A program made the translations under genes and the position numbers. Under the pieces are notes generated by a model, which made no database searches, had not been told where the DNA came from, and worked only from the letters and a program-made list of their open reading frames with translations. Of a stretch of DNA of 64,000 nt, positions 1 to 64,000 are shown piece by piece; within the stretch, counting starts at the first letter, position 1, and the number at the start of each line of letters is the position of its first letter. Source of the stretch: Saccharomycopsis phalli (Eukaryota > Ascomycota > Saccharomycetes > Ascoideales > Saccharomycopsidaceae); contig CP073217.1 in assembly GCA_020342235.1 (NCBI GenBank), positions 1,302,001 to 1,366,000 on the forward strand, read 5' to 3'.

Positions 1-254
1 ATTTATATTGCCAAGTTTAGGAATGCCCTGACCTCCAAGCATGGATGTGATACTCAAGACAGCCACTTAGCGAATAACAATGACGCAGATGCAAGGAAAG
101 AGCCACTAGAAAACATGCCGTAAACAAACCATGTCGTGAAATATTCCTGGAACCAGTCCGGCTAATGCACTCAAAGGATACTTAGTGTCAAGCCACTCTA
201 CAAAGGATTGTTAAAAATGACTAATTAATATGCAATGATTATATAAGATTAAGA
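1..254. other. Region downstream of the aspartyl protease, no gene seen
   Basis: AT-rich sequence at the window edge, 3' of the minus-strand protease gene. No coding frame or RNA gene could be recognised. It probably holds the protease 3' UTR and flanking sequence. Confidence 0.4.
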
Positions 255-1397
255 TTATTTGGACTGTGCAAGTCCAATGGTGTATGCTTCGAGGTCATAA
301 TATACATAGGCGGATCGAAGAAACTCGTCGCCTAAGCTGTACAAGTTGGCAGAATTTTGCTTGATGCCCAACTGACAGCTGTTATCAGAAGATTTATAAA
401 TGAAGTTGGTAAAAGGTACCAGAATGATTTTGTTGTTAAACTTGAATTCAATTGGGTCTCCGGTAGCATCACAAGCGATGTTATACAAGTCCGCACTCTT
501 GGTTCCAGAAGTACCATACTTTGCTACAACTTCGTTGTAAACTGCTGGTGGGAATTTCACCATGGTGAGCCCAGAATCAAGCAATGCTGGGTATGAGTTG
601 CTGCTGAACGCCTTGCCGCTCTGTGAAACACTGGCAAGATCCACATAAAACTTGCTAGGCTTGCCATCAATCATAAAGTCTGGCACTCGTGCAATTGGAA
701 GAGTCTCCAAATTGCCATCATACTTGGATCCCTCTGGGCTTCCGAAAGTTACGGTACCGTATGTCTTTTCTTGTCGATCAAGGTAGAGGGCGTAAGCGGC
801 CTTACTAATGTATCCTTGTGCTTTGAGTGCCAAGGGGAAGTTGTTGTACTGTTGCCCGTTGATTCCCATCTCAAGGCTCTGCAAGCCTATACCCAAGATA
901 CCTCTTCCGGCAGTTTGGCTGAGTCCCACGCCAAAATTAAAGTCCTTCAAACTCCAATTTCCCCCAAAGCTCACTGTGTCTGATCCCCATACCCCTTTCG
1001 CATAGGTCAGATCGCTGTAGGAAATGTTGAACCCATCAGCTACTGTTTTGTATGTGTTGGATTCGGATTTGTCAAACGTGCCATAGCTAGAATCTGTTCC
1101 TACGGCAGGAACCCAAAGATCAGAGGAGCCGGTGTCGAGACTGACCTGGACCTTTTGGCCATTTGAGCCTATTTCGAGCTCAGCAAGATACTGTGTGTAA
1201 TAGTTTTTGACATCCAAGGTAATAGACTTGTCCTGCACACCTTCAGGAGTAGCAAGTACCTGCTGTGCATGCTGTTCTTCATGTTGAACTGCGAATTGAA
1301 ATGAAATCAGGTCTGAGTCCCTTGTCTGCAAGTCAATTGGCCGAGCTCTCAAGACTGTTAGCTGTACGAGTGAAATTACTAGTATGATCAATTGCAT
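255..1397 (-). CDS. Secreted aspartyl protease, candidapepsin-like (A1 family), divergent
   Basis: A 380-residue pepsin-family protease. An N-terminal hydrophobic signal peptide (about residues 1-18) is followed by a short propeptide and a bilobed domain. The first catalytic motif is normal (D88-T-G-S-S-D-L-W). The second reads D274-S-G-L-T, so the usual Thr after DSG is Leu. The codon is CTC, so this is not an effect of CTG reassignment. The flap motif usually written YGDGS is YSDLT. Only two cysteines (309 and 341) can pair; the N-terminal disulfide loop typical of Candida Sap enzymes is missing, and no Lys-Arg Kex2 site precedes the mature domain. The RGILGIG and LRSAYVYYDLE segments are family-typical. 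The frame extends upstream only through a GTG codon, so the ATG that starts the signal peptide is chosen. It is probably secreted; activity is uncertain because of the altered motif. Confidence 0.88.
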   Translation of the reverse strand: MQLIILVISLVQLTVLRARPIDLQTRDSDLISFQFAVQHEEQHAQQVLATPEGVQDKSITLDVKNYYTQYLAELEIGSNGQKVQVSLDTGSSDLWVPAVGTDSSYGTFDKSESNTYKTVADGFNISYSDLTYAKGVWGSDTVSFGGNWSLKDFNFGVGLSQTAGRGILGIGLQSLEMGINGQQYNNFPLALKAQGYISKAAYALYLDRQEKTYGTVTFGSPEGSKYDGNLETLPIARVPDFMIDGKPSKFYVDLASVSQSGKAFSSNSYPALLDSGLTMVKFPPAVYNEVVAKYGTSGTKSADLYNIACDATGDPIEFKFNNKIILVPFTNFIYKSSDNSCQLGIKQNSANLYSLGDEFLRSAYVYYDLEAYTIGLAQSK

Positions 1398-1460
1398 TTT
1401 GATGTCTATGATAGTTACAAATGTAGGCACATTGTGCCTATTATAAATACTGTTGATTGT

Positions 1461-1470
1461 TATATAAATA
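1461..1470 (-). promoter_or_regulatory. TATA-like element upstream of the aspartyl protease
   Basis: Read on the minus strand the sequence is TATTTATATA, about 64 bp before the protease ATG, a reasonable position for a yeast TATA box. Inferred from position and sequence only. Confidence 0.35.
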
Positions 1471-2259
1471 GACAGGTATTCACTTCATGGCTCTGTCCCC
1501 CATTCTCAAGTACCATAATCCACTATGCGCCTTACGCCGGTTCCTCACCCACAGTCCAGTAGGCATGTGCCGAATGTGTCACCTGGAATGGGGAGAATTA
1601 ATATACTAAATATAGAATGTAAACTCACAGACAGCGGAGATGTTAGCGCTATTTTAAATCTCCGACAATTTATTTCTCACAGTGCCGTAATCTTAGCCCT
1701 ATACCTTGGCTCTATACCTTGTCATTACTAAGCCCCCGCTTGTGATTTCTATTAAGCCATTTTCTTTGATTTGTATTATATTTCTGTGAGAAGTATATAT
1801 TTCTAATCAATTTCACGATCCGCTCTAAATAAAGGGGTATCTTTTGGTGGTAGGTATAGTATTATTAGCATAGAGTTATAGATTTCATTGGTTATACGAT
1901 TTACCATCCTTCCAGACTAAAAACAAAAACAAAATATACCCTAGCATTACATTGATCTACATCATCTTGAATTAAGGCGTCCTCATAGTATGCTCAGTTG
2001 GATATTACCAAGCAACAAGAGTGCATAATTTTGGTGTTGACTTGCATCTATAGTTAGACGGTTTATCATAGGATATAGGACCAACCCCAGTTGATTATCA
2101 GCGGCACTTAAAAATGAGAAGGTGTCAATTAATATAAATTACCGAAATTTATTTAGTCAAAAAAAAAATACATTTTGTCGACTTCCAACTAGTTTTGCTG
2201 GCGTGCTCGTGTCCCGAATAGGAAATGGCGTACATCATTGTTTACATTATATGTAGACG

Positions 2260-2265
2260 ACGCGT
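2260..2265. promoter_or_regulatory. MCB (MluI box, ACGCGT) upstream of the Sic1-like gene
   Basis: A palindromic ACGCGT lies 103 bp before the start codon of the Sic1-like gene. MBF binds this element in G1/S-regulated yeast promoters. A single copy can occur by chance, but the target is a predicted cell-cycle regulator. Confidence 0.4.
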
Positions 2266-2367
2266 CTGTGTAAAATAGATAAGAAAAGGCGAGGTCGCGT
2301 TTTTTCAATAAACTTCACATATAAACTACTGTTAGCAGTGTACTTAATTTGTCAAGTGACATTTGGG

Positions 2368-3270
2368 ATGCCAGGCACGAAGATTAATTTGCTTTCCACA
2401 CCACCTAGGGTCAATGTTGTTGAGCTTCCAATAACGCCTAGTACACCAACAAGTGAGAACAATGAAAATGTTTCTCCATTGAAGATAACTGGAAAGACTC
2501 TATTACTTCCAGCAAAAACACCCAAGAAGGCACCAGCATTAAGCTTAATCACACCGGATTACACGCCAAAGCTTAGAAAGCGTAAAGAACTATTTGAGTC
2601 GTTTGTGGTCAGCCCAAAGAAGGAGCTAAAGTTACTACCTCAAGCATCGTCTGTCGGTAGTGGGAGAGTTCATTCTCCAAAGAAAAGGGTAGAAGACCAT
2701 TCTGATGGGGAATCGCTTGATTTCAAAGGGCAACCAACACCTGAAGCCAAGTATGACACAGAAATCAGAACCCCAAAGTCACAAGTCACCCAGCATATTG
2801 CTATTGAAGAAAAATTCACGCCTCATGATACGATTAGTAGTCCAACGATTCGAAGGGAGAAGAAAAAGTCTTTGATATTTGCAAACGGCCCATTAGAGGA
2901 GACAGTCACGAAGAAGGAGGCGATCCAATTCAACCCGTACAAAGAAATATTGCTTCTCAACAAGGATGGTGACATGTTATTGAAGAAGTTTGATAATAGA
3001 GAGAAATTTGACAGAGACTTTAGACCAAAGAAGTTGTTTGACAGGCTCGTCAAAGCCCTGGAGGCAGAGGAGGTTGGAGAAACCGAGCAGCAATATAAAG
3101 ATGATGCATTTGTGAGGCGGTTACAACGGGAGGACAGTGATAGCAGTGGAAGTGAGCTGGAGGATATTGACGTGGAGCAGTTGATAAGGTCGAGCAATCC
3201 GCGCCGAAATCCGTTTTTGAGCGGAAGTCTCAGGATAAAACCAAAGAAATTCTCAGTATTTAGAGACTAA
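2368..3270 (+). CDS. Candidate Sic1/Sol1-type CDK inhibitor
   Basis: A 300-residue, probably disordered protein rich in S/T-P sites (STPPR, ITPST, SPLK, KTPKK, ITPDYTP, VSPKK, HSPKK), the pattern of a CDK substrate. A C-terminal segment (about residues 195-230) has the form NP...LNKDGD...KK...FRPKKLF. This resembles the CDK-inhibitory segment of yeast Sic1 (NP...VNKKGE...KR...FKPKALF). Unlike Sic1, about 70 residues follow, including an acidic stretch and an NPFLSG motif. The open frame begins at a GTG 30 nt upstream, so the first ATG is chosen. It is transcribed towards the Rho GTPase gene, with 243 bp between them. The family assignment rests on one short motif plus composition. Confidence 0.5.
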   Translation: MPGTKINLLSTPPRVNVVELPITPSTPTSENNENVSPLKITGKTLLLPAKTPKKAPALSLITPDYTPKLRKRKELFESFVVSPKKELKLLPQASSVGSGRVHSPKKRVEDHSDGESLDFKGQPTPEAKYDTEIRTPKSQVTQHIAIEEKFTPHDTISSPTIRREKKKSLIFANGPLEETVTKKEAIQFNPYKEILLLNKDGDMLLKKFDNREKFDRDFRPKKLFDRLVKALEAEEVGETEQQYKDDAFVRRLQREDSDSSGSELEDIDVEQLIRSSNPRRNPFLSGSLRIKPKKFSVFRD

Positions 3271-3513
3271 ATTTGATAATTTCTGCATTGCATGCTGTTT
3301 ATTCAATTCTTTTATATTTAAACTTGTTATTATTTGCTATTCTCTGGAAGTTGGCATACGTTAATGTTATGATTGTTATATTTGATGAAGGTACGTACCG
3401 TTTCTATTTTATAGTTTTGTTGTGAATTGGAATGCGGTCTTATGCAGATCAGGGGTCAAGCATGAAACCTGCAATTATATATATTATTTGGTAGCCCGAG
3501 ATTTTCGTAGCTA

Positions 3514-4116
3514 ATGGGACAGTCTGACTATAGAAAGATTGTGGTTGTAGGTGATGGTGCCGTTGGCAAGACCTGCCTTTTATCGGTGTTTGCTGAAGGC
3601 AAATTCCCCCAATACTATCTTCCCACAGTATTTGAACATCATCAAAAGGATATTATTGTCAATAATAAGACAACAACATTGGAATTGTGGGATACTGCCG
3701 GACAGGAAGAGTACGCAAGACTCCGGCCTTTGTCCTATCCGGAGGCGGACGTAGTGTTGTTGTGTGTCTCTGTTGATTTACCAGACAGTCTTGAGAATGC
3801 CCAGAGCCATTGGCTACCGGAGATTCTTCAATATTGCCCCTTGGATGTGAAAGTCATGCTTGTGGTAAACAAGGCGGACTTGCGATTCAACGAAAACACC
3901 CTCAACAACCTTTCGTTCACAGACCAAGTTCCATTGCTGAAGGAACAGTGCAAGAGAGTAGGGGAGACAATGGGTGTTCTGGCGGTGATGGAATGCTCTG
4001 CCAAGCAACAGGTTGGAGTGCAGCGAATATTTGAAACCGCGGCTGGGCTAGCTCTCCAGCACGGGGACCGAAGATCAAAGAAGCGGAAATACAAGTCACA
4101 ATGTATATTATTATGA
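3514..4116 (+). CDS. Rho-family small GTPase (A)
   Basis: A 200-residue Rho GTPase with all G boxes: GDGAVGKT (residues 13-20), switch I PTVFE (T38), WDTAGQEEY (59-67), NKAD (119-122) and ECSAK. The Rho insert region and a polybasic tail (RRSKKRKYK) lead to a CAAX box, CILL (197-200), whose final Leu predicts geranylgeranylation and membrane anchoring. The switch I effector segment reads EHH where Rho1/Cdc42 have ENY, so the effector set may differ. It does not match RHO1-RHO5 of S. cerevisiae closely enough to name. It is convergent with another Rho gene 539 bp away. Confidence 0.9.
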   Translation: MGQSDYRKIVVVGDGAVGKTCLLSVFAEGKFPQYYLPTVFEHHQKDIIVNNKTTTLELWDTAGQEEYARLRPLSYPEADVVLLCVSVDLPDSLENAQSHWLPEILQYCPLDVKVMLVVNKADLRFNENTLNNLSFTDQVPLLKEQCKRVGETMGVLAVMECSAKQQVGVQRIFETAAGLALQHGDRRSKKRKYKSQCILL

Positions 4117-4655
4117 GCAGTTACAGGAATATATATATAGATACAAATTGGGGATTTATTTTATGAAAGAGATGTAGTAACGAGCCCAGGTGGCCTATAA
4201 GATACAATGATCCTATAGGCACTAGCACTAGACCCAGTTCACGATCCAAACAACCAGTTAAGAGGAAGTATCAATGCCTAGTAATGGTTATTTGGCTTAT
4301 TCTTCTCCATCACCAGGACCCATGATTCCATAGAGTATAAAGAAACAGGGACAGAAACAGGAGTGTCAATTTTGTACATGACTAAAGATAAAAACCTATA
4401 TTCACTATAGTTGACTAGAAAGTATCAAAAAATTTTCGCTTTATCTATGCGAGTTACCCGCTCATGACACGCGGGTGGCATTGCCAGCATTAGACTCGTA
4501 AGGAGACGCGGCGTTGACCAGAGTAAGAAATGTTATAAATGCTAGTTGTGTAATTACATGTTTAAAAATTAGTAGTAATTACAAACGGGTATCTTATCAG
4601 CACCATCGCTGACCATGGTGAAACATTGTAACTCAGTACGACTCATCTGTAGGGA
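4117..4655. other. Convergent intergenic region between two Rho genes
   Basis: 539 bp between two facing 3' ends. It holds a TATATATA run just after the first stop codon and a perfect Reb1-type site, but no coding frame or RNA gene that I can support. Confidence 0.5.
4453..4460 (+). promoter_or_regulatory. Reb1-type site GTTACCCG between convergent genes
   Basis: Matches the yeast Reb1 consensus RTTACCCK. Its position between two 3' ends suggests roadblock termination rather than promoter activity. This is inference from known Reb1 behaviour in S. cerevisiae. Confidence 0.4.
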
Positions 4656-5264
4656 TTATAGTATGGTACAGCAGCGAGACTCTGTAGTCTGGTTGACATG
4701 CTTTCTTCTGACAGCAGCTGCCGCCGCTTGTTCAAATAGAGAATTTACGTTTTCCAAGGTTTTCGCCGAGCACTCCACGTATCCATGGGCCCCAATTGCT
4801 TTGCTCAAGTCATTGCCTTCTTCGTTTGATATTGGCAGGTCGTTGTTCCTGGCCAACTGCTTTCTGGTTTGTAAGTCGTTTCTCAAGTCCTTTTTACACG
4901 CAACGAGGAAAAAGGGAATCCCATAACAATAGTGTAGAACCTCGGGCAACCACAACTGGCGAATATTTTTAAAGGAGGCTCTAGATTCAACTGTAAAGCA
5001 AATGAGCACCACGTCGGAATCAGGATATGCTAGTGGTCGTAATCTGTCATACTCCTCCTGGCCTGCTGTATCCCACAAATGTAACTGTACAACTTTACCA
5101 TCAACCATGGCCTCAGCATTGTAATCATCAAACACAGTGGGAACATATATATCCGGGAATTTCCCGTCTCTGTATGCCATTAGCAAACTGGTCTTTCCGC
5201 AAAAACCATCACCCACTATTACCAACTTTTTTGGCAAGACTTTTTGCTCCTGGGGTTTAGCCAT
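4656..5264 (-). CDS. Rho-family small GTPase (B), Rho1/Rho2-like, unusual P-loop
   Basis: A 202-residue Rho GTPase. G boxes: GDGFCGKTSLL (18-28), PTVFDDY (switch I), WDTAGQEEYDRLRPLAYPDSDVV, CKKD and ECSAK. The tail ends CCTIL, so it has a CAAX box (CTIL) with an extra upstream Cys that could be palmitoylated, like Rho2 (CCIIL). Residue 21 is Phe (codon TTT) where Rho proteins have Ala; this is the position of Ras Gly13. The frame runs open upstream for 47 codons, but those residues are not Rho-like, so the ATG at MAKPQEQ is used. Its promoter lies in the gap to SPT6. A role in cell-wall or polarity signalling is expected from the family. Confidence 0.9.
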   Translation of the reverse strand: MAKPQEQKVLPKKLVIVGDGFCGKTSLLMAYRDGKFPDIYVPTVFDDYNAEAMVDGKVVQLHLWDTAGQEEYDRLRPLAYPDSDVVLICFTVESRASFKNIRQLWLPEVLHYCYGIPFFLVACKKDLRNDLQTRKQLARNNDLPISNEEGNDLSKAIGAHGYVECSAKTLENVNSLFEQAAAAAVRRKHVNQTTESRCCTIL

Positions 5265-5792
5265 TTGTTTGATTATTTGATCTTTCAATAGAAATTTGAC
5301 AAACCTCAAACGTCTAAACTGCCGGATTTGAATGACGCATAGACATGCCGCCTTGCGCATGAGATCAGTTTCAAATGCCTCTTCCATGACAGAAAGTCGC
5401 CTCAAGAAAGCATTGTATACTCAATCGAGGTAACTCCAAAATGGTTGTGCTGTGTTTGCACCTGTCAATCAATAGGACTCTCGATAAAGTGTGATTATAC
5501 CACCATATTGTACTTGGTGCCACTTTTTCCTGTATATAGCCGGAGTGTCTGTCACCCAATTTCTTTAAAAGCCCTTGTTTAGACCTCTTTAATTTTGATT
5601 TGGGATATTTAATCACCACACTAATGTAGGTACTTTTTTAGCACGGCCCTGCTACATGAGACATTTTTGAAATCCAGACTAACTACAAATACAACAAAAC
5701 TGAAATTCGGTACGTCTCGTACAAACTTTGATAATACTATACAGCGTGTTGTACCCCCTTCCGACCGCAATAAATATTTAAACAACATATTC
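5265..5792. other. Gap between Rho GTPase B and SPT6, no gene seen
   Basis: Upstream of the minus-strand Rho gene and downstream of minus-strand SPT6. Overlapping frames here are short and lack recognisable motifs. It probably contains the Rho promoter and the SPT6 terminator. Confidence 0.45.
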
Positions 5793-8700
5793 TTAGTACC
5801 CTCTGGCATAATTATTACTGTAGGCAGCCTGATCTCGGCCATTGGACTTGGCCTTCTGCCGCGATTTGTTCATCATCAACTGCTTGAATCCGTTGGTCAA
5901 AAGCCCCACAGAACTGTAATCGTATCCAGCCAACTTATAACCGTTTGGCACAACCTCCACCGGAATAGAGTTGATCTTCGCCTTCTCATTGGCCTTGAAC
6001 AATAACGTGAACCAGCCAGGGTGCTTGTGATCAAAGCAGAATATATAATACCCTCTGCCAGAGTTGGCCTTCACATATGAATCCAAATACTCCTCGGCCT
6101 CACCTCTCGACTTTCTGTAGAATTTATCGTGACTTACCATCAACTCCACATTTCTAGCCAACTTATATATGTGGAATGTGATCAATTCATCCAAATCGGA
6201 GTACTTGTGGCCCTTGAGATTATAAGTCTTTTGCTCCTCGTTATACACGTCGCGGCTGACCCGTTCCACCACATCCAAATGCTGGTACAAATTATTGTCC
6301 ACTTTCCAAGTAATGGCCAAGTGATCAGTTCCCTTTGATGATGGTCTAATAACCAAGTCACCTCTTTGAAGCGAAGCAAGGTATTCCTCTGCTTCTCTGG
6401 CATTGAAATTATGAAAGAAGGGATGCTTGACAAATTTCTTTGGCTTTGTTTCATTCTCCAACTTCATGGCCTCCGCTCTGATATCATCCGACTCTGCAAC
6501 GTCATCCCACTCATCTGGATTTCTGGATGGCACATTATCATCAGGAGACTCGACATCCTTTGGCAATAATGAGGCCTCACATCTGAATGCATCGTAGTCT
6601 ATCTCCAATATCTTAGCTCTTACCGCTTGCTGGATATGGAATACACTATCAATGTCTCTTCTATCATTAAAATCAAGTATGTTGCCTTGTCTGACGTTCA
6701 CACTGACCATAAACTGTGTAGCACCGGAAATAAAAGTGCTGCTGACCTTTCTTAGTACAAACGGACACACAACACCAACATGAAACGATTCAGTAGTCTC
6801 TCCAGTCAAGGAAGTGAATATTTCCTGGCTGTTCATAATATGGAACTTCCGTCTAATCTCTTCAAAGTGCGTCTGTAACTCATCCTTAATCATATACAAG
6901 GTGGCCCGCTTTTTCTTTCTGTGCTTGGTCTCCAACTCAATAGCATAGTCTTCCAAAATTAAATCGTTCAACTTTTGCAAGTTGGTGCCCTCGTCTAATT
7001 TCCGAATAACACCTTCTCCTGGTCTACTCTCCAAGTCCTCAATGTCTTCCTCGTCCAACTCCAAAGCATCTGCCGCCATTTTTGTCGCCAAAACATAATC
7101 TTCGGGGTGTATTCTTGTCTCATCCAAGATCTCAGATGCTTCCGAGTATCTAGTACTGGATTCGTAAAATCTCAAGAAACTGGCACAATTGATGAAAACA
7201 TTTTTGGTAGTGATTTGTAAGGTGACCAATTGCGTCCGGTTGACCAAGCCATTGGAAGCCTTTGTCTGAATATTTTGTAATATTCCTGATGCCTTTCTAG
7301 GCCCAAGGCCAGCAACGTACTGTAATGCAGCTCCAAAATATGGTTCCCTAACTGCTTGGTTGATATCCACGCCCACCATGTTAACAATATCGACAAGAGA
7401 CGTGGTTATCGCTTCTAACAACCGCTCCTCACTCAATAAATACTGGTACTTGTGGAATGAGGCGCCCAGAACATCCTTGCCCAAGTTGACATACTCCAAT
7501 AACGGACTCTGTAAGTATCTGCCCAAGGCAATACAATACTTGGCCAAAGGAGGCTTTTGAGAGAATTCCTCGTTAGCTCGTTCAGACGATTGATATTTTC
7601 TAGCAATCTCGTCGTCCACATAGACTAGTTCCACCACCGGCGGTTTGTTTCCATCGTATTCTCTATAATCACCTTCAGAATGAGTCTCCGGCCGCAAGTC
7701 ATTCTTCTCTATAATATCCAGGACAACATCATACAATCGCTTGGTGTTGACGTTATAGCCATTTATACCAATGACGTCGGGCCTGATCTCATTGAACTTT
7801 CGGATAAAAGAGTTTGCAAACTCCGGGTCCTTGACTGGATTTTCCTCAAACTTGAATATATCCTTGACCTCGCCATAAGTATTGGTGTAGACTCCGACCA
7901 CTGCATCAGTAGCAAAGTTACCTTCGCCACAAGAAATTGTCAAAGTTTCCGGGATTGTGCCCGCGACAAATCCTGCTGGCTTGTAAGCAGCCTGGTCCAA
8001 CTTCTTTACCACTGCATCTCTGACTTGGAAAAACAAGCCGCGCTCACACTCTTTGCGCAACTCTTCCTTGATGTTCATGCAGACCACTGGGATCAATTTT
8101 TTCATCATCAAGTCCAATGCCTTCTTTCTGATGTTGTTCCACTTGCTGGTGATTTCCGACTCGCTGTCAGAGGCCAAGGATGCCTTGAATATATGATCCT
8201 GGAACCCCTCCAAGGAAGGCAAAGCAAGGTGAATCTGGATCAAGCTGTCACGTTCAGCGTTCAACATACGCAAAAACAAGCTGGGGTTATTGATGAACGA
8301 CGAGATCTCTGTATTGATCAAGTACTTGAAGTCGTAATTAGGCGTGCCCTTTGTGATTTTGACCTTACCCTTTTCCGTCAACTTTGTATTGACTCTTGCG
8401 TACTGGGTGAATGCCGAGCGGACAATGGCACGGATCTTTGGTTCATGGAACAATTCCTCGGCGAACATTTTCTCGACGATTCCCAAGGAGACGGCGACGC
8501 TTGGAAATGTGCTGGTGGGAGAGCTTGCAATCTCCTGGAGCAACACATCGGGGTCTTCTTCTGAGTCCTGGGTGAAGATCTGTCTGGTTGAGCCGGAAAT
8601 GTTGATACCGACTTGCGCGGCGGTGATTCCGATTTTCTCGACCACGCTGTAGAGCTCTGAGTCTCTAATTCTTTCCCAGGCGGAGTATTTGGCATGACGC

Positions 8701-10100
8701 TTTGTTTTCAGGGCCTTGGACTTCTTTGTTGGTTCGGCGTCGTCTTCTTCTGGATCATAGTAGTCGTCTTCCTCGTCGTTTTCCTCTGACTGTTCGCTGA
8801 TTGCTCTGAGCTCCTTTGAGTAGGTGAAGCAGATGTAGTCGTAAAAGTCCTGGAGCTCCTGCAGTTTGGTCAAGGAGGCAAAGTACGCCTCGTACTTGTC
8901 TGTCTGGGCCAACTTGGACAACAGTCTGAGGATTGTTTTGCGCTTTTCCAAGACGCTGTGGAACTCAATGTCCAACTGCACGATGCGCCACAAGTCGTCT
9001 TCCTTCAAGAGCTCGACGAGATCCAACTTGCCGGTTTCCGTGTCCTTGATGGTGTGGGTGATAAAGTCCTTGCGATGCGTGAAGATAAACGGCACCTCCA
9101 AGGACTCGTCGCAGATGAACGTCAACACGTTGGCGACGGCCTCGTTGAACGGCCCAAGGATGTCCTTGTGTTTGTTGAGGTACTCCAACTTCTCTGACGC
9201 CAACGTCTCGCTGACCCACGTCTTCTCCAAGTCAAAGTCCTTGGTGCTCAACTTGTAGTGCTTGACGCACTGCCGCATCATCTGGTACCGCTCAGGGACA
9301 TCTGCTGCGCGGATCTCGTTATCCTCCTCGGTCAACATCTTCTCCTTGAGCTCAGAGTGCTCAAATATGTCGGCCAACTTGGCCACTCCGTCGCCCTCCT
9401 CTTCGTCCTCACCATACTCGTTTTCGTCGCCCTCCAACGCCAACGCCCACTCGTAATCCGTGCCGTCGCCGAAAATCTCATACAACTGGTCCAATTTCTC
9501 CTGGTCAATGTCCCGGTACTGCGGCAACATCGCGCTCGTCGGTTGCTGCCGGTATCTTCGTGTGGTGTCCCGCTCCCGCTCCCCGCTCTCCGCGTCGTCG
9601 GAGTCCTCCTCGATGAAATCGTCCATTTCGTCCATGCCGCTGCCACCGCGCCGCAAATTCCCGCTCTCCACATGTTCGTCTTCGCGCACTTGCTCGTCGT
9701 CGCTGAAAATGTCATCCAACGCGTCGCGTCGGCCCTGCGTGCCCGAACGCCCGTCGTCGTCCGCCTGGCCTCCCCGCTTCAACCGCTTGAACTTGCTCTT
9801 GGCAGGACGCGGCGCAGACCCGGTGTTTTCAAGCAACAAGTCCAAATCGTCTTCGTCGAGCGCGTCCTCGTGCTGCTTCTCGCGATGGCGCTTCTTCTTG
9901 TGCCGCCGACGCTTCCGCTCGCCTACATCCTCCTCCTCGTCGTCGACAATGAACCCGTCGCCAAACTTGCGGATCTCCTCCTCGTCGTCCTCCTCGTCTT
10001 CGTCTGACGAGTCGACGACGCCCGGCTCCTCGCCAGACTCGTCTGCCGCCCGGTCCACTAAATCCTGGCTGAGCTCCTCTCCTTCACTGACATCTGACAT
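5793..10100 (-). CDS. SPT6: Transcription elongation factor and histone chaperone Spt6
   Basis: A 1435-residue orthologue, close to the S. cerevisiae length (1451). It has a very acidic N-terminal third with basic clusters ([12 protein letters not shown]), a helix-turn-helix and YqgF-like core ([27 protein letters not shown]), helix-hairpin-helix ([15 protein letters not shown]), an S1 domain, and tandem SH2 domains near the C-terminus ([37 protein letters not shown]). Spt6 travels with RNA polymerase II and reassembles nucleosomes; the SH2 pair binds the phosphorylated polymerase linker. The longest frame starts at TTG, so the ATG five codons later (MSDVSEGEE) is used. The 5' third is clearly more GC-rich than the neighbouring DNA. 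Confidence 0.97.
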   Translation of the reverse strand: [1435 protein letters not shown]

Positions 10101-10194
10101 ATTTAACCGTTTCAAATAATTGCTATGTAACCAGTTATTCTGTAGCTAACTATGCTGGCTGCTTCTCATTCATTTCAAATTTTCATACGGCGGC

Positions 10195-10202
10195 CGGGTA
10201 AC
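10195..10202 (-). promoter_or_regulatory. Reb1-type site upstream of SPT6
   Basis: CGGGTAAC on the plus strand (GTTACCCG on the other), 95 bp before the SPT6 ATG, within a short GC-rich patch. A typical location for a general regulatory factor that clears nucleosomes. Confidence 0.5.
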
Positions 10203-10396
10203 CAAAACAAGGGCCAGCTCCTCCAACACTCCACCCAGCCTTCACTCCACACCCAACCTTTCTACAACAGGTAAAAAAAGATATATAAAGATAGATCAAC
10301 CTAGTCCCTGACTTCGATCTCGGCGCACCAAAGTACTGCACACGCCCATCTTGTATCCAAATATCCTAACCAAAACCAGTGAAAAAACATAGCAAC

Positions 10397-12187
10397 TTAT
10401 AACACCACGTTCTTTGCCAACTTCTGCTTATATTTCAAAATCGAGCCGTCCCAAATAGTAGCAGTCTTGTTCTCAACAACATAAATATCCTTGGCAACCT
10501 TGTCAAGCAATCGGAAATCGTGCGACACCACAACAACCCCTCCGTTGAACGCATTGATCGCATCCGCCAAAGAGTCAATAGTAGGAATATCCAACCCGTT
10601 GGTAGGCTCATCCAACAAAATAACATTTGGCGCCTCCAAGGCCAACAATGCAAACACAACTCGGGACCGTTGTCCCTCAGACAAAGTGGCCATCTGCGCA
10701 GTCTGCTGCTCACCAGTCAATCCATATCGCCCCAATTGCTGTCTCCAGTACTGGAAGTCCTGCGAAATCTCAGAAAACTTGTCACGAACAAACTCCAACG
10801 GAGTCTTGGTCAAGTCCAACTGGTCGGCAGAGTGCTGCGAGTACACCCCCAATTTGATGTGCGTGTGCTTCGACACTCGTCCCCCTTGAGGCTGCAAGGC
10901 ACCAGTCATGAGCTTCAACAACGTCGACTTACCAACACCATTTGGCCCCACCAATGCAATTCTCGAGTCCATGTCAACACCAAAACTCAAATGCTCGTAA
11001 AGACGGTTCTCAACCGTCTCGTCATACGCAAAAGAAATGTCGTCAAACGACAACACCGGTGGAGGCAACTTCTCAACCTCGGGAAATCTAAACGAAAACA
11101 CCTTGTCCTCCACAACCTTTTGGATCAATCCATCCGCCTCCATCTTGTCCAAAATCTTTTGCCGAGACTTGGCCTGTCTAACCAAGTTCGCATAGGTACC
11201 AGCACTGGCAATAAACTTCTTAATGTGCGCAATCTCCTCCTGTTGCTTAGCGTATTGCTTCATTTGGTTGGTCTCCAATTCAGATCGGGTCTTGACATAC
11301 GCATCGTAGTTACCACCGTACTGTTGCAACTGCTTCAATCTCATGTCAATCATGTTGGTGCACACCCCGTTCAAGAAATCCTGCGAGTGCGACACCAACA
11401 CCAAAATACGGTCAAATCGTTTCAAGTATTCTTCCAACCAGACACAGGCCTCCAAGTCCAAATGCGCAGTAGGATCGTCCAACAACAACACACCTGGCTT
11501 GACAAACAACGCCTTGGCCAAAGCAACTCTCATCTTCCAACCACCAGACATGTCCTTGGTCTTCTTCAAGATGGTGTGCTTGTTAAATCCCAAACCAATC
11601 AAGATAACAGACGCACGCGACTCAAAGGTACTTGGGTCCATCGAGTCAATTCTCTCGTACAAAAGCTCCAAGACCGGCGACTCTGGCCCTTCGTCCACAA
11701 TGATCTTCTCAACCAAGTCTTCCAATCTCTTCAATTCATGCTCAGCTTCCCTAACAACATACTCCAAAGCAGAAAACTCAGTAGGGTCGGCCGGCTCGTT
11801 CAACAAGTAAATGTCAAAACTCTCTGGAATTGGAAATTCCTTGGCCGCAATAGCTCTCAACAAGGTGGACTTACCACATCCATTGGCACCAAGCAACCCA
11901 TATCTTCGTCCATAATTCAATTCCAAGTCAGAGTCCTGGATCAACACTTTACCATGGAAAAGCAACGAAACAGATGAAAGCTTGATATCTCTGGATGTGG
12001 CCAATGAGTCCAACACACCAGTAACCACCCGATCAGATAATCCATCCTTATCAGTCTGTAACTTCAACTTCTGGATTTCTTCGGCAGCAAGATCAGCATC
12101 ATCCTTCTGTTCCTTCTTCTCCTTCTTTGGCTTTTTACCAGCTGCAGCTCTCTTTGCTTCTCTCTTTGCTTTAGACGCAGAAACCAT
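10397..12187 (-). CDS. ARB1: ABCF ATPase Arb1, ribosome biogenesis
   Basis: A 596-residue protein with two ABC cassettes and no membrane segments. Walker A motifs are GANGCGKST and GPNGVGKST. The signatures are MSGGWKMRV and LSEGQRSRV, and the Walker B motifs are LLLDDPTAHLD and VILLDEPTNGLD. An N-terminal basic extension (SKAKREAKRAAAGKKPKKEKK) and the sequence DGLSDRVVTGVL match yeast Arb1 closely. Arb1 shuttles between nucleus and cytoplasm and acts in 40S and 60S maturation. The cag triplets examined on the plus strand were all out of frame, so I saw no CTG codon, fitting a highly expressed gene. It is divergent from SYF2 with 126 bp between start codons. Confidence 0.97.
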   Translation of the reverse strand: MVSASKAKREAKRAAAGKKPKKEKKEQKDDADLAAEEIQKLKLQTDKDGLSDRVVTGVLDSLATSRDIKLSSVSLLFHGKVLIQDSDLELNYGRRYGLLGANGCGKSTLLRAIAAKEFPIPESFDIYLLNEPADPTEFSALEYVVREAEHELKRLEDLVEKIIVDEGPESPVLELLYERIDSMDPSTFESRASVILIGLGFNKHTILKKTKDMSGGWKMRVALAKALFVKPGVLLLDDPTAHLDLEACVWLEEYLKRFDRILVLVSHSQDFLNGVCTNMIDMRLKQLQQYGGNYDAYVKTRSELETNQMKQYAKQQEEIAHIKKFIASAGTYANLVRQAKSRQKILDKMEADGLIQKVVEDKVFSFRFPEVEKLPPPVLSFDDISFAYDETVENRLYEHLSFGVDMDSRIALVGPNGVGKSTLLKLMTGALQPQGGRVSKHTHIKLGVYSQHSADQLDLTKTPLEFVRDKFSEISQDFQYWRQQLGRYGLTGEQQTAQMATLSEGQRSRVVFALLALEAPNVILLDEPTNGLDIPTIDSLADAINAFNGGVVVVSHDFRLLDKVAKDIYVVENKTATIWDGSILKYKQKLAKNVVL

Positions 12188-12255
12188 TTTCCAATGTACT
12201 TGAACAAAAACCTAACATGAGGCCCAAAGTGGTAACAGAAAATTTTTTTGCAATC

Positions 12256-12263
12256 GTTACCCG
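12256..12263 (+). promoter_or_regulatory. Reb1-type site in the ARB1/SYF2 divergent promoter
   Basis: GTTACCCG lies near the middle of the 126-bp gap, placed to serve both genes. Matches RTTACCCK exactly. Confidence 0.5.
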
Positions 12264-12313
12264 CCCCACATCTGCCCATGTGATCCCATCAGAAGCAGGA
12301 GAGTGGTCCAGCC

Positions 12314-12928
12314 ATGGACAGTCGGTTGGACAAGTTTAAGAGCTTGCGGAAGAAAAGAGCAGAAGCTGAGAGCGAGAACAAAAAGGAATTGTACAAGGAG
12401 CACCAGAGGAGCAAGACCAACTTCCAGAAATCCAAGCTTTTGGAAAAAAAGAAGCACGCTGCTGAATTAGAGTTGCACAAGTTGGATAGCAACGACAAGG
12501 AGATACAGGCCGCAGAAAAGAAGAAGCTCTGGAATTATTCAGTGGAAGATAACGAGATATGGGAAGAAAAGTTGGCGGATAAAAAGTCGAATAAGGCACA
12601 GGCTCACATGAGCGACTTTAACAGTCTAGCACACAAGACATATACAAAGAGTGTCAGGGAGATGGAAAAGAAAAGGGGGGAAGATATCAAGGGTAAAATT
12701 AATAATCTCATGGAATACAGCTATGACCATAAACCAAGTAATCAGGATGTTAATTTGTACACTGATGGAATAAAGCAAAAGGAAGCTGCCCGAATACACA
12801 AGAGTAAGGTGAAAAACACCAATGCAAAGGACTCATTGCACATCAATCAAAAGAATAAAGATTTCAATAGGAAGTTGGCACGACATTACGACAAGTTTAC
12901 AAAGGAAATTAGAGATAAGATGGAGTAG
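12314..12928 (+). CDS. SYF2: Pre-mRNA splicing factor Syf2
   Basis: A 204-residue, highly charged, mainly helical protein matching the SYF2 family. The N-terminus has K/E-rich coiled coil (DKFKSLRKKRAEAES). The middle has KLWNYSVEDNEIWEEKL, and the C-terminal signature is NRKLARHYDKFTKEIRDKME (family form NKKLxRxYDKYTxEI). Syf2 belongs to the Prp19-associated (NineTeen) complex of the active spliceosome. IST3 and a PPIH-type cyclophilin, both splicing-linked, lie within 11.5 kb. Confidence 0.92.
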   Translation: MDSRLDKFKSLRKKRAEAESENKKELYKEHQRSKTNFQKSKLLEKKKHAAELELHKLDSNDKEIQAAEKKKLWNYSVEDNEIWEEKLADKKSNKAQAHMSDFNSLAHKTYTKSVREMEKKRGEDIKGKINNLMEYSYDHKPSNQDVNLYTDGIKQKEAARIHKSKVKNTNAKDSLHINQKNKDFNRKLARHYDKFTKEIRDKME

Positions 12929-13230
12929 TTATATTATAGGCTTAATGTGTTTATGACTATAATTTAGGTTAATATCCGTAGTATGGAACTTTTGGATGGT
13001 TTCAGTCTTGGGTAGCTTGGACGATTACGGTGCATGTTGATTAGCTATCAGAATATTCTAGAAGCTTTCCAGATATACGCGTACTCTATAGGAATACATA
13101 TATTTAAGCATTTAACTGTACTTAATCAGGTGTCAGAATATGGAATTTGAACATGTCTAGTATAAGCAATAATAATAAAAAAAGTCATTAGCAATCATTA
13201 AAAAAAGTAAAAGCGGCTCCTCCTAGAAAG
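12929..13230. other. Convergent gap after SYF2, no gene seen
   Basis: About 300 bp between the 3' ends of SYF2 and the minus-strand unknown gene, with A-rich tracts that could serve polyadenylation. An ACGCGT hexamer (13077) is present but is not in a promoter position. Confidence 0.45.
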
Positions 13231-13995
13231 TCACAACGTCAATTTTGTCAACGACTCGTTCATCTTTGTCAAGTGTTTAGTGAGAAGTTCAATCTCCAAA
13301 AACTCGGGATCCAGCTCAAAAAGTGAGTACGTATCGTTTGCCCTAGAGGCGTTTAATGTCTTTCTTTCCACACAGAGCTCATGCAACGTTTTTTGGTTCG
13401 GAATAAGCGTGTTATCAATCTCGCTCACGCCAATAACATTTGTCTGTGAAATAAACCGGACTTTTTTGTTGGACGTCCGCTTCACTACGGTTGTAGTAGT
13501 GCATCTGTTGAAAGACTCCCCCCTGCATTTAAAGATCTGGTCATTGGAGTCCGTGAAGGAGCTTATTGAAGACTCGCTTTCATAATTCATGTCGGAAAAA
13601 TCCTTGTCGCTTTCATCAGCCTGTTGGACGCCAAAGGGCGCTTGCAGAAGAATCACATGAAAATACCCAAATTGACTAAACTGCTCAGTTATATGGTACT
13701 GGTCTCGTTTATCCAATAGAGCTAGCTCGTCTTGCATCTGTTCCATCTCTTCATCCATTTGATCACAGTCATCTTCCAACAGAATGGTACCCAGTTCATC
13801 CTCTTGTTCAGTGTCGTCATCCACCTGTTTGTATTGGTCAATGTCAGCCTCCTCGGTTTCCCAGCCGTCAAAATCGATTTCCACGGTCTCATTCTCGCCG
13901 GATACAGTACACTTTACATTATTAAGTGGGCTTCCTCCCCCGGATGGCATCACGCCATACGGCCAAGCCTTTTTATCAAACCCAACAAGAGTCAT
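13231..13995 (-). CDS. Hypothetical acidic protein with an RVxF-like (KVRF) PP1-docking motif
   Basis: 254 residues, starting at ATG (MTLVGFDKKAWPYG). I do not recognise the family. Residues 36-95 are strongly acidic (VEIDFDGWETEEADIDQ; DDDTEQEDELG; MDEEMEQMQDE). A Ser/Asp-rich patch follows (residues 126-151). Residues 173-181 read RTSNKKVRF, a basic stretch carrying KVRF, which fits the RVxF consensus for docking protein phosphatase 1. The C-terminus is helical with Leu and Lys. No transmembrane segment or signal peptide is visible. A PP1-regulator role is only a hypothesis. Its promoter faces the CAJ1 3' end and contains a Reb1-type site. Confidence 0.7.
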   Translation of the reverse strand: MTLVGFDKKAWPYGVMPSGGGSPLNNVKCTVSGENETVEIDFDGWETEEADIDQYKQVDDDTEQEDELGTILLEDDCDQMDEEMEQMQDELALLDKRDQYHITEQFSQFGYFHVILLQAPFGVQQADESDKDFSDMNYESESSISSFTDSNDQIFKCRGESFNRCTTTTVVKRTSNKKVRFISQTNVIGVSEIDNTLIPNQKTLHELCVERKTLNASRANDTYSLFELDPEFLEIELLTKHLTKMNESLTKLTL

Positions 13996-14158
13996 ATTGA
14001 TATCTCACGCGTTCTATCTTAAATAAAGTCACGGCAGTGTATTGCAAAAGTCAAGGAAATGTGTTTGTAAGAGTTTTTGTTTCTTGGAATTGAGACGCCA
14101 TGCAGTGACTAAAATTGTCTCGAATGATGCCATGTGACTATACAAAAGAAACACACGA

Positions 14159-14166
14159 CGGGTAAT
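14159..14166 (-). promoter_or_regulatory. Reb1-type site upstream of the KVRF-motif gene
   Basis: CGGGTAAT on the plus strand (ATTACCCG on the other), 164 bp before the start codon of the minus-strand unknown gene. Confidence 0.45.
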
Positions 14167-14259
14167 GCACGGCATCTCCCGACGCCGATAGCCTAATTGG
14201 GAAGGATAAATTTTAAGTATTAATTAAGATATATAAAAAATTAACAAGTAAAAAAAAAA

Positions 14260-15528
14260 TTAGGTTTCATACAAATTCCCAGTAGCAGCCTTCTTATGCA
14301 CTTCCTTCTTGAAGTACTTTTCCTGGTCTTTAGGTTTCTTTGTATGTTTCTTGCTAGCAGCCTCTGCTACAATCTCCTCAAACACACGGACTTCCTCCGC
14401 CTCTTCTTCCGTCCGACGCGCCTTTTTAAACTCTCCACCAATAAATATCAATCCTTGAGCCCGCTTCACCCGTTCCTTGGAGTTTATTGACTTGTCATTT
14501 AGTACCTTATCTGCCACTGCACGCAACACCCCCTGTATTTCATACTTGGAACTCACCCAGGCTGTAGCTAGTATCTTAGCGGTGATAGTTCGCTCCATCT
14601 CGGCCTGTTTGATCAGGTCCCACGACTCTGGGTTCTTTTCCTGTTCTTTCTGCATTACTTCCATCGTCATTTGCGCATCAAGAGCAGACGATATAATATT
14701 CCACGCAGACTTGGCACTCGATCCTTTTTCCTTCACGCTGGAGAAAATCTTGGAGAAGCCAAACGTCTTTTGGCCCTTGATAAATGCCGACGCCTTGTCG
14801 ACATATACCTTTCCTATGAGATGCAACAACTCAAGACCGAACGACTCCATCTTAAGCTCGTCAATCTCCTTTTCTAGCTTGGTCTTGAATCTTTCAAACG
14901 CCTCGTCGCTAGTGCTGCTCTCCGAAAAAGCTACAATTCTGGCATTTAATTTCTCAGCAACTTCCTCCACCCGCTTGAGCTTCTTCTCTTGGCGCTCCTT
15001 ATCGAGCTTGATCAACTCTTCTCTTTTCTCCTTACTGATCTTCTTCTTTTTCAATTTGTCGGCCTGCTCCTTGGCATCCTGCTGGATTTTTTGGAAATCC
15101 GAATCAAAATTGCTCACTTCACTGGTCTGCACTTTGGACTGATCCACAGAAGAATCCGCCCCTTCGGTCTCCGAGTCCAACACATCCATCGTCTTGGATA
15201 AATCCTTTACCAAGGACAATTCCCCTATCCAGTCAAAAAAGGCCTCTCCCCCAAAAATCGATGCAAAGAACTCGGCAGGATCCTCAAACCCTGCATCCGG
15301 AACAGCTTCATCCTTGCCAAACTCATCGTATCGCTGTCTTAACGCACTGTCCTTCAAAACTTGGTAGGCCTCACCCACTTGCTGGAACTTCTTAGCCGCT
15401 TCCGGATCATCAGGATTCTTATCCGGGTGTGTTTGCATTGCCTTCTTTCTATAGGCCCTCTTGATTTCCGCATCACTTGCAGTGACCGATATCTCAAGGA
15501 TATCATAATAAGCAGTATCCTTTACCAT
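14260..15528 (-). CDS. CAJ1: Type III J-domain co-chaperone, Caj1/Djp1 family
   Basis: 422 residues. The N-terminal J domain begins MVKDTAYYDILEIS and carries the essential HPD in MQTHPDKNPDDPEA; GEAYQVLKD follows. A short linker contains GFEDPAEFFASIFGGEAFFDWIGE, diagnostic of Caj1. The rest is the charged DnaJ-X region (ESFGLELLHLIGKVY; GFSKIFSS; RRTEEEAEEVRVFEEI). No G/F or zinc-finger domain is present, so it is type III. It stimulates Hsp70 ATPase; Caj1 is cytosolic to membrane-associated and Djp1 acts in peroxisomal import. Sequence and length fit Caj1 slightly better, but a single gene here may serve both roles. Confidence 0.88.
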   Translation of the reverse strand: MVKDTAYYDILEISVTASDAEIKRAYRKKAMQTHPDKNPDDPEAAKKFQQVGEAYQVLKDSALRQRYDEFGKDEAVPDAGFEDPAEFFASIFGGEAFFDWIGELSLVKDLSKTMDVLDSETEGADSSVDQSKVQTSEVSNFDSDFQKIQQDAKEQADKLKKKKISKEKREELIKLDKERQEKKLKRVEEVAEKLNARIVAFSESSTSDEAFERFKTKLEKEIDELKMESFGLELLHLIGKVYVDKASAFIKGQKTFGFSKIFSSVKEKGSSAKSAWNIISSALDAQMTMEVMQKEQEKNPESWDLIKQAEMERTITAKILATAWVSSKYEIQGVLRAVADKVLNDKSINSKERVKRAQGLIFIGGEFKKARRTEEEAEEVRVFEEIVAEAASKKHTKKPKDQEKYFKKEVHKKAATGNLYET

Positions 15529-15724
15529 TTCAAGTTGTCTGTTCTCTTTGGCCTCACTATTCTTGGGAGGCGTCTAAAATATATTTTTCGCACACGTAAG
15601 TTTTTTGCAGGCTCCAGCATCCTGGTTCTCAATTAGTACATACACTGGTTTCCAAATTAGTCTGGTCCGAGACATCTACACAGCCGGTTAATGAAGCCGT
15701 TAAATATTCATTAAAAATAAATGC

Positions 15725-17830
15725 CTATACTCCTGAAGACCCATATTTCGATGCCCAGTCGGCAAACTTAACTAGTCCGTCACTACTTACACTTGGCCTG
15801 ATGTACTTCATGCTGGTTTGGAAGTCTACCAACTCCAACCCTCTAATTTCTTCCTTTGGCGTAAACAACAACTTCTCCCCCAACTCTCTGAGTGGATTCA
15901 TTGCCGCATCCTTAGTCAATGCAGTTATATCACTTCCCGAAAATCCTTCGGTGATATCCACCAACTTGCTTAGTTCCTCTTCCGATAATTGCGTCTTCTG
16001 ATGCGAAAGCATCTTCACAAACTGCGCTCGTCTGGTTTCCTTCTCTGGTAACGGGATGTATTGTCTTCTAACAAATCTTCTACGAGCAGCCTCGTCAATG
16101 TTCCAAGGTAAATTGGTGGCCGCAAGCACCAACACCCGAGGGAAGTCCTGGTTATTTTTCCCATTCCCAACTGCCGCATGCGAAAGATCGTTCCATTGAA
16201 TTAAAAATTCCGTCTTTATTCGTCTTGTAGATTCATTCTCATTATCCGACCGAGCTGAAAGTAAGGAATCAATCTCATCTATAAAAATGATGCTCGGTGA
16301 AAGCTTCTTGGCAAGCAAAAACAACGCCCGCACCAATTTCTCAGACTCACCAAGAAATTTCGACGTCAATGACGACGCACTGATGCTAAAAAATGTCGAC
16401 TTGGACTCCGTAGCAACTGCCTTTGCCAACATTGTCTTCCCGGTTCCAGGGGGTCCAAATAATAACATTCCCCTGGCCGGTTCTCTTAATCCAGAAAACA
16501 AGTCAGGTCTGAGGAACGGGTATACTACTGCCTCTTTTAGAGAGTTCTTTGCGGTGTCAAGTCCTGCAATATCATCCCAATGAACTTCATCTCCCTGGTC
16601 CACAATGTCATTGAATATTTGCCTGGCTGCGTCCTTGTCAATTCCCTTGATCTCTGAAATGATTTGATCTTGCACAGCATGTAAATCCAATTCTGGCTCC
16701 TCGTTGATAGAGCTCGAGTCGCCCAGTTTTGTCAGCTTGGCGCCGTCAGAGATATTCTCAGTGTCTTTCTCATCCTCTTCTTCATCCTCTCCTTCACTTT
16801 CTGAATTCTTCTTAACTTGGCGAGATTCCTTCTTTACTTCGTGGACCTTGGATGTCGATGCATTATTTGTCACTTTTGGACGAGCCTTCCGCTTTGGAGA
16901 TGCTTGTCTAGGTATTGGCGAAGAGCTCACTTTCTTGAGTTTTGGTGGCTCTAAATTATTTTTGGCTTTTGCCTTCATACTGGCTGAGGATGATATCTGC
17001 GATGCTTTCAAAGCGGCATTAGTTGGCTTCGGCTTCAGTTTAGGTTGTTCCAGAGCCAATTTTGTTGGTACAATCTTTCTAGGCTTTGGTCTTACTGGAG
17101 GCTTCCGCTTTGGATCTTTGGCCTTTTCAGACGGGGTCTCGCCACTTTTGGAGAAGTTCGTCTTCGAATTCAGCTTGACCTTTGTCAATGAACTAGTGGA
17201 CTTTGTAGGTTTGGCTAATAATTCGTTAGCGTCATTAACTGAAGAAAAATCATTAAACAAGTTAACCATCTCGGGACTCTTTGCAGGGGATGCGGCTACC
17301 TTGTGATCCTCCTCCTTCCAAATATGGGTGGCCGCGGTCTTGGACAATAAAGACGTACTATTAGAATATTTTGCGGTATGAAACTTGGAGGCATTGTGCA
17401 TTGAACCATTTAAATTGGGGGATCTAAGGGTCTTCAACATTCGTCTAGACTGGATATCATTCCCTTGAGTCTGTGTATACGAGGCGCTGCTGGCACTTTT
17501 TTTCAGGGTAGAAGTGTTGAGATCTGACAACTCCTTCATTAACTTGACTTCAAGCCTGTTCATATTGTCTTTGGCTAACGTTTTTGAACGCTGTATTTCC
17601 GTCAAAAAATATCTTTCTTCTGATGATAGAATATCCATGTTGTAGCTTTTGCTGATGGACTCCAATCTAAAGAGCAAGTTGGTATATAACGCTTTCCAGC
17701 CCTGATAAGCCCGCTTAATTTCATTATTATTCTCTAGGTCATAGCAGTGGTTAGATGAGTCTGTTGTCTCCCTGAATAACGTCTGTAGTATTGTAATAGG
17801 CTGTGGAGGCTTCTTTCTAATAAAGTTCAT
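15725..17830 (-). CDS. SAP1: AAA ATPase of the meiotic/spastin clade (Sap1/Yta6-like)
   Basis: 701 residues. An N-terminal helical region (about 1-100) resembles an MIT domain. A long basic, low-complexity linker (100-340; [15 protein letters not shown]) follows. The AAA module begins [20 protein letters not shown], with Walker A GPPGTGKT, Walker B IIFIDEID and second-region-of-homology arginines [17 protein letters not shown]-terminal Vps4-type helix ([13 protein letters not shown]) ends the protein. S. cerevisiae Sap1 (897 residues) and Yta6 (754) are longer, mainly in the linker. Proposed roles include microtubule-linked or cortical functions, not settled for this clade. It lies in tandem with CAJ1, 196 bp apart. 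Confidence 0.88.
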
Positions 17831-18905
17831 TATTACAATCTAATCATGTAAATGTAAAATTTTATTAATATCTTTGCAAGTGGCGAATAGAATAAATGCA
17901 ACGATATTATAAAACGACGCCGCCTCTGGGAAGAATTGAATATTACTGACGTTACGATGCAAGTCCTTTACCAAGAAAATCGCAAAAACAAAAACCTTCC
18001 CTCAAAGATGCATATCCATTTACCCTGACACGTGACAGCAAGCAAATTACCAGGTCGATTCACAAGACTGAGACAAGATGGTGGTAAATCTTTAAAATGG
18101 CCAAGCATTGTATGTTTTTACAAGTGGTATTACTAAATGTATTGACTTTACGGGACACGTTGCTTATGGAAAAAAGCAAAGTATTCTTGAAATCAAAATT
18201 ACTCTCTCCAATGATTGCAAAACAAAGCAGATATTCACATGACGATAATAAAGACGATTGACCCTGAGCTTACCTCTTAAGTTAATAAGCAGGCAAACTC
18301 TCCCACGAATGGAAACGGACCGAATCTTCTCCAACTATCCATACTATATCTTGTCTTACCATGGGTTTGTTAACTTTCGATGTTTTTTGAAATGAAAATT
18401 TTGCGGTTTATAGTCGTGCGTGTGCGGGTAACCATTGTACCACTGAATTGATTTGACCATCAAGTACTCGTTGATTGAATTAGTTTTTAGACAGAGGTAG
18501 TTGTAGAAATTTGTTTTTATCCCCTGTTTTTAATTTTCTGCTTTTTATCTCTTGTTTTTGTTTTTTTTTTATTCCTTCATTTTACTTCTTCGTCTTATTT
18601 CCTTGTTGTATCTCTCGCTACATCTCCTTGAGCTTCAATAAGATTCTATCATCCTTGTGTGACATAGATTTATTTTAGGTGGTAATTCCATATGGAAATC
18701 ACCAATCCATGCCATTGCCTCTTCGTGCCTTACCTACGTTGATGTTTCACACCTTACAGAATGTACGTACAGTCATCAAGACACATATATTGCCAAAAAT
18801 ATTAGTTTCACTGATTTTGCAATGAATTGCACTTTCCTCGTAATCATTTCCAGGGTGGACCCGCCATAAAAAAAAAAGGCTTGTAAGATCACAATTGATG
18901 GTTCC
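17831..18905. other. Long gene-poor region upstream of SAP1
   Basis: 1075 bp with no frame of 60 codons. It contains a T-rich run (about 18530-18600), a CACGTG at 18029-18034 and a Reb1-type site. A 26-codon minus-strand frame starts at 18362 (ATGGTAAGACAAG), whose first bases also resemble a donor site. I could not assemble a spliced gene or recognise an RNA gene. Confidence 0.45.
18425..18432 (-). promoter_or_regulatory. Reb1-type site in the SAP1 upstream region
   Basis: CGGGTAAC on the plus strand, a perfect RTTACCCG on the other strand, about 600 bp upstream of SAP1. Confidence 0.4.
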
Positions 18906-19190
18906 TTATTTAGTTTTTTCCAAGACCGACTTTTCAAAACGGTACATTTCCGATATGTCGGCCTGTCTCTTCAACACTTTATAGTCAGCCAACGCTTTGT
19001 TGTACGCTTTGATGATCTGCTCGCTGTCGGATAACTTCAGATGGCTGCGGAACTCATGTTTAGCCTTACGCAAGAAAAACTCTCGAAAGTTGTAGTTCTC
19101 AAACTTCTTTGCAGCCCGCAAGTAGTTGTGGTATAATGAAACTACCTGATTTTTTGTTGGCAATGTGCTAATGACTCGTGCTGCAGACAT
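18906..19190 (-). CDS. ISD11: LYR-motif protein Isd11, iron-sulfur cluster assembly
   Basis: 94 residues, exactly the family size. The LYR-type motif is at VVSLYHNYLRAAKKF, followed by NYNFREFFLRKAKHEFR and the C-terminal VLKRQADISEMYRFEKSVLE, all close to yeast Isd11. Isd11 binds and stabilises the cysteine desulfurase Nfs1 in the mitochondrial matrix. It is divergent from the cyclophilin gene, with only 38 bp between the two ATGs as drawn. Confidence 0.95.
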   Translation of the reverse strand: MSAARVISTLPTKNQVVSLYHNYLRAAKKFENYNFREFFLRKAKHEFRSHLKLSDSEQIIKAYNKALADYKVLKRQADISEMYRFEKSVLEKTK

Positions 19191-19228
19191 TACGGTTCCA
19201 AGTCGCTGAGCACTAGAGATTGTGGATA

Positions 19229-19810
19229 ATGGCGAATACTATTACCCGGCCGAGTCGTGATAGCACTGACGGGATGAAAATGGAGGCTCCACCCATGAGT
19301 GAAGAGCCCATTGTATTTTTCGATGTATCGTTGGGGGTCAAGCCTATAGGCCGGGTGAAAATCAAACTCTTCAAGTCGATTGTTCCAAAGACTGCTGAAA
19401 ACTTTCGACAGTTTTGCACCGGGGAGTATAGAGAAAATCACATGCCGGTTGGCTACAAAGATAGTGAGTTTCATCGCGTGATAAAAGGAAAGCTAGTACA
19501 AGGGGGCGACTTTGTTTCAAATAACGGGCTTGGGTCCAAGTGTATTTACGGGTCCAAGTATTTTGAAGATGAAGGGTTCCAGCTACGCCACGAGTCAGGT
19601 ATGGTATCGATGGCCAATAGCGGGCCGAATACCAATGGATGTCAGTTTTTCATTTGTGTGCGGACGCTTGAGGAGCTTGATGGGAAACACGTAGTCTTTG
19701 GCCAAGTGGTGGAGGGAATGGATGTTGTAGGTATCATGTCCAAGGTTCGGTTGGACGACAACGGTCGGCCGGAATTGCCCCTCAGCATAACTGAAAGTGG
19801 TGAGTACTAG
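19229..19810 (+). CDS. Cyclophilin peptidyl-prolyl isomerase, PPIH-like
   Basis: 193 residues with one cyclophilin domain from IVFFDVSLGVKPIGRVKIKL. Catalytic Arg is in FHRVIKGK, with QGGDF, MANSGPNTNGCQFFI and LDGKHVVFGQVVEG. The layout and the end (LPLSITESGEY) resemble PPIH/USA-CyP, the cyclophilin of U4/U6 snRNPs that S. cerevisiae lacks. The Trp of cyclophilin A that binds cyclosporin (EWLDGKH) is Glu here (ELDGKH), so drug binding may be weak. The start is uncertain: the first ATG is 19229, but ATGs at 19274 and 19280 fit the family length better and would leave the Reb1-type site at 19241 in the promoter. Splicing role is inferred. Confidence 0.9.
   Translation: MANTITRPSRDSTDGMKMEAPPMSEEPIVFFDVSLGVKPIGRVKIKLFKSIVPKTAENFRQFCTGEYRENHMPVGYKDSEFHRVIKGKLVQGGDFVSNNGLGSKCIYGSKYFEDEGFQLRHESGMVSMANSGPNTNGCQFFICVRTLEELDGKHVVFGQVVEGMDVVGIMSKVRLDDNGRPELPLSITESGEY
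19241..19248 (+). promoter_or_regulatory. Reb1-type site at the ISD11/cyclophilin boundary
   Basis: ATTACCCG lies 13 nt inside the cyclophilin frame if the first ATG is used, but in the promoter if translation starts at 19274. It therefore argues mildly for the downstream start. Confidence 0.4.
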
Positions 19811-20200
19811 GGCGCATCATGAACGAGGGAACATTGCCATAATTTCATCTCTATTAATTATTCCGAGATCATTGTGATTGGCCAGCCTGGTATTATTTCT
19901 CACGTGTAACTTCGGAAAAATTAATTATACTACCGAGGTACATTGTATAGACTTTAATTGTATTTTGCTCCGCATGATAAAATTTTCTCACCCACACGAG
20001 AGTTTGCTTTTTGCATTGTGTAGCCTTTTTCTTTGTTCAGTGTTTCTAGAAATTAGTATATGCATCAAGGCGCAAGTGAAAGTAAAGCCTCAAGACACCA
20101 CCTTCCATTTTGATTCATCATAGTCATTCCATCTCAATAGAATTTGCATGCTACACTTTTAAAGCCTAGACATCCGCCTTTTCTTCTAGACTTTGTTGTT
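19811..20200. other. Promoter region of the PKA-like kinase, no gene seen
   Basis: 390 bp between the cyclophilin stop and the kinase ATG. It includes a CACGTG E-box at 19901-19906, a possible bHLH (Cbf1-type) site. An 81-codon frame here has no recognisable motif. Confidence 0.4.
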
Positions 20201-21346
20201 ATGACCACCTTAGTAACTGCAAACAGCTATGGCGAGCCAACTTTAGCCAACCCAAAAGATTTAGTGTTTGAGAGTGTGATCGAAACCGATGGTTACTCGA
20301 GTGACAGCACTCCCACACCGCCGAGTGTCGTTGACTCGAGAATCGAAGACTACATTCTCATCAGAACTATTGGCATCGGATCCTTGGCTCGAGTTCACTT
20401 GGCCAAATCAAAGGTCAACGGCAACTTTTACGCAGTAAAGTCATTCAATAAAGAACTCGTGGTGGGCTATAAACAGTTGGGACATATACAAGATGAGATC
20501 TCGATCTTGAGAAAAGTGGATCACCCGATGGTTCTCTCCCTAGACTCTGTGACCCAGGATTCGAAATACTTGTTCTTGGTGTTGGAGTTTGTCGAAGGTG
20601 GGGACTTATTCACATTGATCTCGCGCAACACAAAAAACATTGGGTTCAAGCTCCAGCCGGCAGACGTCAAATTCTTTGCCGCCGAGATCTTCTTGGCCAT
20701 CGAGTACTTACATTCCTATAACATAATCCATAGAGATATAAATCCAGAAAATATTGCCATCGACGCCTATGGCCATGTCAAACTCATTGACTTTGGGCTT
20801 GCCAACCAATTACAAGGCAGCGATGGCTCAGCAAAGACATTTTGTGGCAAGCGAGACTACTTGGCTCCGGAGATAATCAAAGGATTGCCTTACAGCAAGG
20901 GGGTGGACTGGTGGTCGTTTGGTATAATTATTTTTGAAATGTTGTGCGGCTATCCACCATTTCATGATAAGATGGTCAAGCGGGTTTACGAGAAAATCGT
21001 GTCCTTGACATATAAATTCCCAAGCTTTATGGACGGCGAGAACCAGCTCAAAGATCTCTTGTGTGGCATATTCAGGGAAGATTCCAAGAGATTGACTGGT
21101 CCGCAAATTAAAGCTCATCAATGGACAGAAGGAATAAATTGGGACGACGTCCTCAACAAAACCCACTCTTCACGGATAAAGCCAGATATCCAACCAGGAA
21201 AGGGAGACACTCGAAACTTTGACAAATTTCCTGAAGACGATCTGTGTAAACAATATGGGTTATATGGTCCAGGTAAATATGACGAGTTATTTGACAATAT
21301 CGTGCATCCTTCTGTTTCTCATTCGGTCATAGAAATCAATTACTAG
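20201..21346 (+). CDS. Divergent PKA-catalytic-subunit-like AGC kinase, possibly atypical
   Basis: 381 residues. An N-terminal extension (1-50) is followed by a full AGC kinase fold. Seen: glycine loop GIGSLARVHL (58-67), VAIK Lys80, alpha-C Glu99, HRD 177-179, DFG 197-199, activation-loop Thr213, APE 222-224, DWWSFG and the PKA tail GDTRNFDKFPEDDL. Two departures stand out. The catalytic loop is HRDINPEN, so the lysine of HRDLKPEN is Asn181. The P+1 loop is CGKRDY instead of CGTPDY, putting Lys217 and Arg218 at invariant positions. It could be a fast-evolving TPK or a regulated pseudokinase. The longer frame begins at TTG, so the first ATG (MTTLVTANSYG) is used. It is convergent with TPA1, with 44 bp between stops. 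Confidence 0.88.
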   Translation: MTTLVTANSYGEPTLANPKDLVFESVIETDGYSSDSTPTPPSVVDSRIEDYILIRTIGIGSLARVHLAKSKVNGNFYAVKSFNKELVVGYKQLGHIQDEISILRKVDHPMVLSLDSVTQDSKYLFLVLEFVEGGDLFTLISRNTKNIGFKLQPADVKFFAAEIFLAIEYLHSYNIIHRDINPENIAIDAYGHVKLIDFGLANQLQGSDGSAKTFCGKRDYLAPEIIKGLPYSKGVDWWSFGIIIFEMLCGYPPFHDKMVKRVYEKIVSLTYKFPSFMDGENQLKDLLCGIFREDSKRLTGPQIKAHQWTEGINWDDVLNKTHSSRIKPDIQPGKGDTRNFDKFPEDDLCKQYGLYGPGKYDELFDNIVHPSVSHSVIEINY

Positions 21347-21390
21347 CATTCAATACAGGGTTATTTCTTTGTGGTTCTGTGTATTATTAC

Positions 21391-23235
21391 TCACTCTTCC
21401 TTTTCCTCTTTCTCTTCCTCCTCCTCTTCCTTCTCTCCCTTTACATCCCACTGGCAGCTGATATCCCATCTGCTTCCCTTGGCCAAGTAACTCACGTATT
21501 TTACAAATTTCAATACGGATGCATCCCTGAGAATTAAATTAAACGTATTCCAAGAAGCTTGTTGGTTGAGAAGCACAGAGTCATCGCTGTTGGAGTTTCT
21601 GTAGATCGCAGGGTCATCATTTTCGTCCATGGTCATACAAAGCTCGTATCCTCCAAATTCGCCCGACTCCCACCCTTTAGATGGGGTGAGGCAAAGTGTG
21701 CCTTCTAATACCGCCTCAACTGACTCAAATCTTGTATTTTCCTGCTCGTCTTTAAAACTTGTTTCCTGATTTGTGGCGAGTGTAAAATCTGACCCCGGTC
21801 TGAACCGACGGATCAACACCTGCTCTGATACAGGGATTAGGGAGGAAATGAGGATTAATAATTTTTTAAACTGGGTGCTTTTCAAAAAGATCGCCAACTC
21901 AGACAATTTCTTAATGGTCGAGTCGTTTGATTTCTCGGATAGCGATTGGTAGTCGTACATGGATGTGTCCACAGCACGTCTTTTTGAGGCCTCTTCTGGA
22001 GTCTCGCCTTCAAACTCCAAATTCTTGAGCTCCGGTTCAAGCGGCTTGCCGTCAATGTACAAGTATCTGCGCTTTACGCAGGACATGGCTGTCTTCCAAG
22101 GGAATCTCACGTCCTTGGACTGTCTAGGAACCCCTTCATCGACCTCTTTCTTTCGGATCAAGGTCTTTATACTGTCAGAAAACTCGTCGTTCAAAAAGTC
22201 TGAAATAGTAACGAGCGAGGAGCTCAAAAACTGATTGCTCAATTCCTTCAAGCGGTCTGGGCTCAATAGACTGGCATTCAAGTATCTTTGGAGGTAGGCG
22301 AAATCGTGCTTATCAAGAGCGAAATTCTTTAATTTTTCGTTGTTGGTATAGAACTCGGCCAATTTTTCAAACAAGCTATTATCAATTGAAACTCGGTCCT
22401 GCTTGGGGAAATCGTAGAGCTGGAACTCGGTTGATTCCAACTGCTGCAAAGTGCTTTGATTCTCAAACTTCTTTTGCTCACCAGGAATGTACCCTTCTTC
22501 TCCTTCTTGTGGGATATGAAACCAGCCCTGGATGGAGATCCGTTGCTTGTCCGCTTTGACTTCCTCTACGTCGTGGAAGCTGTAGCCTGGCTTGACCTCA
22601 AAAAAGGCATAGTCGTTAAATTGAGGCACAAACTTTTTCTGGTAGTCACTCTTTGGTACATTTGAGTAGTGAGCCCCAAAAAGCCGGAGGCCTCCTCCAT
22701 AATGGTCCTTCCACTTTTTGTCTGGGTCGGGCAAATACAAGATAAACGACACTCTTCGAGAGCCAATCACATCGTCATGCGTCAATAGATGGCACGACTT
22801 GTGATAGATGTTCAAGCTCATGTCATACTTGTTTGCACTTATTTTCCCTGCCTGGGTGACATGGCTGATAAAGTCTCTAAACTTTGGGCAATAGAGTGCG
22901 TTTCTCAATTTCAAAATGTTTGGCAACCGGCTGAGGTCTTTTTTGTCAAGACCATTGAGGTTGCGGAGGTCCCCTGACTGGAACACTTTGTAAATATCTG
23001 TTTCCTTTTCTGTAAAATGTATCGCGGACAAGAGTTCCAGTCTCACGTCTCTTAGTAGTTCATCGTTCACCAACCCGTTGATTGCACCCCATTTGTAGGG
23101 AGTTTGGTCGTCGATGCTCTTTTGGAGCTCCTCGGCAAACTCTGGTTTGAATATATCCTGATTGAGATAGCTGGAGTAGTCAATTGACTGTTTCTTCGGG
23201 TCTTTTTCGCTCTCCTGGTGGTTTTGTCGCTTCAT
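21391..23235 (-). CDS. TPA1: Tpa1 prolyl hydroxylase-like dioxygenase (OGFOD1 family)
   Basis: 614 residues with the two double-stranded beta-helix domains of Tpa1/Ofd1. The iron-binding triad is visible: H153-D-D155 in LLTHDDVIGSRRVSF and H221 in YSFHDVEEV; the 2-oxoglutarate-binding Arg is R232 (QRISIQGW). The catalytic domain is followed by the degenerate second domain. The C-terminus ends in a Glu/Lys run (about 17 residues). Tpa1 hydroxylates a proline of ribosomal protein uS12 and influences termination fidelity and mRNA decay. It is divergent from IST3, with 54 bp between start codons. Confidence 0.94.
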   Translation of the reverse strand: MKRQNHQESEKDPKKQSIDYSSYLNQDIFKPEFAEELQKSIDDQTPYKWGAINGLVNDELLRDVRLELLSAIHFTEKETDIYKVFQSGDLRNLNGLDKKDLSRLPNILKLRNALYCPKFRDFISHVTQAGKISANKYDMSLNIYHKSCHLLTHDDVIGSRRVSFILYLPDPDKKWKDHYGGGLRLFGAHYSNVPKSDYQKKFVPQFNDYAFFEVKPGYSFHDVEEVKADKQRISIQGWFHIPQEGEEGYIPGEQKKFENQSTLQQLESTEFQLYDFPKQDRVSIDNSLFEKLAEFYTNNEKLKNFALDKHDFAYLQRYLNASLLSPDRLKELSNQFLSSSLVTISDFLNDEFSDSIKTLIRKKEVDEGVPRQSKDVRFPWKTAMSCVKRRYLYIDGKPLEPELKNLEFEGETPEEASKRRAVDTSMYDYQSLSEKSNDSTIKKLSELAIFLKSTQFKKLLILISSLIPVSEQVLIRRFRPGSDFTLATNQETSFKDEQENTRFESVEAVLEGTLCLTPSKGWESGEFGGYELCMTMDENDDPAIYRNSNSDDSVLLNQQASWNTFNLILRDASVLKFVKYVSYLAKGSRWDISCQWDVKGEKEEEEEEKEEKEE

Positions 23236-23289
23236 TTGGGTGAAAAATTTATAGAAAAATGTTTATGCACTTAGGAATAAGACAGGAGA

Positions 23290-23770
23290 ATGAGGTGAGT
23301 AGGATGATGGCATACGCATATGGAGTACTAATTAAAGCGCCGGCAACAATATAACTAAATTAAACGAAACTGAATTGAAGCACAACGTGCCATTTGACGC
23401 GTCGTGGCACCAGGAATACAGCGATACTGCGTTTATCTTCATTGGCAATCTCCCCAAGAAGCTCCAGGAGGAAGACATATTGTCGATATTTTCACAGTAT
23501 GGAGTTCCAACCGAAATAAAGCTCTTGCGAGATAAAGAGACGGGGGAGTCAAGAGGAGTGGCCTTTTTAAAGTACGAGGACCAATTATCTGCAGTACTAG
23601 CAATTGACAACTTGAATGGCATCAGGCTACTAGATAACACTCTCAAGGTGGACCATTGCTATTACAAGCCGCATTACGACGACAATGGCGACGAAATATT
23701 GACGAAACATGATCTCCGAATGAAAAAAGAGATGGAAAAGGACTTTCTTCTGGATCCTAGTATAGAGTGA
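23290..23770 (+). CDS. IST3: Ist3/Snu17 RES-complex splicing factor, one 43-nt intron
   Basis: 145 residues after joining exon 1 (23290-23294, ATGAG) to exon 2 (23338-23770) across an intron at 23295-23337. Donor GTGAGT, branch TACTAAT, acceptor AAG. The uninterrupted frame has no usable ATG; the splice restores the conserved N-terminus MSAGNNITKLNETEL. The RRM follows: SWHQEYSDTAFIFIGNLPK (RNP2), SQYG, RGVAFLKYEDQ (RNP1), IDNLNGIRLL and TLKVDHCYYK, the RBMX2/Ist3 signature. Ist3 with Bud13 and Pml1 forms the RES complex for splicing and nuclear retention. Without splicing, translation stops after two codons, so expression depends on splicing. Confidence 0.9.
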
Positions 23771-23816
23771 GCAAGCTTCTTAAAACAATATATTATCCTA
23801 TAACTACTGACTAGAC

Positions 23817-24895
23817 TTAAATGTCATCACCAAAAGCAGAAGTCCGAGTAGTATCCTTATCTATCAAGGTGTTGATTTCCGGTAAAAGGTCGGACAACAA
23901 CTCGGTAGCAGACTTGTGATAACTCAATTGCGCCTCAATCAACTCCGCCAACTCTCTCAACGGCTTGGAGTCGTCAACCACGTTCTTCATAATGGAAACC
24001 GCTTCCTCGGTAGCATTGGCAAACTCATCCTCCAAATTGTCCAAATCGGCTCTCAACTTGGCCTCGTTACTTGGAGCAGCTCCCTTGAGATCAGCCCGCG
24101 CAGTGTCGTAGTTCAATCGCTTCTCCTCCACGATCTTTCTCGCCTTGGAAGCCTTGTTGAGCGAGGTCTTGAGCGCATGTGACATTGGCAAGTTGAATCT
24201 CGACTTGATCAAGTTGTCCTGGGTCAATCTGGCCTCGCCAATCTTCAATTCCGCAGTCGCGTACTTGGTCAATGCCTCGGACAAGGCACTGCTGTTCTCG
24301 GTGGCATTCAAGTCAGACGAGTTGCTTGTCTTCAAGTCTTGTGCGGCAGTTAATGCAGCACGTCCAAGAGCGTGGTTAAGTGTCTTTGGCGGAAGTTGCT
24401 TCCCTGGGGCAAGCAACACGGCTTGGGCATCAACAGCGGATCTCACAGTTGACAAGTCTTGGACCTTTGACACCACGTTCTTGGAAAACTCATTGAATGA
24501 TTCTTTCTGTATGGTTAGTCGTCATCCCTAAATCTTGGCTATACTTACTATATTGGCTGGGTAATCATATGTCTCGGTCTCGTAGGTGTTTCTAAAGTTA
24601 GTGCCGTCCCCCCTTAAAATCCCCTGAAATAAATACTTACGTGATGTTCAACAAATTTTGGTAAACAAGCTTCAAGCTGTCGACCTTTTGCTCCAAATCA
24701 AGGTACTCTTGTGGAAGCTGACTCTGAAGGAGTTAGTCAATGTACTTGGGCGGGAATATCGCAATAACTTACCACATCATTAACCTTTCCGAATTTCTCT
24801 TCAATTTGCCGTTGGGTCTTTTTGGCAAATGTAAGGGACTGTGTTCCGAAGTCTTGAATCGACTTGGTAAAGTTTCCAAAGTTCATACTAGCCAT
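23817..24895 (-). CDS. GVP36: BAR-domain protein Gvp36, three introns
   Basis: 312 residues from four exons on the minus strand: 24773-24895, 24641-24723, 24549-24591 and 23817-24506. The introns are 49, 49 and 42 nt. All have GTAAGT donors, branch CTAAC and YAG acceptors (CAG, TAG, CAG). The joined protein starts MASMNFGNFTKSIQDFG and continues SQLPQEYLDLEQKVDSLKL, TYETETYDYPANI and KESFNEFSKNV. It then matches Gvp36 at PPKTLNHALGRAAL and LDNLEDEFANATEEA. S. cerevisiae Gvp36 (326 residues) is an early-Golgi/vesicle BAR protein affecting endocytosis and vacuole function. The yeast gene is not noted for introns; three here is unusual. Confidence 0.9.
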
Positions 24896-25077
24896 TTTGC
24901 TGTGTTGTGTTTCCAGGTGTTAAAACAGGCGGGCGGAATCAACCTCGATTCTCGTACACGGGCTGCAAACCATCGCTTGTGAAAGTGCCCTTTAATACAG
25001 GCTGGGTGGTACGGGCTCGGTAATTCATCATAAAGTTCGTTTAATAAAGGTATTGCTATGTCTAATAACTACTGCAG

Positions 25078-27147
25078 TCACTCTTCATCCAACTTCCGTC
25101 TACTCAGCATACTCATTATTGGAACTTTCAAAATGGAGCTGCGCTTTGTCGTTTGGCTGCCAGCAGTCGAATCAATAAATGGGTTGATGGTGTTGTCTTG
25201 GTCTAATTCTGCAGAATTAACTACAGAGTCGAAATTCTCAAACCTGTGTGAATTCACATCCATGGCAGGTGAGTAGAATTTGGCCAACTCACTGTGATTA
25301 GGCGTATTCTTGAAATGCTTCAAATAAGCCGGCAAATCATCGTCTTCGGTTACTATTGGAGTGCCCGGCTTGATTTTTGCCGGAGTCTCCTGGTGTAAGA
25401 TTCCAGATTCTCGACCCCCACTCTCATCTTCATCACTGGATTCAAGATCAGTGCCGCTGTCATAACTGGCTTTATCATCATTTTCGTCAGATAGAAGTAA
25501 TGGGTTATCAAGAGGTGACACAAGCTCAACGTCCAGTGTAGAGGTGTTGTCTAAATCAAACCTTCCTTCCGTCCGCGAACTAGGACTTTTGGGGGTATTG
25601 TTTGTGGGAGACACCTTGACCCTGTTTTCTGAAAGCTTGCTATTGAGGGAAAATAGGGTACCAGACCGATATCTTCCCGGAGTATTAATCAAGGTGTGTA
25701 TTCCGTCTATCCGGGCAATGTCATTCACATTTTCAGATCGTGAACTCTGCGAGGAAGAGCTCTTGTCACCATGCAGGTTCTGTGATTCGTTCATCAGGAA
25801 GAGCGTCTTAATATTCTCAGACAAGTTACTATTGCTTCTGCTGTTATTAAGGTACTGCGAATGAGAAAACGCCCCGACCGAATTCGAGTGCATTCGTTTG
25901 TACTGGTTATTTGGCTGCTGTACTCTCAGCTTGTAAACGTCATTGCTATTGGATCTGGCTGGTCTTGTGATCGTCGAGAAGTTAATCGCCTGATGCGTCT
26001 GTGTGGACCTTATATTCAGCATATTGCTTCCGCTTAATGGCGAGCTCGAATTTAGCTTGATTGGAGAATGTACATGGCTTCCAGGAGCTGGTGGAATCGA
26101 TGGTGGGAAAATAGGAGACAGAAGAGACTTCAAGTCTGCTGTAGAACTCTTGACTGTATCTGTTAATGAGGTAGGATGAAGCTCAGGCGTCTTGGCCTCT
26201 TCTTGTATGCCAGGGTCGGCAAATTTTCCCAGAATTGAACTAGACCTGTTGGACGATCTCAGAGAGTTATTAGAACGTTTTCGTGCTGGAACATCCTGTG
26301 GCAGCGATAAGGGAGGCTTATAATTGATGGTGAAGTCAGAAACAAATTCATCGTTATCACTAGAATAGGCTCCGCCGGAGTTATTCAGGTTAATACGGTC
26401 AATTTTGCTGAACAAGGTGTTGGAAATGACACTAGGCACTGAAGTCACCGCAGTAGAAGCATTACTACTTGAAAGTAAATTGGACCCTTTAAAGCTTCCG
26501 TCTGACTCAGGCTCGGATAGCAGCAGCTTTGGAATCAGTCTGGATGAACTATTGAGAATATCCGATTTACACGACTTGAAGCATTTTGCAGTCTGTAAAT
26601 CCCTAGCGCATTCAATCGGTAGCCATCCTTCTGCGTTTCGTATATCAAAGTAAGCGTTGCTTTTTAGGAGTAAAACAATACTCTCAAGACTGCCGTTCAT
26701 CATCGCCAAATGAAGCGGAGTATTACCATCGGTATCAATAGAGTTGACATTAGCCCCCTTGTCTATAAGCAACTTCACACAACTGCTGTAGTCTAGTACC
26801 GAGGCCATGTGAAGCGGTGACCGTAGTTTGTTCCCTTTTAGGTTTATTGTCTCTGGAAACGACTGTAGAATCATCAATAACGTCTGATGGTTGCCACTAA
26901 GCACAGTCGTGTGTATTGGGGCATTATCATTAAAACTTATCGACATTTCATTCTTGTCATGACCAGCATTCACGAGGTACACGCAAATAATATAGTGTCC
27001 ATGGAACCCAGCGTAATGTAATGATGACCACCCGTTAGTATCATCAATATTCTTTAAATAATGAGGAAACCGCAGTAGAAGTCGTTTGACAATCAGAAAT
27101 TTCCCTTCTATTATTGCCTCGCGGAGCCTGACACGAACATCCAACAT
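25078..27147 (-). CDS. AVO2: TORC2 subunit Avo2, ankyrin-repeat protein
   Basis: 689 residues. It begins MLDVRVRLREAIIEGKFLI, nearly identical to yeast Avo2. Four to five ankyrin repeats follow to about residue 195 (NGWSSLHYAGFHGHY; DGNTPLHLAMMNGS). The rest is a long Ser/Asn-rich, probably phosphorylated region. The conserved Avo2 tail is at the end (RSSILKVPIMSMLSRRK). S. cerevisiae Avo2 is 426 residues, so the middle is expanded. Avo2 is a non-essential TORC2 component at the plasma membrane. The open frame runs upstream to a TTG; the ATG matching the orthologue is used. Confidence 0.93.
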   Translation of the reverse strand: MLDVRVRLREAIIEGKFLIVKRLLLRFPHYLKNIDDTNGWSSLHYAGFHGHYIICVYLVNAGHDKNEMSISFNDNAPIHTTVLSGNHQTLLMILQSFPETINLKGNKLRSPLHMASVLDYSSCVKLLIDKGANVNSIDTDGNTPLHLAMMNGSLESIVLLLKSNAYFDIRNAEGWLPIECARDLQTAKCFKSCKSDILNSSSRLIPKLLLSEPESDGSFKGSNLLSSSNASTAVTSVPSVISNTLFSKIDRINLNNSGGAYSSDNDEFVSDFTINYKPPLSLPQDVPARKRSNNSLRSSNRSSSILGKFADPGIQEEAKTPELHPTSLTDTVKSSTADLKSLLSPIFPPSIPPAPGSHVHSPIKLNSSSPLSGSNMLNIRSTQTHQAINFSTITRPARSNSNDVYKLRVQQPNNQYKRMHSNSVGAFSHSQYLNNSRSNSNLSENIKTLFLMNESQNLHGDKSSSSQSSRSENVNDIARIDGIHTLINTPGRYRSGTLFSLNSKLSENRVKVSPTNNTPKSPSSRTEGRFDLDNTSTLDVELVSPLDNPLLLSDENDDKASYDSGTDLESSDEDESGGRESGILHQETPAKIKPGTPIVTEDDDLPAYLKHFKNTPNHSELAKFYSPAMDVNSHRFENFDSVVNSAELDQDNTINPFIDSTAGSQTTKRSSILKVPIMSMLSRRKLDEE

Positions 27148-28141
27148 ATCTTGATAGTGAGGAAACACACAAGCAGATTTCAAAAGATCAACTGCCGCAC
27201 GTGCCTTTCAATGCATCTCCAAAGATGCCAGGATTATTTTGAAACGGTAATTGCTAGCGATTCAAGACTCGAGGCTAATAATATAAATAGTAAGGAGTGT
27301 TTGAGTGGATCATTATATAGAATCTACATGTTTATAATGGGATACTGCGTATGTAAAAGCTATTGCTGTTGCATTGGTACATAAGTGACAGGGATTCAAA
27401 GACACTTGGCTTCAAGCGGCCTTTGAACTCTAGAGAGGGTTAAAGATATGTTAAAAAACAATAAAGTCTAATCCATTTTTATCAAATCCACTTTAATTTG
27501 GTGTCAATAGCTGTCGTGTTTTGGTATACATCTAGTCAAAGCACTGTTTAGCATAAGAAGTTGAGGTATCACTCAGTGTAATCCAGATACACTAAAGTCC
27601 ACAGTTAACAAGGTAATATGCCACTTAATATTATTCTAAGCCACTATAAGCATTGCAATACGCTGTAATTTTTCCAGGTTGTATATCAAGTATGATTGAT
27701 CTTCAATTGCAGTCAGCAGCAAGGCTTTTACAAATGAAACCACCAATACCTCTTCCTCTTAATTGCTATTTGTCGATGTCTATATCCTCGTCCATTGAGT
27801 GTGACATCGTTACAAACTTATACTCAGATATTTAGTTAATTATAGATGAGTTTTTGTTCCTTTATAAGTGAATAATCGGAACGGTAGTGATGATTGGATT
27901 GATTTAGTTGTTCCCTTGAACTACGGAAATATCCTCTCTTTGTAGGAGATAATATTCCCTTATAAGATCCTATTGTTATGAGTTTCACTGGGTATTACAA
28001 CAGCATAACCGCTTAGTTGTCTTACTCAGTGAGTACATTACAACGTAGAATTGCTTCTCCGTTATAGGTGTCTTACTTGTGGTTCTCAACCTCAACACTA
28101 TTTAAATATAAAAATAACAACTTTCTTTACAATCCATTAGT
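27148..28141. other. Gene-poor AT-rich region upstream of AVO2
   Basis: About 1 kb with no supported gene. The first few hundred bases should hold the AVO2 promoter (CACGTG at 27199). The rest borders a broken coding-like frame and may be decayed sequence. Confidence 0.45.
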
Positions 28142-28597
28142 ATGTTACCGGAAGATCCACAGTCTATTGAATGACATCTTATACAATGTCGAAATGAATG
28201 GTTAACATTTTCTCGTCTTGGCAGATGCTACATTTTCGACAATTTTAAGGACGTTTGTTCTGTCCTCAAAAAAATCAAAGTTCTTGACATACCACTAATG
28301 TCTCTTGTTAAGTGTCTTTCACGGGGAATATGGTCTATGTACCCTGAGGTGGTTGAATTGCTAGAGGAGTACACTAAATTTGACGTCACTAAAGAAAAAT
28401 ATCTAATCACCAAGTATGGGGAAATGGTCAGTATCACCAAGGTCTCTATAGGAGAATTTTGTGATAATTTCCTAGTGCTAATAAATACCTTAAACGTTGA
28501 CTATTCCAAGTATGAGGGAAAACATATATTGAGAGAACAAAGAAGGCAAGGACGGTTGAGAAAGCGTAGAAAGGAGCAGAATCAAGGGTCATGCTAG
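28142..28597 (+). pseudogene. Broken or relict coding frame of unknown origin
   Basis: A single frame from an ATG (MLPEDPQSIE) to a stop after RKRRKEQNQGSC looks protein-like for about 150 codons but carries one early in-frame stop. A shorter intact frame of 99 codons starts at 28298. It reads CRNEWLTFSRLGRCYIF, then VLDIPLMSLVKCLS, a mixed hydrophobic/polar pattern, and ends in a very basic tail. I do not recognise the family. The LPED start with later Leu-rich segments is loosely F-box/LRR-like. It may be a decayed host gene, or the short frame may be a real small gene. Confidence 0.35.
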
Positions 28598-28899
28598 AAT
28601 TTCGTATTACAGAGAGACACAGTGTAAAGTGCAAGTTCAAAAGTACTTCATGTGAGTTCTTTTTAGGAGTGATGCCAACTGTTTGGCTGAGAATATGTAG
28701 AGGGTATTATTTTATTTAAGAAATAGTTAATATATGTTTTCTTGACGATTCAAAGTCTATATCTTGAAAACAGAACCTCATTTTAGCAAAGCGATGATAA
28801 CTAGACAAGTCTAGCTGAAAAGAACGCAAGATAGCCAAATCTGCAAGACATACATGGAATAGAAGCATATTATTACAATATTATATTATCTTAACAATT
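28598..28899. other. Gap downstream of PUT1, nothing recognised
   Basis: About 300 AT-rich bases between the relict frame and the PUT1 stop codon, probably the PUT1 3' region. Confidence 0.4.
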
Positions 28900-30303
28900 C
28901 TAAAAAACTCTTTGAAACAATACCTTACTGACAGCTCTTACAAGAGGCCATCCATTATCGTTTCTCACTGCATCGCCATTTTCCTCAAGTCGTCTAGCCA
29001 AATAATCACGAGTCTCTCGTGATGGTCCCCAAGGAACATACTTGATAATATTAGTCACACCATGGTTCTTGACCAAGTCATAAGTGATGTCATCTGCCAT
29101 CCCCAACAATTGGCCCAAGGTAATGTTGTGTTTCATTTCACTTTCTCTGTATTTAGCAAGTAAGCTAGTGGCAGTGAGTAACGAGTCACCATTGTGCGAA
29201 GCCACCACCAAATGACCGAAATTGGACTGTTGGGACGTGAGAATATCCTCGATTGCCAACTTGACGCCCTTGTTGTAGTTAACATCGGTGTCTTCCTTCG
29301 TGTCATGGATGATTTCCTTTCTGTTCTTTTCACTATGAATGTAGGCACCTCTAACAAGTTTCATGCCAACCTTGTATCCACCGGCAGTAGCCCGTGCAGT
29401 TTCGTCCACAAGAACCGAGTATGACTGCTTCAAATACATTTGTATGGTTCCAATGACAGAAACCGGCTTGTCAATTGGGTTGAATCGCTGGAATAATATT
29501 CGCTGCAATTCGTACACTGCCTGCTGCAACTCGTACTTCTCGGCATCGATAACCCCTACCAATAGTGGTATTGATCTGTCCGGGAACTTTGCCAGAAGCT
29601 CCTGATTCTTTTTGTATATATGCCCCACGATCTTGCTGCAGTTTTCCACCAAGTCATTCCACTGTGCTTGATATCGAGGGTCTTTGTAGTTTTTCATTAC
29701 GCCAGCGGGATCGGACACCAAGGCACTTGGCTTTAAGGCGATATATCCGGCTGGGATATCGTTAGCATTCCCACCAGCCTTGAGGGCATTGTCAATTGCA
29801 TTTAATGTGTGTGGAATGAGAACGTCGTCGATGGAGCGGATCGTCTCTTGGACAATGTGGCTGATGTCGATGTTTTTTGTGCCTTCGGAGTCCTCGACGG
29901 TGTAACTGAGCATCATATTGTAGATCAGGCGCTTTGAGAGCTTATCTCCGGTGAGCAAGACTTCATCGGTGGACAGACCTCCACAATAGACTCTAGAGAC
30001 AAACACATTGACCAAAGGCATTGGGAGGTAAGGAAAAGTCTTGATTGCCAAGTTTAGCGTGTGCTTATTGTATGTTGCGAGGCCAATGAAGAAGTATGAA
30101 ATCAATTCCTTTGTGCCTATTGATTCGAGGTATTGTAGTTTCTTATCATGCTTATCTATCAATTGAATGCTATTTAAGGACGTCGGGTACACGCTACGGT
30201 GGCCCCTGCCGGTGGTTAAATACTTCATGCCTAGTCGAGGCGTGAATACTTTTTTCAATTGTCTAATCATAAATATTTCGTCGGTGGTGGAAGTGGAGGT
30301 CAT
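28900..30303 (-). CDS. PUT1: Proline dehydrogenase (mitochondrial)
   Basis: 467 residues. The FAD-dependent PRODH barrel is shown by VGMKLVRGAYIHSEK, VASHNGDS and the C-terminal KYVPWGPSRETRDYLARRLEENGDAV. It oxidises proline to pyrroline-5-carboxylate in mitochondria, the first step of proline use as a nitrogen source. The frame extends upstream only to a TTG. The first ATG gives MTSTSTTDEIF; an ATG eleven codons later (30270) gives MIRQLKKVFTPRLGMKYLTTGR, a basic, amphipathic presequence without acidic residues. That makes 30270 a strong alternative start. Length and motifs fit yeast Put1 (476 residues). Confidence 0.94.
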   Translation of the reverse strand: MTSTSTTDEIFMIRQLKKVFTPRLGMKYLTTGRGHRSVYPTSLNSIQLIDKHDKKLQYLESIGTKELISYFFIGLATYNKHTLNLAIKTFPYLPMPLVNVFVSRVYCGGLSTDEVLLTGDKLSKRLIYNMMLSYTVEDSEGTKNIDISHIVQETIRSIDDVLIPHTLNAIDNALKAGGNANDIPAGYIALKPSALVSDPAGVMKNYKDPRYQAQWNDLVENCSKIVGHIYKKNQELLAKFPDRSIPLLVGVIDAEKYELQQAVYELQRILFQRFNPIDKPVSVIGTIQMYLKQSYSVLVDETARATAGGYKVGMKLVRGAYIHSEKNRKEIIHDTKEDTDVNYNKGVKLAIEDILTSQQSNFGHLVVASHNGDSLLTATSLLAKYRESEMKHNITLGQLLGMADDITYDLVKNHGVTNIIKYVPWGPSRETRDYLARRLEENGDAVRNDNGWPLVRAVSKVLFQRVF

Positions 30304-30436
30304 TTTGCCGGATTTATAGCCTCGAGAAGAAGGGAAACAATTTCCGTCCTCCAAGCACTAAGTGCAACTGCGGGCGATATTTACCCTGAAAAGGAAAACA
30401 GGGGGTGCGGCACCCAATTTGGGCAAACGGCAACGG

Positions 30437-32698
30437 CTATACCACGGGCTTACATTTGGTAACGTCATGACTCTGAGGAGTTCCCGCAATAAAGTCTTCC
30501 ACGTAGAGAATGCCTTTCCGGTCAATGATGTACAACTTGTAGCCGTCTTTGGAGAATCGCATGCTGGCAGCTTCGCTTCTCTTGGTAGCACTCATTACAT
30601 CGCCTGTAGATACGATCCGCTTGCGTTCAAAGTTGTTGTTGGTGTGCAAGATGTAGACACTACCCTTTTTATTGAGGAATGCAAACGCATCATTCCGCGG
30701 AGACACACAACACTTGTGGATATACGAGCCAATGTCCTCCACTTTGGACGCCATTCGCGGATGTGCCACCGACTGCGACTCGGTCAAGTTGGAGATTCTT
30801 GTCTCGAGAATCAATGGCGGGGCATTAAATGCCACCGACGACACCACCAAGTACTTGTTGTTATCTCCAAAGAAGCACAAGTCAGTGATACCCTCACTCT
30901 CGTAGGAAGTGTCCAATTTCCGGCTGGCCTTCATGACAAGTCGTGGGTCCGAAGGCCGTGAGACGTTGATGACCATGAACCGTGACTCCAAGGCAGTGGA
31001 GACGCTGAGCAACTTGGCGTCGCCAGAAAACTTGACAATGTTGATTGGGTCCTTGTAGTGCAAGGTGATGAGCGACAGGTTAGCACTTGCTAGAGTCTTG
31101 CCATTGTCTGTTTTGGTATCATCAAAGAACAACTCAAACAACATGATCAAGCTTCCCTCGGAGTCGGTGATTTTGTCCTTGCCCGTCAACCCACAGCCGA
31201 CGTACTGGTCGTTAGCCGAGATGTCAATGCATCGGATTGGTAGGCCAATGTTGTGGGTGTATACTGGCTTCCCCAGTCGGTTGAGATCAAACACTTTTAA
31301 GATCCGCTTGCCTGCCACCACCAAGAAGTTGTCACTCAAGGCACAGTATTCAAATATCCAGTCGCCCTTGTGGATAAACTCTCGCGTGACATCATCGCCT
31401 GCCACCTGCTTCAACTTCTCTGGCGAGTAAAAGTCAGGGTTGAGCTTCTTCAAGTTTTCAAAGTTGTGCCCATAGTGCCCATTGTGCTTCCCACAGCAGA
31501 GTAACAGCGGTTGCAGAGTGCTTCCTGGGTCTATGGTATACACCATCCACTTTTTGTCGTCGATAAGCGCAAACTTGGTGGCATCTGGCGAGATCGACGT
31601 GCCAATGTAATCCGACCGCTTCAACAACGACTTCATCTTCGAAGGCTGGGTCGAGTACTGGATGTGCTTTCTGTAGACCGGGAAATTGTGCGCAAACCGG
31701 TACTCCTTGCTGAACTCCTCCTCTGGTGCCTGGTACTTCGAGGTGCTCAAGTCCTTGGCGGAATTCGGAGTGTTGGAAAAGTACAACGAGCTAGGAGAGT
31801 TTACAGTGGGCGCACCTAGCGAGTTGTTTGGACCCAAGTAGTCGGGGACGCTGGACACATTGTCTGGAATGTAAATCGGCATCGGGCCAAAGGTGCTGGT
31901 TGACGCTATATAAGGAGCAGTGGTGCTGCTGCCAATGGACTTTTGCGCAGACTTTTGCGAAATCGAGTTCACATCTGTAGCAGCAATGCTCGACTTGTTA
32001 GAAGTCACAGACCCCGTTCTTGTAAGCCCATGTGAACCCAGGAGGAGCTTCGAAGATCTAGGCGAACTGTCTTCCTCAACTTCCAGAGACTTGATCGTCG
32101 ATGAGAGACCTGACTGGAGGGGCGTCTCCAACTGGTCAAACTGCGATACAAGACTCTTTTCCGTGTAGTCGTCGTCCTTGATTCGAAGCGCAGTCTGCTG
32201 GAACAAGGAAATCAATGACATTTTGTTCTTACTCCGGACCAAATGCGACTCGTTGAACGAGTTACTGGTCTTTGAGGCGGCCGAAAACGCAACCAGTGGC
32301 CTCTGCACATGTCGTGTACCCTTTTTTGTACCCTTTTTCGTCAGCCGGTCATGGTCACTTTGCTCATGGCTGCCTTTGAAAGCTTCTAGAGCATTGAAGA
32401 GAGCCCGGAGAGGCAATACCGGGCCGAGAATCATACTTTCCTTGCCCCCACAAACAGGACACTCAAAGTGTGCCACCGCGACGTCCTTGTTCAGTAGTTG
32501 TAGCCCCAAAGTCTCGGAAATTAAACACCCACAGGTCAAAACACTGGCATCATGAACAACATCAAACACAACATCTTCGCCAATGTGTTCTCTGTTACTG
32601 GACAAAACTCTTATTCTCGCAGGAAGAAACAACGAGCTCTCCACACTTTTTACAAAACTGTCAATACTGCTCGTGTCGATGCTCGGTGACTGGGCCAT
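30437..32698 (-). CDS. PTR3: Ptr3-like component of the SPS amino-acid sensor
   Basis: 753 residues. The N-terminal part contains a Cys-rich RING/U-box-like patch (LTCGCLISETLG then FECPVCGG). A Ser-rich middle (about 170-350) precedes a C-terminal half with beta-propeller-like repeats (ISPDATKFALIDDKKWMVY; VVAGKRILKVFDLNRLG; IRCIDISANDQYVGCG; VNIVKFSGD-type and LCFFGDNNKYLVV segments). This layout fits Ptr3, which works with Ssy1 and Ssy5 at the plasma membrane to sense external amino acids and trigger Stp processing. The frame upstream starts with GTG, so the ATG at MAQSPSIDTS is used. The assignment is by architecture and remembered similarity. Confidence 0.65.
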   Translation of the reverse strand: MAQSPSIDTSSIDSFVKSVESSLFLPARIRVLSSNREHIGEDVVFDVVHDASVLTCGCLISETLGLQLLNKDVAVAHFECPVCGGKESMILGPVLPLRALFNALEAFKGSHEQSDHDRLTKKGTKKGTRHVQRPLVAFSAASKTSNSFNESHLVRSKNKMSLISLFQQTALRIKDDDYTEKSLVSQFDQLETPLQSGLSSTIKSLEVEEDSSPRSSKLLLGSHGLTRTGSVTSNKSSIAATDVNSISQKSAQKSIGSSTTAPYIASTSTFGPMPIYIPDNVSSVPDYLGPNNSLGAPTVNSPSSLYFSNTPNSAKDLSTSKYQAPEEEFSKEYRFAHNFPVYRKHIQYSTQPSKMKSLLKRSDYIGTSISPDATKFALIDDKKWMVYTIDPGSTLQPLLLCCGKHNGHYGHNFENLKKLNPDFYSPEKLKQVAGDDVTREFIHKGDWIFEYCALSDNFLVVAGKRILKVFDLNRLGKPVYTHNIGLPIRCIDISANDQYVGCGLTGKDKITDSEGSLIMLFELFFDDTKTDNGKTLASANLSLITLHYKDPINIVKFSGDAKLLSVSTALESRFMVINVSRPSDPRLVMKASRKLDTSYESEGITDLCFFGDNNKYLVVSSVAFNAPPLILETRISNLTESQSVAHPRMASKVEDIGSYIHKCCVSPRNDAFAFLNKKGSVYILHTNNNFERKRIVSTGDVMSATKRSEAASMRFSKDGYKLYIIDRKGILYVEDFIAGTPQSHDVTKCKPVV

Positions 32699-33194
32699 TT
32701 TGCTAGCGTACTTGCTTATCGGTGCTACATGGGACAGTGAATTTCCTTGTTCCAAAGCAGTGGATGCATGAGCCTGGGGTAATAGACAGGGGTCTATACT
32801 GATTGCTCCTAGCCACACATTTGCCACAGGTGGAAAGATATTCACGTGGAAAAGATATTCATGTGGAAAAGGTATTCATGTAGAAAAGATGGTTTGGTGG
32901 TTAAAAAGCCGCAAGCAAAGTTTGGCATATCCGTCTGAACCCTGAAACCCAATGTTTTGTCACATTTTGTCAATGCTTGTATTCAATCCATTCCCCTGTA
33001 TATCTTTCGATCCATTCTATATCTTTCGATCCATTCTATATCTTTCGATCCATTCTATATCATTCAATCCATTCTGTATCTTCCAATCCATTCTATATCT
33101 TTCAATCCAGCTGGTATTTTCAGTTGGCAATACTTTGTATAAATAAACTTCACACTGTATATTTTTACATCATACTCTACTATACATTTACATC
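32699..33194. other. PTR3 promoter and TRA1 3' flank with tandem repeat
   Basis: 496 bp upstream of PTR3 and downstream of TRA1, both on the minus strand. It contains a near-repeat of a GGAAAAG-type element (about 32832-32890) with a CACGTG at 32843-32848, and a 19-bp tandem repeat. No gene is supported; small frames across the repeat are artefacts of it. Confidence 0.5.
32981..33109 (+). repeat. Minisatellite, 19-bp unit, about six copies
   Basis: The unit is TTCTATATCTTTCGATCCA. The first copies are slightly longer, the middle ones identical and the last ones diverged (CATTCAATCCA, CTTCCAATCCA, CTTTCAATCCA). The unit shift means each frame of the DNA reads as a periodic peptide, which explains the spurious short frames here. 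Confidence 0.9.
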
Positions 33195-36100
33195 TCATAA
33201 ATATGGCCTCCAGAGGTAGTCCAATTGCGCCAAATTTCGCGGGTTGACAGCCGATGAAATCAACTCATTGACAGCCTGGGTCGTTACCGGCGTATTTGAA
33301 GACACATGCCCAACCTTTGATATTTTATTGGTAATCAAGTCCACATTAAGCCTGACAATCTCTCCCAAGTGAGACCCTTGTGCGCTAGACTGCAAGTTTT
33401 GTGCAAACCAAGAAATCACCTCGTCTCGAACAAACAAACTCAAAAAGTGCTCAATCTCAAACTCTGGGTTGCTAAGACATCTTGAAATAACAAGTAAATT
33501 AACCGACAAAATCCCTTCCAACCCGGTTTCCCCTATAAGCTGCTGGATGTTAGGCGTGAGTCTAAACGGCACCGCCTCAGGATTACTAAACACCGGCACC
33601 TTCTGCTCTTCTGTTTCTTCCACCGGGATATTCAGCAATATTCTTGGTTTATTCGGATGACTCGTCTTATTAGGTAGCATCTCAGACGTCCACACACCCC
33701 CCGATCTCACATTGATGTTGATTTTTTGCGGTTGTCTCGATGTAATACTCATCATAAACGTAATGAGAATAAATGAGGCATACTGGGCGGTGAACTGCTT
33801 TCTAAACAACCAAAAATCTTCATAGCTTGTATACAGCTTGAGGAGGTAGTCTCGAAGAATTGTGGTTGGAACATACAACGTCTGGACCGCACTGAAGATC
33901 TCCGTCATGGTACTGACAATATCTGGCTTGGGTAAGCGTGGATCAAACGTCGCCTTAAGCTTCTCAACAATGTAGAAGAACGGATACTCAATACTTGTAT
34001 CATTCTTTCGGCAAATCTGCTCATAAATCTCTTGCAAAGACATGTCATTATTATCATTTGCCAATATTCGTATATGTGGAGATAAGGCCACGGCCACAGG
34101 CAATGTCAAATTTATATTCCTGGACCGGCACTGGACATCCTTCATGAACTCACTGTCAAATATTCTAAATAGCTGGAAGATCCTCTCCTCTCTTCTCGAA
34201 TGGCGGTTCGAAGGAAACTGCACTGCAAATTGATGGATCGCCCCCTCTTTTCCTCGAATCTGAAGTCGTTTGTAGCAAGCATTATACCCTCTCACAATCT
34301 CCAAGGTGGGTAGGAACCTCTCAATTTTAACAAAATATGTGTTGTTGTCTTTATTTAGCAAATATTGCCCGGGAATCTCAATGTCTTCAAACTTCTGATG
34401 ATGGAACTCGGTCAAGTGAGGACATAGATTCTCGAGATTGACCTTGTTAAACCGGCGATCCAACTTATTTTCAAGCCGCTCTTTCCATTTGATCAACTTC
34501 CGAATATACAACTCATATGTCGGTTTGTCATGGATAAAATCCCGCTCAAACTCCGTGCGGAGGTTTCTTGTCAAGACGGTATCAGCAAACTTGATCAAAT
34601 TGCTAACCATGTGACTAGGAAGTTGGCCAACGCCTTTCGGACTTAACATTCTATTGAAAGATTGCATACCGTCATTGTATAATGCAGCAATTAATCTGTA
34701 AGCATCTTCATCGGTGTTGGATTTGAACCGCTGGGTGATTTGTGCCACCAAGGATTCCAAGGAGAGTGCCAATAGTGGATAAGCTGTCTTGGATATGTTC
34801 ATGATTTCCTCCACGTATTCCCATGGGCTCTCAGATGTAGACTCAGTGTCCTTTGTCCCAGTCATGACTTTCAATGCAAGGAAGTCTTCCTTTGTAGTTC
34901 GCAATGGGAAATGCAACGCCTGTGGATAGCTTTTGGCAATCAAGATCAAAATCTTTCTGCCAAAGGTTGCTTCCTTGTGGGACAACGAAGTCAACAACTG
35001 AGGAATATATGTGATCCAGTACCATACTGGGATTTCGCCCTTGTAATTCTGGAACTCTGTAGCCAAAGTGCCTTTCTTGTCGTCCAAGCTAATCACCCAC
35101 AAGATTAATGCCAAGTACCGTCGTGATTTGCCGTTCTTGTACAATCCCACGGCATGCAAGAAACATATCAAGGCATTTTTCGCATGCTGCATCGCCTCGT
35201 CCTCATCCTTGTACCCGTTTCTGTTTGCCTGCTTAAATAACTTGTAGTTGAACAATCCCCACTTGGCCCACGGCTTCGGGAGGTTACCATCGAGCTGGAT
35301 AGCTGTAGCGAAGGCGTTGTTGGCTTTATCCTGACTATTCAACTTGGCCAAGAACATGCCCTTCAGGGTAAAAAACTCCGCCTTTTGCTTGGTACCAAAG
35401 TACGCCAAGTTTGTATTGCTAATAACATCAAGCCCGGTGTACAATTCCTTGTCATTTCTGTAGCAGCATTTGATCTGCTCCATTAACTTGTAGAAAGCCT
35501 CGGTAATCTCAATGTTGGGTAAGTTGTAGATTTTGTTCAATTGGTTGATGCACACCTCGTCGAGCCCATGCTTTCTCGTAACATGAGCAAATCTGTTGAT
35601 GGCGCACGCAGTCTCGTGGAACCCAGAGTACACCTGTGGATAGACGTTTCCTTTTCCTGCTTGGAGGAACGGCATATAGATGTTGTTCACTAATTGGAAG
35701 AAGTGTTGTCGCCAAACCATGATATCGTTCCAGATTAAAAGATCGTCCCACTCATTCGGCAACCGTTCTCGCCAGGCCTGAAGAACCCGTTTCAATTCCT
35801 GGGTCTTCACCTCTATGTTTTGAGCGTTGGTTCCCACCAACAGACTGTAGATCTGGCTGGCCTCCGTGAACTCCACATACGTTTGGAAAACGTGCAAAGC
35901 TCCAATATGAGCATTAGTAAATCGCGTAGGCAACAGTGTCCACTGCTTCAAAGCCAACTGGATGCCCTCGTCGCAAAGCTTCACCACTTCCGTCAACGGC
36001 TTCTTGTGTTGCGCAAAATCTTGGATACACAAGAATGTCTGAAATATATGCCGACGCGGGGTAGGGACATCAATCACTGTCTTCACCAGCTGGTCCAAAG

Positions 36101-39100
36101 GTTCCTTGTCATCGTTCCAGTTTGCCACTCGCCATCCACACTCCAAGAGCAAGTCCGTGTAATTCTCGTGCTTCGAAAGTTCCGTCAAAATATCCCAGTA
36201 CTGTAACTTCTCTGCACACGAGATCCAACTGTCCTCCCACAAGAAATATTCGGGCTCGCTATATGGCAATACACCGGTTCTCAGCTTTATCTGTGCATGC
36301 TCATAGTACCGCATTGCCATGTCGTACAACCCAATCTGCTCAAACGACAACGCGCTATTAGTCAACGAATACTTGGCCTTTCGCCTCCACAACCCATAAA
36401 ACATGTTCTTCTCGTCCATGGCAGTATATATCTCCAGTAATGCCTGCTCGTCATCTTCCTCGCCCTGCCTTTCCAAAATCTGAATCGCAGAGTAGTAGGC
36501 ACCAAATGTAGTTCCTAAATACTTCACAAGATGCAGCGGAAGCTTCAAGTCCAGACACTTGGCTGCGCCACTGAGAAGCGCTTGTAAGCAGTTTGGCTTA
36601 GTGTCAATTTGACGATTATGATACTCCTTGGATAATAGGGATACAAAAGCCAGGTTGAAGGCACTCTTGTTTCCAATTTCAGCATACAACCGCGGAAACA
36701 ACTCCACCCAGGTAGAATTAATGCTGGTCACATCGTTGTGAAGTACTTCAACCAAAGGCAACAAGATATCTCGTGCCTGTATTCGACTTGTCCGAGCCAT
36801 AAATTCCTCGTGCTCCACCAAAAATTGCCTCAACCTTTCGTTATTTACCTCCACCTTGGGAACGTCCGCAAGAATCTCTTCGAAATAGTTCAACCGCGCA
36901 AACTTGTACTCATGAGCATCAAGACTTACAGAGTAGTCCATATTGAAAGCTCCAAACAACAATTCCAACAGCTGTATGAGCCACGGGAAGTCCGCAAGGT
37001 TTTCCCAGTTCTGGTCACGTATCACATACATGAGCCTGTCAAAGATGTTTAAACCCAAACTGTCATCAAACACCTTCATGAAACGCTTCCGAATAGCCAC
37101 TTCCGAGTATCTGGAGCCAATCAAGAACAGGTGTTCTAGCCGTAACGGCAAATCGGTCTTGCTAATATCCTCGTCTTCAAATATCTTGATAATCACTTTG
37201 AAAAAGTCTAGTGACAACGACGCAGGTATTTCTCGTCTTGGCTCAAAGTTCATCATCTTGGACAAGATCGCCGCCTTTTCCTTGTTTGTTGGGAAGCTGT
37301 TGTTTGTAAATACCCAATGGTAAACAACCATGATAATACTCTTGAGGAGATTCTGGTCGGTAGACCGCTCAATGAACTGCGCTAATATCGACAAGAAAAC
37401 CCGCCGGTGGTCACCAAAGTATGATATTCGCATCACAGAAAACTTGAGAATCATCTCCAACAACTTACTTGTCATTTTTGCTTCTTCTTCTACATTTTCC
37501 CCCGTCGACGAGCCTCCCTGCTTCTGGGTCATGATGCTCACATGATCTTTGCACAACTTGCTAAACGTTCGCACCACACTAGGGATCAAGGGATTCAATC
37601 GCGCTGGTTGGTAATTGGCAACCGTCCAGAAAAGCATAATACCAGCTGCCAAAGACAGGGTGCTGCCAAGATCTTCAGAAATCACACCAACCAACCGATT
37701 CATGAATTCCTTGACATCCGCTGGTTCCTCTTTGTCCTTGGTCTCTTCATTTATTGCCCGAAGAATGATTCTGAGTACCCTCTGAAGTACCTCTTGGATA
37801 TCATGGTTGAAAGACTGTATGCACTTTGAGAGCAAGTTGTGCAACGGTTTCAAGTTTTCCACAATCCAATCTGACTTCTTGTGTTCCAAGCTCACTCCAA
37901 GCACTTCAAGAGCGTTCCAACAGTAGCCAAGCAAATTGGCATTTCCACTGTTCAAGTCTGAGTTGACAAGGAATTTCTCAAATATCGACAACTTGACCGA
38001 CACCTCAGGCCAGTGGTCAGGAGAAAGAATCTTATATATCACAGTCAAGGCCCGCTTTCCCAAATCATTGCTAGAAGACCGTTGTGTAGTAATGCACACA
38101 TATCGAACAAGAAATGTGACAAAGGCCTCTTTCTGGCCCATGGTCAAGTACGTACTCTTGGCCTTGTTTTCCCACGAAAGAACCAACTCAGCCAATTCAA
38201 TAGCCAATGTCTGACTATCTCCCGTGGACTGTGGCAAGATGGTCAACTTTCCCATTGCAGTGATGGTAGACGCAATGTAGTTGTCGCGCACTTCAAAGAA
38301 CAAATCCCCATGGTTCACAATGAACTTGTATACATTGAAGATGTTGTTGATTAAAAATCCATTTTCAGAAATGACTCTCCGGGGCCAATTGAGCCAACTG
38401 GAGTCGCCAATACGCTGGTTCATTACTTGTGCAAGCAAGTCAAGCAGACGGATCACCAAATGACGCAGATCAAAATTATTTGCCCGCAACAAGGCAAAAA
38501 ACATCTGGGTAGTGATCTTGGTTGGGGTGTCAAATACGTTGATAAAGTGGCATGTGACTAAGTACGCAGCGTACTTCACCAATGTATCGTCAAGCTTCAA
38601 GTATTTCCAGCAAAACTTGATAATATTCTTTTTATAGTGACCCAACTTTTCTGGGGATTTTTTCAAAAGAATCGCAGTCAACTGAAGAAGTTCAAAGCGG
38701 AATCCATCTATTTCCCCAGAGGAACCCAAGTCTTGCGGCTGCCAAATACGACTGTTGATCACGTCCAAACACCGTTCGTCAATTTCTTGAACTATTAGTA
38801 GCCTTAGCATAATATTCTTGACAATGTACACCCTAGTCAGGAGGCACAAGTCGGTACTGGTCACCAAGGCAATACACTTTTCCAAATCAGTCACCTTGTC
38901 CAACTTCTGAGTCAACAGGAAGTCTAGCGGAACTTCATATATGATCAACGTATCCAAAAACTCAAACATCAAGTCCTCGTTTATCAACACCTGTAAGTAT
39001 CTTATGCCAGCATGCAACTCTAAGTTATTAGGCTTGTTGAACTTTATCAAATCGGATTTTCTGAGAATTTCCTTGGCTAAAATACACACCTCCGACAATA

Positions 39101-42100
39101 GCGGAGTCTCGGGCAGAAGCTCCACCAACATCTCAGTTAAATTGACAAATTTGACAATTTGTACTTGGTCATTGTCCTCACTCTTGACTGAATCAACATA
39201 ACGCTGAATATCCTCTCTTACTGCCTGCTTCAAGTCCTTGCAATTCCGAATAAAGTAACTGAACAAGTTCAGCCGCTGATGAAAAACCTCCAAAAAATAT
39301 TCGCTAGATTCTTTTGGATATTTATTAATAAACTTCGACACAGGCTCTCGGCACAAGCTGCTATCGACGCGCCGTAGGTTGGATTCGATCGTCTGCAAAG
39401 TCTTAATAATGTCTGGAATAAACTGATAAGCCTTAGAAGGCAAAAGGTGAAATATATTAAAGATCGAGCATATGATCTGTACCACCCGATTATTGGTCAA
39501 ATCACTACCTGCTATCTGGTTCAATAACGCAGGCATTGCCCATGAATTTAAATGGTCAAGGAGCTTTTTTCCAATCTCCACCTTGAAATAATTGACCAAG
39601 AGCACTAACAACCGTGCAAGAGTATCAAGATTAGATACTGTCAATTTTCGGTAATCAGACAAGTTCATAAGCATCGGCCGAAGACCGCTTTGCAACAACT
39701 CCTTAGGTAGCTTATTGTTCTTGTGCAAGGCTATCTTCAAGCCTTCATGGGATGCATCCACAATCTTCTTTTCTGGAGCACTTAGAGTCTTGAAGAAAAT
39801 AGCAAGGATCCTAATTCTCATGGAGTATTCTGGTTTTGATAGAGCTACCGATAATAACTTTATGCAGGCTACTCTAAGCTCAGTAAGCAGCTCCCTCGTC
39901 TCATAATCTATCAAACGATCAGGCAGTGTGAGCATCTTATCTTCAGCATCCACCAAAGTAAGAACTTCCTGAAACAATCGCTGCACTTCACCATTGAACT
40001 CAGGCTGCTTGTCAGATAGCTCAAGCCAATATGTGATGGCTTCAATATGACCGATCTGCATCAAAAAAGGAAGTGCCCTTAATGGCTTACCAAATATTGG
40101 ATTTAATAGCACGGACTTGCAAGGAGTTATCAAGTCCAAAACAGATATTTTGGTGACTTCACTTAAGTTCTTTAGAGACTTTGTAGCAACCTGTCTAACC
40201 AACTTATTGGAACTAGCTAGGTCATACACCAACGATGTCACAGTCCCGTTTGACAAATCTTGGAAAGTCGCAATGTTTTGGTTGCAGCCTATAATTATCT
40301 TGTCAATCAATTCGATTGCCCCATTTGTCAATAGTACTGGCAAGTAACTCGGAGTGTCTCTGAGAACATAGAATAATGCTCGTACGATTTCCAGCTGATA
40401 CTTTGCAAACCAATCGATTGGAATGTTAATTTCATTTGTCATTATCAGGAGCCCATTGACACCACCAAGCTTGATATTGTAGCATTCGTCATAGCAGGAG
40501 TGAAGAAATACTGCAACTATTGACGAATGTAGCCCAAACTTTAAGCTGACGTCTAAATTTCCAAACAAAATAGAGCAAGCGTTATCTATATTTTGGATGG
40601 CTTGCTTGCCAATTTCCTTTATCTCCTGGTGGTTGGAACCCAAGGCTTTTGTAATGATGTTAAGCAAAATATCCACCCGTAAAAATGCCTTGCCTTCCCC
40701 ATCTTCCACAGAAAACATTCTGTCAGTTTTGTACTTCCCAATTAATGCCCTGATAATATACAACTGCGTAAAATGATTACTCAAATGTCTAATGAACTCA
40801 CACACGCGATCTTTCAACGGCTCAAAAGAAGCGCTGAAAATGATTGTCGTTATCAATGTTTCAATCAACTGCTCCTGGTTGTTATATTTATTTGGATCTT
40901 TTATTATTGAGGTATCCAAATTCAATTGAGGGTTGTCTGGTAAAATGTGGATCGACGTCTCTATCAACTGCTGGTAGTTACTAGGTAGCGATTTATCAAT
41001 GAATAAATTTAAGACATTGCACAAATAATTGAAAGCATTGACTTTATAATGAGCAGAACTCTTTGTAGGTTTCGTATCTTCAAGAATGTTTTTGGCAGCA
41101 ATCACGCCTGTAGAAACGTCAAGCTCTATATCCAAGGTATTTTCAGTAAATATTTGGAATTGCGCATTCGCAGTAAACTTTTGAAACTGCAAGTCGTCAT
41201 GAGGTTTGACAAAGTTTCTGTTTCTACCCCCCAACTTCCCCAATATTCGAACCGCGGTATGACTATGCACGTAATAATATGGTAACGGCTTAATATGCTG
41301 CCAAAGCGCTTTCATAACATCATTTATCACAGGCTGAATAATTGGGTCAAAATAATTAGCATTCAAGTTATCGACGCATAACTCAAGGGTGCGAAGTCCC
41401 TGGGTCACGAGTTCCGAGGATCCATTCAATGCCAAAACTAATGGCTTCATCAAGTAATGAAGCATAGTAACCAACTTGCTTAATCTAACTGGAATGGAGA
41501 GACAAAGTTCGATGCATATATCACGTTCTTGTGTTGTAGGAGCCACTTCGATCAACTTATTGAGTGTTTCCAACAACCTCTGCATCAAAGGCATTACTTC
41601 CTTGTACAATTTCTCAAACCGGCCGCCTCCAATACTTTTGAACAAGATTCTGACAAAGTAAAAGTATATTTGCGGCTCCTTGGTGTTTGTTGAATATTCT
41701 AGGGACTTCAAGATAATATTGTTCAAATGGGGCAAGAGCACGCTCTCGTTTTGCGAAGGATACAAGTTCAACAGAAGAAGAAACAATTTAAAGAGCCGTA
41801 GAAGTATGTGAGCCTTCATAGAATCCAAGTTTCCTAGCTGTTCCAAATTGTCATTTAAGTAATTTATCAATATCCCCATGAAGTTCCCTGAAATCATCTC
41901 GTTGCTTAGAAAAAAATGCGGAATATGAAGTAATCCAGGGTTTATAATGATCTGGTTGACCAAATGGTCAAAGTGAAGTGTCAAAATTTCATTAAATGAG
42001 GCAGGATCGAGACGCATAAATATTACTGACAGGGACTCCATTAATTCTTTTTCTTCCTTTGAAGCAGTAATTGGAATTGTAGGCGAGCGAATGTCAAATG

Positions 42101-43964
42101 ACATGGCCTTGTGAGAAGACTTGTTTCTCGTTTGGAAGAAACGAATGATCATGATTGCTTGTTTGAATAAATCGCTAAGAATGCCCAATTCGTCAATAGT
42201 GAATCCTCTGGCCACGCTTTCCCATACCTGCTTGTTAAAATCCTCAGAAGGCGGGTCTGGGTTTGTGTATTTCAAATGAACAATCACTGGCTTGAGGTAG
42301 TTCATCAAGTTACGAATTAAGTACTTGACATCTTTGACCGATGGCCCCAGAGACGACTTGGTGATCTGGATAGGAAGATCTTCTTCTTTGAATAAAGACT
42401 CGGGCTCTGTATTTTCGGTCTCCATGTTGTCAGTCTCTATCTTTGCATCTTCCATTTTCACATCTTCCATTTTCACATCATCGTCAGCTATTTTGGTATC
42501 CTCCTCTTCGTCCCCATCGATTAAAATGCTTTTCTTCTGAAACACTGGGTTCTCTGGTAGTTTGCTGTTGTGAGCAGTATTATACTCCTTTTTGACCTGT
42601 TTCTTTTCGCTCGTAATACTTTCATAACGAAGATTCAAGCTTTGGAACTTTTTCGAAAAAGCCTCGATAATGATAAAGTACAATTTGCGGGCCTCGGACG
42701 ACGGCAATTCGGTGATCTTCTCTAGGAGATTTAGAAGTAGCTTAGCACACATCAATGAGACGTTCACGCCAAGGGAGTTATCCTGGAGTATTTTGCAAAA
42801 CATTAATATGGCTTTCCACAACTGACTAGAGGACAACTCGCTGCGGATGTTGTGAGCAAAATCGGCAATTGTGCTGTAAGCCAAAGGACGAAGGGTCTGA
42901 CGGCAGGTTAGCCCATCGCCAAGAAAGATTTTCTCATTGAAGAGCAAGTCGATCTTGGGGATGAAGATCGTCTTGTACGGAGTGGACAAAATGTGCCGCA
43001 TTGCGTGAAGAAGTTCTTTCTTTGCGGAAGACAATTCGCTGGGGCAGTCTTGCAACAAGCGGACGATCAAGTCTGGGATGATTGGGTGGTACTCGACAAA
43101 GGTGTCTGAGTTGTAGCCTCTGATGAATATGTAAGCAAGAAACGAGGTAGCCTTGACCTGAGAGACAATAAACTCGCCATACAATGCTCTGTTCTTGATG
43201 TTGGGGCTGACCGAGGTCAATATGTGATCAGGGGCGTTTTCGTGGGCCAATCTCTGGGCATCCACCTGTAGCTGGAGCAACTCAACGATCTTGGGGATGA
43301 ACTCCGACAAGACCTTGCTGACCAACTGTTTGTACGAGGAGAGCAAGGAGACCATGGTAATGGGACATTCGCTCAACGTCTTGAAGGAGTTCATGGTGCT
43401 GGGTAACTCCTGCTTGGTCTCTCCGGTTAAGGACGTGAATTCTTCGTGCTCGACGGTCTCCACCTCGACCTCAATTGCATTTAGCGGGAACAGGTTTTGT
43501 ACTAGCCGGCCCAGATTCGCGTACACCTCATATATGACGTGGATGAACTCGTCGGCCTTGTTTGCCAAGTCGTTTTTGTATGCCTTGTGGATGCTAGCCA
43601 CGAGTTTGATGCATAGTACCCCGTTATCTTCATTCTCATCCTTGAGTATGCGTACGATACTGTCCAACACCGCAACGGCATACGGCTTGAAGATATCGTT
43701 CAAGACAAGCCGCTGGAATATTTCAAAGACGCAGTTGCGGATCTTGTTTTCGCTGCTGTTGCTGATGAAACTTATGGGTACGTCAACCAACAATTTCTGG
43801 AAGATTGGCACCAACTTCTCGAGAAAGTAGCCATATTCCTTGGAGCCAAGGAACGAATCGACGATATCACATAGCTCGGATAATACGGTGTGCTTTGTGA
43901 GATATTCGAGATCCGGATTGGTTAATTTCTCGACAAAGTCATCAATCTGGTAGACAGCACTCAT
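33195..43964 (-). CDS. TRA1: Tra1, SAGA/NuA4 activator-binding PIKK pseudokinase
   Basis: 3589 residues in one uninterrupted frame (yeast Tra1 is 3744). The N-terminal two thirds are HEAT-type helical repeats. A FAT domain (about 2550-3050) is followed by a PI3K-like domain that lacks the catalytic HRD and DFG residues (VAVALSPHIRILANDN; SNPEAVPFRLTPNIQQLIG; LSLFVRDEVISWF) and a C-terminal FATC ending AQLDYLWRPYL. It binds acidic activators and recruits SAGA and NuA4. An acidic, repetitive stretch near residues 500-520 (DVKMEDVKMEDAKIE) is encoded by a 15-bp repeat around 42446-42480 and is probably a variable loop. Confidence 0.97.
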   Translation of the reverse strand: MSAVYQIDDFVEKLTNPDLEYLTKHTVLSELCDIVDSFLGSKEYGYFLEKLVPIFQKLLVDVPISFISNSSENKIRNCVFEIFQRLVLNDIFKPYAVAVLDSIVRILKDENEDNGVLCIKLVASIHKAYKNDLANKADEFIHVIYEVYANLGRLVQNLFPLNAIEVEVETVEHEEFTSLTGETKQELPSTMNSFKTLSECPITMVSLLSSYKQLVSKVLSEFIPKIVELLQLQVDAQRLAHENAPDHILTSVSPNIKNRALYGEFIVSQVKATSFLAYIFIRGYNSDTFVEYHPIIPDLIVRLLQDCPSELSSAKKELLHAMRHILSTPYKTIFIPKIDLLFNEKIFLGDGLTCRQTLRPLAYSTIADFAHNIRSELSSSQLWKAILMFCKILQDNSLGVNVSLMCAKLLLNLLEKITELPSSEARKLYFIIIEAFSKKFQSLNLRYESITSEKKQVKKEYNTAHNSKLPENPVFQKKSILIDGDEEEDTKIADDDVKMEDVKMEDAKIETDNMETENTEPESLFKEEDLPIQITKSSLGPSVKDVKYLIRNLMNYLKPVIVHLKYTNPDPPSEDFNKQVWESVARGFTIDELGILSDLFKQAIMIIRFFQTRNKSSHKAMSFDIRSPTIPITASKEEKELMESLSVIFMRLDPASFNEILTLHFDHLVNQIIINPGLLHIPHFFLSNEMISGNFMGILINYLNDNLEQLGNLDSMKAHILLRLFKLFLLLLNLYPSQNESVLLPHLNNIILKSLEYSTNTKEPQIYFYFVRILFKSIGGGRFEKLYKEVMPLMQRLLETLNKLIEVAPTTQERDICIELCLSIPVRLSKLVTMLHYLMKPLVLALNGSSELVTQGLRTLELCVDNLNANYFDPIIQPVINDVMKALWQHIKPLPYYYVHSHTAVRILGKLGGRNRNFVKPHDDLQFQKFTANAQFQIFTENTLDIELDVSTGVIAAKNILEDTKPTKSSAHYKVNAFNYLCNVLNLFIDKSLPSNYQQLIETSIHILPDNPQLNLDTSIIKDPNKYNNQEQLIETLITTIIFSASFEPLKDRVCEFIRHLSNHFTQLYIIRALIGKYKTDRMFSVEDGEGKAFLRVDILLNIITKALGSNHQEIKEIGKQAIQNIDNACSILFGNLDVSLKFGLHSSIVAVFLHSCYDECYNIKLGGVNGLLIMTNEINIPIDWFAKYQLEIVRALFYVLRDTPSYLPVLLTNGAIELIDKIIIGCNQNIATFQDLSNGTVTSLVYDLASSNKLVRQVATKSLKNLSEVTKISVLDLITPCKSVLLNPIFGKPLRALPFLMQIGHIEAITYWLELSDKQPEFNGEVQRLFQEVLTLVDAEDKMLTLPDRLIDYETRELLTELRVACIKLLSVALSKPEYSMRIRILAIFFKTLSAPEKKIVDASHEGLKIALHKNNKLPKELLQSGLRPMLMNLSDYRKLTVSNLDTLARLLVLLVNYFKVEIGKKLLDHLNSWAMPALLNQIAGSDLTNNRVVQIICSIFNIFHLLPSKAYQFIPDIIKTLQTIESNLRRVDSSLCREPVSKFINKYPKESSEYFLEVFHQRLNLFSYFIRNCKDLKQAVREDIQRYVDSVKSEDNDQVQIVKFVNLTEMLVELLPETPLLSEVCILAKEILRKSDLIKFNKPNNLELHAGIRYLQVLINEDLMFEFLDTLIIYEVPLDFLLTQKLDKVTDLEKCIALVTSTDLCLLTRVYIVKNIMLRLLIVQEIDERCLDVINSRIWQPQDLGSSGEIDGFRFELLQLTAILLKKSPEKLGHYKKNIIKFCWKYLKLDDTLVKYAAYLVTCHFINVFDTPTKITTQMFFALLRANNFDLRHLVIRLLDLLAQVMNQRIGDSSWLNWPRRVISENGFLINNIFNVYKFIVNHGDLFFEVRDNYIASTITAMGKLTILPQSTGDSQTLAIELAELVLSWENKAKSTYLTMGQKEAFVTFLVRYVCITTQRSSSNDLGKRALTVIYKILSPDHWPEVSVKLSIFEKFLVNSDLNSGNANLLGYCWNALEVLGVSLEHKKSDWIVENLKPLHNLLSKCIQSFNHDIQEVLQRVLRIILRAINEETKDKEEPADVKEFMNRLVGVISEDLGSTLSLAAGIMLFWTVANYQPARLNPLIPSVVRTFSKLCKDHVSIMTQKQGGSSTGENVEEEAKMTSKLLEMILKFSVMRISYFGDHRRVFLSILAQFIERSTDQNLLKSIIMVVYHWVFTNNSFPTNKEKAAILSKMMNFEPRREIPASLSLDFFKVIIKIFEDEDISKTDLPLRLEHLFLIGSRYSEVAIRKRFMKVFDDSLGLNIFDRLMYVIRDQNWENLADFPWLIQLLELLFGAFNMDYSVSLDAHEYKFARLNYFEEILADVPKVEVNNERLRQFLVEHEEFMARTSRIQARDILLPLVEVLHNDVTSINSTWVELFPRLYAEIGNKSAFNLAFVSLLSKEYHNRQIDTKPNCLQALLSGAAKCLDLKLPLHLVKYLGTTFGAYYSAIQILERQGEEDDEQALLEIYTAMDEKNMFYGLWRRKAKYSLTNSALSFEQIGLYDMAMRYYEHAQIKLRTGVLPYSEPEYFLWEDSWISCAEKLQYWDILTELSKHENYTDLLLECGWRVANWNDDKEPLDQLVKTVIDVPTPRRHIFQTFLCIQDFAQHKKPLTEVVKLCDEGIQLALKQWTLLPTRFTNAHIGALHVFQTYVEFTEASQIYSLLVGTNAQNIEVKTQELKRVLQAWRERLPNEWDDLLIWNDIMVWRQHFFQLVNNIYMPFLQAGKGNVYPQVYSGFHETACAINRFAHVTRKHGLDEVCINQLNKIYNLPNIEITEAFYKLMEQIKCCYRNDKELYTGLDVISNTNLAYFGTKQKAEFFTLKGMFLAKLNSQDKANNAFATAIQLDGNLPKPWAKWGLFNYKLFKQANRNGYKDEDEAMQHAKNALICFLHAVGLYKNGKSRRYLALILWVISLDDKKGTLATEFQNYKGEIPVWYWITYIPQLLTSLSHKEATFGRKILILIAKSYPQALHFPLRTTKEDFLALKVMTGTKDTESTSESPWEYVEEIMNISKTAYPLLALSLESLVAQITQRFKSNTDEDAYRLIAALYNDGMQSFNRMLSPKGVGQLPSHMVSNLIKFADTVLTRNLRTEFERDFIHDKPTYELYIRKLIKWKERLENKLDRRFNKVNLENLCPHLTEFHHQKFEDIEIPGQYLLNKDNNTYFVKIERFLPTLEIVRGYNACYKRLQIRGKEGAIHQFAVQFPSNRHSRREERIFQLFRIFDSEFMKDVQCRSRNINLTLPVAVALSPHIRILANDNNDMSLQEIYEQICRKNDTSIEYPFFYIVEKLKATFDPRLPKPDIVSTMTEIFSAVQTLYVPTTILRDYLLKLYTSYEDFWLFRKQFTAQYASFILITFMMSITSRQPQKININVRSGGVWTSEMLPNKTSHPNKPRILLNIPVEETEEQKVPVFSNPEAVPFRLTPNIQQLIGETGLEGILSVNLLVISRCLSNPEFEIEHFLSLFVRDEVISWFAQNLQSSAQGSHLGEIVRLNVDLITNKISKVGHVSSNTPVTTQAVNELISSAVNPRNLAQLDYLWRPYL

Positions 43965-44010
43965 GGCGACGCGACTGTTTAGCGATTATTATGATTAATA
44001 AGTAATCATG

Positions 44011-44018
44011 TCACGTGA
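44011..44018. promoter_or_regulatory. TCACGTGA palindrome upstream of TRA1
   Basis: A perfect Cbf1-type palindrome 47 bp before the TRA1 ATG. The same octamer occurs before IFM1. Binding is inferred from the known bHLH consensus. Confidence 0.45.
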
Positions 44019-44110
44019 CTTGAAGGGGAGCTACGTAATTATCTAGGATAGTAATTATCTTGGATACGCAAAAGAAAAGGGAGGCACGATACAGCCAATA
44101 ACCTGAAAAT

Positions 44111-44203
44111 ATGCCAAAATTAAATGGATTCCAACCAGCAGAACAGTCGTGGGAGTTGACCAACCCGGTTGGAATTCCAGCAAAACCCTTGACAGCAGGG
44201 TAA
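44111..44203 (+). CDS. Possible 30-residue microprotein
   Basis: A short ATG-to-TAA frame (starting MPKLNGFQPAEQSWELTNP) in the 286-bp gap between TRA1 and HOM3, opposite in strand to both. Its composition looks protein-like (balanced charges, Pro/Gly, a Trp), but 30 codons can occur by chance. I do not recognise it. There is no candidate intron joining it to a longer frame. Confidence 0.2.
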   Translation: MPKLNGFQPAEQSWELTNPVGIPAKPLTAG

Positions 44204-44250
44204 CTTCGGAGCGGGACTACAATAGTCAAGGGGCCAATGCATAAATTACG

Positions 44251-45846
44251 CTATGGTGTGAGTTTTACCTTGGCCACGCGATCGTTGATCAACGTCTCTT
44301 CGTCCAACAAATCGCGGTGGATGGCACGCAAAGCCTTCAAACTGTCCTTTTCATCGACAACACAGCTGATGTTGATTTCGTTGGCACCCTGACTGATCAT
44401 CTCGATGTTGATTTTTTCCTTGGCCAACGTCTCAAACATTTGCCCCGCAATACCAATCAACTGGCGCATCTGCTTGCCGACAAGCGACACAATGGCCAAG
44501 TTTTTCACCAAGTCGATCGAGCCCATCTTGCTCAACTCCTTGATGGCAAGCCGTATGTCGCTGTTAAAATTGTCCTCTTCGGTGCTGTACAAGGCCATGG
44601 ACACGTGCACTTCGGAGGTGCTGATCAAGTCCACCACAAGCTGGTACTTATCCAAGATGGCGAAGATGCTGGCCAAGAAGCCGTGCGACAAGGTCTTTCT
44701 GTTGGAGTGGACGTTGATCACAACAATGTCGTGCTTCACTGTGACTGCTGTCGGCGACTTCTTTTTGGTGAAGATCGCGGGCGAAATCAAGTCGCTGGCC
44801 ACAGGGGGATGTGGAGGCGTGTCCTGGCCCTTACGGCCGACGTCATCGGGATATATGATTGTTCCTTTTCCAAGCGGGTTCTCGACGTTCTTGATGCGGA
44901 TTGGTATCTTGGCACGAATCACCTGTTCCATGGTGAACGGGTGGATGACCTCACTGCCATAGTACGTCAATTCGGCTGCCTCGTCGGGAGTGACATTGTG
45001 CAACAACCGAGCGTTGCGCACCTTTCGGGGATCGGCAGTGAAGATCCCGTCCACCTCTTTCCAGATTTGTAACTCGTCAGCTCCCAACCCGACTGCAATC
45101 AATGCCGCACACAAGTCGGTGTAGCCGCGTCCGACGTTGTTCAACAATCCACCTGGAACCACGCCAAAGTACCCAGTCAAAACAGGAACCACGCCTTCCT
45201 CGGGTATTTCGCGTTTGATGACGTTGGCGAAGTTGATGGCCAAGTTGTTGTAGAAATTCTGGTCCAAAGTAGTATTAGTAGACAGACTCGAGTCCAAGTT
45301 GCTCACCGATGGCTTGACTGGGGTCAAAACCGAGGACAAGTCAATGAACTTGGCAGGGACTCCTCGGTCGTTCATTAAAGCAGCAACAAACAAGCAACTG
45401 AGCCGTTCTCCAACCGATATAATGCTGTCCAAGGTCTTGGTGGAGACCTCCTCAATCACAGTGGAGGCATGGAGCAACGAATCCACCTGAAGACACAAGT
45501 CCACGGTGTCCTTGATTAAGGCATCCCGGATCTTCTTGTCCTGTATTCTACTGGCATTTTCGACATGGTCTTGCTTGACCAAGTCCAACACCTCACGGTA
45601 GTTTCCACCGACCATGGCCCGGTCAGCAGCACTCAACAATCTCAGGGTAGTGCCCTCTGATTTGTTGTGGGACGACCGAGCAGAACACACCACTGCGACT
45701 TTGTTGGCTGACAAGTACATTGACACAACATCATCCACAATCTTCTCGGGGAATTTGCCCACACTGGTTCCACCAAACTTTTGTACTACCCAGCCATTGT
45801 TGCCGTGGATTGACGAAAGGGAAACAGACGATATAGATGCATACAT
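44251..45846 (-). CDS. HOM3: Aspartate kinase
   Basis: 531 residues. The kinase domain has VVQKFGGTSVGKF, VAVVCSARSS, VGRGYTDLCAALIA, IWKEVDGIFTADPRKV and SELTYYGSEVIHPFTMEQVI-type motifs. Two C-terminal ACT modules follow (VDLISTSEVHVSMAL; INIEMISQGANEINISCVV), which bind threonine for feedback inhibition. It performs the first step of threonine, methionine and isoleucine synthesis in the cytosol. The longest frame starts with TTG; the ATG at MYASISSVSLSS is used, giving about the usual length. The promoter carries a CACGTG. Confidence 0.96.
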   Translation of the reverse strand: MYASISSVSLSSIHGNNGWVVQKFGGTSVGKFPEKIVDDVVSMYLSANKVAVVCSARSSHNKSEGTTLRLLSAADRAMVGGNYREVLDLVKQDHVENASRIQDKKIRDALIKDTVDLCLQVDSLLHASTVIEEVSTKTLDSIISVGERLSCLFVAALMNDRGVPAKFIDLSSVLTPVKPSVSNLDSSLSTNTTLDQNFYNNLAINFANVIKREIPEEGVVPVLTGYFGVVPGGLLNNVGRGYTDLCAALIAVGLGADELQIWKEVDGIFTADPRKVRNARLLHNVTPDEAAELTYYGSEVIHPFTMEQVIRAKIPIRIKNVENPLGKGTIIYPDDVGRKGQDTPPHPPVASDLISPAIFTKKKSPTAVTVKHDIVVINVHSNRKTLSHGFLASIFAILDKYQLVVDLISTSEVHVSMALYSTEEDNFNSDIRLAIKELSKMGSIDLVKNLAIVSLVGKQMRQLIGIAGQMFETLAKEKINIEMISQGANEINISCVVDEKDSLKALRAIHRDLLDEETLINDRVAKVKLTP

Positions 45847-46221
45847 TGCTAGGGGGGATAAGTCTCCTGGACAACTATAAAACAAGCAACGAGTAGATTT
45901 TGCAATTAGCCTCGGTTTTTGACTATGAGTAATAATGATCCGCTTCCACGTGATGCATAGACCCGTCCAGCTGGCACCTGTAGGTCATCACCCTGTTTCG
46001 AGAGTGTCTTAGTCGTGCGTCGGAGAGTTGATGCCCTTTGATCGCGGTAGGCTACTGCATCGCTGACAATTACTCCAAGGGGCAGCTTGGCATATCAATA
46101 CCAAAATAACCAACAACGATAACAAAAGCAATAGAACACCTCACCAGAATTTCATTGCAGGACCTTTTTTTTTACTCCATCACCTCGATTGGCCCCCACA
46201 ACTTTTTTGTGAAATGTTACG
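45847..46221. other. Divergent promoter between HOM3 and a small unknown gene
   Basis: 375 bp. It contains a CACGTG at 45947-45952 and, on the minus strand, TTACTCA at about 45926, one base from a Gcn4 core. A short CA-rich tract precedes the plus-strand gene. No gene is seen. Confidence 0.45.
45947..45952. promoter_or_regulatory. CACGTG E-box upstream of HOM3
   Basis: Located 101 bp before the HOM3 ATG. Cbf1 E-boxes are known in sulfur and methionine pathway promoters; a role here is inferred from the pathway and position. Confidence 0.4.
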
Positions 46222-46617
46222 ATGAATCACTACACCGGTTTTCTAGGACGCAAGAATCGAGACTTGGATAAACAAGTGATGAAGTGCAATGAGCCTCTAG
46301 TACGCGACTTGTACGTTCAGATTGCAAAGATGACAGAGTATAACCGCCAGGGAGAAAGCATAATACGCACATATTTTATCAGCAATGATCCTGAAGAAAA
46401 GGACGAGTTCTTGGGAATGTTCTACTTCAACTGCTTGGAGCCCATACAGGAAGAGTACAGCGACATTAACCAAAGCTACAATTACTACACTGACGAGGCC
46501 CCAATAGACGATCCAAATGTTCTAAGAGTGTTGATGGTGATTAAGGATGAGGCCGATTATCTTTTCAACAGCTTGACACACGCCTACGAGCAGTATCTTG
46601 AAAAAAGTAAAGTGTAA
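46222..46617 (+). CDS. Hypothetical small soluble protein
   Basis: 131 residues (MNHYTGFLGRKNRDLDK to QYLEKSKV), mostly helical, slightly acidic, with Tyr-rich segments (SDINQSYNYYTDE). No signal peptide, membrane span or recognised domain. The start ATG overlaps the stop of a three-codon upstream frame (ATG at 46214; the overlap reads ATGA), so translation may depend on reinitiation or leaky scanning. The size and helical pattern suit a subunit of a larger complex, but I cannot name it. Confidence 0.65.
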   Translation: MNHYTGFLGRKNRDLDKQVMKCNEPLVRDLYVQIAKMTEYNRQGESIIRTYFISNDPEEKDEFLGMFYFNCLEPIQEEYSDINQSYNYYTDEAPIDDPNVLRVLMVIKDEADYLFNSLTHAYEQYLEKSKV

Positions 46618-46624
46618 ATTAAAG

Positions 46625-46735
46625 CAGATGCAAGGAATTGAGAAATGCAAGGAATCAAGAAATGCAAGGAATCAAGGAAATGCAAAGACTTACAAGAAAA
46701 TGCAAGAAATACAAGAAAATGCAAAGGAGAAAAAT
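46625..46735 (+). repeat. Degenerate ATGCAAGGAATCAAG-type repeat
   Basis: A run of ATGCAAG-containing units of about 15-16 bp immediately after the stop of the small unknown gene, purine-rich on the plus strand. It lies in the convergent 3' region facing IFM1. Confidence 0.8.
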
Positions 46736-46792
46736 CCTTTGACGTGTGTATTGTATCAATAAATAAAATTAGTATTTACATGTAAGCACTAC

Positions 46793-48781
46793 CTACAAGT
46801 GTCGCGTAATCTCCTCCTCCTGGTACACCTCCAACACATCTCCGGGCTGAAACTCCTCCCAGTCTCTGAAATTTATCCCGCACTCGGTGCCCTTTCTGGC
46901 ACTCTTGGCGTCCTCCTTTCCTTGCTTGATGCCTTCCAACTCCCCCTTGAAAACAATCAAGTCGCCTCGCTTCACCATAACCTTGCTGTTATGCTCCACG
47001 GTACCGGACCGAACTTTGCATCCGGCAATCTTAAATTTGCGCTTGGTCTTTGGATTTGTAATGGTGAATACCTCCTTGATATCCACCTCGCCCGTGATCT
47101 TCGTCTCGATAAGTGGCTTCAAATGGCTGCTGAGTATCAGAGTCACCTCCTCCACCAAATGGTATATCACCGTGAAACTGATAATCGACACACCCCGCTT
47201 CTCAGCGTTGCTCGCTACGTCCTTGGGGACTGCCACATTAAAGCAAATAATACTTGCCCCCGACGTTTCCGCCCGATCCAAGTCCGTCTCGTTGGGACTG
47301 CCCACCTCGCTATAAATAACCAGAGGCATGACTTCATCGTTGCCCACCGACGTAATCGACCCGATGATCGCCTCACTGGATCCACTGACATCCGCCTTAA
47401 CAATAAATGGAATTACCTTGGTCTCAGCCGTCTCGGGCTCGCCCTCCAACTCCAACTCCTTGGCTCGCAAATCCTCCTTGCTTAGCCCGTATTTGAGAAG
47501 CTCCTTCAACTTCTCGGTCTTCTCGTGCTGCTTCTTCTGCTCTTGCCGGTTCTTGTTGATGTCGTCTAGCTCCTCCTTCCGCTTGCTCGTCTTGAACTTC
47601 TCAATACGGTACGCAACAACAGACTTTGCCTTTGCCTCCTTCTTCACCTCCAACACCATGTCACCGGCCTCGGGCAACTCCCTCCACCCATAAACCTCCA
47701 CCGGATTCCCCGGCTTCACCGCCTTGACAATCTTGTTGTACTCATTCTTCAACAACTTCACCTTGGCCCACGTCTTGCCAGCTACCAAGATAGACCCGTT
47801 TTTCAACGTGCCCTTGGTAACTAGCACCGTGGCTGCTGCTCCAGCACCTTTCTTGACCTGCGACTCAATCACATGTCCCTCCACCAAAGCCCCCTTCTCC
47901 TCGGCCCGGAGATCGAGAATCTCAGAAAGTGCCACCACTTCCTCTTCCAACTTGTCCATGTTCAAGCCCGTCAACCCAGACACTTTGACCACCTGAGTGT
48001 CACCTCCAAACTCTTCGGTGTAAATCCCATTGGCCGACAAATCGTTCAAGACCTTTGTGGGCTCTGCGTCCGACTTGTCACACTTGTTTATCGCCACAAT
48101 TACACTCACGCCATACTTTTGGCAATGCTTGATCGCCTCAATCGTCTGCGGCTTCACCGAATCGTCTGCAGCCACCACCAAAATCACAATATCAGTAACA
48201 TTCGCTCCTCTCTCCCTCATCTTCAAAAACGCAGCATGGCCCGGCGTATCAAGAAACGTAATCGTCTTCTGGGTGACCGGTGTCACCACACTAAACGCTC
48301 CAATGTGCTGGGTAATGCCCCCAAACTCCGATTTTGTAATGCTCGATCGACGCAAATGGTCCAATATCGTGGTCTTTCCGTGGTCCACATGCCCCATAAT
48401 TGTCACAATCGGCGGGCGTGGCTTCAACTTGCTCATGTCGGTTGTGGTTTCCGACGGCCTAATATCATGCTTCAAATCGTTTTCGTTCTCGCTATTGGTG
48501 ACAGAATAACCAAACTCTTGTGCCACTAGCCCTGCAGTCTCGTTATCAAGAATGTAATCGCTCGCCAATTGATTTTCGTCAAAGCCAAGACTCTTAAGCA
48601 CCTTGCTTAAACTATTGTACCGGATATTTAGCTGATTGGCCAAATTAGCATTGGTGACAAAGTTTGATATTTTTATACTTTTCCGGCTAAATCTAGCTTG
48701 ACTAAACTCCCTGCTAATCAATCTATCCAATTTAATTAACAGCAAGTCTACCCTAGCAAACCTACTACCAATGCGTAACAT
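46793..48781 (-). CDS. IFM1: Mitochondrial translation initiation factor IF-2
   Basis: 662 residues. An Arg-rich N-terminus (MLRIGSRFARVD; REFSQARFSRKS) predicts mitochondrial import. The GTPase has G1 GHVDHGKT, G3 DTPGHAAF and G4 NKCD, within VTIMGHVDHGKTTILDHLRR and FGGITQHIGAF. Domains II to IV follow with the IF-2-specific ASIICFNVAVPKDVA region and a C-terminal fMet-tRNA-binding domain ending GDVLEVYQEEEITRHL. The frame begins TTG-ATG; the ATG is used. It directs initiator tRNA to mitochondrial ribosomes. Confidence 0.95.
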   Translation of the reverse strand: MLRIGSRFARVDLLLIKLDRLISREFSQARFSRKSIKISNFVTNANLANQLNIRYNSLSKVLKSLGFDENQLASDYILDNETAGLVAQEFGYSVTNSENENDLKHDIRPSETTTDMSKLKPRPPIVTIMGHVDHGKTTILDHLRRSSITKSEFGGITQHIGAFSVVTPVTQKTITFLDTPGHAAFLKMRERGANVTDIVILVVAADDSVKPQTIEAIKHCQKYGVSVIVAINKCDKSDAEPTKVLNDLSANGIYTEEFGGDTQVVKVSGLTGLNMDKLEEEVVALSEILDLRAEEKGALVEGHVIESQVKKGAGAAATVLVTKGTLKNGSILVAGKTWAKVKLLKNEYNKIVKAVKPGNPVEVYGWRELPEAGDMVLEVKKEAKAKSVVAYRIEKFKTSKRKEELDDINKNRQEQKKQHEKTEKLKELLKYGLSKEDLRAKELELEGEPETAETKVIPFIVKADVSGSSEAIIGSITSVGNDEVMPLVIYSEVGSPNETDLDRAETSGASIICFNVAVPKDVASNAEKRGVSIISFTVIYHLVEEVTLILSSHLKPLIETKITGEVDIKEVFTITNPKTKRKFKIAGCKVRSGTVEHNSKVMVKRGDLIVFKGELEGIKQGKEDAKSARKGTECGINFRDWEEFQPGDVLEVYQEEEITRHL

Positions 48782-48835
48782 CAAACAGTCAAGCTCGCAT
48801 ATCTAGAGAAAAAAAAAATGTCATCTTCAAAAACG

Positions 48836-48843
48836 TCACGTGA
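48836..48843. promoter_or_regulatory. TCACGTGA palindrome upstream of IFM1
   Basis: A perfect Cbf1-type octamer 55 bp before the IFM1 start codon. Cbf1 is linked to respiratory genes in several yeasts; use here is inferred. Confidence 0.45.
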
Positions 48844-49026
48844 TATATATTTAATAGATAAAAATTCGTCTATTTACTCAAGTGAATATTTAAACTAAGT
48901 TTAATTAACTTTTCATTATTACGGCAATATACGGTATGCATAACTGAAACGCCGCAATATGGTGTCATACAATTTCAAATTATGTGGCCCCGGTGCGACC
49001 TTTTTGGGCAGTGCCAATCAATTGTG

Positions 49027-49034
49027 CGGGTAAT
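49027..49034 (-). promoter_or_regulatory. Reb1-type site upstream of MGA2
   Basis: CGGGTAAT on the plus strand (ATTACCCG on the other), 115 bp before the MGA2 ATG. Confidence 0.45.
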
Positions 49035-49148
49035 CGGAAATCAATCAGTGGACAAAAATCAAAATCCTTAAATTTTGTCCAGAGTAGAAACCTTCACTTT
49101 TTCAATATTGTACCCAAGCAGAATTCAATATTTTGCTAGAGGATAAGG

Positions 49149-52100
49149 ATGATTAAGTCTGAAGAACTGAATAGCGATGTTTTGGATCATTTTTTAGATC
49201 AAAGATTTTATGACCCTTTGGCCAAAACCGAGTCCACTAGTATGTTCAATGGCTACCTAAATGGTAATGGGATGTCACAAAGCAATCTTGATGACATGGA
49301 GATCGATTCGATATTGAACAACTTCACGGCATCCCCTCGAATTGAAAACAAGAATAGTGACAGTAGCAGTATTAATGGTGGCGTGAATGACTCACTGTCT
49401 GTACCTACCTCGACCAGTGGTAAGACACAACAAGATTTTTTTGAACCATATGAATCCGAAGAATATGATAAAGCCATGGAGGCATTGAAGAATTTAAAGT
49501 TTGGAGGATTTAATATAGAATGCGAGGATCTAGGCGCAAAGGGCAGTGGCTCAAAAGAAATTCCAGCCAACTTGTTTTTACCCACAGAATCAATGGAATG
49601 GGATCCTGAGGTCGACTACGCCAGTGGAAATGTTCAAGATGGATTGCCTTATAAGCTTCAGATTAACGGACTCCCTGGGTTTTCTAGAGTAGAGACCCAG
49701 ATCAAGTTCAACGTTGCCATTTCTCCTAGACCTAAGAATGTGTTGGTGCGCCTTCCCCCAGACTTGATTTCAAAGAAAAAGCAATGCCTAAAGAACGGGC
49801 TAAATGATGTTCCTGAAAGTCTTCAAAAAGAGTTGCTATATTTGGACTGTTATGTTATCAGCTCATCCAAAGAGGCGGAAGATAAGAGCACAAATTTGGA
49901 TGGATTGCTACTGACAAACACGTTTAGATCTTGCAACATTTGTTCCAAGTGCATAAAGAGAGAATTAAAGAGGGCCTCAAGAAGAAAGAATGGTCTTAGC
50001 GAAGACGGATTGAACTGGATCGACGTAATACCGAAGAAGGCAATTATTTTCAACACCAAAGAAATTGTGAGCTTTCCAAGACTGACCAGTAATGTTTGTA
50101 CCGAAAGTGATTATAATAACGAGTTTGATGATAATAACTGCAAGAAGTTGGACCTTAGTGCAAGAATTGTCTGCTACTGCCGACATCATAACGCAGAGAA
50201 GGGATTCAAGCTTTTATTTGTGTTGAAGAACTATAAGGACCAGATAATTGCAAAGAATTTCTCCAAAAACATTATGATCATGGACAGAAAGAAAAACCAG
50301 CCCGTGCCTGGAATGGAGCCTGTGAGTAATAAGAGAACCAAGTCGATAGACACAAACCCAGTGACCCCGTCTTCTGTTGATTATGAATCCTCGGATCACA
50401 AATTATCGGATTCCAAGTCTGTGAAGCGTGCAAAGTATTCTGGACACCAAAAGAGTCGTAGTCAGGCAGACAATGGCAATTTTGGTATGAATAATGATTT
50501 CGACCAGTTCTGCAACAGTGTTGCTAATACAAGTGTTACTGGAAGATTTTCTATGGATGCTAATTCGCTTTCTCCTGGTTCCGACAACCAAGTCTCTTCT
50601 TCAACTGCTTACAACTCGAGATCGCCAGGTGATTCTTCTGCGGTTTTGACTTCTTTTACGTCTATTTCATCACCTAACTTTGTCAAAGGTGACGGGGTAG
50701 CCCAGCCTGATCCTTCAGCTGAGATGCTAAACCGTGTTGCCAGTCAATTGGCTAGTCCAATAAATGCTGCGCCGTTATATTTACCCACCATTCAAAAAGT
50801 CATTCCTGCCGAGGGTCCTATTCGGGGTGGTATTGAAATCACGTTATTGGGAGTAAACTTCAGACCCGGGTTAATTGTGAAATTTGGTGACTCAAAAGCT
50901 CTTGGCACACATTTTTGGTCTGAGAGTACTATGGTTACGTTCTTGCCGCCAGCTTCTAAGCCAGGACAGGTCTTGGTGACGTTTGAATCTGATGACGAAG
51001 ACTTGAATTCACAGTACAAGAGCTTTGAACATTCGCAAATCTTCACTTATACGGATGACACCGATAGACAATTGATTGAATTGGCGTTACAAATTGTTGG
51101 CTTGAAGATGAATGGGAAATTGGAGGATGCGAGAAACATTGCAAGAAGAATTATTGGCAATGATAATGTGGAAGACAAGAATGGCAATGGAAGCAGCGGC
51201 CGAGTGGATAGTGGCACTGCGGGTTCAGAATACGGGTATTCTGGTGATGAGGAGATGATAGTCAAGTTAATTAGATTATGTTGTGATTTGACCAACGCCC
51301 AGTCTTCGCCTAATTGGCAGATATGTACCAAGGAAAAACAGACTATGCTTCATTTGGCCTGCTTTAGGGGCTTTGATAAAGTCGTTGGTGCTTTAATTAA
51401 CCGAGGTGCCAAGATCAATGCAAAAGACGGCAATGGGTATACTCCATTACACTTTGCTGCCTTGGGAGGGCATAAGAACATTATTTCGATGCTATTTAAA
51501 GCAAAGGTTAACCCGAACATTAAGAATGGTTTTGGGGCTACTGCGTGTGAGGTTGGTACCAATTTGCAAATCAAGGCATTGATTCAGGAGTTGGGTCTCC
51601 GCCAGAAGAACTATGATAGTGACGGGTATGGAAAGTCGAACCGTACGCCTTCTATATCGTCTTTATCTAGCATTGAGGAGGATAACGTTCGCTTGCATGT
51701 CTCCAAATTGATGAATGAGAGTACGGATTTGAGAACAGCCAGTCAAATTTGGGACAGCAGTGAAAGTGATGCGGCTGACGATGAGGACGAAGAAGGGCCG
51801 CGTGCTGAAGATGATCTTCCTAAGTACGACGACTTGTATCCACATGGAGAGCCGGGCACTTCTGTGAAGAAGTCACTCAATGAAATGTATGAGCCAGCTG
51901 AAGAGACGACTGAAGAAGCTGAGGAAGCCACGAGTCACCAGGAGAACTTGTTCAACTACTACCAGTATTTCCATGAGAAGAACAAGTCGTTGCAGTTTTC
52001 TAATGATAAGATGTTGTTGTTTTTCTGGGTTCCTGTTTTGATATTAATCATGTCTATCTATATATACATGCAATTTGGGGGATTTGAGTCGTTGAACCAG

Positions 52101-52226
52101 TATGGCGAGTCCATGGTGAGTTATATAAGGGAGGGTTTGTTGGGAATTGTTTTAGGTCGGGTTGATACGTCGTTGACTGATCGGTTGGTTGCATACCGAG
52201 ATCAGCAGGAGTGGATAAATATCTAA
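49149..52226 (+). CDS. MGA2: Membrane-bound transcription activator Mga2/Spt23
   Basis: 1025 residues. The N-terminal conserved region includes FRSCNICSKCIKRELKRASRRK and ISPRPKNVLVRLPPDLISKKK. An IPT/TIG domain spans about 545-640 (VIPAEGPIRGGIEITLLG). Two ankyrin repeats lie at about 730-800 (MLHLACFRGFDKVV; GYTPLHFAALGGHK). An LPKYDDLYP motif near residue 890 matches the Rsp5-binding LPKY of yeast Mga2/Spt23. A single transmembrane segment (LLFFWVPVLILIMSIYIYM) is at about 954-973, with a lumenal tail. The protein is processed from the ER by Rsp5 and the proteasome to activate fatty-acid desaturase genes when membranes are saturated or oxygen is low. One gene probably stands for both yeast paralogues. 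Confidence 0.94.
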   Translation: MIKSEELNSDVLDHFLDQRFYDPLAKTESTSMFNGYLNGNGMSQSNLDDMEIDSILNNFTASPRIENKNSDSSSINGGVNDSLSVPTSTSGKTQQDFFEPYESEEYDKAMEALKNLKFGGFNIECEDLGAKGSGSKEIPANLFLPTESMEWDPEVDYASGNVQDGLPYKLQINGLPGFSRVETQIKFNVAISPRPKNVLVRLPPDLISKKKQCLKNGLNDVPESLQKELLYLDCYVISSSKEAEDKSTNLDGLLLTNTFRSCNICSKCIKRELKRASRRKNGLSEDGLNWIDVIPKKAIIFNTKEIVSFPRLTSNVCTESDYNNEFDDNNCKKLDLSARIVCYCRHHNAEKGFKLLFVLKNYKDQIIAKNFSKNIMIMDRKKNQPVPGMEPVSNKRTKSIDTNPVTPSSVDYESSDHKLSDSKSVKRAKYSGHQKSRSQADNGNFGMNNDFDQFCNSVANTSVTGRFSMDANSLSPGSDNQVSSSTAYNSRSPGDSSAVLTSFTSISSPNFVKGDGVAQPDPSAEMLNRVASQLASPINAAPLYLPTIQKVIPAEGPIRGGIEITLLGVNFRPGLIVKFGDSKALGTHFWSESTMVTFLPPASKPGQVLVTFESDDEDLNSQYKSFEHSQIFTYTDDTDRQLIELALQIVGLKMNGKLEDARNIARRIIGNDNVEDKNGNGSSGRVDSGTAGSEYGYSGDEEMIVKLIRLCCDLTNAQSSPNWQICTKEKQTMLHLACFRGFDKVVGALINRGAKINAKDGNGYTPLHFAALGGHKNIISMLFKAKVNPNIKNGFGATACEVGTNLQIKALIQELGLRQKNYDSDGYGKSNRTPSISSLSSIEEDNVRLHVSKLMNESTDLRTASQIWDSSESDAADDEDEEGPRAEDDLPKYDDLYPHGEPGTSVKKSLNEMYEPAEETTEEAEEATSHQENLFNYYQYFHEKNKSLQFSNDKMLLFFWVPVLILIMSIYIYMQFGGFESLNQYGESMVSYIREGLLGIVLGRVDTSLTDRLVAYRDQQEWINI

Positions 52227-52572
52227 ATTTATGGCGTGCTTAATTGTACACGTTAAGATGCGGGTACGTGGATATGGATGTGTTGTTATTTAAATGTGAC
52301 ATGATATTTAGCTAATTTTAATATTTTAATGGTTTTTTTCTATGGTGTCAGAGATGTAGGGTTGAATGGTAATTAAGCAGTGAGATTACTCGGAAAACAA
52401 GGTTCCGTGGGGTGGGAGTTTTTGGAACGTGTAGAAAAAGACTTGCAGTTTGCAGTGGAGATTAGTTTGTACGAGTGATGGTGCGGTTTCATCGGAGTTG
52501 GCAAATCACGGGCCGCCAAGTCCGAAAGCGAAAGGCGAGATGTGTTTAGAAAGGTGAGTCAAGTTTGGATAG

Positions 52573-52658
52573 GTTTGTATTTAGAGGTTGTATTTAGAGG
52601 TTTGTATTTAGAAGTTGTATTTAGAGGTCTGTATTTAGAGGTAAGTCTGTGTTTAGAG
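52573..52658 (+). repeat. Minisatellite with alternating 13- and 14-bp units
   Basis: Six units of the form GTTTGTATTTAGAG. Lengths alternate 14, 13, 14, 13, 14, and the final unit is expanded. It lies about 290-375 bp upstream of PGI1. Confidence 0.85.
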
Positions 52659-52804
52659 ACCACGAAGTAAACTAAGATTGAGTCATGCTAGTCGGCATTT
52701 CTACTCCGCTTGGAAGATTGGGCTGCGCTAAGAATGGCTGTATAGGCTACCCTGTTGCGGTGGCATCCGTTAGTAAGCTTTGCGCATCACCTTACCTACC
52801 TTTC

Positions 52805-52812
52805 AGGGTAAC
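52805..52812 (-). promoter_or_regulatory. Reb1-type site upstream of PGI1
   Basis: AGGGTAAC on the plus strand, GTTACCCT on the other, within a near-palindrome CAGGGTAACCCTG, 138 bp before PGI1. Reb1 sites occur in glycolytic promoters of S. cerevisiae. Confidence 0.45.
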
Positions 52813-52913
52813 CCTGTGTCGCCTGGGGATGGCATTAGTCGGTTATCGCGGTCGGAATTTCCGTTATTTAAACTGAGTGAATCCCGGTTTGAAAAAAACG
52901 ACAATTGGATTAA

Positions 52914-54626
<1,713 letters not shown>

Positions 54627-54800
54627 ATTGTATCGTATAGCGAAATACACAAGGTCTAGTATGTGGTTAGCATGGGCTAATGTCGTAATACGTGTAGCGT
54701 GGTACCAAAGGATTTGGTCTTGTAGTTGTATGGCTACATGGTATTTTTAGTATAGGCGGCAACTGTGTAGAGGAGTGAGACCTCGTACGTGATGATAAGT

Positions 54801-54871
54801 ATGGCTGGAGCTGATTATATGGCTGGAGCTGATAATTAATAGCTGAAGCTGTTAGGTGGGGCTGAAGCTGA
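54801..54871 (+). repeat. Degenerate GGCTGGAGCTGA repeat
   Basis: Four imperfect copies of a GCTGGAGCTGA/GCTGAAGCTGA element about 170-250 bp downstream of PGI1, separated by short AT-rich spacers. Confidence 0.75.
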
Positions 54872-55360
54872 CAATGTACACTATAATTGTAGACTGTAGC
54901 GAGTATCGTAGCAAATAAAGAAAATGTCTTTGGACCGGCTGGATCTGGTGTATTCTTTCTCTACAATTTTCATATTTTCACTCAACTCGTCTGAACTGCT
55001 CTTTTCCTTGGACTTTGCTGCTATACATCACATGTTGCTGATCATCACGTATTCATAAATTAACCCGAGTGTAATGAAGAAGATTGACCTTAATATTTTT
55101 GTAACCCAGTATGTCCTAATTCCTTTTAGAGAACCAGGACTTCTCTTTTTTAATTGCTATTTCCTGCCAGACTCTAGCTCCTCTGCTTATTACCATTGCT
55201 TATTATCCACAGCCGCATGCAAAAAGTATAGAGCCCCAATATGAGAATATACATGACAGAAATGGCTAAAAGAATAAGTAGTCCCGGCTCAACACTTGGA
55301 CACACTTTGTAGTGCTATTGATCTGTATATTCCATCACAAGTATCGTAGCAAAAGAAAAC

Positions 55361-55414
55361 CCACCCTATTCTACACATCCACCCTATTCTTCACATCCAC
55401 CTTATTCTATACAT
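55361..55414 (+). repeat. 18-bp tandem repeat, three copies
   Basis: Unit CCACCCTATTCTACACAT, in three head-to-tail copies differing at one to three positions. Confidence 0.85.
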
Positions 55415-56167
55415 CATCCGAGCTCTACTCACATGTACAGTTTGGTCGATCTCATATCCGAAACCAGAATAAATGTTTCAAACCGAGAGCCAAGCAATAA
55501 ATCACCATCTGACGATTCAAGGTTCTACAGCAGCTCTATGTATGGCAACTCTACTATCTTACGCACTTGGAAGTTTGCCCCACACAAACAGTCTATATTA
55601 CCCCCATAGCATATCTCTCACTCCATCCATGTTAGAGATTGCCTGGCGGCGCGTCTTTTTCCAGATTGACATGTCTTAATTTCTGAGTCCGCGATACCTT
55701 AGCGAGCAGGGTAGTGTCTACACCAGGGATAACATAATACTACACAGGCTGATGACACGTCCCTTGGATGCATAAAAGAGTTTCCCCATTAACCCCTTTA
55801 GAAACCCAAAACGGAGATTTCACGTTTGGGTGATTCTGGCCTATACAAAACAACAAAACAGGCAATTGTCCACCCTTGACAGCGCCTTGCAGGATCTTGA
55901 AATAATATTACCAGAGGCCCTGTAGCATTGCAACATCTCCAGGTAATCAACACGGGCTTATATCCATGTGTGCAGGGCACTTTTAAGAGAGCATATGATT
56001 GGTAAAATAGCAAATAGGTACAACAGCAAACAGCACATTTGGCACCAAAAGGCTCAACGGAAGTATGCTGAGGGTATTCATGCTGTCATTGACTGCAGGC
56101 AAGTAACCCTGCAAACAGACATACAAAAAGTAGTGGATGAAAATTTTTTTTATCATCCGTTTCTTTC

Positions 56168-57616
56168 ATGAACAAGTTGCAACAGAGTCTTGTATATTCT
56201 AAGACGTTATTATCATCAATACTCAGAAGAAGATATGTCCGGTTTCTTCTTGTGGCGTTCACGATTTTTTCTGTGATGATCAACTTACCGCAACGGCATT
56301 ATGAACAGGCCATCGGTAAGCACAATGTTGGAAAGATAAATGATTACATTAGCTCGCTAAGCACAAAGACCCTTGATCTGTTTTGGTTTGCGCCTTATTC
56401 TTATGGAATTGACTTATCCCAAGAGAAGGTGGTGAATCCAAAATACGAGCTGATTCAGCCTCTCAACCAAGATGGCCTGGTAAACTTTGGCTATTTCAAC
56501 CAGTTCAAGTATCACGAGGACTTGACTTCTGAAGAAGTCTTGGAGAAGAATGATAAGCTATATAGCAAGGTCATGGACCACAAGATCAACGAACCTCGTG
56601 TGAATAACTTGAAGCGTCCATCCCTTGAGTTTGTGCGCGCCAATGCCACGATTATGTCCTTGGTAAGAAATAGCGAGTTGGAAGGATTGATTTCCTCCAT
56701 GAGACAGGTGGAAGAGAAATTCAATAAAAAGTTTAGATACCCTTGGAGTTTGATGAATAACCGTCCGTTTTCAGAGGAGTTTAAGACACGAGTCCGTAAA
56801 GAGACGGATGCCGAAGTCTACTTCATTGAAATCCCATCCGATCTTTGGGACGTTCCTGCTTCAATTGACGTTAATAAAATGAAGCAAGGAATGGAAAAGT
56901 TGGAGAAACAACAAATTCCATACGCCAAATTGACCTCATACAGAAACATGTGCCGATTCAACTCTGCAAACTTTTATAACGTGCCTCACATGCAGCAGTT
57001 CAAGTACTACTGGAGAGTCGAGCCCTCCGTCGACTACTATTGTGAGATTGACTATGATTTATTTCGATTCATGGAAGATAACGACAAAGTCTATGGGTTT
57101 GTGGCTACTTTGTATGAGATTGCCGAGACAATCCCTACTCTTTGGAAAACCACCATGAACTTTGTCAAGAAAAACCCACAATATGTGAACCCTAATGGGG
57201 CTTTTGACTTTTTGTTAAATGACAATCAGTTGCCTGCCAAGAGTGAAATGGCCCAGGGCTATAGTACTTGCCATTTCTGGTCGAATTTTGAAATCGGTGA
57301 CATGGACTTCTACAGAGGTGAGGCATACACCAACTGGATCAAAGCCTTGGAAGAAGCCGGTGGTTTCTATTATGAGAGATGGGGCGATGCACCGGTGCAT
57401 TCTATTGGGTTGGGGTTGTTTGCCGACAAATCCAAAATCCATTGGTTCAGAGATATGGGATACCAACATTCACCTTACTTACACTGTCCAAAGAGCGATA
57501 AATGCTCTGGGTGTGATGCAGGTGTCTTTACCCATGTTGGAGGGCTCAAGGACCAGAACTGCAACCCACATTGGATCCGATATTCCATGACCGAGAAGCA
57601 ACTAGAAATGTACTAA
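56168..57616 (+). CDS. Golgi alpha-1,2-mannosyltransferase, KTR/KRE2 family (GT15)
   Basis: 482 residues with a type II topology: a short cytosolic tail (SILRRRYVR), one membrane anchor (about residues 25-42, FLLVAFTIFSVMINL), a stem and the GT15 catalytic domain. Diagnostic motifs are YYWRVEPSVDYYCEIDYD, TCHFWSNFEIGDMDFYR, GGFYYERWGDAPVHSIGLGLF and a C-terminal Cys-rich segment (CPKSDKCSGC). It adds alpha-1,2-linked mannose from GDP-mannose to O- or N-glycans in the Golgi. The stem is longer than in Kre2/Mnt1, more like Ktr4 or Ktr5, so no symbol is assigned. Its stop is only 22 bp from that of convergent TUB4. Confidence 0.92.
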   Translation: MNKLQQSLVYSKTLLSSILRRRYVRFLLVAFTIFSVMINLPQRHYEQAIGKHNVGKINDYISSLSTKTLDLFWFAPYSYGIDLSQEKVVNPKYELIQPLNQDGLVNFGYFNQFKYHEDLTSEEVLEKNDKLYSKVMDHKINEPRVNNLKRPSLEFVRANATIMSLVRNSELEGLISSMRQVEEKFNKKFRYPWSLMNNRPFSEEFKTRVRKETDAEVYFIEIPSDLWDVPASIDVNKMKQGMEKLEKQQIPYAKLTSYRNMCRFNSANFYNVPHMQQFKYYWRVEPSVDYYCEIDYDLFRFMEDNDKVYGFVATLYEIAETIPTLWKTTMNFVKKNPQYVNPNGAFDFLLNDNQLPAKSEMAQGYSTCHFWSNFEIGDMDFYRGEAYTNWIKALEEAGGFYYERWGDAPVHSIGLGLFADKSKIHWFRDMGYQHSPYLHCPKSDKCSGCDAGVFTHVGGLKDQNCNPHWIRYSMTEKQLEMY

Positions 57617-57638
57617 TTTACTATATTTAACACTGTTA

Positions 57639-59059
57639 TTATTCGTCTAAATACTTGCTGGAATCAGCATTAATGTAATCGTCAATAGTATTTTGTATCA
57701 CTTGTCGAGACTCGTGGAACTCGTCGACGTTGTCGCTGAATAAGATTCCCTTTCTGTATCCGTCCAAGAAGGCGTTTCTCTTGATTAACTTGTCATATTG
57801 CTTGCAATTGCGCTTGAATAATGACACTATCGACGTGGTGTTGGCTAGTTGTAACCCGGTGACTGTTTTCTTTGTCTTTTTAGTCTCTTGATTATCCTGG
57901 AAATAGGGCGATTTTTTGGCATACACGAGATTGAAGTTTGCGTCTATCCAGGGCACAAACTTTGCTCGCTGGTGTAGCCTAAGAAGAGCCTTTTGAATAT
58001 CTGCAGGGTCATTTGCCCCCTGTAATATATTCATTATCGAGATGAAGCTCTCATTTCCATGGGCTTCATCCACGCGGATCATTCGTTGGTTCTTGTTGAG
58101 CAATTCTAGTAGCACATCGTAAGACGTAGCTCTTCGAATATCCTTGGCATATGAGACGTACTCCTCGGAAAAGGGATAAAATGTCGGCACAAGAAAATGA
58201 AGCTCGGGTGTGGGAATCAAGCTGGCTAAGATACTCGTCAATGAATTATACATTGAGGTTGGAAATCTTAGAGGATTAGTGAAGGAAGACATCACAGACG
58301 ACACCAACTGGTTTGTCTGCTCAAAAGAGATGTTGGAGATTTGTAAATTTGCTAGAGCAATAGAATTGAGAGCCCCGTTGTCAAACACAATGCTCGAGTC
58401 TGCTCTCTCAATTAATCTTCGTAGCGTTAATATTGTATTGTAGGGCTGCACAACCACATCTGAGGTCTGATCGTTAGCTGGAAACACGGAATAGGTCTGG
58501 ATCAACTTCTTGCCAAAACGATCGCCCAAATTTTCGAGCAAAAAAGATCCAAGGCCAGACCCAGTTCCTCCGGCCACAGAATGTGTTAATTGAAAGGCCT
58601 CCAATCTGTCACAGTTATCCACTTCCCTGTCAATTATATCAAATAACTCGTCTATATGAGAAGCAGAGTAGTCGTATCCTTGCGACCAGTTATTTCCGGC
58701 TCCACTTCCGTTCGAGCTCGTGTATAGATTTCGAGGATTGAACAAATGTGTAAACTTGTTTGATATGTTTGCCACGACTCGGGGTTCCAAGTCAAACATT
58801 ATACTCCGGGGAGTATACCGATCGACATCATCCTCGTTAAAAAAAACCTTCAAGTAATCCTCGCGGTACTCTTGCTTGCTTGCTTGCTCAATCATCCCAT
58901 TCAGTTTGTTGATTCCATGCTCTCTACACAATTGATCCCAGAATTCTTGGGCTATTTGATTTCCACATTGGCCAGCATGTATAGTAATAATTTCTCTGGT
59001 TGTTAATATAAAATACAGCTAATAAACATGTCTAACGCTCTTTCCACTAACCCTGTCAT
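57639..59059 (-). CDS. TUB4: Gamma-tubulin, one 56-nt intron
   Basis: 454 residues. Exon 1 (59052-59059, ATGACAGG) joins exon 2 (57639-58995) across an intron at 58996-59051 with donor GTTAGT, branch TATTAAC and acceptor CAG. The join gives MTGEIITIHAGQCGNQIAQE, matching yeast Tub4 (MGGEIITLQAGQCG). Without it the frame has no start and lacks the first GTP loop. The tubulin signature GGTGSGLGS and DLEPRVV follow. Gamma-tubulin nucleates microtubules at the spindle pole body with Spc97 and Spc98. The divergence of the C-terminal half is normal for yeast gamma-tubulins. Confidence 0.93.
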
Positions 59060-59356
59060 TGTTTGTTTATACACAAACTGTTTAGAACGCGCACCAAATT
59101 GTTTTTCCAAAACAGTACCAAGCGCAGCGAGTTTACCTACCTTGTCAATGTCAAGTTACGACAACTACAATTAATAAACCGATGGAAAAAAATTCTTTTC
59201 AATCACACAAGTTATCAGTTACACTTATAATAGTACGTAGACTAGTTTAAATATACAATACAAATAAAGACCCTACCAAAGCACCAGCGACTAAGGTGTC
59301 TCACTTGGATTAAAAGCCAATAATAAACAAAAATATGCATCCGTAATCATCTCCAC

Positions 59357-59998
59357 TTAAACCAAACTTCTTGGTCCTGAAAACATAACTTGAACAAGTG
59401 AAGCTTGCGCAACACCAAGTATAATCATGGCACAAGATGAAAGCACGCCCAACCAGTAAATTCTAGACTCGGTGGATTTCACTGTAGACATGTTTCTCCA
59501 TTCTCTGGCTCTGAGGTAGTCCAACATCTTCTTCATTTGATCGAAATTTCTATTAATTTCACCAATGGCATGCTCACTCAAAATTTCATCCTTGCGAGCA
59601 GCCAGGTCTTGTTCATTAAACTGATCCACGTTTCTCTCCAACTCAATAGAGAACTCGACTTTCTTTGGGGTAACAGTCGACACACGGTTAGAAAAGCAAA
59701 AAGCATACTCTCCAAAACCAAATGATCTCACCAAGTAGTCAGCATATCTCTTGTCATTGGCCGAGATCACCTTGTCACCGTTTGGTGCTGTGATATCAAA
59801 ATCAATCTCAAAATTACCACCAGTCAAAACTTGAAAGTTTACCAATATCGAATCCTCGTCTGAGTTCATTTCGTAATAGAGACACTCTCTGGCATATGCT
59901 GCAACGTTCAAGGACATTGAAGTATATTTAACAGCGGTTGCTATTTGAACAAATAAAAACAACGATATAAGCGAACTAAATATTTTATGGCCTGCCAT
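59357..59998 (-). CDS. p24/TMED-family cargo receptor (Erp/Emp24-like)
   Basis: 213 residues. A signal peptide (about 1-22) is followed by a GOLD domain with the conserved cysteine pair (RECLYYEM and FCFSN), a coiled coil (INRNFDQMKKMLDYLRAREWRN) and one transmembrane segment near residues 180-200. The cytosolic tail ends MFSGPRSLV, without the FF and KK/RR motifs usual for p24 COPII/COPI sorting. p24 proteins cycle between ER and Golgi and help sort cargo, including GPI proteins. The frame upstream begins with TTG; the ATG at MAGHKIFSS is used. The ATG lies only 74 bp after the SPO11 stop. Confidence 0.88.
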   Translation of the reverse strand: MAGHKIFSSLISLFLFVQIATAVKYTSMSLNVAAYARECLYYEMNSDEDSILVNFQVLTGGNFEIDFDITAPNGDKVISANDKRYADYLVRSFGFGEYAFCFSNRVSTVTPKKVEFSIELERNVDQFNEQDLAARKDEILSEHAIGEINRNFDQMKKMLDYLRAREWRNMSTVKSTESRIYWLGVLSSCAMIILGVAQASLVQVMFSGPRSLV

Positions 59999-60072
59999 GG
60001 TGCTATGGATCAATGACTAAACAACTCTAAACACTTGCGAAAATTTATCGAAGAAAAACACCCTGGCAAAAA

Positions 60073-61591
60073 TCAGGTGTCAGGTTTCACACTAAGGCAG
60101 GTCACGTGCCGAGTAGCCCGAGCAATATAGTCAAATATTTCTTCGGGTCCAGAGATTTTATCAATTAAATTCATTTCACACTTTTTGCAAAGAAATATCT
60201 GCCGTTGTAACTCAAGCTTAAGCTGGTTTATGGTAAGGGCCATACCTGGATAATCCAATACGTCCGACATTGAAGTATCTTGGGTACTGATTTCTGGTAT
60301 TGAACGTAAAGAATCCTGGGTATCTGTTTCTTGTATAGAGCGTAAAGAATCCTGGATATTTGTTTCTTGTATTCCAAGCGAACTTTGAGAATCACTAGGG
60401 CAGGAAAATCCATCCATCTGGCAAACGGTTTGATACTCGTTGACCAACCTATATAATAAGTTGTGAGCCAATCGCAAATCTTTCTGATTCAAATCTAGCC
60501 AACCATTGGAATAGTCTGTTATTTTAATTCCCAAGAATTTTAAATGAAGACTGTAATTCATTCTATTTTTTATAGAAAGGTACTCAACGGACTTGGAGTA
60601 TGCGTAATGACCAAACATGTACTGTAGAAAAATATTGATACCATGCGGGTCGCTATCCACCAAACCAAAAACATTGTTATAAACTTTTGATAGGCTATGG
60701 ACAAATTTTTGAGTTAGGCGGTCTGGGTATCCTTTTCCAGTTATTACTACGCCAGGAAATTCTGCATCGCATAGCCTTTTGAAAATCGCCTGATGTTAAT
60801 AATCGCTAAACTCTCTATTAACCACTCACTTCTTTCTCAACTACAATAATCGTTTGTGATGTATTTCTCAAGTTAATTGAGATACAACCAGTCATAGACG
60901 GGATCAAAGAAGGCCCATCCGACGTATTGATGGAGATTTTTTTCCCATTAGCATAATGGAAATCCAAGTCACCGCAAACCAAACCTTTTTGTCCGGCAAC
61001 CTAGCGTTAATAAAGGACAATGGATGAAATAAATACTAACCACTCCCAACTGAACAGAATCCACTCCGAAACTGTGGCATAGTATTTCCACGATATCATC
61101 TAGTACCCGCTGCCTACCATTGAACAATTGAACATCTTGATAGTACATATCACGCCGAGTAATTATTTTTTCATGAGATAGTGTATGGTGCATTGTTTTA
61201 ATTACCTTTACTATCATTACTACTTGTTAGAGCTATTCCCAGCACCTTCAAACTTGTACTTACGGAATCGCTGTGCATCAGTTGGATCTTTGCATGGAAA
61301 ACTGACGGTATAATTCACATACTCTCCATTTGAGCTTCTTTTACTAATATTAATACTTCCGAGAATTGAGTCATATAATTTAGCGTGCACTTACCGTCTC
61401 TTGAGAATCAGCGTGACGCCTGGTGAAGTGCAATCTTTTAGAGCATGTTCAATTTGGCCGAGAATCAAGCCAAGTTTCAAGCAAATTGGACTGGCAAAGT
61501 TAATAATCGACTCAATCAATTATTAAATGGTTATATACTTTTCCCCGGAAACTTCTTTACTCAAGTTTATTGGGATTTGTGTCCAATCCAT
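60073..61591 (-). CDS. SPO11: Meiotic DNA double-strand-break protein Spo11, five introns
   Basis: 431 residues from six exons on the minus strand: 61539-61591, 61395-61490, 61264-61343, 61041-61219, 60830-61000 and 60073-60789. The introns are 48, 51, 44, 40 and 40 nt. Joining gives one frame with every Spo11 landmark. The catalytic tyrosine region is ITRRDMYYQDVQLF (residues 96-109). The TOPRIM has VVEKE (189-193), ITGKGYPD and LVDSDPHGINI (D238, D240). Residues 323-372 form an insert with a 12-residue repeat (36 bp, 60284-60355) and SQ/TQ sites at 327, 350 and 362. Spo11 makes meiotic breaks as a topoisomerase VI-like enzyme. The first exon is the least certain. An intact gene suggests meiotic ability. 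Confidence 0.9.
60284..60355 (-). repeat. 36-bp tandem repeat within SPO11
   Basis: Two complete 36-bp units and a diverged third, each encoding a form of SIQETDTQDSLR. It stays in frame and creates the SQ/TQ-rich insert. Confidence 0.85.
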
Positions 61592-61724
61592 GACAAGATT
61601 AAGATTTAAACGCTTACATGCTCTGGAGATACCCCCACAGTCATACTCGGCTTGGCACATGCATCACTCGGACTATAAATATGGCCTGTTATCTGCAATA
61701 TTTCCAACACTAAAAAATATTACA

Positions 61725-63041
61725 ATGTCTACAAAAGGTATTAAGATAAATTTTTACAACGAGAAAGTGATTTCAATTTCATTTTTGGATAAATCGGATC
61801 CCGGTGTACCTGGTGTGGTTAACTTCTCAAACTTATTCTTGAGAGATGCCTCCACCTCACCGGACACGGTCAACCCAATTGACAAGCAAAAGGTGATTTC
61901 TACTGGGCAGATTGACCGGGGGATCCAGGCCGCAGAAGAGCCAAGGGTCATAGAAAAAAATTCTGAGTACATTTTGGAGGTCCATTGGTCCGATGGAAAT
62001 GTGTCAGAGTACCCGGAGTCATTTCTCCGTAAGTACTCTTGCTCGGATAAGAGACGGGCCGGTAAATACTTTGAGGAGAATATTGAAAATTGGGATGCAG
62101 CTAAGATAAAGAAGAATGAGAGCCATTTGTTTTTGGATTACCAAGAGTACATCAAGGACGACCGAGCATTATTGCAGGTGTTGGAGTGTTTGAACAGGTT
62201 CGGAATTGCGTTCATTCGAAATGTTCCTGAGCAAAACAACGAGAACTGGCTAATTGAATCAATTGCTCAAAGAATAGGTTATATAAAGGATACATTCTAC
62301 GGGAGAACATTTGACGTGACCTATCAGGAGAATGCCAAAAACGTTGCCTATACCAATGAGAACCTTGGTTTGCATATGGACCTCTTGTACTATGAATCTC
62401 CACCGGGGTTGCAGTTACTCCACTCTATTAAAAACCAGGTTTCGGGAGGAGATTCCTACTTTGCTGATTCTTTCAATGCTGCAAAGTATGTGTTGGAGAA
62501 AGATCCTCAGGCATACAGCGCATGTCTCCAAGTTCCAATCAACTTCCACTATGTCAATGATGGGCAAGAATATTTCTATTCCCGGCCATTAATCGTCGAG
62601 GATTTGGGAAATATTGATCCTCGCAATGATTATCCATACATCAAAGAGATAAACTATTCTCCTCCTTTCCAGGCCCCTTTTGAGAACGGAATCACTTCCC
62701 CATTGAAGCGGATTGGCGAGTTTGAAAACTTGAGTCAAATGGATATCAACTATCATCATAGTGCCAAGTCCTCTGGTGAGCGATACTATTTCCGAGACTT
62801 TCACCGTGGACTAAAACTCTTTGAAGATTTCATTAACAATAAAGAAAATCAGCTTAAGTTGAAGTTGGAGGAAGGGACTTGCGTCATCTTCGACAATAGA
62901 AGAGTTTTGCACGCCAGAGAAGCATTCAACAATGAGGAATCAAACAAGAGATGGTTCAAAGGATGCTACATTGACCGTGATGCATACTATTCCAAGTTGA
63001 GAACTGTTTACAGAAAGTATGGCATAACAAATATTTCATGA
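61725..63041 (+). CDS. TauD/BBOX-type dioxygenase (gamma-butyrobetaine or trimethyllysine hydroxylase-like)
   Basis: 438 residues. The N-terminal DUF971-like domain has NLFLRDASTSPDTVNP and VHWSDGNVSEYP. The catalytic 2-oxoglutarate/Fe(II) domain has the HxD in LGLHMDLLYYESPPGLQLLH (first iron ligands), the distal His in NRRVLHAREAF and the Arg in KRWFKGCYIDRD. These match carnitine-biosynthesis enzymes. The cysteines that bind zinc in animal BBOX (RDNCxCxxC) are absent (RDASTSP). The open frame runs 66 codons further upstream, but those codons would overlap SPO11 exon 1 on the other strand, so the ATG at MSTKGIKINF is preferred. The divergent gap to SPO11 is then 133 bp. Which of the two reactions it performs is not clear. 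Confidence 0.88.
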   Translation: MSTKGIKINFYNEKVISISFLDKSDPGVPGVVNFSNLFLRDASTSPDTVNPIDKQKVISTGQIDRGIQAAEEPRVIEKNSEYILEVHWSDGNVSEYPESFLRKYSCSDKRRAGKYFEENIENWDAAKIKKNESHLFLDYQEYIKDDRALLQVLECLNRFGIAFIRNVPEQNNENWLIESIAQRIGYIKDTFYGRTFDVTYQENAKNVAYTNENLGLHMDLLYYESPPGLQLLHSIKNQVSGGDSYFADSFNAAKYVLEKDPQAYSACLQVPINFHYVNDGQEYFYSRPLIVEDLGNIDPRNDYPYIKEINYSPPFQAPFENGITSPLKRIGEFENLSQMDINYHHSAKSSGERYYFRDFHRGLKLFEDFINNKENQLKLKLEEGTCVIFDNRRVLHAREAFNNEESNKRWFKGCYIDRDAYYSKLRTVYRKYGITNIS

Positions 63042-63095
63042 TAACATGTATATAGATTAAACTCTATTTATTAGTGCAATACATAATGAGCTTAT

Positions 63096-63941
63096 TTAGA
63101 ATAAGAAAGTTTGATCACCTGCTTTAGAAACTGGCTTTGCCTTTGCAAATCCCAATGCAACAGCAGACTTTTTGATGGAACTAGCCATGGCTGGAGGGCC
63201 GCAGATCAATAATCTGTTTTCAGGATCCGGAGACGGAAGGTGTTCCTTCAAAACATCTTGGGTGATGTAACCGGAACCCCCGTTCCAGACCTTTGGAGGG
63301 TTGTCTAACACATAGTAAACCTTTATATTGCTGTGCTTCTCGACAATCTCGTCCAATTCTTTCTTCAACAAAATATCCTCCTCGTTGACGTTTCCGTAGA
63401 TCAAGGTACATTTAGTTTTGATCGTTGGGTCTCTAACGATTTCTTGAATGATTTGGTACATTGGCGTGATTCCAGTTCCGCCAGCAACCATTCCATAGTG
63501 ATTAACCTCGCCTGGAATATACTTGAAAAAGCCCTTTGGGCCTCTGACCTTGATGGTCTCGCCAATATTCAATTCACTAATATACTTTGAGATGTTACCG
63601 GTTGGATATGACTTGATCACCAAGTCAAAGTAACCTTTTTCAAAGTCCGAAGAAGTAGGGGTGTACGAACGGACAATCTCCTTCCCATTGATTGTAGCTG
63701 CAATAGAAATGTGCTGTCCAATAGGCAAGCCCAAAGTGTCATTGGTCTTTGGCAAACCGAAACGATAAAAGCCGGTGTTGTGAGACAAAATCGTCTTTTG
63801 GATAAGTGGGAATTCTTGGAACTGATCCTGCTTCAACACAGGACGTCCCTGAGAACCAGATGAAACAAAATAATATGCCACCAAAAGTGCCACAATACTG
63901 AAGACACCAGCAGCTGCTAATTGGGTTTCGTCAAGAGACAT
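63096..63941 (-). CDS. CBR1: NADH-cytochrome b5 reductase
   Basis: 281 residues. An N-terminal membrane anchor (about 9-26, AGVFSIVALLVAYYFV) is followed by the FAD domain (GLPIGQHISI; RSYTPTSSDFEKGYFDL; GNISKYISEL) and the NADH domain (VAGGTGITPMYQI; LICGPPAMASS). It ends in the typical phenylalanine (QTFLF). It passes electrons from NADH to cytochrome b5 at the ER or outer mitochondrial membrane for desaturation and sterol synthesis. The anchor and length fit Cbr1 rather than Mcr1. The frame opens upstream with TTG; the ATG at MSLDETQLAAAG is used. Its promoter continues beyond the window. Confidence 0.95.
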   Translation of the reverse strand: MSLDETQLAAAGVFSIVALLVAYYFVSSGSQGRPVLKQDQFQEFPLIQKTILSHNTGFYRFGLPKTNDTLGLPIGQHISIAATINGKEIVRSYTPTSSDFEKGYFDLVIKSYPTGNISKYISELNIGETIKVRGPKGFFKYIPGEVNHYGMVAGGTGITPMYQIIQEIVRDPTIKTKCTLIYGNVNEEDILLKKELDEIVEKHSNIKVYYVLDNPPKVWNGGSGYITQDVLKEHLPSPDPENRLLICGPPAMASSIKKSAVALGFAKAKPVSKAGDQTFLF

Positions 63942-64000
63942 TTTCTTAGTATCCAACAAGGGTAAGTACAAATTCTGCAAAAGTTCACCAACAAAAAATG

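Follow-up and report, generated by a model that had tools for sequence, protein, structure and literature searches.

The window analysed here, a stretch of 64,000 nt from contig CP073217.1 of the yeast Saccharomycopsis phalli, carries on its + strand (nt 20201–21346) an ORF open without interruption from ATG to TAG and encoding 381 aa plus stop. The putative product, a divergent third TPK-like protein kinase to which we gave the working name TpkX, matches the Pkinase family of Pfam (PF00069) at 7e-65 and has Tpk1 of S. cerevisiae (1fot, E 6.9e-84) as top match in the PDB. From recognition of the sequences, its neighbours are what we take to be a cyclophilin gene (nt 19229–19810) on one side and, presumably, a TPA1-like prolyl hydroxylase gene on the - strand (nt 21391–23235) on the other. 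The host reads CTG as Ser, since the standard code puts Leu at conserved Ser positions of its own Tpk1 (GTGLFG, LFLLLRKS) and the Ser reading restores residues conserved with S. cerevisiae Tpk1. The single in-frame CTG of TpkX (nt 21242–21244), read as Ser, sits in the C-tail outside the motifs.

The protein kinase domain (aa 52–308, nt 20354–21124, + strand) was delimited by the Pfam match and comprises, on the same strand, the glycine-rich loop GIGSLA (aa 58–63, nt 20372–20389), the catalytic loop HRDINPEN (aa 177–184, nt 20729–20752), an intact DFG (aa 197–199, nt 20789–20797) and the P+1 loop residues Lys217-Arg218-Asp219 (nt 20849–20857). Downstream of the domain, alignment identified the PKA-type AGC C-tail motif FDKFPEDD (aa 340–347, nt 21218–21241, + strand), GDTRNFDKFPEDD aligning with GDTSQFDKYPEED. 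A structure prediction, for which 62 prokaryotic and viral-contig kinases served as alignment rows, gave pLDDT of at least 90 for 230 of the 381 residues and mostly above 90 in the modelled core of the domain; mean values were 97 in the block 181–190 and 84 in the block 211–220. The solved folds closest to the model were PKA structures at ≈38% identity, e.g., 4wb5, with 1.9 Å over 281 columns.

Alignment with mouse PKA and S. cerevisiae Tpk1 places Asn181 (AAT, nt 20741–20743) at PKA K168, Lys217 (AAG) at T201, Arg218 (CGA) at P202 and Asp219 (GAC) at E203, so that both substitutions described in an earlier note on this DNA, i.e., Asn for the catalytic-loop lysine and Lys-Arg for the Thr-Pro of the P+1 loop, are confirmed by codons and alignment. 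TpkX thus has HRDINPEN and GKRDY rather than the lysine of the TPK-type HRDLKPEN and GTP(E/D)Y. One wrong base could account for either change taken singly, but hardly for both together with Arg218, in a protein just 42% identical to the yeast TPKs.

The same note had held all other catalytic residues to be intact. This is correct for PKA K72, E91, D166, N171 and DFG (in TpkX K80, AAG; E99, GAG; D179, GAT; N184, AAT; D197-F198-G199), and T197, D184 and the APE Glu are retained as well. Indeed, with the VAIK Lys, the HRD Asp and the DFG Asp all in place, the losses typical of pseudokinases were not encountered, and TpkX fits an exchange pattern in which a non-Lys residue at 168 and Lys at 201 (N181 and K217) coexist with preserved D166, N171 and DFG. 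The claim omits, however, the replacement by Ala of the third glycine of the glycine-rich loop (G55A) and of a C-spine residue (L173A), K189N, a 3-residue insertion in the activation loop and the absence of the C-terminal FxxF hydrophobic motif of TPKs, the C-terminus of TpkX reading LFDNIVHPSVSHSVIEINY. PKA positions 196 and 213 are altered too; W196, K213, the C-spine and FxxF all have recognised roles in PKA. Among the acidic sites for the P-3/P-2 arginines, E170 and E230 are kept and E127 is changed to Asp; Y330 is changed to Phe. An apparent loss of R280, where MAFFT puts Leu, is probably a misalignment, as the phmmer alignment retains the Arg, one deletion ahead.

With TpkX as query, the complete genome (14.15 Mb in 8 contigs) gave 98 matches, of which 70 loci were read, 19 regions of weaker match staying outside the counts. 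Nearest were L002 and L003, both canonical TPKs that read YRDLKPEN and GTPDY, and the canonical TPK that the earlier note had proposed to look for elsewhere in the genome is therefore present in two copies. Position 168 could be read in 72 kinase ORF rows and was Lys in 71 of them, the sole exception being TpkX; position 201, readable in 72 rows, was occupied by Thr in 46, by Ser in 22 and by Ala, Cys, Asp and Lys in one each, the Lys being that of TpkX. TpkX is thus the only kinase read in its genome that lacks K168 and also the only one with Lys or Arg at 201, which argues against this state being due to chance. The Ala, Cys and Asp at 201 belong to three kinases (L067, L057 and L068) that have nonetheless kept K168. 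At another locus (L064, C2:1502800–1506500), a kinase is spread over different frames separated by stops, as in a pseudogene or an intron-bearing gene.

TpkX is 42% identical to each of its own TPKs and to S. cerevisiae Tpk1, compared with 51–52% between mouse PKA and the yeast TPKs and 79% between the host Tpk1 and S. cerevisiae Tpk1. It keeps 82 of the 130 residues common to four PKAs (Sch9 and Ypk of the same yeast keep 86 and 89, respectively), and it is changed at 22 of the 78 residues common to PKA, Sch9 and Ypk, a count that includes R280 probably through misalignment. The kinase domain is nonetheless nearer to PKA than to other AGC kinases, as indicated by the match with 1fot, by the TPKs of its own genome and by a tree of 24 kinases, where TpkX groups with the yeast TPKs as their sister (support 89/95, not starred), its branch measuring 1.04 and theirs 0.10–0.23. 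With PKA and the TPKs it shares the kinase domain and the C-tail FDKFPEDD; N168, K201-R202 and the further changes listed above set it apart from the TPKs. Two PKA catalytic subunits are described in C. albicans (excerpt of PMC6023519). The S. phalli genome also holds a Bcy1-like ORF (C3:445139–445735), with two cNMP domains in one 400-aa frame. No relative of the TpkX protein was found in the viral contigs and genome contigs searched, a collection containing no yeast genomes. Judged from its sequence, TpkX is a fast-evolving third paralogue of the PKA catalytic subunit in a yeast that reads CTG as Ser.

K168 is regarded as almost invariant among Ser/Thr kinases, and a kinase without it is readily taken for weak or dead. 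A link between positions 168 and 201 is provided by published contacts: S212 of MARK bonds D175 and K177, the PKA equivalents being T201, D166 and K168 (excerpt of PMC2604893), simulations of PKA show a K168–T201 contact (excerpt of PMC11196109) and a 201–168 contact in ordinary kinases is stated in general terms in PMC6213207. Relocation of a catalytic Lys within the active site is known from WNK kinases (excerpt of PMC1821047); these resemble TpkX in carrying the Lys at another place of the active site, but there the moved residue is K72 and not K168. In tyrosine kinases, JAK JH2 and ROP5B the replacement comes from the catalytic or the Gly-rich loop and in none of them from the P+1 loop, unlike what is proposed for TpkX. 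The open-access literature searched yielded no account of K168 being replaced by a Lys at 201.

Kinases were sampled without regard to position 201 by means of DNA patterns for the catalytic loop. The HRDxNPEN pattern, blind to residue 201, yielded 87 stretches in prokaryotic genomes and 6 in viral contigs, and 60 of the 93 resulting ORFs had the motif within a domain of at least 40 bits. The HRDxKP(E/D)N pattern retrieved at least 120 stretches from viral contigs, and HRDISPDN, run on the class to which a Blautia bin belongs (148 genomes), gave 5 loci in 2 genomes; the 3 viral-contig matches of a pattern for Ser at 168 contributed no kinase row. All rows were aligned to one profile, the forward set consisting of the kinases obtained by catalytic-loop patterns and of the yeast kinases, TpkX left out. 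One further locus (L105, GKSGY) was excluded because it has no APE motif.

Among distinct rows, Lys or Arg was found at 201 in 11 of 56 kinases lacking K168 and in none of 128 kinases with K168, the latter comprising 66 yeast, 57 viral-contig and 5 other kinases. With duplicates kept, the counts were 12/60 versus 0/139 (Fisher p 2e-7), and after thinning to dissimilar rows 6/30 versus 0/111 (p 6e-5). A closer control, made of K168 kinases from five bacterial genomes that also hold non-K168 loci, likewise showed no basic residue at 201 (0/22; L287–L316). The rows with basic 201 fall into three groups, i.e., Myxococcota (GKFAY), Firmicutes ((L/I)(K/R)xGY) and one Caldilineaceae kinase (GRRNY). 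The sample also contains Bacteroidota proteins with tandem kinase-like domains (L076, L078, L074 and relatives), the first of which has HRDxNPEN and no basic 201.

The reverse pattern, GKxxY(L/I/M/V/F)(S/A)PE, is blind to residue 168 and was run on 39 Polyangia genomes. It was present in all 39, with 704 matches (58 in one genome), and a reversed control pattern gave none. Thirty of these loci with Lys at 201, one per genome of 30 (examples in L332–L361 and L392–L421), were read, and residue 168 was Ser in 28 and Thr in 2. Kinases combining K201 with Ser or Thr at 168 thus appear, from these sequences, to be a very large myxobacterial class. In the myxobacterial HRD(V/I)(S/T/N)PxN kinases with GKxxY(S/A)PE both positions are exchanged as in TpkX, the very combination N168/K201 being found in two Sandaracinaceae and a Polyangia bin (L147, L151 and L141); unlike TpkX, they belong to a very large bacterial family with its own clade (98, starred). 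The same reverse approach on 121 Chloroflexota genomes retrieved 12 loci and no recognised kinase, with the translations of 5 of the 12 viewed and with a pattern that would miss L092. The sole string resembling a catalytic loop among those 12 loci, HQDVQRTN in L431, was taken as a chance occurrence.

A solved structure belongs to one of the swapped families. A Firmicutes kinase with K168S/T201K has PpkA (5hnv) as best solved match (E 5e-51), and the 5hnv chain itself reads HRDISLDN and LKPGFAPIEQY, i.e., Ser at 168 and Lys at 201. A tblastn search with PpkA gave 53 plasmid records, 18 of which were chosen for variety of organism, and 19 kinases were read from them. Within these, all 9 rows with K168 had Thr or Ser at 201, and 7 of the 9 rows with Ser or Ala at 168 had K201. 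The two exceptions are S168 kinases of a single record, L435; in one, an Arg occupies the position used by tyrosine kinases. On plasmid pAZKH of Azoarcus (L438), the loop reads HWNISPEQ, D166 and N171 being lost and Asn standing at 201, and this member is apparently a pseudokinase of the PpkA family. Another locus, L434, belongs to a type VI secretion cluster, its neighbours being tssK, tssM, tagF and a DotU gene. As to activity, PMC3953482 reports that D161A/N166A in Agrobacterium PpkA abolishes TssL phosphorylation, and PMC12607579 that PpkA kinase activity is required in Acidovorax; both proteins enter our comparison by these activity reports and not by sequence.

PpkA (5hnv) and the Firmicutes HRDISPDN kinases are like TpkX in having no K168, a Lys at 201 and the other catalytic residues preserved. 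They differ from it in being bacterial, in having mostly Ser or Ala rather than Asn at 168 and in a P+1 loop of the form (L/I/V)KxG(Y/F), against GKxDY in TpkX. The likeness is most simply explained as convergent, because TpkX lies elsewhere in the kinase tree, among AGC kinases.

A wider, deduplicated table, biased in that it includes loci fetched by similarity to swapped kinases, showed the same association. None of 187 rows with K168 (a set overlapping the 128 above) was basic at 201, and K201 accompanied Ser168 in 32/32 rows and Thr168 in 4/4, the table not including the two S168 exceptions of L435. With Asn at 168, 7 of 55 rows, TpkX included, were basic at 201, and the remaining 48 were not, 42 of these having Thr, Ser or Ala. 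In these rows, Ser or Thr at 168 is therefore tightly coupled to K201 and Asn only loosely; kinases with N168 can do without a basic residue at 201, as 48 of the 55 do.

For the tree, 127 thinned rows were used after removal of columns 168 and 201, and few of its deep branches are firm. Mapping the swapped label on it required 7 changes, at least 3 of them forced by starred branches and some possibly representing losses. The Myxococcota clade and the PpkA/Firmicutes clade are both starred (98 each), and each includes one non-K168 kinase without basic 201. L085 (N168, no K201) is placed beside PpkA, and L092, on a long branch, is of unsure placement. TpkX falls inside the AGC kinases (99, starred), at a distance from the swapped families of bacteria. 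With no more than 4 supported independent pairs, a sign test was not significant. In the aligned kinases, loss of K168 is coupled to gain of Lys or Arg at 201 in two clearly separate clades of bacteria, as well as in one Caldilineaceae kinase whose position in the tree is uncertain. The 168/201 exchange is thus a state that the kinase fold has adopted repeatedly, with both sites coupled, and TpkX looks like an independent case of it.

On these grounds we consider it somewhat probable that TpkX is a third PKA paralogue in which positions 168 and 201 have exchanged their roles, with Lys201 reaching back into the active site, some phosphotransfer retained and substrate preference altered. In such an enzyme, residue 168 would now be a small polar Asn and the positive charge would be carried by position 201; Lys201 would most likely extend back to the catalytic Asp and the γ-phosphate, and at least some phosphotransfer could be maintained via Lys217. 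The Lys-Arg pair of the P+1 loop would make TpkX prefer other substrates, given that in the PKA–phospholamban complex the second Arg of RRxS contacts Thr201 and Glu203 (excerpt of PMC8970585). The compensated relocation of the lysine that the earlier note had put forward is supported in part: the coupling in two bacterial clades, the solved PpkA member and the reported dependence of PpkA phosphorylation on catalytic residues speak for it, and the 48 of 55 N168 kinases without a basic 201, together with the other signs of relaxed constraint in TpkX, speak against. A broader proposal, which we hold tentatively as quite possible and somewhat short of probable, is that position 201 offers a second legal seat for the catalytic-loop Lys, reached convergently in the myxobacterial kinases, in the PpkA/Firmicutes kinases and in a yeast PKA paralogue, and that TpkX is active, swapped and endowed with a new substrate range.

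The first alternative, which we judge less probable though quite possible, is that TpkX is a pseudokinase that folds and may bind Mg-ATP without useful phosphotransfer, acting as a scaffold or competing with Tpk1 and Tpk2 for substrates or for Bcy1. The loss of K168, the replacement of T201-P202, the changes at L173 and G55 and the missing FxxF would all be accounted for, as would the greater distance of TpkX from the yeast TPKs (42% identity) than that of mouse PKA, and the genome already provides two canonical TPKs along with the Bcy1-like ORF; in addition, most sampled N168 kinases have no basic residue at 201. On the contrary, the HRD Asp, Asn171, DFG, the VAIK Lys, the αC Glu, T197 and APE are all retained in TpkX, and the bacterial kinases with Ser or Thr at 168 and K201 retain the remaining machinery too. 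As for a decoy of Bcy1, PKA positions 196 and 213 bind the regulatory subunit and, if this is right, their alteration in TpkX argues against such a role.

Still less probable is that both changes are hitchhiking or near-neutral under relaxed constraint, in a paralogue heading for loss. The long branch of TpkX, its many changes at conserved sites and the lost C-terminal hydrophobic motif would agree with this, but the ORF, 58% diverged from the TPKs, is intact over all its 381 codons, and the Mg-ATP residues are kept. Moreover, a drift to Lys or Arg at 201 along with the loss of K168 is unlikely, since no sampled kinase with K168 has a basic residue there, either in the 128 rows of the forward set or in the larger, overlapping set of 187. 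Finally, it is very improbable that Lys217-Arg218 reflects a specificity change alone (a basic P+1 loop for acidic substrates, with Asn168 merely tolerated and no relocation), an explanation in line with the 48 of 55 N168 rows lacking a basic 201 and with the contacts of Thr201 and Glu203 in the excerpt of PMC8970585, by which Lys-Arg should disfavour the PKA motif, but one that does not predict why basic 201 is seen together with Ser, Thr or Ala at 168, in more than one family, and in none of the kinases read with K168.

If the charge can indeed sit in the P+1 loop, as we favour for TpkX, kinases of this type, a large class in bacteria and at least one in eukaryotes, would be normal enzymes whose active site is permuted. 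The finding would parallel the relocation of K72 in WNK kinases, and the 168/201 pair would offer a simple double-mutant test of the role of that lysine.
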